Program-made: the position numbers and the translations under genes | In this document: piece after piece, positions 1 to 59,165 of the stretch | Layout: every line of letters starts with the position of its first letter | How positions within the stretch are numbered: position 1 is the stretch's first letter | The notes under the pieces: model-generated | What the model saw: the letters and a program-made list of their open reading frames with translations, nothing else | Database searches by the model: none | What the model was told of the DNA's origin: nothing | Assembly: GCA_947258885.1 (NCBI GenBank) | Contig: CAMYKD010000006.1 | Coordinates: 1-59,165 of the forward strand | Length of the DNA stretch: 59,165 nucleotides | Origin: an uncultured Kiloniellales bacterium | Lineage (GTDB): Bacteria; Pseudomonadota; Alphaproteobacteria; Kiloniellales; JAKSDN01 | Direction: 5' to 3'

Positions 1-147
1 CTCGAGAGCGACACCGCGCGTGATGTCGTCCCGGCCGCCGGCCTGGATCAGCGGCTGCAGAGCATCCCAGATCCCGCTCTCCCAGTCGATCAGGGTGCCA
101 TAGCAGTCGAAGGTCAGAGCAGAGAAGTCCGATAGTCTCTTGGCCAT
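1..147 (-). CDS. HAD-superfamily hydrolase, haloacid dehalogenase type II-like (N-terminal part, cut by window edge)
   Basis: The first 49 residues of a minus-strand gene that runs off the left edge, starting at the ATG at 147. Near the N-terminus it reads [12 protein letters not shown]. This is HAD motif I (DxYGT form), whose first Asp is the nucleophile in 2-haloacid dehalogenases and related HAD-IA phosphatases. The Tyr in DCYGT and the following DWE favour the type II haloacid dehalogenase subgroup over generic phosphoglycolate phosphatases. It lies 48 bases downstream of the amidotransferase gene on the same strand, so the two may be co-transcribed. The substrate cannot be told, because the cap and C-terminal core are outside the window. 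Confidence 0.8.
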
Positions 148-195
148 GAAGATCATCTCCTGTCGAAGCAAGCCGGGGCTCTGCATGCCCGAGGC

Positions 196-915
196 TCACC
201 CGTCGCCGTCCGGCCGCCCGAACAGCTGTTCCAGGAAGCCGACGAACCAATCGTGCTGCACCGGCTCGTGGGCGGCGGCGTGCGTGTCCTGCTCTTCGCG
301 CGTCTGGACGCCGGGCTCGCCCCAGGGCGCCCAGTCCGCATCCTGCCAGCGCCGGAAGCCCTCGACCGTGACCTCCGGATGGAACTGGAAGGCGAAGACC
401 TTGCCGTTGATGCGGAAGGCCTGAAGGCGGTAGAACTCGCTCCTCGCCAGCAGTTCCGCGCCCTCGGGAAGCGCGAACTCGTGAAAGTGCGCCTGAGTCA
501 CGACAAGGCCCTCGGGAATGACCGCCCGCCCCGCGTCCGTCGGAAAGAGCTCGTAGTAGCCGAACTCGTGCAGCCCGTCCGGACCCGGTCCCACCGCCGC
601 GCCCAGCGCATGGGCGACGACCTGCCCGCCCAGGCAGAGCCCCAGGATCGGGATGTCGCGCCGCAGGCAGCGCTCGACCCAGCGCGCCTCTTCGGCCAGG
701 AAAGGGTGGCGATCGATCTCCGGTATGCCCTGCGGGCCGCCATAGAGGACGGTTCCCGCGACGCCGTCGTCCGGGGCCTCCAGGCTGTCGCCGGCATAGG
801 GCGCGCGCCAGTCCAGCTCGAAGCCCTGCCGGGCGAGCCAAGTCGCGGCGCGGTCGTCGCGGGGCGAGCCTTCGTGCTTGATGAGAACCACGCGCTTGGC
901 TATCGAAACCTCCAT
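196..915 (-). CDS. class I glutamine amidotransferase (GMP-synthase-like GATase1 domain protein)
   Basis: A 239-residue single-domain GATase1 protein. The nucleophile elbow GLCLGGQ places the catalytic Cys at residue 94. The second signature FQFHPE gives the His-Glu pair at about 179 and 181. YGGPQG near residue 58 is the usual oxyanion-side glycine loop. Such stand-alone proteins resemble GMP synthase amidotransferase domains or gamma-glutamyl-type hydrolases; the real acceptor is unknown. The frame stays open far upstream, but the extension is low-complexity Arg-rich and runs towards the next gene. The ATG at 915 is chosen because the conserved fold (VVLIKHEGS) begins a few residues later. 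The C-terminus is followed closely by the HAD gene on the same strand. Confidence 0.85.
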   Translation of the reverse strand: MEVSIAKRVVLIKHEGSPRDDRAATWLARQGFELDWRAPYAGDSLEAPDDGVAGTVLYGGPQGIPEIDRHPFLAEEARWVERCLRRDIPILGLCLGGQVVAHALGAAVGPGPDGLHEFGYYELFPTDAGRAVIPEGLVVTQAHFHEFALPEGAELLARSEFYRLQAFRINGKVFAFQFHPEVTVEGFRRWQDADWAPWGEPGVQTREEQDTHAAAHEPVQHDWFVGFLEQLFGRPDGDG

Positions 916-1025
916 GGACGCGAATGATCGAGGCCCTGAACAAGACGACCAAGTGCCAGTTGGCCGGTCGGGTATCGGCAGAACTCCGTCCGGAGTCAAG
1001 CACCACAGCGCCAGGGTCGACGGGT

Positions 1026-1934
1026 TCAAAGGCTGTCGTGTCCGATGAAGGTCAGCTCGTCGTCGACCCAGCGGAGTTCGAAGAGCAGGGTTCCGGCGCC
1101 CGCGATCCAGTTCGATCCGTCCGTGCAAACCGTGAAGCTCGTCTCGACGAAGACCCTGTCGCCATTCAGACCCCGGAGCTTCAACGAGACGATCTCCTTC
1201 ACGTCCAGGGCGTCGTCGCTTCCGACCAGGGCCCGGTGTTCCCGGTTGTAGGCGCTCAGGGCGTTTCGAATGGCCCGCCTGCTCCGGTCCAGGTAGGCGC
1301 GGACCTCCGCCTCCGACTTCAGAAGCGGTTCGGCGGGCAACCCGCCCGGCTCGTCGAGGGACTCGCCCGTCCGTCGCAAGCGGATCTGCCGGACGTAGCC
1401 CAGGGCGCGCTTCCTGAAATTGCCTTCGCCGGAGGTGTCGCAGTAGATGCCGGTGACGATGCCCTCGTGCGCCGAACGTCCGCCGCGAAGATTGGAAACA
1501 GTCGGTCCGATCGGCCGCCGGAAGGCCAGGCAGGGGTACTCGCCGAGGGTGAGCTCGGCGTAGGTGACGGGATGTTTTCGCTTTGGTTCCAGGGTGTTGC
1601 CGTCCACAGTGTCGCCCAGGATTTCTGCGCCGTCGAAAACTGCGCGGAATCTACCGCTCGGTATATCGTCGACAAAACCGCCGCCCCCGGCTTCCTCGAG
1701 GCCCACGTAACCGGTCGCGAGATCAATGTCCTCGAAAGTCCGGTCGGAGAGCGATCCGCTCGTCACCCGCCCGACCGGATGGAAGGCCGGGGGCAGATGC
1801 AGACGGCTGGTGGAGGGGTCGATCCGGGCCCACTTCGGTTTGCCGATGTTGGCACCGCCGAGATCGTGCCAGCTGCCCTCTTCGGCGGCACAGGCGGCCA
1901 GGACCAATACGGCCATGACCGAAAGGTATCTCAT
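1026..1934 (-). CDS. predicted lipoprotein of unknown function
   Basis: A 302-residue protein that I do not recognise. It starts MRYLSVMAVLVLAAC, a short lipoprotein signal peptide with lipobox LAAC, so it is probably lipid-anchored after signal peptidase II cleavage at Cys15. The rest is soluble, with no further membrane segment. A stretch at about residues 205-245 is helical and charged (LDRSRRAIRNALSAYNREHR). The end is rich in beta-like segments (VFVETSFTVCTDGSNW, LLFELRWVDDELTFIG). The frame continues open upstream through about 1.6 kb antisense to the aminotransferase, but that extension is Arg/Gly/Pro-rich shadow. The signal peptide fixes the start at 1934. It is a single gene with 110 bases to the amidotransferase and 386 bases upstream. 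Confidence 0.75.
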   Translation of the reverse strand: MRYLSVMAVLVLAACAAEEGSWHDLGGANIGKPKWARIDPSTSRLHLPPAFHPVGRVTSGSLSDRTFEDIDLATGYVGLEEAGGGGFVDDIPSGRFRAVFDGAEILGDTVDGNTLEPKRKHPVTYAELTLGEYPCLAFRRPIGPTVSNLRGGRSAHEGIVTGIYCDTSGEGNFRKRALGYVRQIRLRRTGESLDEPGGLPAEPLLKSEAEVRAYLDRSRRAIRNALSAYNREHRALVGSDDALDVKEIVSLKLRGLNGDRVFVETSFTVCTDGSNWIAGAGTLLFELRWVDDELTFIGHDSL

Positions 1935-2320
1935 CCGGGATCTCCCAGACCGAAGGCGTTCGAACGATCGGACAGGCCCGACCCGGACGGCGATAACCGG
2001 CGGAAGATACCGTTTCCGCTCCCCCGGGGTCGACCGGCAAACCGCGACCATCTGGCATCGTAGCGCGCGCCCGCGGAAATACAAAGCGATGTGGGTTTCC
2101 TGGGAATCGGATTCGAGACTAAACGCACCTAGAGAATTCACGGGGCCCTGACGGCCTCGGCTGTCCTCGCCGGCCGCGGCCCGGCGATAATGAAACGAAG
2201 CCCTGTGTGTTTTCAGCGTCTTGCGTGTCTGCCCTTCTCGCCGAACGCCCCGCAACTTATTGAAAATACGCACATTTCTACTGTGCAGGGGCTCGTTTGC
2301 CCGAAAAAGAGCTGGGACGC
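1935..2320. other. intergenic region without a recognisable gene
   Basis: 386 bases between the lipoprotein start and the end of the aminotransferase gene. It holds the expected promoter of the lipoprotein gene. It includes a somewhat AT-richer stretch around 2190-2300, just beyond the aminotransferase stop. I see no tRNA, no strong terminator hairpin with a U-tract, no convincing small ORF with codon bias like its neighbours, and no repeat. Confidence 0.5.
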
Positions 2321-3505
2321 TCAGGGCGCTTCGGCCGCCAGATACGCGATCGCCGCGGTGACCCCGCCCTTGCCGTGGGGCAGGCCGCAGATCTCCAACG
2401 CCGCCTCGACGCTGGCCAGCGCCCCCAGGACCATGGGTTCGTTGATGTCGCCCATGTGGCCGATCCGGAAGGCGCGACCCTGGAGGCGGCCCAGGCCGCC
2501 GCCCAGCGCCACGTCGAAGCGCTCGCGGCAGGTCGTCCGGACCTTGTCGCCGTCGAAGCCCTCGGGCGTCAGGATCGTAGTGACCGACTGGGCGCGCTCT
2601 TCGGGGACGAGCGCGTTGAAGGCCAGCGCCCCGGCCTCGCACCAGACCGCAACCGCCCGGCGCACCGCCTCGGCGAGGCGGGCATGGCGGGCGAACGCGG
2701 CGTCCAGGCCCTCCTCTAGGACCATGTCGATCGCTTCGCGCAGGCCGAAGACCAGGTGCTCGGGCGCCGTGCCGCAGAACCACTTGTAGTGATGCTCCGA
2801 AGAGCGCTCGCGCCAGTCCCAGTAGCGCCGCGGCATGGTCGCGGTCTGCCCGGCCGCGAGCGCCTTCTCGCTGGCCGCCGTGAAGCCGAGGCCGGGCGGC
2901 AGCATCAGGCCCTTCTGCGAGGCGCCGACCGCCACGTCCACCCGCCACTCGTCCATGCGGAAGTCCGTCGTTACCAGCGAGGCAACCGTGTCGACCATCA
3001 GCAGCGCCGGGTGGCCGGCCCGGTCCATGGCAGCGCGCAGCGCCGGGATGTCGCTGGTGACCGAGGTTGCCGTGTCGGTATGCACCGCCAAGACCGCCTT
3101 GATCTCTTGGCCCCGGTCCTCGGCCAAGCGCGCCTCCAGCCGCGCCGGATCGATCGCGTGGCGCCAGTCGCCCGGCAGGTCCTCGGCAAGTAGGCCCAGA
3201 GCTTCGGCCATGTCCTTCCAGGCGGCCGAGAAGTTGCCGGTCTCCGGCACCAGGATGCGCTCGCCGGGCGACAAGGCGTTGGAGAGCGCGGCCTCCCAGG
3301 CGCCATGGCCCGAGGCGGTGTAGAGGAAGACCGGGCCCGCGGTCTTGAAGATTGGACGGAGGTCCTCCAGGCAGGAGCGCGCGGTCTCCAGAAACGCGGG
3401 CCCCGCGAAGTCCACCGGCTGGCGGTGCATGGCGTTCAGGATGCGCTCCGGGATCGGCGTGGGCCCCGGGGTCAAGAGAAAGTTTCGGCCGCGTTTGACC
3501 GTCAT
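2321..3505 (-). CDS. class V aminotransferase, serine/alanine-glyoxylate aminotransferase family
   Basis: A 394-residue PLP enzyme of fold type I. It opens with FLLTPGPTPIPERIL, the typical N-terminal substrate-loop motif of serine- or alanine-glyoxylate aminotransferases. TASGHGAWEAAL (about residue 62) is the cofactor phosphate-binding segment. MVDTVASLVT (about 170) carries the Asp contacting the pyridine nitrogen. GASQKGLM (about 193) holds the Schiff-base Lys. The C-terminal RIGHMGD motif is also family-typical. The likely reaction is Ser or Ala plus glyoxylate to hydroxypyruvate or pyruvate plus Gly. Substrate choice cannot be settled from motifs, and no serine-cycle genes lie nearby. 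Its length matches the family. The ATG at 3505 is the natural start. Confidence 0.85.
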   Translation of the reverse strand: MTVKRGRNFLLTPGPTPIPERILNAMHRQPVDFAGPAFLETARSCLEDLRPIFKTAGPVFLYTASGHGAWEAALSNALSPGERILVPETGNFSAAWKDMAEALGLLAEDLPGDWRHAIDPARLEARLAEDRGQEIKAVLAVHTDTATSVTSDIPALRAAMDRAGHPALLMVDTVASLVTTDFRMDEWRVDVAVGASQKGLMLPPGLGFTAASEKALAAGQTATMPRRYWDWRERSSEHHYKWFCGTAPEHLVFGLREAIDMVLEEGLDAAFARHARLAEAVRRAVAVWCEAGALAFNALVPEERAQSVTTILTPEGFDGDKVRTTCRERFDVALGGGLGRLQGRAFRIGHMGDINEPMVLGALASVEAALEICGLPHGKGGVTAAIAYLAAEAP

Positions 3506-3618
3506 GGCAGCATGCAGGTCTTTCTATGAGCGGGGTTCCGGCGAAGCGCCATGGGTAGCAGACCGCACGGTCAGCCGACAACGGAAAGATGGCGCCGCGT
3601 CGGGCGCCGACGGTCTCG

Positions 3619-4299
3619 TCATCTGAGGAGCCGGATCCAGCGCCACAGGTTGAGGAGAGAGGCGAGCGAGGAGGCGACGTAGGTCAGCGCGCAGGCCTTG
3701 AGGATCCGGCGCGCCGCCGGCAGGTCGGCCTTGGGCAGATAGCCGCCCTTGTCGAGGATCGGCAGGGCACGGTTGAAGCTGGCGTCGAACTCGACCGGCA
3801 GGGTGACCGCGTGGACCAGGACCGAAATCGACATGACCAGGATGCCGGCGCCGAGCTCGAGCACGATGATCGCCGGCGAGCGGGTGAGCGCGCCCAAGAG
3901 CGGCGTGGCCAGGAGGATCATGGAGCCGGCGCGTTCGAAGACCTGGGTCGACTTGACGAGCCGTGTGCGGGTCCCGAGCGGCGGGTACCTGTCGCTGTCC
4001 TGCAGGGCATGACCGACCTCGTGGGCCGCGACCGCCACGGCGGTCAGCGAGCGGCCGCCAAGGTTCTCGCGAGTCAGGCGCACGGCCTTGTCGCTCGGGT
4101 CGTAGTGGTCGCCCTCGTCCGTCGCCTCGACCTTGACGGCCTGGAGTCCGGACTCGTCCAGCAGATGGCGCGCCAGCTCGCCGCCGGTGCCCGGAAAGTC
4201 CGGCCGGTCGTCGCCGTGCCAGGCCAGGATTCCGCGGGCCCAGAGGGTCGGGCCGAAGACGAGGGCGAGAACGGCAATTCCGCCGAGGATATAGATCAT
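3619..4299 (-). CDS. YugP-like putative neutral zinc metallopeptidase, membrane-anchored
   Basis: A 226-residue protein of the YugP/zinc metallopeptidase family. An N-terminal membrane helix ([18 protein letters not shown]) is followed by the zinc protease motif HEVGH at residues 93-97. Two hydrophobic segments follow ([14 protein letters not shown] and [24 protein letters not shown], about residues 120-165). The protein ends with a further hydrophobic stretch. The family is widespread but poorly characterised; proteolysis at the membrane is inferred from HExxH. The start at the ATG at 4299 leaves the first helix intact; a 17-residue Arg-rich extension to 4350 is possible but unlikely. It is divergent from ahcY with about 170 bases between the starts. 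Confidence 0.85.
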
Positions 4300-4470
4300 G
4301 GCCGCGATCCTAGCATGCCTGCGCCGGGCGGTCCCGGGCCGGCCGGTCATGTTGGCAGGCGAACATTAACGGCCTGTTTGCGCCTTTGCGCCATTGTCCC
4401 CGGCTGCCCTTGCGGGCGCCTGCCGCGCCTGTTACATGAGCCACCGGATTCAAGCCGCGAGGGGTTCCAG

Positions 4471-5871
4471 ATGACGGAGTTCACCGACTACAAGGTCGCC
4501 GACATTGGGTTGGCCGACTGGGGGCGCAAGGAGATCGACCTCGCCGAGACCGAGATGCCGGGCCTCATGGCCCTGCGCACCGAATACGGCGCCAAAAAGC
4601 CGCTGAAGGGCGCGCGCGTGGCGGGATCCCTGCACATGACGATCCAGACCGCGGTGCTGATCGAGACGCTGCAGGCCTTGGGCGCCGAGGTGCGCTGGGC
4701 GTCCTGCAACATCTACTCGACCCAGGACCACGCGGCGGCGGCCATCGCCGCCGCCGGCACGCCGGTTTTCGCCTACAAGGGCGAGAGTCTGGCGGAGTAC
4801 TGGGACTACAGCCATCGCATCTTCGAATGGGCCGACGGCGGCGCGCCCAACATGATCCTCGACGACGGCGGCGACGCGACGCTGCTGATCCACCTCGGCA
4901 TCAAGGCGGCGCAGGACGCCTCGGTCCTCGCCAAGCCCGGCAGCGAGGAGGAGGAGGCGCTGTTCGCCGCTATCGAGAAGCGGCTCGCGGAGAAACCGGG
5001 CTGGTATGCCGAGGTCGGCGCCAGCATCCGCGGCGTGACCGAAGAGACCACGACAGGCGTCCATCGCCTCTACGAGATGGCGAAGGACGGGTCGTTGCTG
5101 TTCCCGGCTATCAACGTCAACGACTCGGTGACCAAGTCCAAGTTCGACAACAAGTACGGCTGCCGCGAGAGCCTGGTCGACGGCATCCGCCGGGGCACCG
5201 ACGTCATGCTGGCGGGCAAGGTGGCGGTGGTCGCGGGCTATGGCGACGTCGGCAAGGGTTCGGCGGACTCCCTGCGCAACGCCGGCTGCCGGGTGATGGT
5301 CACCGAGGCCGACCCGATCTGCGCGCTGCAGGCGGCCATGGAGGCCTACGAGGTCGTGACCATGGAGGAAGCGGCGCCGCGGGCGGACGTCTTCGTGACC
5401 GCGACGGGCAACGTGGACGTGATCACGATCGACCACATGCGCGCCATGAAGGACCGGGCCATCGTCTGCAACATCGGCCACTTCGACAACGAGATCCAGG
5501 TCGAGGCGCTCAGGAACTTCAAGTGGACCAACATCAAGCCGCAGGTCGACGAGATCGCGTTCCCCGACGGCAAGCGCATCATCCTGCTCTCCGAGGGGCG
5601 GCTGGTGAACCTGGGCAACGCCATGGGCCATCCGAGCTTCGTCATGAGTGCCTCCTTCACCAACCAGGTGCTGGCGCAGATCGAGTTGTGGGCCAACCCC
5701 GGCAAGTACGAGCGCAAGGTCTACGTGCTGCCCAAGCACCTGGACGAGAAGGTCGCCGCGCTGCACCTCGAGAAGGTCGGCGCCCACCTGACCACGCTCA
5801 GTCGTAGGCAGGCCGACTATATCGGCGTGCCGGTCGAGGGGCCCTTCAAGCCGGACCCCTACCGCTATTGA
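4471..5871 (+). CDS. ahcY: adenosylhomocysteinase
   Basis: A 466-residue S-adenosylhomocysteine hydrolase, which reversibly splits SAH into adenosine and homocysteine and relieves product inhibition of methyltransferases. Visible motifs are [16 protein letters not shown] at the N-terminal substrate site, [28 protein letters not shown] carrying the active-site Lys, and [12 protein letters not shown], the NAD-binding glycine loop. The C-terminus KPDPYRY is the family-typical tail with the Lys/Tyr that reach the neighbouring subunit. An insertion around residues 150-190 is usual for bacterial and plant forms. The frame is open far upstream, but homology starts at [12 protein letters not shown]. 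The ATG at 4471 is preceded by GAGGGGTT. It lies upstream of divL, an arrangement common in alphaproteobacteria. Confidence 0.97.
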
Positions 5872-5903
5872 GCGGGTCGGGCCTAAGACCTGGGGTAATT
5901 CCG

Positions 5904-5930
5904 CCCGGCACTACTAGGTCTTGTGCCGGG
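5904..5930 (+). terminator. hairpin after ahcY, possible terminator
   Basis: An 8-bp perfect stem, CCCGGCAC (5904-5911) with GTGCCGGG (5923-5930), and an 11-base loop, 32 bases past the ahcY stop. It is followed by TGCGGTCTTTG, not a clean U-run. It may terminate weakly or only protect the ahcY 3' end before divL. Confidence 0.4.
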
Positions 5931-6048
5931 TGCGGTCTTTGTCCTAAGATCGGCCCCCTTGTGGCGTGGACAGAAGGGACCGCTCACCGGTGGCGGACTG
6001 CTTGCCCATGCGGCCCCGGCCCGGGGCCCGCCGCGGCCCCCAGGGGGC

Positions 6049-8490
6049 ATGGACGTGAGTTCTGACCTCGGCCTCATCCTGATCGTTCTGGCCGCTCTGG
6101 CCGTGGCCGGCGCGTGCGGTTTCCTCGCCTTTCACGATCGGCGCCGTTCGATCGAGACCGCGCGCGCCGCGGCGCGCGCGGCCGAGGCGCAAGCTGTGCT
6201 GGCGGTGGCGCCGGTCGGCTGCTTCACCTCGGCTCGGGACGCCGGCCCTGCGCACTGCTCCTCCTGGCTGGTCGATGCCCTGGCGCTTGGCGAGGCGCCC
6301 GGCGACGTCGCCGCCGTTCTGGCCGCCCTGGCCGAGGCCGACGGCGCGCGACTGGCCGCCGCGGTCGAGCGGCTGCGCGCCGGTGGCGGCGGCTTCACGC
6401 TGACTGTGCAGCGCAGGGACGGCGCCCGGGACCTCGAGGTCACCGGCACCTGGACCGCGGGTTCGGACGGTGCCGCCGGGGAGGTGCTGTGGTTCACCGA
6501 CGTAACGGCGCGGACCCGGGCGTTGGCGGCCGCGGAAGCAGCGCGGGACGCCCACGCCCGCCTACTCGACGCCCTGCCCCTGCCGGTCTGGCGCCGCGGC
6601 ACGGACCTGTCTCTGGTGTACTGCAACTTGGCCTATGCGCGGGCCGTCGACCGGGACCGCGACGAGGCTATCGCCAGCGGCATCGAGCTGCCCGGCACGG
6701 CCTTGGCCGAGGCCAGTCGCGGCCTTGCCCGGCGCGCCCTGGAGACCGGCACCGGCAATACCGAGAACCATCACGTCGTCGTGGCCGGCGAGCGGCGCCT
6801 GCTGGAGCTGTCCGAACAGCCCTTGGCCGACGGCACGGCGGGCTGCGCCTTCGACCAGACCGCGGCCGAGGACCTTCAAGGCGAGCTCAGGCGGCACATC
6901 GACGCGCACGCCGAGATCCTCGAGACGCTGGGCAGCGCGATCGCCATCTACGGCCCGGACATGCGGCTCAAGTTCTTCAACAGCGCCTATGCGCAGCTCT
7001 GGCGGGCCGACGAGAACGTCCTGGCCGAGGAGCCGCACCATAACGACGTGATGGAAATGATGCGCGAGCGCCGGCGCCTGCCCGAGCAGCCGGACTTCCC
7101 CGCCTACAAGGCCGAGCGCCTGCGTCTCTACAGCACCTTGATCGAGCCGCTGGAGGAACTGATGCACCTTCCCGACGGCTCGACCTTGCGCATGACCGCG
7201 ACGCCGCACCCCTTCGGCGGGGTTCTGTTCGCCTACGAGGACGTCACCGACCGCCTGGCCCTGGAGCGGTCGTACAATACGCTGATCGCGGTTCAGCGCG
7301 AGACCCTCGACAACCTCTACGAAGGGGTCGCCGTCTACGGAGTCGACGGGCGTCTCAAGCTCCACAACCCGGCCTTCGCGCGCATCTGGAAGCTGCCCGA
7401 AGCGCTGCTCGAAGCCGAACCCCACGCCCGCGACGTGGTGGCCAAGTTCCGCAGCTTCTTCGACGTGCCCGACGACGATTGGCCCGACTTCATCGAGCGA
7501 AGCGTCACCCAGATCACCGAGCCCGGCACGCACGACGGCCGCCAGGAGCGCGCCGACGGTTCGGTCGTCGATTGGGCACAGGTGCCGCTGCCCGACGGCG
7601 CCTCGCTGTTCACCTTCCTCGACGTCACCGATTCGATCCGGGTCGAGCGCGCGCTGCGCGAGCGCAACGAGGCGCTGGAGACCACGGACCGGCTGAAGTC
7701 CGAGTTCCTGGCTAACATCTCCTACGAGCTGCGCACGCCGCTCAACGCCATCGTCGGCTTCGCCGAGATCCTCGAGAACAAGTTCTTCGGCGAGTTGAAC
7801 GAGCGCCAGCTCGAGTATAGCCGGGCGATCGTCGAATCCTCGCAGCGGCTGCTGGCGCTGATCAACGACATCCTGGATTTGGCCACCATCGAAGCGGGCT
7901 ACCTGCGCCTCGACGTGGCGCCGGTCGACCTGAAGGGTGTGCTCGATGCGATCCACACCCTGGGGCACGAGCGGGCGCGCAGCCGCGGCGCGATCCACAC
8001 CCTGGGGCACGAGCGGGCGCGCAGCCGCGGCATCGAGCTACAGCTCGACTGTCCCAAGAACGTCGGACGTCTCATGGCCGACGAGCGGCGCCTTAAGCAG
8101 GCGCTCTACAACCTGCTGTCCAATTCCCTCAAGTTCACGCCCGAGGGCGGCAAGGTCGTGATCGCGGTGCGCCGCAAGGGCAAGGAGATGCAGCTGTCGG
8201 TCACCGACACCGGGATCGGCATTCCACCGGAACAGCAGGCACAGGTCTTCGACAAGTTCGAACGCGGCGTCGGCCAGGGCCGACAGGCGGGCGCCGGACT
8301 CGGCCTGTCGCTGGTCAAGAGCCTCATCGAGCTGCACCATGGCTGGGTCGAGCTCGAATCGGCGCCGGACAGCGGCACCCGGGTGATCTGCCACCTGCCG
8401 ATCGAGCAGCCGGTGGAGCCCGTGCCCGATGTGGCGGCGGAGGCGATAGCGTTGGCGGCCGAGGGCGACGCCCCGGCCGCCGAGGCCTGA
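6049..8490 (+). CDS. divL: DivL-like PAS sensor 'histidine kinase' with Tyr in the H-box
   Basis: An 813-residue membrane-anchored cell-cycle signalling protein. One N-terminal transmembrane helix (about 7-25) is followed by about four PAS-like modules (near 45-150, 165-265, 285-400 and 410-530). Then come a DHp dimerisation helix pair (540-615) and a HATPase_c domain with NLLSNSLKF, DTGIGIPPEQ and GAGLGLSL. The phospho-acceptor position of the H-box reads SYELRTPLN: Tyr559 replaces His. This is the hallmark of Caulobacter DivL, which controls CckA rather than acting as an ordinary kinase. Neighbourhood (ahcY upstream, tsaE-amgK-murU downstream) agrees with alphaproteobacterial divL loci. A perfect 42-bp tandem duplication (7948-8031) adds 14 residues where the catalytic domain begins. 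The start at 6049 follows CAGGGGGC and directly precedes the TM helix; a 42-residue Pro-rich extension is rejected. Confidence 0.85.
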   Translation: MDVSSDLGLILIVLAALAVAGACGFLAFHDRRRSIETARAAARAAEAQAVLAVAPVGCFTSARDAGPAHCSSWLVDALALGEAPGDVAAVLAALAEADGARLAAAVERLRAGGGGFTLTVQRRDGARDLEVTGTWTAGSDGAAGEVLWFTDVTARTRALAAAEAARDAHARLLDALPLPVWRRGTDLSLVYCNLAYARAVDRDRDEAIASGIELPGTALAEASRGLARRALETGTGNTENHHVVVAGERRLLELSEQPLADGTAGCAFDQTAAEDLQGELRRHIDAHAEILETLGSAIAIYGPDMRLKFFNSAYAQLWRADENVLAEEPHHNDVMEMMRERRRLPEQPDFPAYKAERLRLYSTLIEPLEELMHLPDGSTLRMTATPHPFGGVLFAYEDVTDRLALERSYNTLIAVQRETLDNLYEGVAVYGVDGRLKLHNPAFARIWKLPEALLEAEPHARDVVAKFRSFFDVPDDDWPDFIERSVTQITEPGTHDGRQERADGSVVDWAQVPLPDGASLFTFLDVTDSIRVERALRERNEALETTDRLKSEFLANISYELRTPLNAIVGFAEILENKFFGELNERQLEYSRAIVESSQRLLALINDILDLATIEAGYLRLDVAPVDLKGVLDAIHTLGHERARSRGAIHTLGHERARSRGIELQLDCPKNVGRLMADERRLKQALYNLLSNSLKFTPEGGKVVIAVRRKGKEMQLSVTDTGIGIPPEQQAQVFDKFERGVGQGRQAGAGLGLSLVKSLIELHHGWVELESAPDSGTRVICHLPIEQPVEPVPDVAAEAIALAAEGDAPAAEA
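7948..8031 (+). repeat. perfect 42-bp tandem duplication inside divL
   Basis: Bases 7948-7989 and 7990-8031 are identical. Each unit encodes the 14 residues AIHTLGHERARSRG, so the reading frame is kept. Relatives normally have a single segment of the form 'V..L..ERAR.KGI.L' here, at the start of the ATPase domain. Zero mismatches, including third codon positions, mean the event is very recent, a phase-variable state, or an assembly error. Confidence 0.95.
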
Positions 8491-8510
8491 ACCGGTCCGG
8501 TTGCCGCGCC

Positions 8511-9533
8511 TTACTTGGCGCCGGGCAGCCCCTTGGTGGTCGAGTACTCCCAGTGCAGCGCTTCGCCCGGATGGACCAGCGGATGGATGGCGTGGGCCGC
8601 CATAGCCGCCTCGCTGAAACCGGAGAGGATCAGCTTCAGCTTGCCGGGGTAGCTGCTGACGTCGCCGACCGCGAAGATGCCGGGTTGGCTGGTTTGGCAG
8701 GTTGCGGGGTCGACGACGATATGGTGGTGGTCCAGGTCCAGTCCCCAATGGGCGATCGGCCCGAGGTTCATCGACAGGCCAAAAAAGGCGAGCAAGTGGT
8801 CCGCCGGAAGACGCCGCTCTTCGCCGTCGAGTGTCCGCACCACGACGGCCTCGAGGCGCCCGTGGCCACCTTCCAGGCCGTGAAGCTGGTAGGGTACGAC
8901 GATCTCGACCTTGCCGCGGGGCCCGGCCAGGCGCTCCATCTGTGCCACGCTTTCCGGCGCCGCGCGGAACTTGGCCCGGCGGTGGATCACGTAGACCCTC
9001 TCGGCCAGCTCGGCGAGCGAGAGGGTCCAGTCGACCGCCGAATCGCCCCCGCCGGCGATCGCGACGCGCTTGCCGCGGAAGGTCTCGCGCCGGCTCACCA
9101 TATAGTGCACGCTTTGGCCCTCATAGGCCTCGATGCCGGGCAGCGGCGGCCGATTCGGTCCGAAGGCGCCGCTGCCGGCCGCGATTACGACGGCCCGGCA
9201 GTCGATACGCGCGCCGGTCGAGGTTTCCAACCGCCAGCCATTTTTCCGGCGCGAAACGGCCTCGACCCGCTGGCCGAGGTGGTAGACCGGCTCGAAGGGC
9301 GCGGCCTGACGCTGCAGCCGGGCGGCCAGCTCGCCGGCCATGATCTCGGGATAGCCCGGGATGTCGTAGATCGGCTTTTCCGGATAGAGCGCCACGCACT
9401 GGCCGCCGGCGGCGTCCAGCGAATCGATCACATGGCTGCGCATCTTCAGCATGCCCAGTTCGAAGACGGCGAAGAGCCCGACCGGCCCGGCACCGATGAT
9501 GGCGACGTCAGTGTTGTGGATGGCGGCGGGCAT
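8511..9533 (-). CDS. ferredoxin/flavodoxin-NADP+ reductase, thioredoxin-reductase-like (YumC type)
   Basis: A 340-residue flavoprotein with FAD motif IIGAGPVGLF at the N-terminus, the second glycine motif VAIAGGGDSAVDW for NADP(H), and the C-terminal FAD contact GIFAVGDVSSYPGKLKLI. The C-terminal YSTTKG segment, which stacks on the flavin, is typical of the YumC-type ferredoxin-NADP reductases. The CxxC redox pair of true thioredoxin reductases is absent, so reduction of ferredoxin or flavodoxin is more likely than of thioredoxin. The GQCVALYPEKPIYDIPGYP segment is also family-typical. The start at the ATG at 9533 precedes the FAD fold by about eight residues; the upstream extension would run towards tsaE. 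It is convergent with divL. Confidence 0.85.
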   Translation of the reverse strand: MPAAIHNTDVAIIGAGPVGLFAVFELGMLKMRSHVIDSLDAAGGQCVALYPEKPIYDIPGYPEIMAGELAARLQRQAAPFEPVYHLGQRVEAVSRRKNGWRLETSTGARIDCRAVVIAAGSGAFGPNRPPLPGIEAYEGQSVHYMVSRRETFRGKRVAIAGGGDSAVDWTLSLAELAERVYVIHRRAKFRAAPESVAQMERLAGPRGKVEIVVPYQLHGLEGGHGRLEAVVVRTLDGEERRLPADHLLAFFGLSMNLGPIAHWGLDLDHHHIVVDPATCQTSQPGIFAVGDVSSYPGKLKLILSGFSEAAMAAHAIHPLVHPGEALHWEYSTTKGLPGAK

Positions 9534-9677
9534 CGCGACTCCGAAGGTCCGGGTGACGCCAAGGATGGCGGCGGACCGGCTCCTTGGCAAGCCCGCGGCG
9601 CGTCTCGAGGCTGTGGTTCCTGCGGCGGCCGGATGTGTTGTTGCCGCGCATCGGCATGGCCGCTAAAAGGACCGGTC

Positions 9678-10223
9678 ATGGCCGCGCCGAAAACGTGCAC
9701 GGATACCCTGCGACTGGATCTCCCAGACCCGGCCGCCACCGCGGCCCTGGCGGCGCGCCTGGCGGCCCTGGTCCGGCGTGGCGACGTGATCGCGCTGGGG
9801 GGCGACCTGGGCACTGGCAAGACCAGCTTCGCCCGCGCCTTCATCAACGCCCTGCCGCGCGCCGAGGACGAGCCGCCAAGCGAGGCGGCGGAGGAGGTGC
9901 CGAGCCCGACCTTCACCCTGGTGCAGACCTACCGGCGCAAGCCGGCGGATATCTGGCATTTCGACCTTTACCGCCTGACGCGCCCGGAAGAGGCCTACGA
10001 GCTGGGCATCGAGGAGGCCTTCGCCGAAGCGATCAGCCTGATCGAATGGCCCGAACGTCTCGGCCGCCTGCTGCCCGCCGACCGGCTCGACCTCATGCTC
10101 CATTTCACCGACCGGTCCGAGGCGCGGCGCGCGGACGTGACCGGCCGGGGCGACTGGACCGAGCGCCTGGTGAAATCGGACCTGCGAGGGTCCCATCCGC
10201 GAAAGAGACAAGGCCATGGCTGA
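9678..10223 (+). CDS. tsaE: tRNA threonylcarbamoyladenosine biosynthesis ATPase TsaE
   Basis: A 181-residue P-loop ATPase of the TsaE/YjeE family, which works with TsaB and TsaD to form t6A37 on ANN-decoding tRNAs. Walker A GDLGTGKTS lies at residues 42-50, SPTFTLVQTY is the switch-like segment, and WHFDLYRL and LIEWPERL are family motifs. It is somewhat longer than the E. coli protein (about 153) through a loop after Walker A (AEDEPPSEAAEE) and a basic tail. The start at 9678 is chosen because conserved sequence begins shortly after; earlier starts lie in shadow sequence antisense to the reductase. Its end overlaps amgK by 8 bases, so it opens a translationally coupled run. Confidence 0.92.
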   Translation: MAAPKTCTDTLRLDLPDPAATAALAARLAALVRRGDVIALGGDLGTGKTSFARAFINALPRAEDEPPSEAAEEVPSPTFTLVQTYRRKPADIWHFDLYRLTRPEEAYELGIEEAFAEAISLIEWPERLGRLLPADRLDLMLHFTDRSEARRADVTGRGDWTERLVKSDLRGSHPRKRQGHG

Positions 10224-11229
10224 CCGCGCCGATCTGATCGCGCGGTTCCTCGCCGAGGCCGGCTGGCCGGGTGCGACGCCCCGGCCGCTCGCCGCCGACG
10301 CGTCGTTCCGGCGTTATTTCCGGCTGGTCCGCGACGGCGAGAGCGCGGTCCTGATGGACGCGCCGCCGCCACACGAAGACGTGGGCGCTTTTCACAGGGT
10401 CCAGCGCCTGCTGTGCGGCCTCGGCTTCAGCGCGCCGCGTGCGCTCCGCGTCGACGAGACGGCCGGGCTGATGCTGCTGGAGGACCTGGGCGACCGAACT
10501 TTCACGCGCGCCTTGGCCGAGGGCGCGCCCGAGGGCGATCTCTACCGCTTGGCGGTGGATCTCTTGATCGCGCTGCACCGAACCTTCGCACCAGGGCCGG
10601 GCGGCGGCGGCGGGCTGCCGCCCTACAGCGACACTCGTCTGCTGGACGAAGCGGCGCTTCTGACCGACTGGTACCTTCCGGCCTTGGGCCGGGCGCCGGG
10701 CCCCGCCCAACACAAGGCCTATCTGGCTGCCTGGCGCGAGGTGCTGCCGGTCGCGCGTCGGGTGCCCGATACCCTGGTGCTGCGCGACTACCACGTCGAC
10801 AACCTGATGGTCCTGGACCGCCGCGACGGCGTGGCGGCCTGCGGCCTGCTCGATTTCCAGGACGCCGTCCTGGGGCCGCTCAGCTACGACCTCGTGTCGC
10901 TGCTCGAGGACGTGCGGCGCGATGTCCCGGCGGAGCTCGTGGCGGAGATGCGCGAACGCTACCTGGCGGGCATGCCGGGGCTCGACCGGGCGGCCTTCGA
11001 CGCCTCCTACGCGGCCCTGGGCGCCCAGCGCAACGCGAAGATCATCGGCATCTTCACGCGGCTCTGCCGGCGCGACGGCAAGCCGGATTACCTGCGCCAC
11101 ATCCCGCGGGCCTGGCGCCTCCTGGAGGGCGACCTGGCACATCCGGCGCTGGGTCCGGTGCGGGCTTGGTTCGACCGGGAGGTTCCTGGCGAGGCGCGCC
11201 GCGCGCCCGAAGCCGAGGGCCTGGCATGA
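10216..11229 (+). CDS. amgK: anomeric MurNAc/GlcNAc kinase (aminoglycoside phosphotransferase fold)
   Basis: A 337-residue APH-fold kinase. RDYHVDNLMVL (about residue 195) is the Brenner-type catalytic loop with the Asp base, and LLDFQDAVLGPLSYDLVSLL is the metal-binding segment. FRRYFRL near residue 33 is typical for this family, formerly annotated 'phosphotransferase' beside tsaE. In species with this arrangement AmgK phosphorylates N-acetylmuramate at C1, and MurU, encoded immediately downstream, makes UDP-MurNAc. Together they form a peptidoglycan recycling shortcut that bypasses de novo MurA/MurB. The start ATG at 10216 lies inside the tsaE end, and the stop overlaps murU by 4 bases (ATGA). 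Function is inferred from family and synteny. Confidence 0.88.
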   Translation: MADRADLIARFLAEAGWPGATPRPLAADASFRRYFRLVRDGESAVLMDAPPPHEDVGAFHRVQRLLCGLGFSAPRALRVDETAGLMLLEDLGDRTFTRALAEGAPEGDLYRLAVDLLIALHRTFAPGPGGGGGLPPYSDTRLLDEAALLTDWYLPALGRAPGPAQHKAYLAAWREVLPVARRVPDTLVLRDYHVDNLMVLDRRDGVAACGLLDFQDAVLGPLSYDLVSLLEDVRRDVPAELVAEMRERYLAGMPGLDRAAFDASYAALGAQRNAKIIGIFTRLCRRDGKPDYLRHIPRAWRLLEGDLAHPALGPVRAWFDREVPGEARRAPEAEGLA

Positions 11230-11969
11230 GCGCGTCGAAGACGGCTCCCAAGCGCGCCATGGTCCTGGCCGCCGGCCGCGGCGAACGCATGCGGCCACTG
11301 ACCGACAAGACACCGAAGCCCATGATCGAGGTGCGCGGCCGGGCCATGATCGACCGGGTGCTCGACCGCCTCGAGGAGGCCGGGGTGAAGCAGGCGGTGG
11401 TCAACCTGCATCATCTGGGCGAGCAGATCGAGCACCACCTGGCGGCGCGCCGCGGCCCGAGTATCGTTTTTTCGCATGAAGCCGAGCTGCTCGATACCGG
11501 GGGGGGCGTCGCAAAGGCCCTGCCGGACCTGGGCAAGCGGCCCTTCTTCGCGCTGAACGGCGACGTGGTCTGGCTGGACGGCGGTTCGCCGGTCCTGGAG
11601 CGTCTCGCCGCAGCGTGGGACAGCGCCGCCATGGACGTGTTGCTGCTGCTCCACCCCACGGCCTACGCCCACGGGTATCACGGTGCCGGCGACTTCTTCA
11701 TGTCGCCCGGCGGCCAGCTCCGCCGGCGCCGCGAGCGCGAGGTGGCGCCCTTCATCTTCGCAGGGATACAGATCCTCCACCCACGCGTCTTCCAGGACGT
11801 GCCCGCGGGCGCCTTCTCGCTCAATCTCGTGTACGACCGGGCGGCGGCCGCCGGGCGTCTGTGGGGTCTGCGCCACGACGGTGAATGGTTCCACGTCGGC
11901 ACGCCGGAGGCGCTGGGCGACGTCGAGAACGCCCTCCACCACCTGAGCCTGGGTGCGGTTCAGAGGTGA
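11226..11969 (+). CDS. murU: N-acetylmuramate-1-phosphate uridylyltransferase (nucleotidyltransferase)
   Basis: A 247-residue sugar-1-phosphate nucleotidyltransferase. The N-terminal LAAGRGERMRPLTDKTPKPM is the NTP-binding signature with the catalytic Arg and Lys. FFALNGDVVW (about residue 105) has the metal-binding Asp. WFHVGTPEAL near the C-terminus is the sugar-side motif common to MurU and RmlA-like enzymes. The short length without a left-handed beta-helix fits MurU, not GlmU. It follows amgK with an ATGA overlap, and its own TGA overlaps the GTG start of addB (GTGA), so translation is coupled at both ends. With AmgK it would turn recycled MurNAc into UDP-MurNAc. Confidence 0.88.
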   Translation: MSASKTAPKRAMVLAAGRGERMRPLTDKTPKPMIEVRGRAMIDRVLDRLEEAGVKQAVVNLHHLGEQIEHHLAARRGPSIVFSHEAELLDTGGGVAKALPDLGKRPFFALNGDVVWLDGGSPVLERLAAAWDSAAMDVLLLLHPTAYAHGYHGAGDFFMSPGGQLRRRREREVAPFIFAGIQILHPRVFQDVPAGAFSLNLVYDRAAAAGRLWGLRHDGEWFHVGTPEALGDVENALHHLSLGAVQR

Positions 11970-14900
11970 GCGAGGCCGCGCCAAGGATCGTCAATATTTC
12001 GCCCGGCGTGCCCTTCGTCGACACCCTGGCCCGGGGGTTGCTGTCGCGCTGGGAGGGCGATCCGCTGGAATTGTCCCGCGCCACGGTGCTGCTGCCGACC
12101 CGGCGCGCCTGCCGGGCGCTCGGCGAGGCCTTTCTGCGAGCCTCCGGAGGGCGGCCGCTGCTGCTGCCCCGGCTCGTTCCGCTGGGCGACCTCGATGCCG
12201 AGGAACTTCAGCTGACCGGTGACGAAGGGGCTCTGAGCGACTCGCTCGAGACCGGCCTGCCGCCGGCCATGCCGCCGCTCAGGCGCCAACTCCTGCTGGC
12301 CAGGCTGATCCTCGCCTGGTCCCGCGCCGAGGCGGGAGCCGCCGGCGGCCCGGTGCCCGGCGAAGACCAGGCCGCCCGCCTGGCCGAGGAGCTGGCCCGG
12401 CTGCTCGATCAGGTCGAGACCGAGGGCCTGGACTTCGAGCGGCTCGCGGCTCTGGTACCCGAGGACTACGCGGAACATTGGCAGACCACCCTTCGGTTCC
12501 TGAGCATCCTGACCGAGCGCTGGCCGGAGGTGCAGGCCGAGGAGGGCTGTATCGGTCCGGCGGAGCGCCGCCGCCGGCTGCTCGAAGCCCAGGCCGAGGC
12601 CTGGCACCGCAGTCCGCCCGCCGATCCGGTGATCGTGGCCGGGTCGACCGGCAGCATACCGGCGGCGGCGGCATTGATCGCCGTCGTGGCGAGACTGCCT
12701 CGAGGGCAGGTCGTTCTGCCCGGCCTCGACCGGACGGCCGATGAGGAGACCTGGGCGGAAATACGCGACGACCCGTCCCATCCGCAGCACGGTCTGGCAG
12801 CGCTCCTGGAGCGGCTGGAGGTGCCGCGCGAGGCCGTGGCAGAGTGGCCGGTTACGGGTCTTGCGGCGACCTCCACCAGCCGCGCCCAGTTCGTCAACCT
12901 GGCGCTGCGGCCGGCGGAGCAAACCTCCGAATGGCGTGCCATGGCGGGCGCTCGGGGCCGTGCCGGCCTGGAGGACGTCCTGGCCGGTGTGAAGCGGGTC
13001 GATTGTTCGGGGCCCGGCGAAGAGGCCACGGTGATCGCCCTGCTGCTGCGCCAGGCCCTCGCGGTTCCGGAGCGCCGTGCCGCCCTGGTGACGCCGGACC
13101 GCGGTCTGGCCCGCCGCGTCGCGGCGGAGTTGCGCCGTTGGGACGTCGAGGTCGACGACTCCGCCGGCACGCCGCTGGGCGAAACTCCGCCCGGCACCTT
13201 TCTCAGGCTGACCGCCGCCATGATCGCGGCGCGCCTGGCGCCCTTGCCGCTGCTCGCCGCGTTGAAGCACCCCTTGGCCGCGGGCGGGCTGTCGCAAGGC
13301 GCCTTCCGGGCCAGGGTCAGGGCGCTCGAGCGCGCCGCGCTGCGCGGCCCCCGGCCGGCGCCGGGATTTGCCGGCCTGATCGAAAGCCTGCCGGCAGAGG
13401 AGGCGGATCGGGAGCTGGCCGCCTGGCTCGCGGTGCTCGCCGAGGCCGCGGCGCCCTTCGTCCAAGCACTGAGCCGACCCCAGGCTGGTTTGGCCGAGCT
13501 GCTGGAGGCCCATGCCGCCTTCGCCGAGGCCCTGGCCGCCAGCGACACCTCGGCCGGCGCCGAACGGCTCTGGGCGCAGGAGGCTGGCGAAGCGGCCGCC
13601 GGTTTCGTCGCCGACTTGCGCGAGGCGGCGGGCGGCGCGCCGGCCTTCGGCGGCGAGCGCTACCCGGCCCTGCTCGACAGCTTGATGGCCGGCCAGGTCG
13701 TGCGCCCGCGCTACGGCAGCCATCCCCGCCTCGCCATCCTGGGACCCTTGGAAGCGCGCCTCCAGCACGCCGATCTGGTGGTGCTTGCCGGCCTGAACGA
13801 GGGCACTTGGCCGGCCGAGGTCGACCCCGGTCCCTGGCTCAGCCGGCCCATGCGGGCCCGCTTCGGACTGCCCGCCCCGGAACGGCGGATCGGCTTGGCG
13901 GCCCACGACTTCGCCCAGGCTTTCTCGGCGCCCGAGGTGTTCCTGACCCGCGCGACCCGGGTCGGCGGCACGCCCAGCGTGCCGTCGCGCTGGCTGCTCC
14001 GGATCGACGCCCTTCTGGCGGCGCTCGACCTGCCGGCCATCCAGGAGGAGCCCGGGTGGCGCGACTGGGCGGCGGCGATTGATCGGCCCGCCGAGGTTCG
14101 GCCGGCGCCGCCGCCGGAGCCGCGGCCGCCCGTGGCCGCGCGGCCGCGCCGCCTGTCCGTGACCCAGGTCGAGACCTGGATGCGCGACCCCTACGCGCTC
14201 TACGCCCGGAAGGTGCTCGAACTGGAGCCGCTCGACCCGATCGATGCCGATCCGGGCGCCGCCGACCGGGGCATCCTGATCCACAAGGCGCTCGAGCGGT
14301 TCCTGAAGGCCTATCCGGAGGTCCTCCCGGAGGATCCGGCCGCGGCCCTGCTCGCCGAGGGGGAGGCGGTCTTCGAGACGATCCGGGCCAAGCCCGGCGT
14401 CTGGGCCTTCTGGTGGCCGCGCTTCCGGCGCATCGCCAGCTGGTTCGCCGAGGCCGAGCAGGCCCGCCGCGGCGGGACCGTCCGCGCCTGGGGCGAGCGG
14501 CGGGGCCGCCTCGAGCTGGCCGGACCGGCCGGGCCCTTCGTGCTGAGCGCCACGGCGGACCGGATCGACCTCGGGCGCGACGGCGCGACCGCCATACTCG
14601 ACTACAAGACCGGCGGCCTGCCGGGCCAGAAGGACATCGAGTTGGGCTTCGCGCCGCAGCTGCCGCTGGAAGCGGCGATCGCCGCGGCGGGAGGTTTCGG
14701 TCCCGACGTGCCGGCCGCCGTGCCGGCCAGCCTGGAATTCTGGCGACTGACCGGGGGCGAGCCGCCCGGCGAGGCCAAGGCGGTCAGGGGCGATCCCGGC
14801 GACCTGGCCGCCCGGGCCCTGGAGGGGCTGTGCCGGCTGATCGCCCTGTTCGACAATGCCGCGATGCCCTACGCCGCACTGCCGCGGCCGGACCGGGCGC

Positions 14901-14977
14901 CGCGCTACAACGACTATATGCACCTGGCGCGGGTCAAGGAGTGGTCGGCCGGCGGGTCGGGGGAGGGAGACCCGTGA
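11966..14977 (+). CDS. addB: double-strand break repair protein AddB
   Basis: A 1003-residue alphaproteobacterial AddB, partner of AddA in the ATP-dependent helicase-nuclease that resects double-strand breaks for RecA. The first half is a helicase-like fold without a good Walker A (ATVLLPTRRACRAL takes its place), as expected for the alphaproteobacterial subunit. LAGLNEGTWP (about residue 610) is the conserved AddB/RecC-like motif. The C-terminal quarter is a PD-(D/E)XK nuclease: RGILIHKALERF and AILDYKTGGLPGQ carry the metal ligands. The start is a GTG overlapping the murU stop; longer starts would run through murU in another frame. The stop overlaps addA's GTG by 4 bases. Confidence 0.93.
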   Translation: MSEAAPRIVNISPGVPFVDTLARGLLSRWEGDPLELSRATVLLPTRRACRALGEAFLRASGGRPLLLPRLVPLGDLDAEELQLTGDEGALSDSLETGLPPAMPPLRRQLLLARLILAWSRAEAGAAGGPVPGEDQAARLAEELARLLDQVETEGLDFERLAALVPEDYAEHWQTTLRFLSILTERWPEVQAEEGCIGPAERRRRLLEAQAEAWHRSPPADPVIVAGSTGSIPAAAALIAVVARLPRGQVVLPGLDRTADEETWAEIRDDPSHPQHGLAALLERLEVPREAVAEWPVTGLAATSTSRAQFVNLALRPAEQTSEWRAMAGARGRAGLEDVLAGVKRVDCSGPGEEATVIALLLRQALAVPERRAALVTPDRGLARRVAAELRRWDVEVDDSAGTPLGETPPGTFLRLTAAMIAARLAPLPLLAALKHPLAAGGLSQGAFRARVRALERAALRGPRPAPGFAGLIESLPAEEADRELAAWLAVLAEAAAPFVQALSRPQAGLAELLEAHAAFAEALAASDTSAGAERLWAQEAGEAAAGFVADLREAAGGAPAFGGERYPALLDSLMAGQVVRPRYGSHPRLAILGPLEARLQHADLVVLAGLNEGTWPAEVDPGPWLSRPMRARFGLPAPERRIGLAAHDFAQAFSAPEVFLTRATRVGGTPSVPSRWLLRIDALLAALDLPAIQEEPGWRDWAAAIDRPAEVRPAPPPEPRPPVAARPRRLSVTQVETWMRDPYALYARKVLELEPLDPIDADPGAADRGILIHKALERFLKAYPEVLPEDPAAALLAEGEAVFETIRAKPGVWAFWWPRFRRIASWFAEAEQARRGGTVRAWGERRGRLELAGPAGPFVLSATADRIDLGRDGATAILDYKTGGLPGQKDIELGFAPQLPLEAAIAAAGGFGPDVPAAVPASLEFWRLTGGEPPGEAKAVRGDPGDLAARALEGLCRLIALFDNAAMPYAALPRPDRAPRYNDYMHLARVKEWSAGGSGEGDP

Positions 14978-17900
14978 GTCCCGCCGTCCAGCGCCGCGAG
15001 AAGGCCGGCAAAGCGGCCGCCGTCCAGAGACGCGCGGCTGAGCCGGAGACCTCGGTCTGGGTCGCGGCCTCGGCCGGCACCGGCAAGACCAAGGTGCTGA
15101 CCGACCGGGTGCTCAGCCTCATGTTGCACGGCAGCGAGCCGGCGCGGATCCTCTGCCTCACCTTCACCAAGGCCGCAGCGGCTGAAATGGCCAACCGCTT
15201 GGCTGCACGGCTGGCCAAGTGGACGGCCTTGGCCGACGACCGGCTTGGCGGGGAGCTCGAAGAACTGCTCGGCCGCGCGCCCGGCGAGTCGACACTGGTT
15301 ACGGCCCGCCGCCTGTTCGCTCGGGTGCTGGACGCGCCCGGCGGCATCAAGATCCAGACCCTGCATGCCTTCTGCCAGTCGTTGCTCGGCCGGTTCCCGC
15401 TGGAGGCGGGAGTGCCGGCTCACTTCCAGGTGCTCGACGAGCGCTCGGCGGCCGAGATGCTGACGGCGGCGCGGGAGGAAATGCTGGCCGCGGCCCGGCT
15501 GCCGGAGGGTGGCCCGCTGGCCGACGCCATTGCCGTGGTCACGGCCCATATCCACGAGCAGGGCTTCACCGAGCTGATGGCCGAGCTGATCAAGGAGCGG
15601 GCCCGCCTGGCCCGGCTGACTCAGGACCATGGCGGCATCGCGGGGGTGATCGCGGCGCTTTACCGCGTGCTGGAGGTCGGCCAGGCGGACAGCGCAGCGG
15701 CCCTGCTGGCCGAGGCCTCGGCCGACCAGGCCTTCGACCTCATGGGCCTGCGTCTTGCCGCGGAGGCCATGGCCGGAGGCTCCAAGACCGACCGCGCCCG
15801 TGGCGCCGTGATCGCGGACTGGCTTGCAGCCGCGCCGGAGGACCGGGCCGCGCGCTTTCAGGAGTACCTCTCGGCCTTCTTCACCAAGGGCGGCGAGGGC
15901 GAAGCTTACAAGGCGCTGATTCACAAGGAAGCGCTGGACGCTCTACCTGGGGCCGAGGATATCCTGGCCGGCGAGGCCGCGCGTCTCGAACGGCTGCGCG
16001 CCAAGCTGCGCGCCGTTACGGTAGCCGAGGCGACGGCCGCCCTGTTGCATCTGGGCGACGACATCCTGGAGGCCTACCGGCGGCACAAGCGGGCCAGGGG
16101 CCTGTTGGACTACGACGACCTGATCCTCGAGACCCGGAACCTGCTGGCGCGGCCGGGCGTGGCGGCCTGGGTCTTGTACAAGCTGGACGGCGGGCTGGAC
16201 CATATCCTGATCGACGAGGCCCAGGACACCAACCCGGAGCAATGGCAGGTGGTCCAGGCCATCTCGGCCGAGTTCTTCGTCGGCGCGGGCGCGCGGGACG
16301 AGGTCCGCACGGTCTTCGCGGTCGGCGACGCCAAGCAGTCGATCTTCAGCTTTCAGCGCGCCGACCCGGCGGCCTTTGCCGGAATGCGCGCGCATTTCGC
16401 CCGGCGGGCGGGCGAGGCCGGGCGGCGCTGGGACAAGGTCGACCTGCAGGTCTCGTTCCGCTCGACGGCGGCGGTGCTTCAGGCGGTCGACCAGGTCTTC
16501 GCCGCTCCCGAAGTCCGGGACGGCGTCCTGTTCGGCGAGGCGGGGCTCAGCCACGACCCGGTGCGCGTCGGCCAGGCCGGCCTGGTCGAGCTGTGGCCCG
16601 CCGCCGAGCCCCGCGAGAGGGACGAACCCGAGCCCTGGGAGCCGCCGCAGGCGCGCCATGGCGCGGCGGCCCCGCGCACGCGGCTGGCCAGGCTGATCGC
16701 CCGGCGGATCTGGCGCTGGACCCGGGCCGAGGAGGGCACCCACGACCCCGAGGCCTGGCTCGCCTCCAGGGGCCGGCGGCTCAGGCCCGGGGACGTCCTG
16801 GTGTTGGTGCGGCGGCGCAACGAATTCGTCGAGGAGCTGGTGCGCGAGCTGAAGCAGTACGACGTGCCGGTCGCCGGGGTCGACCGTATGGTGCTGACCG
16901 AGCAGCTCGCGGTCATGGACCTGGTCGCGCTCGGCCGGAGCCTGCTGTTGCCCGAAGACGACCTGACCCTGGCCACGGTGCTCAAGGGGCCGCTGATCGG
17001 CCTCACCGAGGAGCAGCTGTTCGACCTGGCTTATGACCGTTCCGGCAGCCTCTGGGCCGAGTTGGCGCGACGGGCGGAGCGGGACGAGGCGGTCCGGGCG
17101 GTCTACGGTATCCTGACGGCGTTGCAGGCCCGCGCCGACTACGTCCGTCCCTACGAGCTCTATGGCGAGCTGCTCGGCCGCGGGCGGGGGCGGGAAAAGC
17201 TGCTGGCCCGGCTCGGCCCGGAGGCGGCCGACCCGATCGAGGAGTTCCTCTCCCTGGCGCTCGCCTTCGAGCGCGAGCAGGTGCCGTCCCTGGAAGGCTT
17301 CCTGCATTGGCTCGAGGCCGGGGCCCAGACGGTGAAGCGCGACATGGAGCACGGCGGCGACACGGTCCGGGTCATGACCGTGCACGGTGCCAAAGGCCTC
17401 CAGGCTCCGGTGGTCTTCCTCCCCGACACCCTGCAGGTGCCGCAGGCCGGCCGCGGCCTTCTGTGGCTGGAGCACGCGGGCGGTCTCGCCTTGTGGCCGG
17501 TCCGCAGGAGCTATGACGGTGCAGCCGCCGAACGGGCCCGCGCCGCCGCGGCCGAGGCCCAGGACCAGGAATACCGCCGCCTGCTCTATGTCGCCATGAC
17601 TCGTGCCGAGGACAGGCTCTATGTCTGCGGCTGGAACACCCGATCCAAGGCGCCGAAAGCCTGCTGGTACCATTTGGTCGAGTCGGCCCTGCCGGTCCTG
17701 GCGGAAAAGGTCGACTTCGATTTCACCGGCGAGATCGACGGCGGCTGGGCCGGTCCGGGCCTGCGGCTCGCCACGGCGCAGGCGGCCGAGCCAGAGGAGG
17801 CGCCGGAGGCCGCGATCGACACCGGGCCGCCGGCAGGGCTGCCGCCCTGGGCGCGCGAGGCCGCGCCGCCGGAGCCGGCCCCGCCGCGCCCGCTCGCGCC

Positions 17901-18465
17901 GTCGCGCCCGGCGGCGGACGAGCCGCCGGTGCGATCGCCGATCGGCCCGGACGACGGCCTGCGATTTCGCCGCGGGCGGATCGTCCACCGCCTCCTGCAG
18001 AGCCTGCCCGATTTGCCGGCCGCGCGGCGTGCCGAGGCTGGCCGGCGCTTCCTCGCCGGACCGGTCCACCGGCTGAACGAGGCGCAGCAGGCGGAGATCC
18101 TGGCGGAGACCTTGGCAGTGCTCGACCATCCGGACTTCGCCGAGCTGTTCGGACCGCACAGCCGCGCCGAGGTACCGGTCTTCGGCACGATCGAAGGCGC
18201 CCGGGGCATCGAGGTGATTTCCGGCCAGGTCGACCGGCTCGTGGTGACCGACCGGGCGATCCTGGTCGTGGACTACAAGACCAACCGCCCCGCGCCCCGG
18301 GCCGAGGCTGACGTGCCCACGCTCTATCTGCGGCAAATGGCCGCCTATCGCGCTGTTTTGTCGGACATATACCCGGACCGGCCGATCGAGAGCTTTCTAT
18401 TGTGGACGGAGGGTCCGCGAATCATGCACGTCAGCGATGCCCTGCTTGCAGGCCACGGGCCTTGA
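14974..18465 (+). CDS. addA: double-strand break repair helicase AddA
   Basis: A 1163-residue UvrD/RecB-type superfamily 1 helicase with C-terminal nuclease. Walker A ASAGTGKT lies at residues 32-39. [14 protein letters not shown] is motif Ia, ILIDEAQDT motif [17 protein letters not shown] motif III, VSFRS motif [21 protein letters not shown] motif V and [16 protein letters not shown] motif VI. Near the C-terminus, GRIVHRLLQ and [10 protein letters not shown] form the PD-(D/E)XK nuclease core. The chosen start is the GTG at 14974, overlapping the addB TGA and preceded by GGGAGGGAGA. The large upstream extension is antisense-type shadow over addB. It ends 94 bases before trxA. Confidence 0.95.
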
Positions 18466-18559
18466 CGATGTGCGGGGGTGCCCCCTAAATGAGTCCGTGT
18501 TAAGTTTCGAGTCCCGGCCCCCCGGCCGGTCCCCCGACAACGGCCACAGGGATAGCTGC

Positions 18560-18880
18560 ATGACTACCACCAGAACCAGCGACGAGAGCTTCGACGACGA
18601 TGTACTGAAGGCCGACGGTCCCGTGCTGGTCGACTTCTGGGCAGAATGGTGCGGTCCCTGCAAGATCATCGCCCCGGCGCTCGAGGAGATCGCCGAAGAG
18701 ATGAACGGCCGGGTGACGGTCGCCAAGATGAACATCGACGAAAATCCCGCAACCCCGCAAAAATACGGTGTGCGAGGCATTCCGACACTGATGCTGTTCA
18801 AGGACGGCGCGGTCGCCGCCACCAAGGTCGGGGCCCTGCCGAAGACCCAGCTCGCCGAATGGGTCGAGTCGGTGATTTGA
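18560..18880 (+). CDS. trxA: thioredoxin
   Basis: A 106-residue thioredoxin with the active site WAEWCGPCK (Cys31 and Cys34), the buried Asp in VLVDFWAEW, and the cis-proline loop [11 protein letters not shown]. This is the general cytosolic protein-disulphide reductant. The start is set at 18560, where homology begins; the upstream 41 codons are not thioredoxin-like. Location after addA is frequent in alphaproteobacteria, but the 94-base gap suggests it also has its own promoter. A strong intrinsic terminator follows about 35 bases after the stop. Confidence 0.96.
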
Positions 18881-18914
18881 CCCCGTAGCGCAGGCTTAGC
18901 CTCAGAGAGGAAAG

Positions 18915-18943
18915 ACCCCGCCTGGCTTCAAGCGGGGTTTTTC
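18915..18943 (+). terminator. intrinsic terminator after trxA, also facing folC
   Basis: A 7-bp perfect stem, ACCCCGC (18915-18921) with GCGGGGT (18932-18938), and a 10-base loop, followed by TTTTC. It lies between the convergent trxA and folC. The opposite strand shows the same hairpin followed by CTTTCC, so it may work weakly in both directions. Confidence 0.85.
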
Positions 18944-18960
18944 GTAGCGGGCCGGTCCAT

Positions 18961-20247
18961 TCAACCGTTGTCCGTGAGGACCCGTCCGGCGAGGTACAGC
19001 GAGCCGCAGATCACCACACGCCCCGGCCCGTCCGCGTCGGCGGAGATCCGCGACAGCGCTTCGGCAACGCCATGGGCCGGGCGCGCCGCAAAGCCGGCGG
19101 CCCTGGCTTCGCCCGCGGCCGCCTCGGGCGAGAGCGAGTTCGGCTCGCCGGGGATGGCGACGGCATGAAGCGATTGTGCCAGCGGCGCTAGCGGTTTCAA
19201 GAATTCCTTGACCGCCTTGGAGTTCATCATCCCGAAGATCAGGTGGAGCGGTCGGTCGCGCCGGCGGCCGAGTTCACCGGCCAAGGCCAGGCCGGCGGCG
19301 GCGTTGTGCCCGCCATCGAGCCACAGCTCCCAGCCCTCCGGTAGGAGGGCCGGCAGCGGCCCCTGCTTCAAGGTCTGCAAGCGGCCGGGCCAATGGGCTT
19401 CCGACAGGCCGCGGCCGAGCGCCCCGTCGTCCAACCCGAAACCCTCGAGCCGTCCGGCCGCGGCGAGAGCCATGGCGGCGTTTTCGATCTGATGTGCTCC
19501 CGAGAGGGCCGGCCGGTCGAAGGCTCGGCTCGTGCCGCCTTCGACAAACGTGAAACCGTGTTCGTTCGGTTCGAACCGCCAGTCCAGCCCGGCCCGGGAC
19601 AAAGGGGCGCCGACCGCGGCCGCCCGCGACTCGATGACCGCGAGCGCTTCGGCCGCCTGCGGGCCGATCACCGCCGCCACGCCCGGCTTCAGGATGCCGG
19701 CTTTCTCGGCGGCGATCGCTTCCAGGGTGTCGCCCAGGAACTGTACGTGATCGATGGAGACCGGCGTGATCACGGAAAGCCGCGGCCGCTCGACGACGTT
19801 GGTGGCGTCCAGCCGGCCGCCCAGTCCGGTCTCGAGCAGCAGGATGTCGGCCGGGTGGCGGGTGAAAGCAAGAAAGGCCGCGGCCGTCGTGATCTCGAAG
19901 AAGGTGATCGGCGATGGGCCGTTCGCGGCCTCGCACTCCTCCAGGAGATCGACCAGCTCGGGCTCCTCGATCAAGGTGCCGTTCAAACGGATACGCTCGT
20001 GGAAGCGTGTCAGGTGGGGCGAGGTGTAGACATGGACCCGCCGGCCGCCGGCCTCCAGCATGGCGCGCAGATAGGCGATCACGGACCCCTTGCCGTTGGT
20101 GCCCGCAACATGCACGACCGGCGGCAGCTCGCGTTCGGGGTTGCCCAGGCGGTAGAGCAGGCGCTCGATCCGCCCGAGCGACAGGTCGATGACCTTGGGG
20201 TGCAGCCGGGTGAGGCGGTCTAGGACCGCGTCACTCGGTCTCGGCAT
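18961..20247 (-). CDS. folC: bifunctional dihydrofolate synthase/folylpolyglutamate synthase
   Basis: A 428-residue Mur-ligase-like enzyme that adds Glu to dihydropteroate and then further Glu to folates. [17 protein letters not shown] is the P-loop with the folC signature, [15 protein letters not shown] follows, and [16 protein letters not shown] binds the second metal and Glu site. [13 protein letters not shown] begins the C-terminal domain. The chosen start [12 protein letters not shown] at 20247 overlaps the accD end by 17 bases. A longer start at 20289 exists but adds 14 residues with no clear homology. It is the last gene of a trpB-trpA-accD-folC run that is common in alphaproteobacteria. 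Confidence 0.93.
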
Positions 20248-21187
20248 CGCCGCCGGGATCGGGGTGATGGCCGCTGGTCGGCTTGTCATGGGGTATTTCG
20301 ATATCGACCGCGTTCAGGGACACCACCTCGGCCGTGGGTGTCTTGTCGCGCAGCAGGGATAGAACCCGGATCAGGGTCTCGCGCAGCTCGCGCCGCTCGA
20401 CCACCATGTCGACCATGCCGTGCTCCAGCAGGTACTCGGCGCGCTGGAAGCCGTCGGGCAGCGTCTCGCGAATGGTCTCCTCGATGACCCGGGCACCGGC
20501 AAAGCCGATGACCGCGCCCGGCTCGGCGACCGCGATATCGCCCAGCATGGCGAAGGACGCGGAAACTCCGCCGGTCGTGGGATCGGTCAGCAGCACGATG
20601 TAGGGCAGGCCGGCTTCCTTGACCATTTCGACGGCGATGACGCTGCGCGGCATCTGCATGAGGGACAGAATGCCTTCCTGCATGCGCGCGCCGCCGGAAG
20701 ACGGCACGACGATCAGGGGCGCCGCCTGTTCGACCGCGAGGCGCGCCGCCGTCAGGAGTCCCTCGCCGACCGCAACCCCCATGGAGCCGCCCATGAAGGA
20801 GAAATTGAAGGCCGCGACAACGGTCGGATAGCCGCCCATATCGCCGTGAGCGATGACGATGGCGTCCTGCTCGCCGGTCTTGGAGAGGGCCTCGCGCAGG
20901 CGTTCGGAATAGCGCTTGCGGTCGCGGAACTTGAGAGGGTCGTGCGCGATGGCGGGCAGCTCGGCCCGGCTGTACTTGCCGTCGTCGAACAGCATGGCCA
21001 GACGCGCCTCGGCGCCGATGCGCATGTGGTAGGCGCAATGCGGGCAGACCCTGAGACAGCTTTCCAGCTCGCGATGGAAAATCATCTGCCCGCAGTCCGG
21101 GCACTTCTCCCAGAGGTTATCCGGGACCTCTGTTTTCTTTACCAAGGCCCGGATTTTCGGGCGAACGTAGTTCGAGATCCAGTTCAT
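20231..21187 (-). CDS. accD: acetyl-CoA carboxylase carboxyltransferase subunit beta
   Basis: A 318-residue AccD. With AccA it transfers the carboxyl group from biotin to acetyl-CoA to make malonyl-CoA for fatty acid synthesis. A four-Cys zinc ribbon is clear: Cys29, Cys32, Cys48 and Cys51 (CPDCG and VCPHC). It is followed by the crotonase-like carboxyltransferase fold with [30 protein letters not shown] and [17 protein letters not shown]. The C-terminus is a short acidic tail. The start [12 protein letters not shown] at 21187 is the family-typical N-terminus. The gap to trpA is 22 bases, so it sits in one transcript with trpBA. Confidence 0.97.
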
Positions 21188-21209
21188 GGGTTCCTGCCCG
21201 CAGACGGGT

Positions 21210-22078
21210 TCACGTCGACCCGCCCCTGACACCCTCGGCCAGGGCGCCAACCGATTTGAGCACCGTCTCCACCAGCTCGGGCTTGGCCCGGCCATCGGCG
21301 TCCAGATGGCTCTTCACCTGCTCGACCAACGCGGAGCCGACCACGGCCGCGTCGGCCACCGCGGCGACCTCGGCCGCCTGGTCGGGCGTCTTGATGCCGA
21401 AACCGACGGCGATCGGCAGGTCGGTGTGCCGCTTGAGGCGTTCGACTGCGCTGCGCACGTCCACGCCAGCCGCGGAGCGCGTACCCGTGATGCCCATGAT
21501 CGATACGTAATAAACGAAGCCGCTGGTATTCGCCAGAACCTTTGGCAGGCGCGCATCGTCGGTTGTCGGTGTCGCCAGGCGGATGAAGTTGACACCCGCG
21601 GCCAGCGCCGGCAGGCAGAGCTCCCGATCCTCCTCGGGCGGCAGGTCGACCACGATGAGCCCGTCGACCCCGGCGCCCTTGGCGTCGGCGAGGAATCGCT
21701 CGACGCCGTAATTGTAGATCGGATTGTAGTAGCCCATCAGGATGACCGGCGTATCCGCCTCGCCGTCGCGAAAGGCCCGCACCATATCCAGGATCTCGGC
21801 CAGCTTGATGCCCGCCTTGAGCGCCCGCTGGCTCGAGGCCTGGATCGCCGGGCCGTCGGCCATGGGATCCGTGAAGGGCATGCCGAGCTCGATCAGGTCG
21901 GCGCCTGCGGCCGGCAGGCCCCGGAGGATCCGCGACGACGTCTCGCGGTCCGGATCGCCGGCGGTCAGGAAGGTGACGAGCCCGCCGCGGCCGGCCTCTT
22001 TCAACGCCTGGAAGCGCTCGCGGATACGCCCAGAATCGGGCGCCGTCCCGCCGACCGCCGTCCGGGGCGCCGGAACGC

Positions 22079-22082
<4 letters not shown>
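21210..22082 (-). CDS. trpA: tryptophan synthase alpha subunit
   Basis: A 290-residue TIM-barrel subunit that cleaves indole-3-glycerol phosphate to indole and GAP, passing indole to TrpB. The key segments are [24 protein letters not shown] (with the catalytic Glu) and [10 protein letters not shown] (with the second catalytic Asp). GITGTRS and [11 protein letters not shown] bind the phosphate. It starts at a GTG at 22082 overlapping the trpB stop (GTGA), so the subunits are translationally coupled. An apparent extension to 22250 is shadow within trpB. N-terminal residues before RIRERFQAL are slightly longer than in the E. coli protein. Confidence 0.96.
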
Positions 22083-23302
<1,220 letters not shown>

Positions 23303-23463
23303 CGTGCGCGTTCTGGTCTTGTCTCGGAGACGGCGCAATCTGCCCCATTCCGCGCTGCCTCGCAATGCCCGTTGCGGCTTTGGCTTGTCACTGGGGTGGG
23401 GGTGGCGGATGCTAGGCACCACGATGGCCGATTCGCCTTGGGAGTGATCAGAGAGCACCTGTC

Positions 23464-24075
23464 GTGCCGCTGAGCGTCTATAGTCTCAAACCTCGTTTCC
23501 AAAAGCTCTTGAGGCCGGTCACCGCGGCGCTGGCCGGGGCCGGGGTCAGCGCCAATCAGGTAACCTTGGCCGCGCTCGCGCTGTCGATCGTTTGCGGGGG
23601 CGTGATCGCGCTCTGGCCGGAGCGAACTTGGTTGCTCCTATTGCTGCCCGCCGTGCTCTTGGTGCGCATGGGGCTCAATGCCGTCGACGGCATGTTGGCG
23701 CGCGAGCATGGGCAAGCCTCGGCGCTGGGCGCAATTCTGAACGAGCTGGGCGATCTGATATCCGATGCGGCGCTCTACCTGCCTCTGGCCCTGGTGCCGG
23801 GGCTGTCCGCACCGCTCGTGGTGCTTGCGGTGGTCTTGGCTCTTATCGCCGAGGCGGCTGGTATCCTCGCGCTCGCGATCGGCGCGGGACGCCGCTACGA
23901 CGGTCCGATGGGCAAGAGCGATCGGGCCGTGGTCTTCGGCGGATTGGGGTTTGTGCTTGCCCTGGGTGCTCCGCCGGGACCTTGGCTCGACTGGGTGCTT
24001 TGGCTGGTCTTGCTGTTGTTGGTGCTGACCGCCGTCAATCGGGTGCGCAGGGCGCTCGAGGAACGGGCGCCGTGA
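23464..24075 (+). CDS. ynbA: YnbA-like CDP-alcohol phosphatidyltransferase
   Basis: A 203-residue integral membrane protein with about five or six hydrophobic segments. It resembles E. coli YnbA from its first residues ([13 protein letters not shown]). The CDP-alcohol phosphotransferase motif is readable at residues 72-97 as NxxDGxxAR...GxxxNxxxD. Compared with the canonical D-D-D-D pattern, the first and third Asp are Asn (Asn72, Asn93), which I believe is a trait of the YnbA branch. It should join a CDP-activated lipid with an alcohol; neither product nor acceptor is known. It starts with a GTG (23464). Its stop overlaps the next gene's GTG by 4 bases, tying it to the CdsA-like enzyme that would supply CDP-diacylglycerol. 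Confidence 0.8.
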
Positions 24076-25010
24076 TCCTCATCACCCTGGCGCCCGCCGT
24101 TCTCTGGACCTTGGCTTCGATCTTCGGTGTTCTCGTGATCGCGAGTCTGGCCGTTGCCTGGCTTGCCCGCAGGAAACCGGGCGGTCATGGCGAACTCGTG
24201 CTCAGGGTCAAGTCGTGGTGGCTGATGGTGTCGCTTTTCAGCCTCGCCCTGGTGTTCAGCCGCGGCGCCGCGCTGGCGCTGTTCGGCTTGATAAGCTTTC
24301 TGGCGCTCAAGGAGTACCTTTCGCTGATCCCGACGCGCCGCGCCGACCGACGGGTGCTGTTCTGGGCCTACCTGGCGATCCCCGTGCAGTTCCTCTGGGT
24401 CTTCATGGAATGGTACGGGATGTTCATCATCTTCGTTCCGGTCTACATGTTTCTCGGGCTGGCCTTTCGCATGGTGGTCGGCGGCGTGACCCAGGGGTTC
24501 CTGCGCGCGGCGGGGATGCTGCACTGGGGCCTGATGGTCACGCTGTTCAGCCTGAGCCACGTGGCCTATCTGCTGGCCTTGCCGGCCGAGGGGAACCCGC
24601 CGGCGGGCGGTCCCGGACTGTTGCTTTTCCTGGTCGTAGCAACCGAGGCGAACGACGTCTTTCAGTACCTCTGGGGGCGCGGCCTGGGGCGGCACCGGGT
24701 CATGCCCTCGGTCAGCCCGAACAAGACCTGGGAAGGTTTGATCGGCGGCGTTTCGACCACGATCCTGCTGGCGGCGCTGCTGTCGGTTTGGCTTACCCCG
24801 TTCTCCTGGCCCCACGCGCTGGCGGCCGGCCTGATCATCGGCCTCGGCGGATTCTGCGGCGACGTGACGATCTCTGCGGTCAAGCGCGACCTGGGCGTCA
24901 AGGACAGCGGCAGCCTGCTGCCTGGCCATGGGGGCATTCTGGATCGTGTCGACAGCCTCGCCTTTACGGCACCGCTGTTCTTCCACTTCACCTATTACTT
25001 CTACTATTGA
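24072..25010 (+). CDS. ynbB: YnbB-like phosphatidate cytidylyltransferase (CdsA paralogue)
   Basis: A 312-residue polytopic membrane protein with about eight hydrophobic segments. It ends with the complete CDP-diacylglycerol synthase signature: SAVKRDLGVKDSG followed by LLPGHGGILDRVDS (about residues 275-300). The polar loop SPNKTWEGLIGG upstream is also a CdsA family motif. It is expected to turn phosphatidic acid plus CTP into CDP-diacylglycerol. It is unlikely to be the housekeeping cdsA, which in alphaproteobacteria sits in the frr-uppS-cdsA-dxr cluster. Here it is coupled by a GTGA overlap to the YnbA-like gene, as in E. coli ynbAB. Its own start is that GTG at 24072. Confidence 0.85.
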   Translation: MILITLAPAVLWTLASIFGVLVIASLAVAWLARRKPGGHGELVLRVKSWWLMVSLFSLALVFSRGAALALFGLISFLALKEYLSLIPTRRADRRVLFWAYLAIPVQFLWVFMEWYGMFIIFVPVYMFLGLAFRMVVGGVTQGFLRAAGMLHWGLMVTLFSLSHVAYLLALPAEGNPPAGGPGLLLFLVVATEANDVFQYLWGRGLGRHRVMPSVSPNKTWEGLIGGVSTTILLAALLSVWLTPFSWPHALAAGLIIGLGGFCGDVTISAVKRDLGVKDSGSLLPGHGGILDRVDSLAFTAPLFFHFTYYFYY

Positions 25011-25038
25011 GCTCTGCTCGCACCGTCGGAGCGGTCCC

Positions 25039-25680
25039 GTGAATAGAGTTCTTCGCTACTGCTTCTTTCTCGTCGTGGTCCGGCCACTCGTGCTGATCGT
25101 GCTCGGCATCAATATCCGCCACCGCGAACGTCTGCCCATGGCCGGACCGGCGATCATCGTGGCCAACCACAACAGCCACCTCGACACGCTTGCGCTGATG
25201 ACCCTGTTTCCCCAGCGGTTGCTCGAGAGTCTCAGGCCCGTGGCGGCGGCCGATTACTTCTTGAGCCGAAAAGGACTGGCATGGTTCGCGACGCAAATCA
25301 TCGGGATCATCCCACTCAGCCGCAAGCTGCACCACTCGGGGGGCGATCCGCTCAAGGGCTGCCACGAGGCGTTGGATCGGGGAGATATCTTGATCATCTT
25401 TCCCGAGGGTAGCCGGGGCGAGCCGGAACATCTGGCAGCCTTCAAGACCGGTATCGCGCACCTGGCCGAACGTCATCCTCAGACACCGGTGATCCCCGTC
25501 TTCCTACACGGCCTCGGCAAGGCCCTGCCCAAAGGGGAATCCCTTCTGGTGCCGTTTTTCTGCGATATCTTCGTCGGCGCCAAGCTCGCTTGGCCGGGCG
25601 CACGCCAGGAGTTCATGGCCGCACTCGACGGTGCCATCCGCTCCCTGGCCACGGAAGGAAAGCTGCCGGACTGGGAGTGA
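25039..25680 (+). CDS. 1-acyl-sn-glycerol-3-phosphate acyltransferase-like protein
   Basis: A 213-residue PlsC/LPLAT-family acyltransferase with one N-terminal hydrophobic segment (FFLVVVRPLVLIVLGI). Motif I NHNSHLD gives the catalytic His44 and Asp49 (Hx4D). Motif III is FPEGSRG near residue 120, and VIPVFLHGLG is motif IV. The reaction is expected to be acyl transfer to lysophosphatidate or a related lysolipid, feeding the CdsA-like enzyme next door. It starts at a GTG 28 bases after the CdsA-like stop; the longer ATG frame overlaps that gene and lacks homology. A PlsC paralogue also accompanies ynb-like genes in Pseudomonas, as I recall. It is convergent with the ynbC-like operon. Confidence 0.82.
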   Translation: MNRVLRYCFFLVVVRPLVLIVLGINIRHRERLPMAGPAIIVANHNSHLDTLALMTLFPQRLLESLRPVAAADYFLSRKGLAWFATQIIGIIPLSRKLHHSGGDPLKGCHEALDRGDILIIFPEGSRGEPEHLAAFKTGIAHLAERHPQTPVIPVFLHGLGKALPKGESLLVPFFCDIFVGAKLAWPGARQEFMAALDGAIRSLATEGKLPDWE

Positions 25681-25708
25681 GCCGGCGGCGACGGTGTTCT
25701 CCGGTGGC

Positions 25709-25964
25709 TCAGCGGGCGGCGCAGGGCTGCAATTCACCGAACGGCTCGTCGCTAACGCCCGGGAGGACGGCACGCAGTGCCGCCACGTGCGCATCCGTCA
25801 AGACAGCCTTGGGCCGCCTCCCAGTCGAAAAAGAAGCTGCCGACCGAAGCGCGTTGCGCCGTTGTCCAGTTGGCGAAGCCGTAGACCAGAAAAAAGAACG
25901 GACCGAGGAAGCAGAGCCACAAACAGGCTTCCTTTATCGGCCGAGTGGTAGCTGCTGCACCCAA
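25709..25964 (-). pseudogene. decayed YnbD-like PAP2/dual-specificity phosphatase remnant
   Basis: Directly after the ynbC-like stop, in the same direction, a short frame from the TTG at 25964 reads LCFLGPFFFLVYGFANWTTAQ and then SFFFDWEAAQ. That is a membrane segment of the kind that starts YnbD-type PAP2/phosphatase fusion proteins. The frame then leaves sense and stops at 25752. In a second frame, codons from about 25805 read AVLTDAHVAALRAVLPGV, continue with SDEPFGELQ, and stop at 25709, looking like a genuine protein C-terminus. The simplest reading is a large internal deletion, of most of a protein that is several hundred residues long in E. coli, plus a frameshift that joins both ends. 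The active-site parts are gone. Family assignment rests on the N-terminal piece and on position after ynbC. Confidence 0.55.
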
Positions 25965-25967
25965 GGT

Positions 25968-27701
25968 TCAGACCTTCCGCGCCAGCGACACTGTGAAGAT
26001 ACCGTCCTCGTCGATCGCCATGGCTATCTTCTCGAAGCCGGCCTCGGCTGCCAATGCATCCATTTCCGCCTGGGTCCGGCGTCGCATGATCCAGGGTTCG
26101 CCGCCGCGGTGGCTGGTCAGCACGCGCGCGATGAACTCGATCTGCGGGTGCCAGGGCTGGCCCGTGTAGACGAGGAATCCGCCGGGCACCATCGCCTCCG
26201 CCAGGCCGGCGAGCGAGGCGCGTACAGGCTCGTTGTCGGGGAACAATTCGTAGAGACCGGAGACGATCCCGATGTTGGGCTTGGGGGTGATTCGGGCTAG
26301 CGATTCTCGGTCGAAGGCGTCGGCCTGTTCGAACGCGACGCCCCCCAGGCCCATTTCCGCCGCCAGCACCGCTCCCGCGCGGACGTTGTCGTCGCTGAAA
26401 TCGCGCAACAGCGCCGTGATCGCTTGACCGTTGCGCCGGGCGAGGACGTCCAGCACGTAACGGCCCTGACCCGTCGCGATGTCGACGATATGCACCTTCT
26501 CGCCATTGCTGCGGATATTGTCGATCGCTTGCTCCAGCATCGCCTCGAGGTGGCGTTTGCGCTGACGGATGCCGCGCCAACCCGGGCTGTCCAGGTATTG
26601 CCGGTCGATCAACCGGCCGAGCGGCGTCAGACCTTTGGCTTCGTTGCGGTAGACGTAGTCCAGCGTGGCGCCCGAATCGAAGCCGGTCCGCCACCCGACC
26701 TGGACGCCCTCGCTCAATCGGCCGAACGTCCGCAGGAAGAAGCGCATCAGCGCAAAGCCGCTGCCGGCGATTGTCGTGGCCGGCCGATGCAGCCGATCGA
26801 ATTCTCTCTTGGTATAGCCGGTGCGGTCCGCATTGATGTGATCGAGTGCCTTCGGCGGGTTGGCGAAGACATCCTCGATGAAATCGCGGGCCTTGCCGAT
26901 CGGCAGGTGACTGTCAATCTCGTTGAAGGTGTCGTGCAGGAAGCCAGGAAAGACGTGCATCTCCTTCCTCGGACTCGACAGCCCCTCGAAGAAGAGACGC
27001 TGGGGCGGCTGCTCTACGACCCAGTCGCCGCCCGAGGTCAGGACCAGCACCGGAACCGTGATGGCTGCCGAATCTTGAATCAGCCGTGTGGCCGCATCGC
27101 GCAGTCCCAGGAGAATGTTCACCGCGATGTTCGGCGTGATCAACGGATCCTCGTTGTAGGACCGCGCCTTCGCCGGGTCACGCGTCAGCAGCTTGCCCTT
27201 TACATAGCTCTTGATGAAGGTCTTGCCCCTGATCTTCTGTAGCAGGCGTAGCCCCGGCACGGCGAAGGGTACATAGAGTCTGACGCGCAAGGCGGGGCTT
27301 CCCAGCACCAGCGCCCGGATGGGCGGCGCGTAGTCGTGCACCCAGGTACTGACCAGCACGCTGCCGACGCTGTGCGCCATGACGACGATGTTCTCGTTGG
27401 CGAATCCGTGTTCCGTGGCGACATGCCGGACGAAGCTATCGACGTCCTTGACGAGCGTCCCGAAGCTTTCGGCATAGCCGCGTTCACCCGGCGACCGGCC
27501 GTGGCCGCGGGCATCCCAGGCAAAGATCGAATAGTCCGGCAGATCGAGCTTGTCGATCACGTCCTGCCAGCGCCCCGAGTGCTCGTGGCCCCGATGGAAC
27601 AAGATAATCGCCCGATCGCCGGGTGCCTCCGTCGGCCAAGCCCGGTAGAACAGCTCCGTCCTGTCCCAGGTTGCAAAGGTCTTCTCGATCGATGGCCGCA
27701 T
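25968..27701 (-). CDS. ynbC: YnbC-like alpha/beta hydrolase-SAM methyltransferase fusion
   Basis: A 577-residue two-domain protein. Residues about 1-300 are an alpha/beta hydrolase of the monoglyceride-lipase type: LFHRGHEHSGRW is the oxyanion loop, DARGHGRSPGERG follows, MAHSVGS gives the nucleophile Ser111, and FPGFLHDTFNE has the catalytic His. Residues about 370-577 form a class I SAM-dependent methyltransferase with VDIATGQGRYVLDVL as the SAM-binding glycine motif. This rare fusion is characteristic of E. coli YnbC and relatives, which always seem to sit with CDP-lipid enzymes. The hydrolase may trim an acylated lipid and the second domain may methylate it, but no reaction is established. 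The ATG at 27701 is preceded by GAGGAAC; longer starts lack homology. Confidence 0.85.
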   Translation of the reverse strand: MRPSIEKTFATWDRTELFYRAWPTEAPGDRAIILFHRGHEHSGRWQDVIDKLDLPDYSIFAWDARGHGRSPGERGYAESFGTLVKDVDSFVRHVATEHGFANENIVVMAHSVGSVLVSTWVHDYAPPIRALVLGSPALRVRLYVPFAVPGLRLLQKIRGKTFIKSYVKGKLLTRDPAKARSYNEDPLITPNIAVNILLGLRDAATRLIQDSAAITVPVLVLTSGGDWVVEQPPQRLFFEGLSSPRKEMHVFPGFLHDTFNEIDSHLPIGKARDFIEDVFANPPKALDHINADRTGYTKREFDRLHRPATTIAGSGFALMRFFLRTFGRLSEGVQVGWRTGFDSGATLDYVYRNEAKGLTPLGRLIDRQYLDSPGWRGIRQRKRHLEAMLEQAIDNIRSNGEKVHIVDIATGQGRYVLDVLARRNGQAITALLRDFSDDNVRAGAVLAAEMGLGGVAFEQADAFDRESLARITPKPNIGIVSGLYELFPDNEPVRASLAGLAEAMVPGGFLVYTGQPWHPQIEFIARVLTSHRGGEPWIMRRRTQAEMDALAAEAGFEKIAMAIDEDGIFTVSLARKV

Positions 27702-27927
27702 GTGAGTTCCTCTTTGCTCCTTTGCGGCGATCACCTGCGGATCCGGCGGGCGGGAGACGTGGCACTCTGTCGCCGCCGCGGCTGGATCCTCGCTATAGGC
27801 GGCGAATTCGACCGGCTCTCGCGCCGTGTTGTTATAAGGCGCGTGCTGGGAAATCCGGAACGGCATGAACATCTGGCGGTCCTCGGTCCCGGCCGTCGCA
27901 GGGACTCTCCCGCGATCCACCCGCCGT

Positions 27928-29235
27928 TCAGTGCAGCCCGACGGCCCTGGGGGTTCTCTCGGCGGCCCGCCCGTGCTCTTCGGTCACGCCGACAGCCGTC
28001 AAGAGATCGCCGATTTCCTCTCGGGCATGCTCGTGGCTCTTGTTGTTCCAGGGCTCCGCCCCTTCGTCGGACAGGTCGAGCAGCGTGAAGCCGCTTTCGA
28101 AATAGGCCCGATAGGAAACACGTTCGCTGAACCCGGGTTCGAGACGGAAGCCCATGCGCTCGGAGAGTTGATTCAGAAGGGCCGAGATCTCTCGGTTGTT
28201 GCGCGCGTCGATGTGCGCCAGGCGGTTGCGCATGACGATCCAGTCGATCGCCTTGCCGCCGTCCGATCGCCGCTGCTTGTTCAGGTCCCAGACCATCTTG
28301 CAGTATTCGCTGGGCGCCAGTGCCCTGCGCTTGCTGCGGTCGATCTTGGCCAGCACGTCGATATCGAGGAAGCTATCGTTGAGCGGCGTGATCAGCGTGT
28401 CGGCATTGAAGTGGGCAATGCGGGACAGGTACGACTCGCTGCCCGGGGTATCGATGACCACGTAGTCGCAGCCGGCAAGCTGGGCGAAGGCCTCGCGGAC
28501 TCGCGCCCGGTCCTCGGATTCCGCCTGGCCGCGATCGCGCAGGGCGGAGCGCTCGACGCGGCGGTGCAGCGGCATCGGGAGGCCCCGGTTGCCCGCCGCG
28601 GCAGCGGCCGCGCGGTTCCTGAGGAAGGTCGACAGCGTTGCTTGCCGGCCGTCGAAGTCGAGGGTGCCGACCTTGCGGCCGAGTTTGAGCAACGCGACCG
28701 CCAGGTGCATTGCGGCGGTCGATTTCCCGGTCCCGCCCTTCTCGTTCCCCAGGGCGATGATGTGCGGCGCCTTGCCGCGCCCCTTGGTGACTGCGAGACG
28801 CTCGTCGCAGAGATCCGGAGAGGCGATGCCCAAGGCGGCGGATATCTCTGTGATCCGGGTCACTTCCCGTACCGAAAAACCGTCGCCGGCCTGGCCGATC
28901 GCCCGGGCGATCCGCATGATGAGGTCGGTGGCCTGGCGGTCGCCGGCGGCCTCCGATACGCAGCTCAGCGCTCGGCCCCTGCCGGCTTCCTCGTGATCGC
29001 GCAGCGCGGTGGCGAAGCCGTTGAACAGGTCGATCGCCACATGGACCTCGAAGACCTTGAGCGCGTCCAGCGAGGCCAGGACCTTGTCGAGGGTCGCTCG
29101 CTTGGCGAAGGAGACCTCGCCGTCGGATGCCGCGACCAGCGCCGCTGCGGCCATGGCGGCCTCCAGGACCACACGGCTATGCATACGCGCGGACAGGGCG
29201 TGGATGTTTTCGCTCAGCCTGCCGAACAGGTTCAC
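27928..29235 (-). CDS. MipZ-like ParA-family ATPase with N-terminal TerB domain
   Basis: A 435-residue fusion. Residues about 20-145 are helical and TerB-like (AALVAASDGEVSF, then ALRDHEEAGRGRAL and ITEISAALGI). From residue 158 a complete MipZ-type ATPase follows. It has the deviant Walker A GNEKGGTGKST with signature Lys166, LDFDGRQATLSTFLRNR as switch I, VVIDTPGSESYLSRIAH as Walker B region, and LITPLNDSFLDIDVL, DWIVMRNRLAHIDARN and SGFTLLDLS, all typical of MipZ. MipZ forms gradients from the poles by binding ParB and inhibits FtsZ assembly. The TerB domain is not part of Caulobacter MipZ. The start is taken at the GTG at 29235 (NLFGRLSEN, the common start of TerB-family proteins); a longer frame to 29325 is possible. 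Confidence 0.82.
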   Translation of the reverse strand: MNLFGRLSENIHALSARMHSRVVLEAAMAAAALVAASDGEVSFAKRATLDKVLASLDALKVFEVHVAIDLFNGFATALRDHEEAGRGRALSCVSEAAGDRQATDLIMRIARAIGQAGDGFSVREVTRITEISAALGIASPDLCDERLAVTKGRGKAPHIIALGNEKGGTGKSTAAMHLAVALLKLGRKVGTLDFDGRQATLSTFLRNRAAAAAAGNRGLPMPLHRRVERSALRDRGQAESEDRARVREAFAQLAGCDYVVIDTPGSESYLSRIAHFNADTLITPLNDSFLDIDVLAKIDRSKRRALAPSEYCKMVWDLNKQRRSDGGKAIDWIVMRNRLAHIDARNNREISALLNQLSERMGFRLEPGFSERVSYRAYFESGFTLLDLSDEGAEPWNNKSHEHAREEIGDLLTAVGVTEEHGRAAERTPRAVGLH

Positions 29236-29426
29236 TTGGACGGCCTCGGCACCATTCGAGCCAGCAACGTTGCGACAACGGGGGCCGTCCAGATCACGGC
29301 AAATCGCACCCAGTGCGGACCCCACTGAAGCACATTGAACCGTTCGGTTGTCGCACTCCGTTTCGAGTCGTGTCCAGGGCTATTTGCTGTCGTCTGCCGG
29401 GGGGCCGCGGGCTCCTGATCGCTCGG

Positions 29427-30074
29427 CTAGAGTGCGCGCGCGGTTTCGAGAAACGCCGCGATCTTAGCGGGGTCCTTGATGCCGGGCCGGTCTTCTACAC
29501 CGGAGGATACGTCGACCGCGCGTGCCCCCGAAATCTCGACTGCCTCGGCCAGGTTGTCCGGGTCCAGTCCGCCGGACAACATCCAGGGACGGCGCCAGGA
29601 CCGCCCGGCCAGCAGCCGCCAGTCGAAGGTCACCGCATTGCCGCCCGGCAACGCGCCGGTCATGTGCTTGGGCGGCTTGGCATCGAACAGCAGTCGATCG
29701 GCGACTTCGAGGTAGCGGCTTGCCGCCTCCAGGTCCTCGGGTTCGGCGACTTTGATGGCCTTCATGACCGGGTGGCCGAATTGCCCGCTGATCGCGGCCA
29801 CCCGGCCCGGCGCCTCGGACCCATGGAGCTGGATAAGCTCGATCGGCACCTGCTTCAGGACCGTGCTCAGGGTCGCGTCGTCCGGGTCGACGAACAGCCC
29901 GACCTTTACGATGCCCGGCGGCACGCGGGCCGCCAGCGCGGCGGCCTCGGCCGGGCCCAGGTAGCGCGGCGAGGGCGGATAGAACACCAGACCGACCAGC
30001 CCGGCACCGCCGCCGATCGCGGCGGCCATGGCCTCGGCCGTGTTGATGCCGCAGATCTTCACCTCGATCGCCAT
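29427..30074 (-). CDS. trpF: phosphoribosylanthranilate isomerase
   Basis: A 215-residue TIM-barrel enzyme that converts N-(5'-phosphoribosyl)anthranilate to CdRP. The start MAIEVKICGI contains the catalytic Cys, and VGLFVDPDD carries the catalytic Asp. IQLHGSE is family-typical, and WMLSGGLDPDNL and DVSSGVEDRPGIKD are phosphate-binding motifs. The ATG at 30074 is used; a longer frame to 30191 is shadow. It ends 192 bases before the TerB-MipZ gene start rather than before trpB, which is unusual for this class and marks the left border of the intervening block. Confidence 0.95.
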   Translation of the reverse strand: MAIEVKICGINTAEAMAAAIGGGAGLVGLVFYPPSPRYLGPAEAAALAARVPPGIVKVGLFVDPDDATLSTVLKQVPIELIQLHGSEAPGRVAAISGQFGHPVMKAIKVAEPEDLEAASRYLEVADRLLFDAKPPKHMTGALPGGNAVTFDWRLLAGRSWRRPWMLSGGLDPDNLAEAVEISGARAVDVSSGVEDRPGIKDPAKIAAFLETARAL

Positions 30075-30132
30075 GGCTTGTCCTGTTCGCACCATTCCTC
30101 GACATGGAAGGACCACGGATGGTCCGGCAGCG

Positions 30133-30990
30133 TCAAGTGCCGGCGTCGTCATTCGGGGGGACTCCGGCAAGGGGGCCGCCAGGCGGGCCAAGAGCGTCAG
30201 GAATCCATCCGGTACAGGTGCGGAACGCGACCGAGATCAGGCTGAGGCTGAGGGCTATGAGGATATAGTTGAGTGCAATATTAAGCGTCTCCACGGCCGT
30301 CATCAGGAAAGCCGTGTCCTCGGACTCGTGCAGGGCCCCAGTGAACGGGGTGAGCAGGACCTGCAAGACGATCATCATGCCGAGATATGCCAGAATCATG
30401 GTCGTGAACATGGCCCCGAACAGTCGCAGGCCCTGGCCTTTGCTGTGACGCCAAGCCAAGGCGAGCCCATAGATCTCATCCACGGCGACCGCCGGGAACA
30501 CGAAGCTGATACGCAAGAAGAGATACATCACCAGCACCAGGCTGATGAGCGCGACGAGGACGGCGCGCATGTCGAGGCTCGCCGTCGCCGGCCCCTCGGG
30601 TGTCAGAAAGGCAGAGGCGACGACGGGCTGGTAAAGAAAGCTCGCGCCGTAGCTGACCGCCGTGATGATCAACAGATAGCCGAGGAAGCGCCAATGCCGC
30701 CTCTCCCAAACCGGAATCACCGGCGGTGGTGCGTCCAGCAGCACGGCGCGATGCCAGGCCACCGCGAAAATCGTGTAAGGCCCGAGCGTGAGCAACCCCA
30801 GAATCTGGATCAGGACAGGGCTTTCCCCGGCGGCCCGGCTCAGGACCAGGATGACCAGGGAGAGCAGGAACGGCACCAGGGCGGCCCGCATCAGGTGGCC
30901 GAACCGGCCGAACACGCTGCGATAGGCCGCGGAGACCGACGCGCCGACCGGCAGGTCGCTGAGGGGAGCCGGAGGCGGTCCCATAGACAT
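30133..30990 (-). CDS. polytopic membrane protein of unknown function
   Basis: A 285-residue membrane protein I cannot assign. Hydrophobic segments occur near residues 33-50, 60-78, 104-122, 145-165, 195-220 and 240-262, giving about six helices with short loops. A soluble N-terminus MSMGPPPAPLSDLPVG and a Pro/Gly-rich C-terminal tail flank them. SVFGRFGHLMRAALVPFLL at the start resembles the beginning of other uncharacterised 'glycerophosphoryl diester phosphodiesterase membrane domain'-like proteins, but that is only an impression. The start at the ATG at 30990 follows eight bases after the pyrF stop, so it is almost surely co-transcribed with pyrF and trpF (58-base gap). Confidence 0.75.
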   Translation of the reverse strand: MSMGPPPAPLSDLPVGASVSAAYRSVFGRFGHLMRAALVPFLLSLVILVLSRAAGESPVLIQILGLLTLGPYTIFAVAWHRAVLLDAPPPVIPVWERRHWRFLGYLLIITAVSYGASFLYQPVVASAFLTPEGPATASLDMRAVLVALISLVLVMYLFLRISFVFPAVAVDEIYGLALAWRHSKGQGLRLFGAMFTTMILAYLGMMIVLQVLLTPFTGALHESEDTAFLMTAVETLNIALNYILIALSLSLISVAFRTCTGWIPDALGPPGGPLAGVPPNDDAGT

Positions 30991-30998
30991 GGCGCGCT

Positions 30999-31718
30999 TT
31001 ATCCCGCGAGCTCGCGGTCGATGCGCCGGGCCGCGGCGGCCGGGTCCTCGGCGCCGGTAATCGGCCGGCCGATCACCAGGTAGTCCGCGCCTGCGGCCAG
31101 CGCTTCGGCCGGGGTCGTGACGCGCTTCTGGTCGCCCTTGGCCGCCCAGTCGGGCCGGATGCCGGGCACCAGGAGGACGAAGGCGGGGTCGCACGCGCGC
31201 CGCAGGGCCGCGATCTCCCGCGGGCTGCAGACCACGCCGTCCAGGCCGCTCTCCTGGGCCAGGCGCGCCAGACGCAGGACCTGATCGCCGGCCGGTCCCG
31301 CTTGGCCGACGGCCTCCAAGTCGTCGTCGTCCAGGCTGGTCAGCACCGTCACCCCCAATACCAGGGGACGCGGCACCTCGGCGTCCTCGGCGGCCTCGCG
31401 CGCGGCCTCGGCGGCCGCCTGCATCATGGTCCGGCCGCCCGAGGCGTGCACATTGAGGATGGCCGGGCGCAGGTGGACCGCCGCGCGCACCGCGCCTGCC
31501 ACCGTGTTGGGAATGTCGTGGAACTTGAGATCGAGGAAGAGCCGCTCCCCGCCGGCCACGGCGCGCACGCCGTCCGGGCCCTGGGCGGTGAAGAACTCCT
31601 TGCCCAGCTTGACCCCGCCGACCAGCCCCGCCAGGGCACGCGCCAGATTGGCCGCCCGGGTCAGGTCCTGGGTGTCGAGCGCGACGTAAATGCGGTCCTT
31701 CGGCTCATCCGGCGTCAT
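30999..31718 (-). CDS. pyrF: orotidine 5'-phosphate decarboxylase
   Basis: A 239-residue OMP decarboxylase, the last step of UMP synthesis. IYVALDT provides the first Asp, LFLDLKFHDIPNTV is the catalytic Lys/Asp tetrad region, and VVCSPREIAAL, LVPGIRPDWA and YLVIGRPIT form the phosphate-gripping loops. The length is normal. The ATG at 31718 is preceded by AAGG at a spacing of 7. A promoter-like element (31727-31755) identical in geometry to one before amtB lies so close that the transcript would have almost no leader. It is followed by the membrane protein and trpF in one direction. Confidence 0.95.
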   Translation of the reverse strand: MTPDEPKDRIYVALDTQDLTRAANLARALAGLVGGVKLGKEFFTAQGPDGVRAVAGGERLFLDLKFHDIPNTVAGAVRAAVHLRPAILNVHASGGRTMMQAAAEAAREAAEDAEVPRPLVLGVTVLTSLDDDDLEAVGQAGPAGDQVLRLARLAQESGLDGVVCSPREIAALRRACDPAFVLLVPGIRPDWAAKGDQKRVTTPAEALAAGADYLVIGRPITGAEDPAAAARRIDRELAG

Positions 31719-31726
31719 GGCCCGAC

Positions 31727-31755
31727 CTTGTAGCAGAGCGCGGGACGGCGGTCAC
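31727..31755 (-). promoter_or_regulatory. promoter-like element before pyrF
   Basis: On the minus strand GTGACC-N17-TACAAG, with the -10-like box ending 8 bases from the pyrF start codon. The same boxes with the same 17-base spacer, including the shared bases CTCTGC before the -10 box, occur before amtB. If it is the real promoter, pyrF mRNA is leaderless or nearly so; AAGG inside the -10 region could otherwise be just a ribosome binding site. Confidence 0.4.
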
Positions 31756-31785
31756 GCCCCCGGCCCGGCCCTGGGCCCGGTGCCG

Positions 31786-33114
31786 CTACCGGGCGAGAGT
31801 TTGAAGCTCGTAGGCGCGCTCGCCGTGGGCAACGATGTCCAGGCCCTCGATCTCGTCTTCCTCGCTGACCCGCAGCGCCACGACGAAACCGACGATCTTG
31901 ACGATGACGAAGGTCACGACGCCCGACCAGATCGCGACGACGCCGACGCCGAGCAATTGGACGAGAACTTGACCGCCCATCGTGCTTCCCTCTGCCAAGC
32001 CCATGCCGCCCAGGCCTGTTACGGCGAATACCGCGGTCAGGATCGCGCCGAGCGCGCCCCCGACCCCGTGCACGGCGAAGACGTCGAGGGAATCGTCGAT
32101 CTTGACCACCCGCTTGATATACATCGTGGCCGCGAAACACGAGAGGCCGCCGACAAGGCCGATGACGAGTGCTCCCACGGGCCCGACGAACCCCGAGGCC
32201 GGGGTGATCGAGGCCAGGCCCGCGACCATGCCGGTGACCGTCCCGATCAGGCTCGGCTTGCCGTACTTGACCCACTCGGTCACCGCCCAGGACAACGCCC
32301 CGACCGCGGCGGAGATGTGCGTCACCGTCATGGCCATGCCCGCCGAGCCGTCCGCGGCCAGTGCGCTGCCCGCGTTGAAGCCGAACCAGCCAACCCAGAG
32401 CATGGCGGCGCCGGTCATGGTCATGCCTGGCGAGTGGGGCGGCGTGATCTCCCTGGGGAAGCCTCGGCGGCCGCCGAGCACCACGGCCAGGACCAGCGCC
32501 GAGATACCGGCGGTGACGTGAACCACAATGCCGCCGGCGAAGTCCATGACGCCCAGGTCCGCGAGCCAGCCGCCACCCCACACCCAGTGGGCGGCCGGCG
32601 CATAGACCAGTATCAGCCAGATGGCGCTGAACAGGATCACCACCGGGAAGTTGATGCGCTCGGGATAGGCGCCGGCGATCAGCGCCGGCGTGATGATCGC
32701 GAAGGTCATCTGGAACATGAAGAAGGTCGTTTCGGGGATCGTGCCGGACAGCGAGTCCGCGCCGACGCCGGCCAGAAAAGCCTTGTCCAGTCCGCCGATC
32801 ACCGGATTGAGCGCGCCGCCGTCGCCGAAGGCGAGGCTGTAGACGCCGAACAGCCACAGCAGCGAGGCCACGCAGCAGATCGTGAAGCAGTGCATCAGCA
32901 CCGAGAGCACCGCTTGGGCCCGGACCAGGCCGCCGTAAAACAGCGCCAGGCCCGGCAAGGTCATGAACAGGACCAGCGCGGTTGCGGTCAGTATCCACGC
33001 CGTGTCGCCGCCGCTCAGGCCGCCCCCTTCGTCGGCCAGGCCCGCCGACGACCAGAAAACGAGGCCCAGTGCCATGGCCGCTCCGGCCACCGTGTTCCGT
33101 CCGATCCGTGTCAT
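31786..33114 (-). CDS. amtB: ammonium transporter (Amt family)
   Basis: A 442-residue Amt/MEP channel. A signal-peptide-like N-terminus ends ...WSSAGLADEG, as in other Amt proteins, and is followed by about 11 hydrophobic helices. Family motifs are FYGGLVRAQAVLSVLMH, FAGGIVVHVTAGISAL with a pore His, WVGWFGFNAGSAL and DVFAVHGVGGALGAIL with the second pore His. The cytosolic tail VSEEDEIEGLDIVAHGE is the segment that contacts GlnK-type PII proteins. No glnK gene is next to it: upstream lies an unrelated dehydrogenase-like gene. Ammonium import fits the rpoN, gltBD and ptsN genes of the same window. Its RBS is AAGGGGGAA before the ATG. Confidence 0.95.
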   Translation of the reverse strand: MTRIGRNTVAGAAMALGLVFWSSAGLADEGGGLSGGDTAWILTATALVLFMTLPGLALFYGGLVRAQAVLSVLMHCFTICCVASLLWLFGVYSLAFGDGGALNPVIGGLDKAFLAGVGADSLSGTIPETTFFMFQMTFAIITPALIAGAYPERINFPVVILFSAIWLILVYAPAAHWVWGGGWLADLGVMDFAGGIVVHVTAGISALVLAVVLGGRRGFPREITPPHSPGMTMTGAAMLWVGWFGFNAGSALAADGSAGMAMTVTHISAAVGALSWAVTEWVKYGKPSLIGTVTGMVAGLASITPASGFVGPVGALVIGLVGGLSCFAATMYIKRVVKIDDSLDVFAVHGVGGALGAILTAVFAVTGLGGMGLAEGSTMGGQVLVQLLGVGVVAIWSGVVTFVIVKIVGFVVALRVSEEDEIEGLDIVAHGERAYELQTLAR

Positions 33115-33170
33115 CGTGATTCCCCCTTCTCAATGCCAGCGCTCCAGGCCCGTTCGCCGTGCCGCGCGAC

Positions 33171-33199
33171 CTTGTAGCAGAGACCTGCCGTGCGGTCAC
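33171..33199 (-). promoter_or_regulatory. promoter-like element before amtB
   Basis: GTGACC-N17-TACAAG on the minus strand, predicted to start transcription about 50 bases ahead of the amtB ATG. It matches the pyrF element in both boxes and spacer length. No NtrC/sigma-54 -24/-12 motif (GG-N10-GC) was evident in the 141-base gap. Confidence 0.45.
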
Positions 33200-33255
33200 C
33201 ACGGCGCGCCTTGAGCGCCGGACAACGCCGGCCGCGGCGCGCGGGACGGCCGGTC

Positions 33256-34191
33256 CTAAACCCGTTCCACGGCGAGCTGGGCCGCCGCCAGGTCCTCGAG
33301 CGCGGTGCCGACCGACTTGAACAGGGTGATCTGGTCGTAGAAACGTCGGCCGGCGCGTTCGCCGCGCGTCAGTTCGAAGAGGTCGCCGGCGATGTCGTCC
33401 GGGTCGAGTACGCGGCTCTCGACCGGCTGGACGATGTCGCCCGCCTCCGTGCAAGCTCCGGCGCGGGTGTCGACGAAGACCCGGGCGCGCCGGATCGAGG
33501 CGTCGTCGGTCTCGCGCATGTCCGGCTTAAAGCCGCCGACCAAATCCAGGTGCTGGCCGGGGCGTAGCCACTCGCCGAGGACCAGGGGGTCGTGGCTGAG
33601 CGTGGCGCAGCTGATGATGTCGGCGCCCTGGGCGGCGGCCGGCAGGTCGCCGGTATGGGCGACCCGGAACTCCCGGCGATCGAGGCGCTTGGCCAGCTTG
33701 GCCGCCTTCTCCGGCGAGCGACCCCAGACCAGCACGTTGCAGATCGGCCGGACCGATGCATGGGCCATGATCAGGTGCGGTGCCAGGGCCCCGGTGCCGA
33801 CCATCAGCAAACGCTCGCAGTCGGGCCGCGACAGGTAGCTGGAGGCGAGCGCCGAGGCGGCGGCGGTGCGTTTCAGCGTAAGCATCGGCCCGTCGATCAG
33901 GGCTTGAGGCGCGCCGCTGTTGCCGTCGAGCAGCAGATAGGCCCCCATGACCGCGGGCAGCGCCCGTTCTGCGTTGCCCGGAAACACGGTCGCGATCTTG
34001 ACGCCGATGTGCCGTCCCGCCTGCCATGCCGGCATCAGCAGAAGAGTACCGTCCGGCCCGCCCGACGCCCCGAGGTCGTGATGGTGGCGTAGCGGCAACT
34101 CGGCGCCCCGGCGAAAGGCCTGACGCAGGCGCTCGACCAGGGAATCCCAGTCGAGTGCGCCCTCGACCTCGGCTGCCGATATGACTCGCAC
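33256..34191 (-). CDS. ornithine cyclodeaminase/mu-crystallin family dehydrogenase
   Basis: A 311-residue NAD(P)-binding protein of the ornithine cyclodeaminase-alanine dehydrogenase-crystallin mu family. MPAWQAGRHIGVKIATVFPGN carries the substrate-binding Lys, LLDGNSGAPQALIDG is typical, and MVGTGALAPHL is the Rossmann glycine motif. LVGGFKPDMRETDDASI contains the conserved Asp. Members make proline from ornithine, reduce cyclic imines or dehydrogenate alanine; the substrate cannot be chosen here. It starts at the GTG at 34191 (VRVISAAEVEGAL), 14 bases after the lapA stop; the longer frame runs antisense-like through lapA. Confidence 0.8.
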   Translation of the reverse strand: MRVISAAEVEGALDWDSLVERLRQAFRRGAELPLRHHHDLGASGGPDGTLLLMPAWQAGRHIGVKIATVFPGNAERALPAVMGAYLLLDGNSGAPQALIDGPMLTLKRTAAASALASSYLSRPDCERLLMVGTGALAPHLIMAHASVRPICNVLVWGRSPEKAAKLAKRLDRREFRVAHTGDLPAAAQGADIISCATLSHDPLVLGEWLRPGQHLDLVGGFKPDMRETDDASIRRARVFVDTRAGACTEAGDIVQPVESRVLDPDDIAGDLFELTRGERAGRRFYDQITLFKSVGTALEDLAAAQLAVERV

Positions 34192-34205
34192 GGCTCGGCG
34201 GCCGG

Positions 34206-34580
34206 CTAGGCCGCGGGCAGCTCGGGACCGCTGCCCCGAACCACGTTTGGCGGGGGCCGCGTCGCTACCGCCGACGTCTGGGAGTCGGGCCTGGCGGCGG
34301 CGCGCTCCTGGCTGTGCCGTTGCACCTCGCGCTCCAGCTTGGCGACTTGGCCGCGCGCCGCGCGGGCTTGCCGGCGTTGCTTGCCGCCGGAAAGCCACAT
34401 GACGAGGGCGCCGATCAGAAAGCCGATCAGCATGCTGCCAAGGACCAGGACGAATACCGGCACTTCGGCCGCGACCTCGAAGGGCCACAAGTCCAAGGGT
34501 ACGAAATGCCGGTTCGCCACGGCGAAAACGACGATCACCAGGGTGAGCGGGAGGGTCAGAATCCACGAGAAGTGTTTCAC
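34206..34580 (-). CDS. lapA: LapA-like membrane protein (DUF1049)
   Basis: A 124-residue protein with two N-terminal membrane helices (ILTLPLTLVIVVFAVANR and VFVLVLGSMLIGFLIGALVMWL). They are separated by the LapA/DUF1049 loop ANRHFVPLDLWPF, and a basic coiled-coil stretch (KQRRQARAARGQVAKLEREVQR) and a disordered tail follow. In E. coli, LapA acts with LapB in controlling LpxC turnover and lipopolysaccharide assembly; the role in alphaproteobacteria is less clear. It starts at a GTG at 34580. It follows ihfB by 63 bases, as in many alphaproteobacteria, and precedes the dehydrogenase-like gene by 14. Confidence 0.85.
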   Translation of the reverse strand: MKHFSWILTLPLTLVIVVFAVANRHFVPLDLWPFEVAAEVPVFVLVLGSMLIGFLIGALVMWLSGGKQRRQARAARGQVAKLEREVQRHSQERAAARPDSQTSAVATRPPPNVVRGSGPELPAA

Positions 34581-34643
34581 GGGCGTGACCAGGGTTGCCT
34601 CACGAAATCGACCGGCGGTCTACCGCGCCCGGCCGGCGCGCCC

Positions 34644-34928
34644 TCAACTCTTGTCGTTCAGGCGGTCGCGCAACTGCTTACCCGTCTTGAAGAACGGGAT
34701 AAACTTTTCCGAAACGGCCACGGCCGTGCCGGTGCGCGGGTTGCGGCCGATGCGCGCTTCGCGGCGTTTCACGGAGAAAGCGCCGAAACCGCGCAGCTCC
34801 ACGCGGTCGCCCCGGGACAACGCATGGCCGACCTCGTCGAAGATCGTGGTCACGATACGCTCCACATCCCGCTGGTAGAGGTGCGGATTGAGTTCGGCAA
34901 TACGTTGAATCAATTCGGACTTCGTCAT
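34644..34928 (-). CDS. ihfB: integration host factor subunit beta
   Basis: A 94-residue HU/IHF-family DNA-bending protein. [26 protein letters not shown] is a classic IhfB N-terminus. [25 protein letters not shown] contains the beta-arm with the intercalating Pro, and [22 protein letters not shown] closes the fold. It forms a heterodimer with IhfA and often assists sigma-54 promoters, relevant here because rpoN is in the same window. The ATG at 34928 is chosen over a longer frame to 34982. It lies downstream of rpsA in the rpsA-ihfB order found across proteobacteria. Confidence 0.96.
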
Positions 34929-35123
34929 GACCCCATGTCCCCAACCAGAGTGTCCGACGATCAGACCGGCGACAGATGCCACCCCAAGATCCCGGGGCTG
35001 TCGGCCCGGACACCAGCTAACCCATTAGAGGGTGCCAGAGGCACAGCAGTCCGTCAAGGGTAAGTCGTTCAGAACAAAGGCGTTTTTTGCAATGCAGCAG
35101 CGCCCCGACCAAGCGCCGCGAAG

Positions 35124-35158
35124 AAAACGGCCCGGCGTCGCAAGGGTTTCGCCGGGCC
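35124..35158 (-). terminator. intrinsic terminator after rpsA
   Basis: On the minus strand a 9-bp perfect stem, GGCCCGGCG with CGCCGGGCC (35129-35137 and 35150-35158), closes a 12-base loop. It is followed by GTTTTC. It lies 30 bases after the rpsA stop, so ihfB downstream probably has its own promoter or depends on read-through. Confidence 0.8.
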
Positions 35159-35187
35159 AGCATTCGAGAATCACGGTCTGGCTGAAG

Positions 35188-37185
35188 TCACTCCGCCGTA
35201 TCGTCGCCCGCTTCAGGGGTATCGCCGGCATCGGATTCCTCAGGCTCCTTCGGCGACTTCTTGGCGGCCTTGGCAGGTTTCTTCTTGGCGGTCTTGGCCT
35301 TCTTTTCTTCCTTTTCGGCGGTCTCGTCGGCCGACTCATCAGCCTTCTTCTCGGCCTTTTTCTTGGCCTTCTTTTCTTCCTTTTCGGCGGTCTCGCCGGC
35401 CGACTCATCAGCCTTCTTCTCGGCCTTTTTCTTGGCCTTCTTTTCCGTCCCGGTTTCGCTCGCGTCTTCCTGGGTCTCCTTCTCCTTGGCCGCCCTGGAG
35501 AAGGCCGCGCCGAGGATATCGCCGAGGCTGGCGCCGGAATCGGACGAGCCGTACTCGGCCATGGCCTGCTTCTCTTCCTGGATCTCACGCTGCTTGATGG
35601 ACAGCGTGACCTTCCGGGTTTTCTTGTCGATGCTTATCACCCTGGCGTCGACTTTCTCGCCCACGGCAAAGCGGTCGGGCCGCTGCTCGCTGCGGTCGCG
35701 CGACAGCTCCGCCTTCCGGATGAAACCGAGAACACCGTCCCCGACCTGGACTTCGATGCCGTTGTCGAGCACGTGATGCACGGTGCCGGTGACGACGGCG
35801 CCTTTCTTGAGGGTCTCGGCTGCCTGGCCGAAGGGATCTTCGGTGAGCTGCTTGATGCCGAGGCTGATTCGCTCCTTATCGACATCGACGTCGAGAACCT
35901 TGACTTTGACGACATCGCCCTTGGCGTAGTCCTTGACGGCTTCCTCGCCGCTGCGGGACCAATCCAGGTCGGACAGGTGCACCATGCCGTCGATATCTCC
36001 CGGCAGGCCGACGAAGAGCCCGAACTCGGTGATGTTCTTGATCTCGCCCTCGAGTTCGGAACCGGCCGTATATTTCTCGAGGAAATCGTCCCAGGGATTG
36101 CCCAGGCATTGCTTGAGGCCCAGGCTGATGCGCCGTTTCTGTTCGTCCACGTCGAGCACCATCACCTCGACCTCCTGGCTGGTCGAGACGATCTTGCCCG
36201 GGTGGATGTTCTTCTTGGTCCAGCTCATTTCGGAAACGTGGACCAGACCCTCGATGCCGGCTTCCAGCTCGACGAATGCGCCGTAATCCGTGATGTTGGT
36301 CACCCGGCCGGTGAACCTTGCATCGACCGGATACTTGGCGGCAACGCCCTCCCAGGGGTCGGCCTCGAGCTGTTTCATGCCGAGGCTGATACGCTGGGTC
36401 TCCGGATTGAAGCGGATCACCTGGACCTGGACCTGCTGGCCGATCGACAGGGCGTCCGTCGGATGGTTGATACGCTTCCAGGAAATATCGGTCACGTGGA
36501 GCAGGCCGTCGACGCCGCCCAGGTCGACGAAGGCGCCGTAGTCCGTGATGTTCTTGACCACCCCGGTCAGAACCTGGCCTTCCTTGAGGTTGGCCACCAG
36601 TTCCGAGCGCTGTTCGGCGCGGGTTTCCTCGAGCACGGCGCGGCGCGAAACCACGATGTTGCCGCGCGACCGGTCCATCTTGAGGATCTGGAAGGGTTGC
36701 GGCGAGCCCATCAGCGGGCTGACATCGCGAACCGGGCGGATGTCGACCTGGCTGCCGGGCAGGAAGGCCACGGCGCCCGATAGGTCGACGGTGAAGCCGC
36801 CCTTGACCCGGCCGAAGATCACGCCGCTCACCCGCTCGTTCTTCTCGAAGGCCTTCTCCAGTTGCACCCAGGCTTCCTCGCGCCGGGCCTTCTCGCGGGA
36901 CAGCACGGCCTCGCCGTTCTTGTTCTCCATGCGCTCGAGGTAGACCTCGACCTCGTCCCCGGGCTTCAATTCGGTGCCCTCGCCGGTCTTGGCGAATTCC
37001 TTCAAGGCCACGCGGCCCTCGGACTTGAGGCCGACGTCGACCAGGGCGCTGTCGCCCTCGATGGCGATCACGGTGCCCCTGAGGACCGTGCCCTCCAGGC
37101 GCACGGTGTCACCCAGCGACTCCTCGAGCAGGGCGGCGAAATTTTCCTTGTCCGGTACGGCGGCTTCGGTTGCGGCGTTTGCCAT
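35188..37185 (-). CDS. rpsA: 30S ribosomal protein S1 with long Lys/Glu/Ala-rich tail
   Basis: A 665-residue S1, which brings mRNA to the 30S subunit. Six S1/OB repeats can be read, starting near residues 28, 112, 199, 284, 371 and 458 (for example VVKNITDYGAFVDLGGVDGLLHV and RVTNITDYGAFVELEAGIEGLVHV). The usual length is about 555-570 residues. Here roughly the last 100 residues are a charged tail of KKAKKKAEKKADES-type repeats ending in an acidic segment. It is encoded partly by a 69-bp tandem duplication. The ATG at 37185 is preceded by AGAAGGAAGATAG. Gene order aroA-cmk-rpsA-ihfB is standard for proteobacteria. Confidence 0.96.
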   Translation of the reverse strand: MANAATEAAVPDKENFAALLEESLGDTVRLEGTVLRGTVIAIEGDSALVDVGLKSEGRVALKEFAKTGEGTELKPGDEVEVYLERMENKNGEAVLSREKARREEAWVQLEKAFEKNERVSGVIFGRVKGGFTVDLSGAVAFLPGSQVDIRPVRDVSPLMGSPQPFQILKMDRSRGNIVVSRRAVLEETRAEQRSELVANLKEGQVLTGVVKNITDYGAFVDLGGVDGLLHVTDISWKRINHPTDALSIGQQVQVQVIRFNPETQRISLGMKQLEADPWEGVAAKYPVDARFTGRVTNITDYGAFVELEAGIEGLVHVSEMSWTKKNIHPGKIVSTSQEVEVMVLDVDEQKRRISLGLKQCLGNPWDDFLEKYTAGSELEGEIKNITEFGLFVGLPGDIDGMVHLSDLDWSRSGEEAVKDYAKGDVVKVKVLDVDVDKERISLGIKQLTEDPFGQAAETLKKGAVVTGTVHHVLDNGIEVQVGDGVLGFIRKAELSRDRSEQRPDRFAVGEKVDARVISIDKKTRKVTLSIKQREIQEEKQAMAEYGSSDSGASLGDILGAAFSRAAKEKETQEDASETGTEKKAKKKAEKKADESAGETAEKEEKKAKKKAEKKADESADETAEKEEKKAKTAKKKPAKAAKKSPKEPEESDAGDTPEAGDDTAE
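35296..35433 (-). repeat. 69-bp tandem repeat, two copies, in the rpsA 3' end
   Basis: Units 35296-35364 and 35365-35433 differ by about one base and each encode 23 residues of the Lys/Glu/Ala tail of S1. A third partial copy begins at 35434. The unit length is a multiple of three, so copy number can change without loss of frame. Such a repeat is a natural site of slippage and strain variation. Confidence 0.9.
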
Positions 37186-37298
37186 GAATTCTATCTTCCT
37201 TCTCTACTTCGGTTTGGTTTACGGGCCGGCCGGTTGCATCCGGCGGTCTTCCCAGGCCCATCCCGGGCGTAGACCTCGTTGACTCGGGCAGCTGGCCG

Positions 37299-37946
37299 TC
37301 AGGGCCTGATGGCGGGGTGACGCGAAAGGATATGACCGAGCGCGGTCGCAAGCACCGCGTCGGCGTTCATCTCCGTCGTATCCAGGACGACAGCATCCTC
37401 CGCCGGCCTTAAAGGCGCAGCTTCCCGCCCGCTATCGCGGGCATCACGATCCCGCACCTCTTGCAGGACGCGCGCGTATATACTCCGCTCGCCGCCTTCA
37501 AGCAACTCTTTGTGTCGGCGACCGGCGCGAATTTCGGGGCTCGCCGTGACGTAGAACTTCACCTCGGCGCCCGGGCAGACCACGGTGCCGATGTCCCGGC
37601 CGTCCAGCACCGCGCCCGCCTGTCCGCCCGGCGGGTGTTCGGCAAAGCGGCGCTGGAAGGCGAGCAGGGCGGCACGCACCTCCGGAACGGCGGCGACGAC
37701 CGAGGCGCCCTGGCCCACCTCCTCGCGGCGCAGGTCGCCGCGTTCCAGGTCCTCCGGCTTGAGGGACCCAGCCGCCCGGACCGCCGCCGCGGCATCCCGG
37801 GTGTCGCGGCCGGCTGCCAACACCTTTGCCGCCACCGCGCGATAGATCCGGCCGGTATCCAAGTGCGCGAATCCCAGCTCCGCGGCCAGGCGACGGGCGA
37901 GCGTACCCTTGCCGGCCGCCGCGGGCCCGTCGACCGCGATGATCAC
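37299..37946 (-). CDS. cmk: cytidylate kinase
   Basis: A 215-residue (d)CMP kinase. [20 protein letters not shown] is the P-loop and starts almost at residue 1. [11 protein letters not shown] binds the nucleoside monophosphate, [23 protein letters not shown] is family-typical, and [13 protein letters not shown] is the lid/CMP-binding segment. The start is a GTG at 37946 overlapping the aroA stop (GTGA). The very long apparent frame upstream is shadow over aroA. It sits between aroA and rpsA, the conserved proteobacterial order. Confidence 0.95.
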
Positions 37947-39280
37947 GGGCTGTCCCGGGTCGCGGAGAACCGCGCCCCCAGGTCGGCCATCAGCGCTTGG
38001 AACCCGGGGAAGGAGGTGGCGATCGGCGCGGAATCGTCGACCGTAACCGGCCGTTCGGCGGCTAGGCCGAGGACCAGGAAAGCCATGGCGATCCGATGAT
38101 CGAGCTGCGTCGCCACGGTGCCGCCGCCGGGCGGACGGCCGCCGCGACCCTGTACTGACAGGCTGTCCGGGCCTGCCTCGACCTCGACGCCGCAGGCGGT
38201 CAGGCCGCGGGTCAGCGCGGCTAGGCGGTCGCTCTCCTTGACCCGCAGCTCGCCCAGGCCCGGCATAACGGTTCGTCCCCGGGCACAGGCGGCGGCCACG
38301 GCCAGGATCGGATACTCGTCGATCATGGTCGGCGCCCGCCCGGCGGGCACGTCGACCCCCTGCAGCTCGGAGCCCCGGATCACGAGATCGGCGACCGGCT
38401 CGTCGCTCTCCTCGCGCCGGTTCTCGAAGGTGATCCCTGCGCCCATCTCCTGGAGGGTCGTGTAGAGCCCGGCGCGCAGCGGATTGGTCCCGACTCCGTC
38501 GAGGCGAAGCTGCGACCCGGGCAGAACCGCGGCCGCCACCGCTGCGAAGGCTGCCGAGGACGGGTCGGCCGGGATCCGGATGCGCCCGGCGGCCAGTTCG
38601 GGCTGGCCGACGAGGGTTACGCTCCGAGCCCCGCCGTCTTCCGTTGAGACGCGGAGGTCGGCGCCGAGGTGACGCAGCATCCGTTCGGTGTGATCTCGCG
38701 TGGGGGCCCGCTCGACGACCGTGGTCTCGCCAGGTGCGGCCAGACCGGCCAACAAGACCGCCGACTTCACCTGGGCCGAAGCCACCGGCAGCTCGTAGCG
38801 AATCGGCTGGGGGTCGGCAGTGCCTACAACGGTGAGCGGCAGGCGGCCGCCGTCGCGGGCGACGAAACGGGCGCCCAACTGTTCCAGCGGCGCGATGACC
38901 CGCGCCATGGGCCGGCTGCGCAGCGACTCGTCGCCGGTCATCACCGCGGTGACCGGGTGGCCGGCCAAGAGCCCCATGAGCAGGCGGGCGCCGGTGCCCG
39001 AGTTGCCCAGGTCGAGCACGCCGTCCGGCTCGCAAAGCCCTCCCAGGCCGCGACCCCAGGCATGCCAGATGCCGTCCGGGCCGCGCACGATCTTGGCGCC
39101 CAGGGCACGCATCGCGGCGGCGGTACGCAGGACGTCCTCGCCCTCGAGCAGGCCGTGGATCTCGCTTTCGCCGATCGCCAGGGCAGCCAGCATCAGCGCC
39201 CGGTGCGAGATAGACTTGTCGCCCGGCACGCGCGCGCTGCCGGTCAAGGCCTCGATCGGGTGTGCGGTCAGCGGTTCCAT
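37943..39280 (-). CDS. aroA: 3-phosphoshikimate 1-carboxyvinyltransferase (EPSP synthase)
   Basis: A 445-residue EPSP synthase of the shikimate pathway, joining PEP to shikimate-3-phosphate. [18 protein letters not shown] is the N-terminal signature with the PEP/S3P-binding Lys and Ser. [19 protein letters not shown] is the second signature, with Ala rather than Gly in the NSGT(G/A) region as in class II, glyphosate-tolerant-type enzymes. [19 protein letters not shown] is the third. The start is taken at the ATG at 39280 ([12 protein letters not shown]); a GTG at 39313 would add 11 residues. Class II assignment is by motif impression only. Confidence 0.94.
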
Positions 39281-39447
39281 GGCGGCCTGGAATTCCCTGT
39301 TGCCGCAGGTCACGGCGGCGCTCGGTCTCTAGCACATCCCGGCATTGGACGACAGCGCGGTGCTCGGTTCAATTATCTTTTGACAGCTGCGAATGATCAT
39401 GGCAATTGCTCGGCAGTCCGTTAGATCGAGCATCGGAGCAACGACCG

Positions 39448-39843
39448 GTGGTAAATCCCGAATGGGGCGGCAAGCACACCTGCCAACATTGCGGTGTGAA
39501 GTATTACGACCTGAACCGCAGCCCTATCGTCTGTCCGAAGTGCGGTACCCAGTTCAATCCCGACGCGTTGCTGCGGTCGCGGCGTAGCAAGCCCGCCCCG
39601 CCGGACAAGGCGGCGGCGCCCCAGGCCGCCGCGATGGCGCCGGCCGCCGAGGAGTCCGAGGTGGAGGCTGACGACGAGTTGGAGGCCGAGGACGTCGACA
39701 AGGCCGACGTGGACGACGACGCGGACGTTCTCGCCGAGGACGACGAGAAGGACAAGCTGATCGAGGACGTCTCCGAACTCGGCGAGGACGAGGACGACAT
39801 GGCGGAGGTGCTGGTCGAAGGCGACGTATCGGAGGACACCTGA
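39448..39843 (+). CDS. FYDLN-acid family zinc-ribbon protein (TIGR02300 type)
   Basis: A 131-residue small protein with an N-terminal zinc ribbon, CQHCGVKYYDLNRSPIVCPKCG. This is the FYDLN motif that defines the family, found almost only in alphaproteobacteria. It is followed by an Ala/Pro linker and a very acidic tail of Asp/Glu (about residues 60-131). The function is unknown; the Cys4 ribbon and acidic tail suggest nucleic-acid or protein binding. It starts at GTG 39448 (VVNPEWGGKHTC). A TTGACA box at 39380 may belong to its promoter. It commonly lies next to aroA and tRNA-Ala in this class, as here. Confidence 0.88.
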   Translation: MVNPEWGGKHTCQHCGVKYYDLNRSPIVCPKCGTQFNPDALLRSRRSKPAPPDKAAAPQAAAMAPAAEESEVEADDELEAEDVDKADVDDDADVLAEDDEKDKLIEDVSELGEDEDDMAEVLVEGDVSEDT

Positions 39844-39877
39844 CGCCCCGGCTCCGGCCGGAAAGGCAACTTTTCCC

Positions 39878-39906
39878 TTGCAGTCGGTCCGGCGCCTTCC
39901 TACCTT
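39878..39906 (+). promoter_or_regulatory. probable promoter of tRNA-Ala
   Basis: TTGCAG (39878-39883), a 17-base spacer, and TACCTT (39901-39906), placing the transcript start about 55 bases ahead of the mature tRNA. It lies just after the FYDLN gene, with no other gene between. Confidence 0.5.
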
Positions 39907-39969
39907 CCAGCCGTCTTTCGAGGCGCCCGCCGAAGGCTGGCGCCGCGAGTCGGAAAGCGCCGGTTCCGG

Positions 39970-40045
<76 letters not shown>

Positions 40046-40053
40046 GTTAGAAG

Positions 40054-40090
40054 AACAAGGGCTCAGCTTGGCGTGGCTGAGCCCTTGTTT
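40054..40090 (+). terminator. intrinsic terminator after tRNA-Ala
   Basis: A 13-bp perfect stem: AACAAGGGCTCAG (40054-40066) pairs with CTGAGCCCTTGTT (40077-40089), with a 10-base loop. It starts nine bases after the tRNA CCA. The run after the stem is short (T then CATT), so the U-tract partly overlaps the stem. Confidence 0.85.
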
Positions 40091-40179
40091 CATTCCGGCT
40101 GGCACGGGGTTCGCGCCGCGCCGGCAGTCTGCCGGTCCGCACGCCCTCTGTTGCGGAATCGCGTTGTACGCCGCCGCCG

Positions 40180-41205
40180 TCAGATTGCCGCCTTGGCCAA
40201 GAGGCGGTCCAGCAGGGGGTGGACGTTGGGCGCGTTGTCCTTGAGGAACTTGAGCAGGGCGTGCTCGTTCGGCTGCAGGACCCCGTCGAGCCGGATACGG
40301 CCGATCAGCCACTTGGCCTCTTCCTCGTCGATGGCTTCGCGCGTCAACGCATCACGCAGCTGCGTCTCTTCGCGCTCGCGTTCCTCGCGGGCGGCGGTGC
40401 TGCCGAAAACGTCTACTTCGTGCCAGCTCCTGCCCACGGGAACGTCGCCGCTCGCCACGGACCCGCCGATTTCCTTGAACAAGCGCCCGACGGTCCCGCG
40501 TTCCTTGAGCCAGGTTTCGCGTCGCAAGACCTCCTCGGCCTCCGCCGCCTCGGGTGCGCCACGCGGGAACATCAGGTGGTTGGCGATGGCCTTGACGAAG
40601 AGGTCCTGCCAGCCGGGCGCGTTCTTGGCGGGTCTGCTGGCATCGTTCAGGTCGAACATGAGGTCGGCCTCGCGCCGGGTCACGGTGAAGCCGCCGCCGC
40701 TGCCGCCGGCATAGATCAAGGTCCGGACGATCTCGACGTCCGCTGCCGTGATGACGGCCGGGGCGCCTCTGAATCCGAAGGCCGCGGTCTTGGGGGAGAG
40801 CACGGCCTCGCGGACCGCCTCCAGGACGAAGAGCGACAGGTCCTCGGGGCAGGACATCGCCCAGTGGATAACGTTGAGCAGCAGCTCCAGTTCGCTTGCG
40901 TCGTCGATCCGGCCGTCGCAGGCGATGTTGTCGATCAGGAACTGGGCCTGCTCCTCGCTCACATAGCCGGCCGGCTTGGCTTGCCACACGAAATAGTCTG
41001 TTAGGGCATCCACGTAAAATTGTGTCCACGATGGATCTTTCGTCTTGCAGGCCTGGTCGAGGTGGAACACCGCCTCGGCCTCCTCCTTGTCGACGATGCT
41101 GTCCTTGAAGACACCCTGACGGAGATCCGAGACGTCCTGGGCGGTGATGACCCCCTTGGCGGTGATCTCCTCGACAAGGTTCATGGAAAGCGACACATCG
41201 GCCAT
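40180..41205 (-). CDS. uncharacterised protein with internal A-B-A-B duplication
   Basis: A 341-residue soluble protein that I do not recognise. It consists of two related halves. Module A at about 20-76 (DSIVDKEEAEAVFHLDQA, then PSWTQFYVDAL) matches about 152-213 (GFTVTRREADLMFDLNDA, then PGWQDLFVKAI). Module B at about 81-117 (YVSEEQAQFLIDNIACDGRID) matches about 285-330 (AIDEEEAKWLIGRIRLDGVLQ). Each is a helix-turn-helix with an acidic turn, somewhat like EF-hand or TerB-type helical units, though no canonical calcium loop is visible. No signal peptide or membrane helix. The ATG at 41205 is preceded by GAGAGGTAAG. It is divergent from hsp20. The function is unknown. Confidence 0.8.
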   Translation of the reverse strand: MADVSLSMNLVEEITAKGVITAQDVSDLRQGVFKDSIVDKEEAEAVFHLDQACKTKDPSWTQFYVDALTDYFVWQAKPAGYVSEEQAQFLIDNIACDGRIDDASELELLLNVIHWAMSCPEDLSLFVLEAVREAVLSPKTAAFGFRGAPAVITAADVEIVRTLIYAGGSGGGFTVTRREADLMFDLNDASRPAKNAPGWQDLFVKAIANHLMFPRGAPEAAEAEEVLRRETWLKERGTVGRLFKEIGGSVASGDVPVGRSWHEVDVFGSTAAREEREREETQLRDALTREAIDEEEAKWLIGRIRLDGVLQPNEHALLKFLKDNAPNVHPLLDRLLAKAAI

Positions 41206-41320
41206 GGAGCTTACCTCTCGCGGTTGTGCGCAGCCGGAACGGCGGCAAGCCGTACTCGTATCGCAGAGTCCCAAAGCTTCGCTAAAAATCCCCTAACGGT
41301 TGGTGACCGGTCGTGCCCGG

Positions 41321-41350
41321 CTTGACGCCGGGACGGGCATATCCCACATA
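41321..41350 (+). promoter_or_regulatory. candidate heat-shock (RpoH-type) promoter of hsp20
   Basis: CTTGAC (41321-41326), a 16-base spacer, and CCCACATA (41343-41350) resemble the sigma-32 pattern CTTGAA-N13-17-CCCCATNT. The predicted start is near 41357, leaving a leader of about 110 bases that ends in a ROSE-like hairpin. Confidence 0.5.
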
Positions 41351-41356
41351 GTGTTC

Positions 41357-41465
41357 AGACGGTGCCGAGAAACGGGCCGTCCGCTTTCGGGGTGCCGGTG
41401 CTGCGGGCCCGGGGCGAGAAGGTTAACAGCAGCCCTTGCTCATGGTTCGAGGAGGACGCTGGTCG
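41357..41465 (+). promoter_or_regulatory. candidate ROSE-type RNA thermometer in the hsp20 leader
   Basis: The last hairpin of the leader pairs CCUUGCUC (41434-41441) with the Shine-Dalgarno stretch GAGGAGG (41449-41455) around a 7-base loop. CUC pairs with GAG, one G (41438) is left out, and CCUU pairs with GAGG including a U-G pair. The conserved UUGCU with an unpaired G facing the Shine-Dalgarno is the hallmark of ROSE elements, which melt on heating to free hsp20 translation in alphaproteobacteria. GC-rich pairings upstream (about 41375-41420) would form the scaffold stems. This is a manual fold. Confidence 0.65.
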
Positions 41466-41942
41466 ATGTCTCGACTGTCCCTTTTCAACAGCCCGCTGTT
41501 TCTCGGTTTCGACCAGTTCGAGCGCGCCGTCGACCGAATCGCGAAGAATGCGGCGGACAGCTATCCGCCCTACAACGTGGAACAGGTCGCGGAAAACCGC
41601 CTGCGCATTACGGTCGCCGTGGCCGGCTTCGGGGCCGACGACTTGCAGGTGCAACTCGAAGACAACCAGTTGGTCGTCCGCGGCCGGCAAAGCGAAGAAA
41701 CCGAACGGGTCTACCTGCACCGCGGTATCGCCACGCGCCAGTTCCAACGCAGCTTCGTGCTGGCCGAGGGCATCGAGGTGAGCGGCGCGAAGCTGGACAA
41801 CGGCCTGCTCAGCATCGATCTGGAGCGGCCGCTGGTAGAGCCCCAGGTGCGTACCATAGAGATCAACTCGAGCGGCGGCGGAGCCGAGAGCCGGACCATC
41901 GAGGCCGAGGTCCGTTCGGCGGCGGGCCGGAAGGCGCGGTGA
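41466..41942 (+). CDS. small heat-shock protein, Hsp20/IbpA family
   Basis: A 158-residue alpha-crystallin-type chaperone. The N-terminus SLFNSPLFLGFDQFERAVDRI is typical of IbpA-like proteins. The alpha-crystallin domain covers about residues 35-130 and ends with LDNGLLSIDLER, a variant of the A-x-x-x-n-G-v-L motif. The C-terminal extension carries the VRTIEI segment, the I-x-I anchor that links dimers into oligomers. It holds unfolded proteins at heat stress. The ATG at 41466 is 10 bases after GAGGAGG. A RpoH-like promoter and ROSE-like leader precede it. DUF1150 follows at 34 bases, the usual partner in alphaproteobacteria. Confidence 0.92.
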   Translation: MSRLSLFNSPLFLGFDQFERAVDRIAKNAADSYPPYNVEQVAENRLRITVAVAGFGADDLQVQLEDNQLVVRGRQSEETERVYLHRGIATRQFQRSFVLAEGIEVSGAKLDNGLLSIDLERPLVEPQVRTIEINSSGGGAESRTIEAEVRSAAGRKAR

Positions 41943-41976
41943 CGCGGCCCGGACCAGCGACCCAAGAGGAAGAGCC

Positions 41977-42192
41977 ATGACCAACGCTGAAAGCATCCGG
42001 CAGATATCGCAGCAAGACCTGATGGCCCTGGGCGTCAGCGACCTTGCTTACGTGAAGCCCATCGAAATAGAGGGTCAGAGGCTCTTCGCGGTCTACACGG
42101 CCGACGGTACGCAGGTTACCGTGCTGCCGACCCGCGAGGTGGCCATTGCCACGATCCGGCGTCACGACCTGGAGCCGGTGTCCATCCAGTAA
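41977..42192 (+). CDS. DUF1150 family protein
   Basis: A 71-residue protein of the alphaproteobacterial DUF1150 family: LMALGVSDLAYVKPIEIEGQRLFAVYTADGTQV is the conserved core. Its function is unknown. Its steady position behind hsp20 suggests a stress role and co-transcription (34-base gap). The ATG at 41977 has AAGAGGAAGAG just upstream. It ends 38 bases before the convergent ptsN stop. Confidence 0.9.
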   Translation: MTNAESIRQISQQDLMALGVSDLAYVKPIEIEGQRLFAVYTADGTQVTVLPTREVAIATIRRHDLEPVSIQ

Positions 42193-42230
42193 TTGCCCAC
42201 TGACCGCCGCTCGCCGGCGCCCGCCCGGCC

Positions 42231-42695
42231 TCAGGCGGCGTGGCTGGCGGTCGATTCCGTCAGCAGCGCATAGATGGCATCGGACTTGTCGGTGCCCCGC
42301 AGCTTTTCGCAGATCGCCGGATCGCGCAACAGGCGCGAGACGCGAGCCAGCGCCTTCAGGTGATCGGCCCCAGCCGTCTCCGGCGCCAGCAACAAGCAGA
42401 TCAGGTCGACCGGCTGTTCGTCGATGGCGTCGAAGTCGATCGGTTTTTCGAGGCGGGCAAAAAGTCCGTGAAGCCGATCAAGTCCCGGCAGCTTGCCATG
42501 TGGGATGGCGATGCCGTTGCCGACACCCGTGGTGCCCAGGCGCTCACGCTCGACAAGGACTTCGAAAATCGCCCGTTCCGGCTGTTCGGTCAGCTCGGCC
42601 GCGCGCTTGGCAAGCTCTTGAAGCGCTTGCTTCTTGCTCGTCACGCGGAGCTTGGCGACGACGCCCTCGGGCTGTATCAACTCGACAATATCCAT
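42231..42695 (-). CDS. ptsN: PTS IIA-like nitrogen regulatory protein (EIIA-Ntr)
   Basis: A 154-residue EIIA domain. The phosphorylated His is residue 66 in GNGIAIPHGK. IFEVLVERERLGTTGVGNG precedes it, and LLLAPETAGADHLKALARVSRLL follows, both family motifs. It is the end of the nitrogen PTS chain PtsP-NPr-EIIANtr, which carries signals on nitrogen and potassium status and does not transport sugar. The ATG at 42695 lies 7 bases after the hpf stop, so both are on one transcript, as in the conserved lptB-rpoN-hpf-ptsN order. A longer frame into hpf is rejected. Confidence 0.95.
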   Translation of the reverse strand: MDIVELIQPEGVVAKLRVTSKKQALQELAKRAAELTEQPERAIFEVLVERERLGTTGVGNGIAIPHGKLPGLDRLHGLFARLEKPIDFDAIDEQPVDLICLLLAPETAGADHLKALARVSRLLRDPAICEKLRGTDKSDAIYALLTESTASHAA

Positions 42696-42702
42696 CGCGT
42701 TC

Positions 42703-43314
42703 CTATGACTCTTGACCGTCGGTGCCACGATTTCCGCGGGGGTCCAGCCAGCCGATGTTGCCGTCCGCCCGGCGGTAGATCATGTTCAGTCCGCCGTGGG
42801 CGCTGTTGCGGAACATCATGGCCGGCAAATCGGCCAGGTCCATCCGCATCACCGCCTCGCTCACCGTGAGGCTGGGAATCTCGGCCGCCATCTCGGCCAC
42901 CACCATGGGCTGGTCGTCGGAACCGTCCGGGCTTTCCTCTCCGCCGGGATTCTCGTTTCCAGGTCCCACCAGGATGTACTTCTGTGCCGGCACCGACTCC
43001 AGTTCGACGGGGTTCTCCTTATGGTGGCTACGCAGCCGCCGCTTGTGGCGACGCAGCCGTTTTGACAGGCGTTCGGCTGCCGTGTCGAACGCCGGATAAG
43101 GCTCGCCCGCTTCGCCTTGGGCCTCCAAAAGGATGTTGCGACCCACGTGGGCTGAAACCGAGGCTCGATAGAGGTGCGCTTCGCGCGACAAGGTGACTCG
43201 CGCCACGATCGCGTCACCGAAATACTTGCCCAGAATACGTTCCAGGCTGGTTTCGACATGGGCACGCAAGGCGTTGCCGATGTCGAGCTGTTTCCCTTTA
43301 ACGGATAGCTGCAT
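42703..43314 (-). CDS. hpf: ribosome hibernation promoting factor, long form
   Basis: A 203-residue long HPF. Residues 1-100 are the S30AE/YfiA fold that binds the decoding site (MQLSVKGKQLDIGNALRAHVE, KRLRRHKRRLRSHH). A flexible linker follows. Residues about 150-200 are the C-terminal dimerisation domain (SEAVMRMDLADLPAMMFRNSAHGGLNMIYRRADGNIGWLDP). Long HPF alone dimerises 70S to 100S ribosomes in stationary phase. It lies after rpoN with a 199-base gap holding its own sigma-70-like promoter, and is coupled to ptsN at 7 bases. Confidence 0.94.
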   Translation of the reverse strand: MQLSVKGKQLDIGNALRAHVETSLERILGKYFGDAIVARVTLSREAHLYRASVSAHVGRNILLEAQGEAGEPYPAFDTAAERLSKRLRRHKRRLRSHHKENPVELESVPAQKYILVGPGNENPGGEESPDGSDDQPMVVAEMAAEIPSLTVSEAVMRMDLADLPAMMFRNSAHGGLNMIYRRADGNIGWLDPRGNRGTDGQES

Positions 43315-43400
43315 CAGTTTAGGTTTTCGGGTTCCTAACGGGTCGCTGCGGTGCCCCGTGACCGCCGCCGGATATCCCTCCCGGTTCGACGGTGCGGCGG

Positions 43401-43429
43401 ACCATAGTAGCGGTATTCTTCGGAGTCAA
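43401..43429 (-). promoter_or_regulatory. probable sigma-70-type promoter of hpf-ptsN
   Basis: On the minus strand TTGACT (43424-43429), a 17-base spacer, and TATGGT (43401-43406). The predicted start is near 43394, about 80 bases before the hpf ATG. It is the best promoter match in the rpoN-hpf gap. A nearby short dyad (CCCAGAT/ATCTGGG, 43438-43455) lies just upstream of the -35 box and could be an operator. Confidence 0.6.
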
Positions 43430-43513
43430 GAGCACCTCCCAGATGAGAATCTGGGTCTGGAATCGGGCTTGGCAAGCGGTTTTTCGCCGGCGCAACGGCC
43501 TCTGGCGGGACAC

Positions 43514-45043
43514 TCAGAATCCAGGTGACTTCTCCCGCCGGCGCTGTACGGACGAGGGAATCCTCATGGACTCGCGGTACTTGGCGACGGTTCGCCGGGC
43601 GATCTCGATGCCGTCGCCGCGCAGCAGCTCGACGATGGTGTCGTCGGACAACACCTTGGCGGATTCCTCCGCGTCGATCAGCCTCTTGATGCGGTCGCGC
43701 ACCGCCTTGGCGGAATGGGCCGCACCGTTACCCGTGGCGGCGATCGAGGCGCTGAAGAAATACTTGAGCTCGTATGTGCCGCGCGGCGTCGCGATGTATT
43801 TGTTGGAGGTCACTCTGCTGACCGTCGATTCGTGCATCTCGATGGCTTCGGCAACGTCGCGCAGCGTCAGCGGCCGGAGGTGCTGCACGCCCTTGTGGAA
43901 AAACGCGTTCTGCTGACGGACGATTTCCGTGGCGACCTTGAGGATGGTGGTCGCCCGCTGCTGCAGCGACTTGATCAGCCAGTTGGCCGACTGGAAGTGC
44001 TCGGCGATGTACGCCCGCTCGGGCTCGCTGCGGACCTGTTTGCTGATGCGGGCATAGTAGCGCTCGTTGAGCAGAACGCGCGGCAGGGTTTCGCCGTTGA
44101 GCTCGATCAGCCAGTCGTTCCTCCTGGACCGCATCAGGATATCCGGCACCACCGGCTCGGCGGCCTGGGTGTCGAAAGCCAGGGCCGGTTTTGGGTCGAG
44201 CGCCCTGACCTCGGCCACCATCTCCGCGAAGTCCTCGTCGTCGACCCCGCACAGGTCCTTCAGCTTGGCCGTCTCGCGCCCGGCCAGCAGGTCGAGGTTG
44301 TCGAGCAGCGCCTCCATCGCCGGATCGAGGCGGTTGCGTTCGGCCAGCTGTATGGCCAGGCACTCCCTGAGCGAGCGAGCGAAAACGCCGGGCGGCTCGA
44401 AGCTCTGCAGGCGAAGGAGCGTCGCTTCGACGCGGGCCGTCTCGCAGCCGAGTAGTGCCGCGACGTCAACCAAGTCGCCGGTCAGGTAGCCGGCATCGTC
44501 GAGCAGGTCGATCAGGTGGACCCCGATCATGCGGTCCACCGGGTCGGTGACCTCCATCTGGAGCTGCAGCAGCAGGTGCTGGCGAAGGTCGACCGTTTCC
44601 CCGAGACTTTGCTCCAGCGACGAACCATCGGTCTCGAACCGGATGTTGCCTCCGTGCCCCCAGTTTTCGAAGGCGGCGTCGCCGGGCGACCAGTCGGCCG
44701 CCGGCCCGGCGTCCTCCTCGCCGGGAAAGTCTGTATCGAGCGGTTGGTCGGCGGCCTGAGGCAGCGTTTCCGCATTGGCCTGGTCCAGGGTGTCGGGCGT
44801 CGCGCCGGTCTCGCTATTGGCCGCGGCCGAATCGTCGCTGTCGGCGCCTGCTTCCAGGTCTGCGGCCGGCCGATCCTCCCCCGCTTCTTCGCGCTCGAGC
44901 AAGGGGTTCTGTTCCAGCTCTCGCTCGACGTACTCGGCCAGCTCCACATGGGACAACTGCAGCAGCTTGATCGCCTGCTGCAGTTGCGGCGTCATTACCA
45001 GTGACTGGGACTGTCGGAGATCGAGGCGCTGGGTCACCGCCAT
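43514..45043 (-). CDS. rpoN: RNA polymerase sigma-54 factor
   Basis: A 509-residue RpoN. Region I at the N-terminus (LRQSQSLVMTPQLQQAIKLLQLSHVELAEYV) binds activators and -12 DNA. Region II is an acidic linker (about 60-140). Region III contains the core-binding part and a helix-turn-helix (LRDVAEAIEMHESTVSRVTSNKYI). The RpoN box ARRTVAKYRE, which recognises the -24 element, lies near the C-terminus. It directs transcription of nitrogen-control genes with NtrC-type activators. It starts 11 bases downstream of lptB, as in most alphaproteobacteria, so it shares the Lpt transcript. Confidence 0.97.
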   Translation of the reverse strand: MAVTQRLDLRQSQSLVMTPQLQQAIKLLQLSHVELAEYVERELEQNPLLEREEAGEDRPAADLEAGADSDDSAAANSETGATPDTLDQANAETLPQAADQPLDTDFPGEEDAGPAADWSPGDAAFENWGHGGNIRFETDGSSLEQSLGETVDLRQHLLLQLQMEVTDPVDRMIGVHLIDLLDDAGYLTGDLVDVAALLGCETARVEATLLRLQSFEPPGVFARSLRECLAIQLAERNRLDPAMEALLDNLDLLAGRETAKLKDLCGVDDEDFAEMVAEVRALDPKPALAFDTQAAEPVVPDILMRSRRNDWLIELNGETLPRVLLNERYYARISKQVRSEPERAYIAEHFQSANWLIKSLQQRATTILKVATEIVRQQNAFFHKGVQHLRPLTLRDVAEAIEMHESTVSRVTSNKYIATPRGTYELKYFFSASIAATGNGAAHSAKAVRDRIKRLIDAEESAKVLSDDTIVELLRGDGIEIARRTVAKYRESMRIPSSVQRRREKSPGF

Positions 45044-45054
45044 GACCCTAGCCT

Positions 45055-45867
45055 TTAGAGACTAAACGTTTCGCCCAGGTAAACACGGCGGACGTCCTCG
45101 TGAGACACGATTTCGGAGGGCTCGCCCTCCATGAGAACCGTGCCATCGTGAATGATGTAGGCGCGGTCGATGATTTCCAGGGTCTCCCGCACGTTGTGGT
45201 CTGTGATCAGGACCCCGATACCACGGTCCTTCAGGTGCGAGACCAGCTCCCGAATATCGTTGACCGCGATCGGGTCGATCCCGGCCAGGGGCTCGTCCAG
45301 GAGAATGAAGCTGGGCCGTGACGCAAGGGCCCTGGCAATCTCGACGCGCCGCCGCTCGCCGCCCGAGAGCGCGAGCGCCGGCGTCCGGCGCAGGTGGGTA
45401 ATTGAGAACTCGGCCAGAAGATCGTCCAGCATGGCTTCGCGCCGCTCGCGCACCGGCTCGACGACTTCGAGCACGCCACGAACGTTCTGCTCGACCGTCA
45501 GGCCGCGAAATATCGAGGCTTCCTGGGGCAGATAGCCGACGCCCAGGCGGGCGCGGCGATACATGGGCAGATCGGTGATTTCGTGACCGTCCAGCGTGAC
45601 CCAGCCGTAGTCGGGGGCGAGCAGTCCCGTAATGATGTAAAAGGTCGTGGTCTTGCCGGCGCCATTGGGTCCCAGAAGGCCGACCGCCTCGCCACGCTGG
45701 ACCGAAACGTTGATGCCGCGCAGCACAGGCCGCTTCTTGAAGCTCTTGCCGAGGTTCACGGCGACCAAGCCTTGGTTGTCGGCGACCAGCTTGGGCGCGT
45801 CCGTCCGCGAACCTGCTTGTTTTGCGTCGCTGTGCGGTCCTGTGGTCATAGGGCCTTTCCCGGTCAT
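45055..45867 (-). CDS. lptB: LPS export ABC transporter ATP-binding protein LptB
   Basis: A 270-residue ABC ATPase that powers lipopolysaccharide extraction with LptFG. Walker A GLLGPNGAGKTTTF, the Q-loop GYLPQEASIFRGLTV, ABC signature LSGGERRRVEIARAL, Walker B FILLDEPLAGIDPIAV and switch His DHNVRET are all present. An N-terminal extension of about 30 residues precedes the ABC fold. The start at 45867 overlaps the lptA stop (ATGA). An alternative ATG at 45849 follows GGAAAGG closely and cannot be excluded. The long upstream frame is shadow over lptA. Confidence 0.94.
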   Translation of the reverse strand: MTGKGPMTTGPHSDAKQAGSRTDAPKLVADNQGLVAVNLGKSFKKRPVLRGINVSVQRGEAVGLLGPNGAGKTTTFYIITGLLAPDYGWVTLDGHEITDLPMYRRARLGVGYLPQEASIFRGLTVEQNVRGVLEVVEPVRERREAMLDDLLAEFSITHLRRTPALALSGGERRRVEIARALASRPSFILLDEPLAGIDPIAVNDIRELVSHLKDRGIGVLITDHNVRETLEIIDRAYIIHDGTVLMEGEPSEIVSHEDVRRVYLGETFSL

Positions 45868-46703
45868 GGGCTGTTGCCGGACTTGTCCAGAGACTCTGGA
45901 ACAAGCAGGCCCCGAACCCGCGCATCGCCCGGCTGGTTGGGCGGAGCGCCGAGCAGCCGACTTACCCCGGCCTCCAGATCGACCTCGGCATACTCGCCGT
46001 TCAACTGGCTTTCGCCGCGGGTGATCTTGACGGCGCCAGTCAGGGTGGCGAGCTGTTCGGTTACGTAATACACCCCACCGGCGCCGCGGGCAAATTCCGT
46101 CGGGGTGGAAATCCGCACGTTGCCATCGGCCTTGACCGTGCGCATCTCGAAGTGGCCGTCGGCGTCGGGGCGAAAATAGGCCGTCAGCACATCGGCCCTG
46201 ATTTCCCTGTCGCCGCGCACCGCCACCGCGTCGCCCCGGGCTACGACGGCACGCTGGCGCTCCCAATATTCCAGGCTGTCGCGCGCGCGTATCAGATCCT
46301 GCTCGGTTTCCAGGCGCAGGTCGCGGCCGCGCAACCAAACCAGGGCGCGATCGACGTTGTAGACACCGTTGTCGGCCCGAACCGTTTGCCCGGGCGAGAC
46401 GATGCGCACGTGCCCGTCGGCATTGATACGGTAGACCTCGGTGCCGCCCTTGGCCGTGTCGCGGTAATGGGCGGTCAGGGCGTCGGCGTAGAGCTCAAGC
46501 GCGCCGCGGGCCGCCCGGGCGTTGCCGCGCGCGACGTAGAGCCGCTCCTTGCGCCGCCACTCGATGCCCTGGTCGGCGGTGATCTCGAGCGGACCCTCGC
46601 CGCTTTGCAGGGTCGAGAGACCCTGTGCCGCCGCTGGCTGTGGGGCGGCGAGGGAGAGCACCGACAAGGCGGCGAAAATGCAAAGGTGGCGCGGCAAGGT
46701 CAC
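45864..46703 (-). CDS. lptA: LPS transport periplasmic protein LptA (OstA-like)
   Basis: A 279-residue periplasmic protein. The signal peptide LPRHLCIFAALSVLSLAAPQPAAAQG predicts cleavage after AAA. Two or more OstA/LptA repeats follow: PLEITADQGIEWRRKERLYVARGNA (about 40-65), then DLIRARDSLEYW with AVVARGDAVAVRGDREIRADVLTAYF, and later GGVYYVTEQLATLTGAVKITRGESQLNGEYAEVDL. It bridges LptC at the inner membrane and LptD at the outer membrane. It is longer than E. coli LptA (185), usual for alphaproteobacteria. It starts at a GTG (46703) overlapping the lptC stop by 4 bases. Confidence 0.9.
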   Translation of the reverse strand: MTLPRHLCIFAALSVLSLAAPQPAAAQGLSTLQSGEGPLEITADQGIEWRRKERLYVARGNARAARGALELYADALTAHYRDTAKGGTEVYRINADGHVRIVSPGQTVRADNGVYNVDRALVWLRGRDLRLETEQDLIRARDSLEYWERQRAVVARGDAVAVRGDREIRADVLTAYFRPDADGHFEMRTVKADGNVRISTPTEFARGAGGVYYVTEQLATLTGAVKITRGESQLNGEYAEVDLEAGVSRLLGAPPNQPGDARVRGLLVPESLDKSGNSP

Positions 46704-47395
46704 TGTTCCACCTGCGTGGCGTCCGGGTGGAAGACCGCGCGGCTCCGTCCGGTGAAGACGATGCGCTCGCCGCGATCGAACACGCGGAAACCCTCGGACA
46801 CGAGGTTCCCGAAGGGGCCCTGCCCCTCGACAGGCTCGGAGCCCCCTGCGGTGCCTGCTTCCAGGTCGATCCGCGCCGCCTCTGTACGCATCTCGAAGCC
46901 CTGATCGTGAAACAAGGTCACGTCGCCGCTCAGCTCGAGCACCTGTATGTTGCGCCTGTATCGGCCTTCCCGGGCGGTCATCGCCAGCCACGTGCCGTCC
47001 TCGAGCGTCATGTCGCCCTTCGGCAGCTCGAGATGAACCAGGTTGTCGTCGTCGGCGGTCTGGGTGGCCTCGTCTGCGGTCAGCACGAAGGGTTGGTCGT
47101 GGCCGTCCACGCCTTCGAACCGGGCGTTGAGCATGCTGAGGCTGTCGGCTTGTTCGAGCGATATGTCCGACACCCGGATGCGGAACCGGCCGTCGTCCCG
47201 GCCGAGCTGCGGCCAGATCACCACCAGCAGGATCAACGCCACCGCCAGGGCCGGCAGCAGCACCTTCATGAAGCCGACGAAGATGCTGTAGCTGTTCCGG
47301 CCCGACAGGCGCGGGGGTGCAGCCGGCGGAACGCCCTTGGCCGACGGCGCGCCGCCGGGACCTTCGGCGGTCTGGTATTGCGTTACCTGCGCCAC
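46700..47395 (-). CDS. lptC: LPS export protein LptC
   Basis: A 231-residue bitopic protein. A cytosolic tail of about 40 residues is followed by one membrane helix (KVLLPALAVALILLVVIWPQL, about 42-62). The periplasmic beta-jellyroll of the LptC/YrbK family follows (FRIRVSDISLEQADSLSMLNARFEGVDGHDQPFVLTADEA is its start, DVTLFHDQGFEMRTEAARIDL its later repeat). It passes LPS from LptB2FG to LptA. The GTG at 47395 is used; it lies 14 bases after the kdsD stop. An in-frame start 13 codons further upstream would overlap kdsD. Confidence 0.88.
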   Translation of the reverse strand: MAQVTQYQTAEGPGGAPSAKGVPPAAPPRLSGRNSYSIFVGFMKVLLPALAVALILLVVIWPQLGRDDGRFRIRVSDISLEQADSLSMLNARFEGVDGHDQPFVLTADEATQTADDDNLVHLELPKGDMTLEDGTWLAMTAREGRYRRNIQVLELSGDVTLFHDQGFEMRTEAARIDLEAGTAGGSEPVEGQGPFGNLVSEGFRVFDRGERIVFTGRSRAVFHPDATQVEQ

Positions 47396-47409
47396 GGACC
47401 CTGGCCCCG

Positions 47410-48396
47410 CTATGCGACGCCGACCCGCAGGCAATCGTGCATCCGCACGATGCCGACCGGGCGGTCGTCCTCGACCACGAAGAGGCTGGTGATGCTGTTC
47501 GTATTCATCACGCCGAGGGCCTCGGCGGCCAGCGCCTGCGCGCGGGTCGTCTTGGCGCCCTTGGTCATGACCTCGCTGGCGCGCAGCTCGAGCAGGTTCG
47601 GGGCCATGTGGCGCCGCAGGTCGCCGTCCGTGACGATTCCGATCAGACGGCCGTCCTCATCCGTGACGCCGACGCAACCGAAGGCCCGGTTGGTCATGAC
47701 AAGGATGGCCTCGGCCATAAGAGTGGCCGGCCGGCACAGCGGCAACTCCTCCGCGCCGCGCATGACTTCGGCGACGCGCAGCAGCCTATGGCCGAGCGAG
47801 CCGCCGGGGTGCAGGAGCTGAAAGTCCCGCTCCGAGAAGCCCTTACGTTCGAACAGCGCGATGGCGATGGCGTCACCCAGCGCCATCATCATCGTGGTGG
47901 AGGTTGTCGGCGCCAGGCCCATGGGGCAGGCCTCGTCGGTCTGGGGCAGGATGAGGGCACGATCGGCATCGCCGGCGAGCGCCGAATCGGCGCGGGCCGT
48001 GATGGCAATCAGGGGGATCCCGAAGCGCCGGCAATAGGCGGCAATGTCTCCTAGTTCGGCGGTGTCGCCCGAGTTGGACAGCGCGATCACCGCATCTTCC
48101 CTGGTGATCATGCCGAGGTCGCCGTGGCTCGCTTCGGCGGGATGCACGAACAGCGCCGGGCAACCCGTGGACGCCAGGGTCGCGGCCACCTTGCGCGCGA
48201 CGTGGCCGCTCTTGCCCATGCCGGTGACGATCACGCGTCCGCGCACCGCGCCGATGAGGTCGAGCGACTCGACGAAACTCTGGCCCAGGGCGCGGCCCAA
48301 GGCGTCCAGCGCTCTGGCCTCGAGGTCGAGAACGTGGCGCGCGGCGGCCAGGTCCGGCTGGTCTGTTTCGGTCGTCCCTTCGGTCTGGGGTCTCAT
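47410..48396 (-). CDS. kdsD: D-arabinose 5-phosphate isomerase (KdsD/KpsF)
   Basis: A 328-residue enzyme that makes arabinose 5-phosphate from ribulose 5-phosphate, the first step of KDO synthesis for LPS. The SIS domain covers about 30-180: VIVTGMGKSGHVARKVAATLASTG and HGDLGMITREDAVIALSNSGDT hold the sugar phosphate, and ACPMGLAPTTSTTMMMALGDA is typical. The HPGGSLGHRLL motif leads to a CBS pair at about 205-328 (CVGVTDEDGRLIGIVTDGDLRR, SLFVVEDDRPVGIVRMHD). It heads the lptC-lptA-lptB-rpoN-hpf-ptsN run. It starts at 48396. Confidence 0.94.
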   Translation of the reverse strand: MRPQTEGTTETDQPDLAAARHVLDLEARALDALGRALGQSFVESLDLIGAVRGRVIVTGMGKSGHVARKVAATLASTGCPALFVHPAEASHGDLGMITREDAVIALSNSGDTAELGDIAAYCRRFGIPLIAITARADSALAGDADRALILPQTDEACPMGLAPTTSTTMMMALGDAIAIALFERKGFSERDFQLLHPGGSLGHRLLRVAEVMRGAEELPLCRPATLMAEAILVMTNRAFGCVGVTDEDGRLIGIVTDGDLRRHMAPNLLELRASEVMTKGAKTTRAQALAAEALGVMNTNSITSLFVVEDDRPVGIVRMHDCLRVGVA

Positions 48397-48514
48397 CGGC
48401 TATCACCTGCGTTTCGGTGCGGCGTTCGTCGCCCGCCCGGCCTGGCAACTATAGCAGATTGGCAGAGCGGTGCATCGAGGTGCGGCATCCCGAAGCACCT
48501 TCCTTTATATGTTG

Positions 48515-49126
48515 TCAGTGGGCGAAAATATCCACGTCGGCCCAGCCGGCCAGATCCAGCTTGGCGCGGACCGGCAGGAACTCGAAGCACGCCTCGGCCA
48601 GGGCGCCGCGTCCTTCGCGCGCCAACATGACGTCGAGCTTGCCGCGCAAGCGGTGCAGATATAGCACGTCCGAGGCGGCGTAGCGCATCTGCTCCTTGGT
48701 GAGTTCGGCCGCGCCCCAATCGGAGGTTTGCTGCTGCTTGGAGATTTCGACGCCCAACAGATCCTTGCAAAGATCCTTCAGGCCGTGGCGATCGGTGAAG
48801 GTGCGGACGAGCCTTGACGCGACCTTGGTGCAATAGACGGGACGGCAGGTCACGCTAAAGTGGCGCTCGATCATGGCCAGGTCGAAGCGGGCGAAATGGA
48901 ACAGCTTGGTCACCGCCGGGTCGTTCAGCAGGACCTTCAGGTTGGGAGCCCGGTAGTCCGAGTGGCGGAACTGCACCAGGTGGCACGTGCCGTCCCCGGC
49001 GGAGAGCTGTAGTAGGCAAAGGCGGTCGCGTTCCAGGTTCAATCCCATGGTCTCGGAATCGATCGCTACGCAATCGCCGAGATCGAGGCCTTCGGGCAGG
49101 TCGTCTTGGTGCAGCTCGATGGTCAT
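48515..49126 (-). CDS. rnd: ribonuclease D-like 3'-5' exonuclease
   Basis: A 203-residue DEDDy exonuclease domain without the HRDC domains of full RNase D. Exo I is AIDSETMGL (Asp, Glu), Exo II is KLFHFARFDLAMI, and Exo III is YAASDVLYLHRL (Tyr and Asp). Short alphaproteobacterial RNase D proteins of this size are common and trim RNA or single-stranded DNA 3' ends. It starts at the ATG at 49126. It lies 118 bases upstream of kdsD on the same strand, a neighbour often seen in this class, and may be co-transcribed. Confidence 0.9.
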   Translation of the reverse strand: MTIELHQDDLPEGLDLGDCVAIDSETMGLNLERDRLCLLQLSAGDGTCHLVQFRHSDYRAPNLKVLLNDPAVTKLFHFARFDLAMIERHFSVTCRPVYCTKVASRLVRTFTDRHGLKDLCKDLLGVEISKQQQTSDWGAAELTKEQMRYAASDVLYLHRLRGKLDVMLAREGRGALAEACFEFLPVRAKLDLAGWADVDIFAH

Positions 49127-49435
49127 TCGGTGTTCAACGGCCCCTTATTCGCTGGCGGTCCAAGATTCCGGCAGCCATTGGCCGGTTCCGAGTGTCAAGA
49201 TAGAACCACGCCCGGGAAATTGTAAGGGTCCCCGGTAAAGATCTTCTCTGTAAATCCATCGCCCCGGGGGCCGGAATCCCGGTTGGATAGTTGCCGATTC
49301 GGTGTCGTCTTCCCTGGTGGTGGGTGTATAAACAGAGCCGTAAACCCATGGGCCGCGACGGCGCCCGGGGGCAAGCGGCACAGCGTGGGCCCCGTATCGG
49401 GCCCTTGCGGACTATTGACTCGGGGGTACAAGGGC
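49127..49435. other. intergenic region between divergent rnd and the NDUFA9-like gene
   Basis: 309 bases without a gene that I can support. Short reading frames here lack codon bias and homology. It must contain the promoters of both divergent genes. A TTGACT box near 49416, just before the rightward ATG, is too close to it to be that gene's -35. No tRNA or strong terminator is seen. Confidence 0.5.
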
Positions 49436-50389
49436 ATGGCAGCGCAAGTCGTCACGGTCTTCGGGGGCTCCGGGTTCATCGGACGCCATGTCGTCAAACG
49501 CCTGGCACAGCAAGGCTGGCTCGTGCGGGTCGCCGTGCGGCGCCCGTCGAGGGCGGCGTTCCTCCAGCCGCTGGGCGACGTCGGCCAGATCACGCCGCTG
49601 CGCGCGCCGCTTCAGGACGAGGCCGCGGTCCGCGCCGCGCTCGAGGGCGCGGAAGCGGCGATCAACCTGGTCGGCGTGCTGTTCGAGCGCGGCAAGCAGA
49701 GCTTCGAAGGGGTGCACCTGCAGGGCGCCGGGAGATTGGCCGAGGCGGCGGTCGCGGCCGGGCTGAAGCGCTTGGTGCAGGTCTCGGCGATCGGCGCCGA
49801 CGAGTCCGGGGACGCAAAGTATGCCAGGACCAAGGCCGCGGGAGAGCAAGCCGTGCGGCAGGCCTTTCCGGCGGCCGTCGTGCTGCGGCCGAGCATCGTT
49901 TTCGGACCCGAGGACGGGTTCTTCAACCTCTTCGCCTCTTTGGCCAAGGTATCCCCTGTGCTGCCCTTGATCGGCGGCGGGCGGACCCGCTTCCAGCCGG
50001 TTTACGTGGGGGACGTGGCCGATGCCGTGGTCAAGTGCCTGACCGATCCCGCCTGTGCCGGCAAGACATACGAGCTCGGCGGTCCGCGGGTCTACAGCTT
50101 CAAGGAGCTCCTGGAATTGATGCTGGATCAGATCGGCCGGCGGCGGCTCTTCTTGCCGCTGCCGTTCTGGGCGGCCTCCCTGGAGGCCGCGGTGCTCGAA
50201 CGGTTGCCCGCGCCGCTGCTCACCCGCGACCAGGTCAAGCTGTTGCGCCACGACAACGTGGTCGGTTCGGACTCGTTGACTTTCGCCGACCTCGGCATTC
50301 GGCCGACCGCGGTCGAGGTGATCCTGCCGACCTACCTGGACCGTTACCGCCGCGGCGGGCGTTTCGGCCAGCGGTCCCGAGGCCTGTAG
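49436..50389 (+). CDS. complex I NDUFA9-like NAD(P)-dependent epimerase family protein
   Basis: A 317-residue atypical SDR. The Rossmann motif TVFGGSGFIGRHVVKRLA starts at residue 6, VRVAVRRPSRA is the cofactor-choosing segment, and INLVGVLFERGKQSFEGVHLQGAGRLAEAA is the NDUFA9/complex I-NDUFA9-like signature. The active-site YARTKAAGE motif is present in KYARTKAAGEQAV, and LRPSIVFGPEDGFFN follows. The bacterial proteins are homologous to the NDUFA9 subunit of mitochondrial complex I; in alphaproteobacteria they may be related to complex I or ubiquinone, which is unproven. It starts at the ATG at 49436, after ACAAGGGC. It is convergent with uppP, with 13 bases between them. Confidence 0.85.
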   Translation: MAAQVVTVFGGSGFIGRHVVKRLAQQGWLVRVAVRRPSRAAFLQPLGDVGQITPLRAPLQDEAAVRAALEGAEAAINLVGVLFERGKQSFEGVHLQGAGRLAEAAVAAGLKRLVQVSAIGADESGDAKYARTKAAGEQAVRQAFPAAVVLRPSIVFGPEDGFFNLFASLAKVSPVLPLIGGGRTRFQPVYVGDVADAVVKCLTDPACAGKTYELGGPRVYSFKELLELMLDQIGRRRLFLPLPFWAASLEAAVLERLPAPLLTRDQVKLLRHDNVVGSDSLTFADLGIRPTAVEVILPTYLDRYRRGGRFGQRSRGL

Positions 50390-50402
50390 CGCCGGCCCGC
50401 GC

Positions 50403-51254
50403 TCAGAAGCCGGCGAGGTCCAGGATCCATTCCTTGTAGAGCAGGTAGAGCAGCGCGCCGCCCAGCGCGATCCGGTAGACGACGAAGGGCGTGAAGGTGG
50501 CGTGGCTGAGCCAGTTCATCATCACGGAGATGGCGACGAGCGCAGCCACGAAGGACAGTACGGCGGCGATGGCGGCGTCCAGACCGAGCTGCAGGCTTCC
50601 CATTTGATAGAGGTCGTACCCCGCCAGGGTGGCCGCCCCCAGAATCGCCGGAACCGCCAGCAGCATTGAAAATCGGGCGGCATCGGTGCGTTCGAAGCCG
50701 CAGAAGCGCGCTGCGGTCATGGTGATGCCGGACCGGCTGGTGCCGGGGACCAGCGCCAAAATCTGGGCACAGCCGATCAACATCACGCTGCCGAGGCCGA
50801 GGTGCTCGATGCGCCGGACCGTCATGCCGATCCGGTCTCCGGCATAGAGCAGCAGGCCGAAGCCGATGGTGGTCGAGGCCACAACGGTCGGGTCTCTCAG
50901 GCTGGTGACGACCAGGTCCTTCATAAGGAAACCGACCACGACGAGGGGTATGGTGCCGAGCACAACGTAAAAAGCCAAATCGGCCCCGGGGCTGCGCTGG
51001 CCGATAAAGGCCTTGGCGAGGCCCACGGCCATTCTGGCCACGTCGGCCCGGAAGTAGAGCAGAACGGCGAACAGGGTGCCAAGGTGGGCCGCGACGTCGA
51101 GGATGAGCCGCTCGCCCTGGGTTTCCTCCGGCACCTGCCAGCCGGCGATATCGAAGGCTTGCCAGACCAGCACCAGGTGTCCGGAGGAGCTTATCGGCAG
51201 GAACTCGGTGATGCCCTGGACGATCGCCAGAACCAGAATATGCAAAAGCGGCAA
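50403..51254 (-). CDS. uppP: undecaprenyl-diphosphatase (UppP/BacA)
   Basis: A 283-residue polytopic enzyme with about eight membrane helices that recycles undecaprenyl pyrophosphate to the monophosphate carrier for peptidoglycan and LPS. The N-terminal motif IVQGITEFLPISSSGHLVL (catalytic Glu and Ser) and the second motif LVPGTSRSGITMTAAR (Arg) are intact. The only suitable start is TTG at 51254, giving LPLLHILVLAIVQG, which matches the usual N-terminus; a TTG start is uncommon. An AT-rich control region lies upstream, shared with gltD. Confidence 0.95.
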   Translation of the reverse strand: MPLLHILVLAIVQGITEFLPISSSGHLVLVWQAFDIAGWQVPEETQGERLILDVAAHLGTLFAVLLYFRADVARMAVGLAKAFIGQRSPGADLAFYVVLGTIPLVVVGFLMKDLVVTSLRDPTVVASTTIGFGLLLYAGDRIGMTVRRIEHLGLGSVMLIGCAQILALVPGTSRSGITMTAARFCGFERTDAARFSMLLAVPAILGAATLAGYDLYQMGSLQLGLDAAIAAVLSFVAALVAISVMMNWLSHATFTPFVVYRIALGGALLYLLYKEWILDLAGF

Positions 51255-51574
51255 ATCGGCTACCCCGGAATCGGCGGTCCGGATTTTATATCAGGCACAT
51301 CCTTCGGCGCACAGCGGACATTTTAGTCCTATTGTGGTACTAAATAATCTTTGCAAGCCCGGCGCCTTACTGCAGCGCTTGCGGTTTCCTCGGAGATGGC
51401 CTAAAATATACGTCAATAATGTTGACTAAAATGTCGGATTCCTCTCGCGGCGAGGGTCACTTCGGAGTCACGATATTGCCTTGAAGACGGGCTCGCCTGC
51501 TGCCCGCGCGCCGCCTCGCGAGGGGGCGTTCGGTTCTGCCGGGCCGCGAACTCGGCAAGCGGAGAAGTATCGGA
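51255..51574. promoter_or_regulatory. AT-rich regulatory region between uppP and gltD with dyad elements
   Basis: 320 bases between divergent genes, with 51290-51435 clearly AT-richer than all surroundings. A 12-bp perfect inverted repeat is present: GACATTTTAGTC at 51317-51328 and its complement at 51424-51435. The core TTTAGT/ACTAAA occurs a third time at 51340-51345, so 51322-51345 is itself a dyad with an 11-base gap. GTCAA-N5-TTGAC lies at about 51413-51427. This looks like paired operators plus promoters. The downstream part (51436-51574) is GC-rich leader. Confidence 0.5.
51317..51435. repeat. 12-bp inverted repeat pair upstream of gltD
   Basis: GACATTTTAGTC (51317-51328) and GACTAAAATGTC (51424-51435) are exact reverse complements, 95 bases apart, around the most AT-rich DNA in the window. 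They could be two binding sites for one regulator with looping, or ends of a tiny element; no coding sequence lies between them. Confidence 0.7.
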
Positions 51575-53029
51575 ATGCCAAGCAGAATGCTGAAGTTCGT
51601 CAGCGTCGACCAGCGCCTGCCCGACAAGCGGGACGCGGCTGCCCGGCGCGAAGACTTCGATGAGATCTACCGCGAGTTCGACCCTGGCCGCGCCGCCGAT
51701 CAGGCCGCGCGCTGCTCGCAATGTGGCGTGCCCTTCTGTCAGGTGCACTGCCCACTGCACAACAATATCCCCGATTGGCTGATGCTGACCGCCGAGGGGC
51801 GGCTCGAAGAGGCCTACGAGCTGGCCCAGGCCACCAACAATCTGCCCGAGATCTGCGGCCGCATCTGCCCGCAGGACCGGCTTTGCGAGGGCAACTGCGT
51901 AATCGAGCAGGCCGGGCACGGTACCGTGACGATCGGCTCGGTGGAACGCTACATCACCGAAACCGCGTGGGAGCGTGGCTGGGTCAAACCGGTCCGGCCG
52001 CTGCGCGAGCTGGAGGCCTCGGTCGGCATCATCGGCGCCGGGCCCGCCGGTCTTGCCGCTGCCGAGGAGCTGCGCCGCCGGGGATATCGGGTAGACATCT
52101 ACGACCGCTACGACCGCATAGGCGGCCTGCTGGTCTATGGCATCCCGAACTTCAAACTGGAAAAAGACGTCGTGGCGCGGCGCGCCAAGCTGATCGCCGA
52201 GGCTGGAGTGACGTTCCATCTCGACTTCGAGGTCGGCCGCGATGCCACGCTCCAGGAGCTGCGCCAGCGTCACGCCGCATTGCTGATCGCCACCGGTGTC
52301 TACAAGGGGCGCGACATCAAGGTTCCGGGCGCCGGGCTCGGCGGCGTGGTACCGGCGCTCGACTATCTCATGGCTTCGAACCGCCAGGGCCTGGGCGATC
52401 AGGTGCCGGCCATCGACGACGGTACGCTGGACACGCGGGACAAGCACGTCGTCGTGGTCGGCGGCGGCGACACCGCGATGGACTGCGTGCGCACGGCGGT
52501 TCGACAGGGCGCCCGGTCGGTCAAGTGCCTCTATCGCCGGGACCGCCAGAACATGCCCGGCTCGCAGCGCGAGGTGGCCCACGCCGAGGAGGAAGGGGTC
52601 GAGTTCGTCTGGCTGGCGGCGCCGGAGGCCTTTCTGGGCGACGGCAAGGTCGCGGCGGTACGAGCGGCCCGGATTCACCTGGGCGTAGCGGATTCGACCG
52701 GCCGCCAGACTCCGACCGCGATCCCGGGGTCCAGCTTCACGGTCGAGGCCGACATCGTGATCAAGGCGCTGGGTTTCGACCCGGAGGACCTGCCGCGGCT
52801 GTTCGGCGCGCCGGAGCTGGGGGTAACCCGTTGGGGCACCGTCGGGATCGACTTCCGGACCATGATGACGTCGCTGGACGGCGTCTTCGCCGCCGGCGAC
52901 ATCGTACGCGGCGCTTCGCTCGTGGTCTGGGCGGTGCGTGACGGCCGCGACGTCGCCGCGCAGATCGACCAGTACATAGAGGCACAGAAGACGGACGGCG
53001 CGGCAGCGCCCAACCGTGCCGTGGCCTGA
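51575..53029 (+). CDS. gltD: glutamate synthase (NADPH) small subunit
   Basis: A 484-residue FAD/NADPH subunit of GOGAT, passing electrons from NADPH via Fe-S clusters to GltB. N-terminal cysteines ARCSQCGVPFCQVHCPLHN (about 45-65) and ICGRICPQDRLCEGNCV (about 90-110) bind two [4Fe-4S] clusters. The FAD motif is VGIIGAGPAGLAAAEEL, and the NADPH motif is VVVVGGGDTAMDCVRTA. The C-terminal FAD motif GVFAAGDIVRGASLVVWAV is also intact. The ATG at 51575 follows GGAGAAG. It comes before gltB (17-base gap), the reverse of the E. coli gltBD order. Confidence 0.96.
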   Translation: MPSRMLKFVSVDQRLPDKRDAAARREDFDEIYREFDPGRAADQAARCSQCGVPFCQVHCPLHNNIPDWLMLTAEGRLEEAYELAQATNNLPEICGRICPQDRLCEGNCVIEQAGHGTVTIGSVERYITETAWERGWVKPVRPLRELEASVGIIGAGPAGLAAAEELRRRGYRVDIYDRYDRIGGLLVYGIPNFKLEKDVVARRAKLIAEAGVTFHLDFEVGRDATLQELRQRHAALLIATGVYKGRDIKVPGAGLGGVVPALDYLMASNRQGLGDQVPAIDDGTLDTRDKHVVVVGGGDTAMDCVRTAVRQGARSVKCLYRRDRQNMPGSQREVAHAEEEGVEFVWLAAPEAFLGDGKVAAVRAARIHLGVADSTGRQTPTAIPGSSFTVEADIVIKALGFDPEDLPRLFGAPELGVTRWGTVGIDFRTMMTSLDGVFAAGDIVRGASLVVWAVRDGRDVAAQIDQYIEAQKTDGAAAPNRAVA

Positions 53030-53046
53030 ACCGGGTGGAAAATGAC

Positions 53047-56000
53047 ATGACCGGACGAACGACCGAGAACACGGGTGCTGGCCTTGTCGAGCGCTGGCGC
53101 GCGAACGCGAAACACCTGACGCGGAACGGCCTTTACGACCCGGCCGAGGAGCACGACGCCTGCGGCGTCGGCCTGGTGGCCACGATCGACGGCAAGCCGC
53201 GGCGCGAGGTGGTCGAGGCGGGAATCGAGGCGCTCAAGGCGGTCTGGCACCGCGGTGCCGTGGACGCGGATGGCAAGACCGGCGACGGCGCCGGCATCCA
53301 CGTGCAGATCCCCCAGGATTTCTTCCACGAGCACATCGCGCGCACCGGCCACGAGCCGGGCCCGGGCCGGATCGCCGTCGGCATGATCTTCCTGCCGCGC
53401 ACCGACCTGGGCGCTCAGGAGCGCTGCCGGGTCATCGTCGAACGCGAGATCCTCAGTTCCAGCTACAGCATCTACGGCTGGCGCCAAGTTCCGGTGAACA
53501 CCGAGGTCATCGGCGAGAAGGCCAACGCCACGCGCCCCGAGATCGAGCAGATCATGATCGCCAACAGCCGGGGCGTGACCGCCAAGCAATTCGAAGTCGA
53601 CCTCTATACCATCCGCCGGCGCATCGAGAAGGCGACCGAGGAGGAGTCGATCAAGGACTTCTACATCTGCTCTCTGTCCTGCCGCTCGGTGATCTACAAA
53701 GGTATGTTCCTGGCCGAACAGCTGACCGCCTTCTATCCCGACCTGCTGGATACCCGGTTCGTCTCCAACTTCGCCATCTTCCACCAGCGCTATTCGACCA
53801 ACACCTTTCCGAACTGGTGGCTCGCTCAGCCGTTCCGCGTGCTCGCCCACAACGGCGAGATCAACACGCTCAAGGGCAACGTCAACTGGATGAGGGCGCA
53901 CGAGTGCTTGCTGGCGAGCGAGGTACTGGGCGCGGCGGTCGAGGACGTCAAACCGATCATCCTGCCGGGCAGCTCGGACTCGGCGGCGCTCGACGCGGTC
54001 TTCGAGCTCATGGTCCGCGGCGGGCGCGACCTGCCCATGGTCAAGACCATGATGATCCCCGAGGCCTGGGGCCGGAACCAGAGCATGCCGCAGGCCCAGA
54101 AGGATCTCTACGGCTACTGCAACGCGGTAATGGAGCCCTGGGACGGTCCGGCGGCGATCTGCGCCTTCGGCGGGCGCTGGGCGATCGCCGGGATGGACCG
54201 TAACGGACTCAGGCCGCTCAGGTACACGATCACCGAGGACGGCCTGCTCTTCGCCGGTTCGGAGACCGGCATGGTCCGGCTCGACGAAAGCCGGATCGTG
54301 GAAAAGGGCCGCATCGGCCCGGGCCAGATGATCGCCATCGACCTGGCCGAGGGCCGCCTCTACCACGACCGGGAGATCAAGAGCCATTTGGCCGAGCAGG
54401 CGCCTTTCGGCCGCTGGATAGAGCTGATCAAGGTGATCGACGACCTGATAAAGCCGGACCACGGCGAGACGGTAGAGTTCGACAAGCAGGACCTGCGCCG
54501 GCGTCAGCTCTCCTTCGGCCTGACCATGGAGGACCTGGAGCTGGTCCTCCATCCCATGGTCGAGGACGCCAAGGAGCCGACCGGTTCCATGGGCGACGAC
54601 ACGCCGCTTGCGGTGCTTTCTGAGCGGTACCGCGGCTTGCACCATTTCTTCCGGCAGAACTTCAGCCAGGTCACCAATCCGCCGATCGACTCGCTACGCG
54701 AACGGCGGGTCATGAGCCTTAAGACCCGGCTCGGCAACCTGAGCAACATTCTCGACGAAGACGAGAGCCAGTGCCGGCTGCTGCAGCTCGATTCGCCGGT
54801 GCTGTCCAACGCCGAGTTCGATGCGATGCGTGCCTACCTGGGCGACACGGCCGGCGACATCGACTGCACCTTCGACGCGGACGGCGGCGAATTGGCACTG
54901 CGCGACGCGCTCGAGCGGGTTAAGCGCGAGGCCGAGGATGCGGTGCGCGGCGGCTGCGAGCATTTGGTGCTGAGCGACAAGGCCATGGGCCCTGGCCGCG
55001 CGGCGATTCCCATGATTTTGGCGACGGGCGCGGTCAACACGCACCTGATGCGCCAGAAGCTGCGCACCTTCATCTCGCTCAACGTGCGCAGTGGCGAGTG
55101 CCTCGACGTGCACTATTTCGCGGTGCTAATCGGCGTCGGCGCGACTACGGTGAACGCTTACCTGGCTCAGGAATCGATTGCCGAGCGTCAGCGCCGCGGC
55201 CTGTTCGGGGACACGACCCTGGAAGACTGCCTCCGCCGCTACATGACGGCGGTCGACGACGGCCTGCTCAAGGTCATGTCCAAGATGGGCATCGCGGTCA
55301 TCTCGTCCTATCGCGGCGGCTGCAACTTCGAAGCCGTCGGCCTGTCACGCACCCTGGTGGACGAGTACTTCCCCGCCATGCCCAGCCGTCTTTCCGGCAT
55401 CGGCTTGACCGGCATACAACAGAAGGTGCTCGAGCGGTACCGGCAGGCTTGGAACGAGGATTTCGTGACGCTGCCGGTGGGCGGCTTCTACCGCTACCGC
55501 CGCGGCGGCGAGCAGCATGCCTGGCAGGCCGGCTTGATCCACACCCTGCAGGCCGCGGTCGCGACGGATTCCTACTCGACCTACATGAAGTTCAGCGAGG
55601 GCACGCACAAGCTGCCGCCGTCCTCGCTGCGCGATCTGCTGGACTTCAAGACAGAGGGAACCGAGCCGATTCCACTAGAGGAGGTCGAATCGATCACCTC
55701 GATCCGCAAACGTTTCGTCACGCCCGGCATGTCGCTGGGGGCGCTCGGGCCCGAGGCCCACGGCACCTTGAACATCGCCATGAACCGGATCGGCGCCAAG
55801 TCCGACTCGGGCGAAGGCGGCGAAGATCCCGAGCGCTACCATCCCACGCCGCACGGCGACAACGCGAACTCGGCAATCAAGCAGGTCGCGTCCGGGCGCT
55901 TCGGGGTGACCGCCGAATATCTCAACAAGTGCCGCGAAATCGAGATCAAGGTCGCCCAGGGCGCCAAGCCTGGCGAAGGTGGTCAGCTGCCCGGCTTCAA

Positions 56001-57597
56001 GGTGACCGAGATGATCGCCAGGTTCCGGCACTCGACGCCGGGCGTGATGCTGATCTCGCCGCCGCCGCACCACGACATCTACTCGATCGAGGACCTGGCG
56101 CAGCTGATCTACGACCTGAAGCAGATCAATCCGGAGGCGCGGGTCTGCGTCAAGCTGGTGGCGCGCTCGGGCATCGGCACGGTCGCCGCCGGCGTTGCCA
56201 AGGCGAAGGCCGATGTGATTCTGATCTCGGGGCATTCGGGGGGCACGGGCGCCTCGCCGCAGACCTCGATCAAGTACGCCGGCGTGCCCTGGGAGATGGG
56301 CCTGTCCGAGGTCCAGCAGGTGCTGACCCTGAACCGGCTGCGCCACCACGTGCGGTTGCGCACCGACGGCGGTGTCAAGACCGGCCGGGACGTGGTGATC
56401 GCCGCCATGCTGGGGGCCGAGGAGTTCGGCGTCGGCACCGCCTCGCTGATCGCCATGGGCTGCATCATGGTGCGGCAGTGCCACTCGAACACCTGCCCGG
56501 TCGGCGTCTGCACCCAGGATCCGGCGCTGCGCGAAAAGTTCACCGGCACGCCGGAGAAGGTCGTCAACCTATTCAGCTTCATGGCCGAGGAGGTGCGCGA
56601 GATCCTGGCCTCCCTGGGCGCGCGCTCGCTGGACGAGATCGTCGGCCGCACGGACCTGCTGCTCCAGGTCAGCCGCGGCGCCGCCCATCTGGACGACCTC
56701 GATCTGAACCCGATCCTGGCCATGGCCGATTCGGGCGACAATCCGATGCACTGCACGCTCGTGGGCCGTAATGAGGTGCCCGAGACCCTGGACGCCCAGA
56801 TCATCGAGGACGCCCGCGCCCTCTTCGAGGAGGGCGAGAAGATGCAGCTGCAGTACACGATCCGCAACACGCACCGGGCGATCGGCACCAAGCTGTCGTC
56901 CAAGATCACCCGCCGCTTCGGCATGGCCGGCCTCAAGCCGAATCACGTCACGGTGCGCCTGCGCGGCTCGGCCGGCCAGTCGCTCGGCGCCTTCGCGGTC
57001 CAGGGCCTCAAGCTCGAGGTCTTCGGCGACGCCAACGACTACGTCGGCAAGGGCCTGTCCGGCGGCACCATCGTGGTGCGGCCGATGACCGCGAGCCCCT
57101 TGGAGACCGGTGCGAACACGATCATCGGCAATACCGTGCTCTACGGGGCGACGGCCGGCAGCCTATTTGCCGCCGGCCAGGCGGGTGAGCGCTTCTGCGT
57201 GCGCAACTCCGGCGCCACGGCGGTGGTCGAGGGCTGCGGCTCGAACGGCTGCGAGTACATGACCGGCGGCGTGGCCGCGATCCTGGGCGACGTAGGCGAC
57301 AATTTCGCCGCCGGCATGACCGGCGGCATGGCCTTCGTCTACGACCCGGACGAACTGCTGCCGGGGCGCATCAACCCGGACTCGGTGGTCTACCAGAGGC
57401 TCGAGACCGAGCATTGGGAAGGCGTGCTCAAGCAGCTGGTGCGCCGGCACCGGGAGGAGACCCTGTCCCGACTCGCCGAACGCCTGCTGATTCACTGGCC
57501 GCAGGAGCGCGGCCATGTCTGGCAGGTCGTGCCGAAGGAGATGATCGAGCGCCTGGAGCACCCGATCACTTTGGCGGCGGAAGCGAAGAGGGCCTAA
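53047..57597 (+). CDS. gltB: glutamate synthase (NADPH) large subunit
   Basis: A 1516-residue GOGAT large subunit that makes two glutamates from glutamine and 2-oxoglutarate. A propeptide of about 35 residues ends at DPAEEHDA before CGVGLVATIDG; that Cys becomes the N-terminal nucleophile of the Ntn amidotransferase domain. HQRYSTNTFPNWWLAQPFRVLAHNGEINT is the glutamine site. The FMN/TIM-barrel synthase domain contains the motif SPPPHHDIYSIEDLAQLIYDLK and HSGGTGASP. The [3Fe-4S] Cys cluster is CHSNTCPVGVC. The C-terminal right-handed beta-helix is visible as GxxG repeats (GSAGQSLGAFA, NDYVGKGLSGGTIV). The start at 53047 is used; a GTG four codons upstream is possible. Confidence 0.97.
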   Translation: MTGRTTENTGAGLVERWRANAKHLTRNGLYDPAEEHDACGVGLVATIDGKPRREVVEAGIEALKAVWHRGAVDADGKTGDGAGIHVQIPQDFFHEHIARTGHEPGPGRIAVGMIFLPRTDLGAQERCRVIVEREILSSSYSIYGWRQVPVNTEVIGEKANATRPEIEQIMIANSRGVTAKQFEVDLYTIRRRIEKATEEESIKDFYICSLSCRSVIYKGMFLAEQLTAFYPDLLDTRFVSNFAIFHQRYSTNTFPNWWLAQPFRVLAHNGEINTLKGNVNWMRAHECLLASEVLGAAVEDVKPIILPGSSDSAALDAVFELMVRGGRDLPMVKTMMIPEAWGRNQSMPQAQKDLYGYCNAVMEPWDGPAAICAFGGRWAIAGMDRNGLRPLRYTITEDGLLFAGSETGMVRLDESRIVEKGRIGPGQMIAIDLAEGRLYHDREIKSHLAEQAPFGRWIELIKVIDDLIKPDHGETVEFDKQDLRRRQLSFGLTMEDLELVLHPMVEDAKEPTGSMGDDTPLAVLSERYRGLHHFFRQNFSQVTNPPIDSLRERRVMSLKTRLGNLSNILDEDESQCRLLQLDSPVLSNAEFDAMRAYLGDTAGDIDCTFDADGGELALRDALERVKREAEDAVRGGCEHLVLSDKAMGPGRAAIPMILATGAVNTHLMRQKLRTFISLNVRSGECLDVHYFAVLIGVGATTVNAYLAQESIAERQRRGLFGDTTLEDCLRRYMTAVDDGLLKVMSKMGIAVISSYRGGCNFEAVGLSRTLVDEYFPAMPSRLSGIGLTGIQQKVLERYRQAWNEDFVTLPVGGFYRYRRGGEQHAWQAGLIHTLQAAVATDSYSTYMKFSEGTHKLPPSSLRDLLDFKTEGTEPIPLEEVESITSIRKRFVTPGMSLGALGPEAHGTLNIAMNRIGAKSDSGEGGEDPERYHPTPHGDNANSAIKQVASGRFGVTAEYLNKCREIEIKVAQGAKPGEGGQLPGFKVTEMIARFRHSTPGVMLISPPPHHDIYSIEDLAQLIYDLKQINPEARVCVKLVARSGIGTVAAGVAKAKADVILISGHSGGTGASPQTSIKYAGVPWEMGLSEVQQVLTLNRLRHHVRLRTDGGVKTGRDVVIAAMLGAEEFGVGTASLIAMGCIMVRQCHSNTCPVGVCTQDPALREKFTGTPEKVVNLFSFMAEEVREILASLGARSLDEIVGRTDLLLQVSRGAAHLDDLDLNPILAMADSGDNPMHCTLVGRNEVPETLDAQIIEDARALFEEGEKMQLQYTIRNTHRAIGTKLSSKITRRFGMAGLKPNHVTVRLRGSAGQSLGAFAVQGLKLEVFGDANDYVGKGLSGGTIVVRPMTASPLETGANTIIGNTVLYGATAGSLFAAGQAGERFCVRNSGATAVVEGCGSNGCEYMTGGVAAILGDVGDNFAAGMTGGMAFVYDPDELLPGRINPDSVVYQRLETEHWEGVLKQLVRRHREETLSRLAERLLIHWPQERGHVWQVVPKEMIERLEHPITLAAEAKRA

Positions 57598-57759
57598 GGG
57601 ACAGGATTGCCGGCCCCTCGGGTCAGGCCGCCTCCTGGGGAATTTCGGTGACATGTTCTCCGCGGGCTTGACCCGGCCTGCCGGGATCGCGACCTTGGAT
57701 CGACGATCCGGCCTCGGGAGAGCCCTGGCGCCGTCTTCAGGGAGTTCGTCCGGCCGCCC

Positions 57760-58428
57760 ATGCGCACCCTCTACCATCTGCCGCTCGAGACGGGCTGCCG
57801 CAAGATCCGAATCCTGCTGGCCGAGAAGACGCTCGACTTCGAGCTCAAGGTGGAGAAGGTCTGGGAGCGCCGGGCGTCCTTCCTGCAGCTCAACCCGGCC
57901 GGCGAGGTGCCGGTGCTGATCGAGGCGGACGGCACCTCGATTGCCGGCGCCGGGGTCGTGGCGGAGTATCTGGAGGAGGCCTACCCGGAGCCGAGCCTGC
58001 TGGGCGGGCCGCCGATCGACCGGGCCGAGACCCGGCGCCTGGTCACTTGGTTCGAGGTGAAGTTCCAGCGCGAGGTGACGCGGAACCTGGTCGGCGAAAA
58101 GATCATGAAGCGCGTGCTCGGCCAGGGCGAGCCGCATGCCGGCGCCATCCGCGCCGGCCACGCCAACGTGCACTATCATCTGGACTACATCGCCTGGCTG
58201 TCCGAGCGGCGGCGCTGGTTGGCCGGCGACGACTTCTCGCTGGCCGACATCACCGCGGCGGCGGAGCTCTCCGCGGTCGACTACCTGGGCGACGTGCCCT
58301 GGGAGGAGCACGGCGAGGCCAAGCACTGGTACGCCCGGGTCAAGTCTCGGCCGAGCCTCCGGCCGCTGCTCGCCGACCGCGTCCCCGGCAACCCGCCGTC
58401 CCGGCATTACGCGAACCTGGATTTCTAG
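57760..58428 (+). CDS. fzlA: glutathione S-transferase-fold protein, FzlA-like
   Basis: A 222-residue GST-fold protein. N-terminal thioredoxin-like half: RTLYHLPLETGCRKIRILLAEK, then NPAGEVPVLIEADGTSIAGAGVVAEYLEE. The C-terminal helical half contains RWLAGDDFSLADITAAAELSAVDYLGDVPW, the GST N-capping box region. The end SRPSLRPLLADRVPGNPPSRHYANLDF fits FzlA, the alphaproteobacterial FtsZ-binding division protein. Its conserved extreme C-terminus (LDF) is needed to signal to septal wall synthesis, as reported for Caulobacter. An ordinary GST cannot be excluded. The ATG is at 57760. It lies 162 bases after gltB and 51 before the SDR gene. Confidence 0.7.
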   Translation: MRTLYHLPLETGCRKIRILLAEKTLDFELKVEKVWERRASFLQLNPAGEVPVLIEADGTSIAGAGVVAEYLEEAYPEPSLLGGPPIDRAETRRLVTWFEVKFQREVTRNLVGEKIMKRVLGQGEPHAGAIRAGHANVHYHLDYIAWLSERRRWLAGDDFSLADITAAAELSAVDYLGDVPWEEHGEAKHWYARVKSRPSLRPLLADRVPGNPPSRHYANLDF

Positions 58429-58479
58429 ACTTGCTGGGACAGGGCGAAGGGGAAGAGATACAACAGAAGGCCTATCGAT

Positions 58480-59165
58480 ATGCCGACTCGAGACACCCCG
58501 CCCCGCCTGTTCTGCTTCGGCCTCGGCTATACCGCTCGGGTTCTCACCGGGCGTCTGCGGGCGCAAGGCTGGCGGGTCGCCGGCACGACCCGCGGCGACG
58601 GCGAGGCCGAGTCGTTCGCCCGTGCCGGCTTCGAGGTCTATCCCTTCGACCGCGCCCGTCCGCTGGCTGATCCCGGCGCGGCGCTGGCGGGCACGACGTA
58701 CCTGCTGTCCAGCGTGCCGCCCGACGAGACCGGCGACCCGGTGATCGACTGCCACGGCGCCCATATCGCCGCGCTGGCGGGCCTCGCCTGGGCCGGCTAC
58801 CTCTCGACCACCGGGGTTTACGGCGACCGCGACGGCGGCTGGGTCGACGAGGACTCGGCGCTTGAGCCGACCGGCGAACGCGGCCGCAACCGCGCCGCAG
58901 CCGAGACCGCCTGGCTCGCCCTGCAGCAGGATCACGGCGTGCCGGTGCACCTTTTCCGGCTGGCCGGGATCTACGGTCCCGGGCGCAACGCGCTTGCCAC
59001 CGTTAGGGCCGGCCAGGCCAAGCGCATCGACAAGCCGGGCCAGGTGTTCAGCCGGATCCACGTTGAGGACATCGCCACGGTGCTGGAGGCCTCCATGGCC
59101 CGGCCGAACCCGGGCCGCGCCTACAACGTTTGCGACGACAACCCGGCGCCGCCGGCCGAGGTGAT
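58480..59165 (+). CDS. NAD(P)-dependent epimerase/SDR-like protein (YeeZ type), cut by window edge
   Basis: At least 228 residues of a Rossmann-fold protein running off the right edge, starting at the ATG at 58480. RLFCFGLGYTARVLTGRLRAQGWRVAGTTR is a nucleotide-binding start of the YeeZ form (GLGYTA instead of GxxGxxG). YLLSSVPPDETGDPV, YLSTTGVYGDRDGGWVDE and RLAGIYGPGRNALATVRAG are typical of SDR family 'YeeZ/nucleoside-diphosphate-sugar epimerase-like' proteins. FSRIHVEDIATVLEASM is the epimerase C-terminal part. A tyrosine of a YxxxK pair is not visible; the region reads RGRNRAAAE. The substrate is unknown. It follows the FzlA-like gene in the same direction by 51 bases. Confidence 0.85.
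   Translation, partial: MPTRDTPPRLFCFGLGYTARVLTGRLRAQGWRVAGTTRGDGEAESFARAGFEVYPFDRARPLADPGAALAGTTYLLSSVPPDETGDPVIDCHGAHIAALAGLAWAGYLSTTGVYGDRDGGWVDEDSALEPTGERGRNRAAAETAWLALQQDHGVPVHLFRLAGIYGPGRNALATVRAGQAKRIDKPGQVFSRIHVEDIATVLEASMARPNPGRAYNVCDDNPAPPAEV

Follow-up and report, generated by a model that had tools for sequence, protein, structure and literature searches.

A YnbABCD/Arc1-type phospholipid gene cassette between trpB and trpF in an uncultured Kiloniellales bacterium

In an uncultured Kiloniellales bacterium (GTDB lineage JAKSDN01; assembly GCA_947258885.1, contig CAMYKD010000006.1), a block of genes for lipid enzymes separates trpB from trpF, which raises the question of what this block is, how it came to be there and what it might do for the cell. 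The reading that we favor, and consider rather probable, is that the block belongs to the YnbABCD/Arc1 family, a specialized, horizontally moving cassette for phospholipid synthesis and editing, by which the membrane is shielded from phospholipases. All coordinates refer to the window, that is, the whole 59,165-nt stretch that was analyzed.

Gene content of the block

Both flanks proposed in the first-pass annotation are confirmed by NCBIfam models. On the left is trpB (22079..23302, minus strand; TIGR00263, 569 bits), the start of which was inferred from alignment with relatives, with matches from outside the genus beginning at residue 20 of the open reading frame (ORF) or later, many at 44-53. 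On the right is trpF (29427..30191, minus strand; NF002295, 290 bits against a cut-off of 216, from residue 40), given here as the longest frame, with the true start further in.

The first gene of the block, ynbA (arc1A-like; 23464..24075, plus strand), encodes a protein with a predicted CDP-alcohol phosphotransferase fold of the phosphatidylinositol-phosphate (PIP) synthase type (PF01066, CDP-OH_P_transf, 31.5 bits; motif and AF2 model below). It is coupled through a GTGA overlap (start at 24072, end of ynbA at 24075), as had been noted, to ynbB, which encodes a CdsA paralog of the CTP transferase family (24072..25010, plus strand; PF01148, CTP_transf_1, 222 bits). These are followed by a gene for a PlsC-type acyltransferase (25039..25680, plus strand; PF01553, Acyltransferase, 82 bits), the translation of which contains NHNSHLD and FPEGSRG, which we take to be acyltransferase motifs. 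On the minus strand, ynbC (25968..27701) encodes a monoacylglycerol-lipase-type hydrolase (PF12146, Hydrolase_4, 222 bits) fused to a Methyltransf_20 domain (PF12147, 446 bits). These four genes, each an ORF with Pfam support, had been correctly named in the first-pass annotation, which, however, overlooked the fragments of a fifth gene, ynbD (25709..25964, minus strand), and a gene for a TerB-MipZ fusion (27928..29184, start inferred, minus strand; PF09140, 293 bits; PF05099, 25.1 bits against a cut-off of 24.4). The latter, an ATPase gene located between ynbC and trpF, is part of the insertion, outside the lipid set, and occupies the same location in two other genomes of the genus (G001 and G002).

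The homologs of YnbA, YnbB and YnbC occur together in the window and align over nearly their full length with the proteins of Escherichia coli K-12 (49% identity over 199 aa, 47% over 301 aa and 52% over 574 aa, respectively), whereas the similarity of YnbB to the other CdsA of the same genome (contig C66) amounts to 41% over 128 aa only. Furthermore, YnbB fails the housekeeping CdsA model PRK11624 (91.8 bits, cut-off 385), and elsewhere in the genome there are six further matches to CDP-alcohol transferases and five to acyltransferases. The Ynb identities, the PRK11624 failure and these separate genes rule out housekeeping enzymes misread as Ynb proteins. The E. coli ynbABCD set (b1408-b1411) shares YnbA, YnbB and YnbC at these levels of identity and includes a ynbD; however, its genes run A-B-C-D along a single strand with no plsC beside them, whereas the window has A-B-P (P, plsC) facing D-C, with ynbD broken.

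Insertion at the trp junction and composition of the cassette

As anticipated, trpF directly precedes trpB in most relatives. Among 58 genomes, including that of the window, the two genes were collinear on one contig in 51 (G017, in which they are 164 kb apart, was left out of this set), and the gap was at most 450 bp in 39 of these pairs, 921-1095 bp in nine and 5.9-7.1 kb in three, which are exactly the three genomes of the window's genus. The three other family members that possess both trp genes lack the block and have gaps of 60-182 bp. Because the block is present in the other two genomes of the genus and absent from these family members, it is an insertion by the criterion set in the first-pass annotation. 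In G001 and G002, the contig end falls within trpB.

Neither the order nor the class typically carries the cassette: PF12147 was detected (E-value 0.001) in only 8 of the 58 relatives and 9 of the 385 class genomes, with scores above 200 bits in only five of the latter, the window's own genome counted. A tree of YnbC built from 64 of the 87 rows (23 were removed by hand for thinning; a quick method with SH-aLRT only) groups the window's genus with Hwanghaeella, Cohaesibacteraceae, L024 and G022/G029/G046 in a nine-member starred set and places G050/G057, from the same order as the window, in a different starred clade, a result that disfavors descent from the ancestor of the order. We infer that the cassette moved horizontally.

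To characterize its composition, we used five known query families only, linked glycosyltransferases being outside these queries. Within 8 kb of ynbC in the 80 named loci kept, YnbA was found in 76, YnbB in 73, YnbD in 72 and PlsC in 61, and all five genes in 55; gene order took 19 forms, some of them truncated where a contig stops. No YnbA match was found at three loci (L026, L067 and L078). All 12 of the genomes tested that scored above 200 bits with PF12147 had YnbA, among them G022, G029 and G046; of three tested relatives without YnbC, two lacked YnbA and one had only a 45-bit match. The cassette consists of two modules, A-B-P and C-D, which is a new observation. In three related genomes (G022, G029 and G046), these are located at separate places, yet both are kept, which suggests a functional reason for their co-occurrence, not linkage alone. 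A small membrane gene, X, without a Pfam match, was detected by tblastn (E-value 0.001) in 30 of the 85 sequences searched, not including the window or the loci of two same-genus genomes (L012 and L013). An anti-phage system was considered as well and ruled out: none of the 5027 PADLOC models matched any of the five proteins (E-value 0.001).

Searches with intact copies (tblastn) and comparison of the junction with L012 and L013 show that ynbD of the window lacks 1,112 bp present in these two and is frameshifted, such that an N-terminal part (25818-25964) is joined to a C-terminal part in another frame (25709-25817). The gene is intact in G001 and G002, and the window contains only remnants of the YnbD phosphatase. 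Because of this frameshifting deletion, the route is incomplete in the window, contrary to the initial description of a complete one; therefore, a different phosphatase must stand in for YnbD, or the route would end before the phosphate is removed. The deletion may signal a decaying insertion without function in this genome, which we consider unlikely. The remaining four genes are complete and have kept their conserved active sites. Their dN/dS values against G001 and G002 (0.11-0.33) are near the 0.11-0.15 of trpF in the same pairs, although these values do not tell whether selection acted before or after the deletion. The deletion may instead be an assembly artifact, and clusters without any ynbD match in the locus exist elsewhere (L017, L018, L059 and L094). 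YnbD is usual (72 of the 80 named loci), not universal, and accordingly, we do not treat it as obligatory.

Relation to Pseudomonas arc1 and a proposed route

The Pseudomonas set, which had been taken for an orphan, is arc1A-F (PA2541-36) of P. aeruginosa, antagonism resistance cluster 1, with a published defense phenotype (PMC8926400, PMC12663445); its lipid product is indeed undefined. The start of PA2541 (arc1A, the first gene of the cluster), MISVYQL, as given by a cloning primer, is identical to the start of YnbA in two Pseudomonas loci (L070 and L096), a comparison limited to the protein start. The arc1 cluster has six genes, five of which are called phospholipid-related in the arc1 literature, as have the Pseudomonas loci ordered A-C-D-X-P-B, and PA2536 is listed as a probable phosphatidate cytidylyltransferase. 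These loci differ from the window in gene order and in the presence of gene X, and Gac/Rsm control is a feature of P. aeruginosa arc1.

Resistance to T6SS lipases is reported, in P. aeruginosa, for arc1A only (PMC12663445): when the T6SS is also deficient, loss of arc1A raises sensitivity to Vibrio cholerae, less so if its TseL is inactive, and to Acinetobacter baylyi carrying only the lipase Tle1. Two statements in these studies weigh against our reading: the role against V. cholerae is called auxiliary (PMC12663445), and the cluster is described as a general defense, not tied to a single effector (PMC8926400). Because PA2541 begins like the Pseudomonas YnbA and arc1A helps to resist these lipases, the set is not functionally orphan. 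We found no paper joining ynbABCD and arc1 (titles and starts of abstracts), no lipase phenotype described for ynb, and no occurrence of "ynb" in the main text of PMC8926400; the comparison joins two literatures, on an orphan E. coli gene set and on toxin resistance without a mechanism.

For the organism of the window, we infer the following catalytic steps, their substrates and the defense role. PlsC would acylate a lyso-lipid, YnbB would activate the resulting phosphatidate with CTP, and YnbA would transfer the phosphatidyl group to a polar acceptor, probably a phosphorylated one, which YnbD would relieve of its additional phosphate. Methylation of the product would fall to the methyltransferase half of YnbC, and clearance of mono-acyl lipids arising from attack or editing to its lipase half. 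In the AF2 model of YnbC (pLDDT 94.5), the hydrolase half matches monoglyceride lipases (Z 35) and took up the list of structural matches; literature searches for Methyltransf_20, PF12147 and YnbC returned nothing relevant by title among the matches listed.

The assignment of CDP-diacylglycerol (CDP-DAG) synthase activity to YnbB must be qualified: in the model of PMC6362211, CDP-DAG is made by YnbB, but YnbB did not complement a cdsA deletion. That YnbB cannot replace CdsA in bulk phospholipid supply, and that its overproduction raises MPIase in E. coli (same source), would fit a cassette serving a glycolipid such as MPIase, with YnbB making CDP-DAG for GlcNAc-PP-DAG. However, knocking out ynbB is reported there to have no significant effect on the MPIase level, and ynbB is not required for ECA-PG, so that we regard this role as improbable.

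A second candidate defense against the same proposed threat, the lysophospholipid defense of the LplT-Aas/Arc3A kind, is encoded on contig C33 of the same genome, where LplT-Aas (1722 bits against a cut-off of 1349) and a protein of the DUF2339/Arc3A type (396 bits against 33.6) are neighbors, with a spacing of 21 bp. These proteins differ from those of the cassette, the acyltransferase domain in Aas being the only one shared. DUF2339 is found in 6 of the 8 relatives with YnbC versus 19 of the 50 without (one-sided Fisher p 0.058, kinship ignored), and G050 and G057 have YnbC without DUF2339; the co-occurrence is suggestive only.

The altered metal site of YnbA

The AF2 model of YnbA (pLDDT 94.8) points to a class I CDP-alcohol phosphotransferase fold, for which we do not claim the canonical activity. 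By sequence and fold, the nearest solved relatives are phosphatidylinositol-phosphate synthases (Mycobacterium tuberculosis PgsA1 and Renibacterium salmoninarum PIPS), with profile similarity to 6h53 (E-value 3.6e-18) and structural matches to PIP synthases at Z 18.7-20.6 (5d91: Z 20.6, 191 aligned residues, rmsd 2.6).

Class I enzymes share the motif D-x2-D-G-x2-A-R-x8-G-x3-D-x3-D. Its four Asp residues form the metal site (PMC6506517). The window YnbA departs from this four-Asp motif, with N-x2-D-G-x2-A-R-x8-G-x3-N-x3-D, that is, Asn at D1 (N72) and D3 (N93), positions taken in M. tuberculosis PgsA1 by D68 and D89, which are metal ligands there; its fourth Asp is followed by Leu, compared to R94 in PgsA1. 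Both Asn residues are present in all 82 motif-matched copies of YnbA, from several phyla, and in none of the six other CDP-alcohol transferases of the window's genome. This fixed double replacement is, to our reading of the data, new.

These features bear on a simpler explanation, namely, that the cassette performs plain extra phosphatidylglycerol synthesis, with PlsC, the CdsA-like and PgsA-like enzymes, and YnbD as the phosphatidylglycerophosphate phosphatase, replacing lipid lost under attack. The eLife authors noted a resemblance of four arc1 genes to enzymes needed to make phosphatidylglycerol. Nevertheless, the YnbA model is closer to PIP synthases than to PgsA (7drj/7drk, Z about 11), its NCBIfam matches are inositol-phosphate types (both under the cut-off), it has Asn at D1 and D3, and such a route needs no methyltransferase, yet the cassette includes one. 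Hence, we consider this explanation unlikely.

Against the specialized cassette that we favor, the double Asn could mean that YnbA is no longer a transferase. A more specific proposal, which we advance tentatively and with more doubt than conviction, is that YnbA/Arc1A is a CDP-alcohol transferase in which the two-metal site was rebuilt by fixed Asp-to-Asn replacements at D1 and D3 for a different chemistry (use of a single metal or of a different acceptor, or cleavage of CDP-activated lipid by hydrolysis), that the cassette thereby makes an undescribed, methylated, lipase-resistant phospholipid, and that E. coli ynbABCD is the same defense route. The YnbA of E. coli carries the same N-D-N-D motif as that of the window, a specific oddity that sets YnbA apart from the phosphatidylglycerol synthases with which it has been compared.

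The ynb cassette between trpB and trpF

The window makes up the whole of contig C6 in a 4.9-Mb draft genome of 236 contigs (estimated to be ~97% complete), the closest named relatives of which are metagenome bins that bear the names Kiloniellales and Rhodospirillales. The genes follow the order trpB (-), ynbA (+), ynbB (+), plsC (+), ynbD remnant (-), ynbC (-), TerB-MipZ (-), trpF (-), so that the ynbA-ynbB-plsC and ynbD-ynbC groups face each other. The first-pass annotation considered the lipid genes Ynb-like and distinct from housekeeping enzymes, and Pfam, NCBIfam and direct comparison all concur. In direct comparisons, the window's YnbB aligns with E. coli YnbB along 301 aa at 47% identity, and its match to the second CdsA of the genome covers only 128 aa. 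Cassette included, the genome contains 2 CTP_transf_1, 7 CDP-OH_P_transf and 6 Acyltransferase matches.

The same annotation took the block for a probable insertion, and comparison of the junction among 58 genomes, with a large gap in one genus, bears this out. trpF and trpB are collinear on a single contig in 51 of the 58, with a gap of at most 450 bp in 39 of these; nine relatives (G009, G019, G022, G025, G029, G032, G035, G046 and G051) have gaps of 921-1095 bp, room for one gene. The gaps in the window's genus are 5,975, 7,087 and 7,091 bp, and those in the three other family members having both genes are 60-182 bp. Among the 58 genomes, PF12147, the methyltransferase half of YnbC, was matched in all 3 members of the genus, in none of the 4 remaining members of the family, two of which are about 70% complete, and in 5 others. 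We conclude that this is a genuine Ynb/Arc1-type cassette, of an already known kind, which a single genus carries as an insertion between trpB and trpF.

The TerB-MipZ gene (27928-29184, minus strand), encoding a MipZ ATPase with a TerB-like domain fused at its N-terminus, belongs to the insertion; across the 58 genomes, none of its matches outside the genus adjoins trpF. Related fusions are present elsewhere in the order, and the window's genome has two further MipZ matches, on contigs C105 and C84. In G001, one of two same-genus comparison genomes, a frameshift near residue 353 splits mipZ (L012, G001:C33, 4695-5938).

Conservation of the five genes and damage to ynbD

At least 513 YnbC relatives in named genomes were confirmed, from at least 588 matching stretches, and the best 80 loci were kept; these include both same-genus genomes, and several lie on short contigs. 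Within 8 kb of YnbC in these best 80 of at least 513 loci, YnbA was found at 76, YnbB at 73, YnbD at 72, PlsC at 61, and all five genes together at 55. The kept loci comprise 19 gene-order strings and, per record titles, represent Pseudomonadota, Verrucomicrobiota, Planctomycetota, Acidobacteriota, Bacteroidota and Myxococcota. In three genomes (G022, G029, G046), the ynbA-ynbB-plsC and ynbC-ynbD groups occupy separate places, both being retained. Among 15 genomes searched with a YnbA profile, YnbA was present in all 12 whose PF12147 match exceeds 200 bits; of the three without such a match, G004 and G006 gave no YnbA hit and G005 gave a weak one of 45 bits. At one locus (L140, G292:C13, 5906-6937), a YnbC methyltransferase domain lacking the hydrolase half is encoded beside ynbA, ynbB and plsC, near which alpha/beta-hydrolase-like frames of a different kind lie on the opposite strand. 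Pseudomonas, Gilliamella and some betaproteobacterial loci also encode a small membrane-type protein between ynbD and plsC or ynbB (L057, 13103-13558; L051, 13081-13560), which had no matches in a Pfam search and, judged by gene order, is perhaps PA2538.

Both G001 and G002, the same-genus genomes, carry a complete ynbD between ynbC and plsC; the G001 protein combines a dual-specificity phosphatase half with a PAP2 half that scores under the Pfam cut-off. Compared with both, the window lacks 1,112 bp of ynbD, a length not divisible by three. The ynbD gene is damaged in the window's genome, although the loss could be an assembly error. Each genome of the genus keeps the remaining four genes as open frames, and these are under purifying selection, with dN/dS of 0.11-0.33 between the window and its relatives (0.11-0.15 for trpF over the same genome pairs).

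Active sites of YnbA and YnbC

We ran a pattern of the CDP-alcohol phosphotransferase metal motif, in which the second of the four Asp positions (D1-D4) and two glycines were fixed and D1 and D3 left free, on every YnbA hit. It matched 82 of 85 hits, and all 82, including two pairs of duplicate records of the same DNA, have Asn at both D1 and D3; there is a residual bias in that the copies were collected for their resemblance to YnbA, although these residues played no part in the selection. Two of the three misses are fragments of a single frameshifted copy (L065), one with Asn at D1 and the other with Asn at D3, and the third is a second, low-scoring hit in L095; four of the 80 loci (L026, L065, L067, L078) had no above-threshold YnbA. 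N72, D75, N93, D97 and D101 (numbering of the window's YnbA) are invariant in a 67-row YnbA alignment extending down to 24% identity. Of the six other CDP-alcohol transferases of the genome, five carry the full set of four Asp; one (L112, G000:C22) has Asp at D1-D3 and Gly at the fourth site. In a profile alignment, N72 and N93 correspond to D68 and D89 of M. tuberculosis PgsA1. According to PMC6506517, Mg-1 is bound in that enzyme by D68, D71 and D89, the last of which is a ligand of Mg-2 as well, and D93 presumably serves as the base. Asn at D1 and D3 makes canonical two-metal catalysis by YnbA doubtful.

Monoacylglycerol lipases match the hydrolase half of YnbC (phmmer E 7e-23; structure comparison Z 35), in which Ser111 and Asp226 do not vary across 44 aligned rows and His256 is retained in 43 of them; these residues probably form the catalytic triad. 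The parts of the cassette are consistent with acylation, activation by CTP, transfer of a head group, dephosphorylation, methylation and removal of mono-acyl lipids. PIP synthases are the best structural match of the predicted YnbA fold (pLDDT 94.8), and this likeness, together with the usual presence of a phosphatase, suggests that the acceptor of head-group transfer is phosphorylated.

Arc1, MPIase and lipase resistance

As described in PMC8926400, five of the six genes of P. aeruginosa antagonism resistance cluster 1 (arc1A-F, PA2541-36) are lipid-related, their expression is induced via Gac/Rsm, and arc1 deletion lowers fitness under T6SS attack. The PA2541 cloning primer encodes MISVYQL, the YnbA start in P. 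nitroreducens (L070) and Pseudomonas sp. 21 (L096). A 2025 paper (PMC12663445) reports that arc1A aids resistance to V. cholerae and A. baylyi lipases, its role against V. cholerae being termed auxiliary. In E. coli YnbB's case, PMC6362211 states that overproduction raises MPIase and that YnbB could not replace CdsA. Other genes with reported lipase resistance are LplT-Aas and DUF2339/Arc3A, and the window's genome encodes, on another contig (L123, G000:C33, 2608-8862), an LplT-Aas fusion and, 21 bp further on, a DUF2339 (Arc3A-type) protein of 932 aa.
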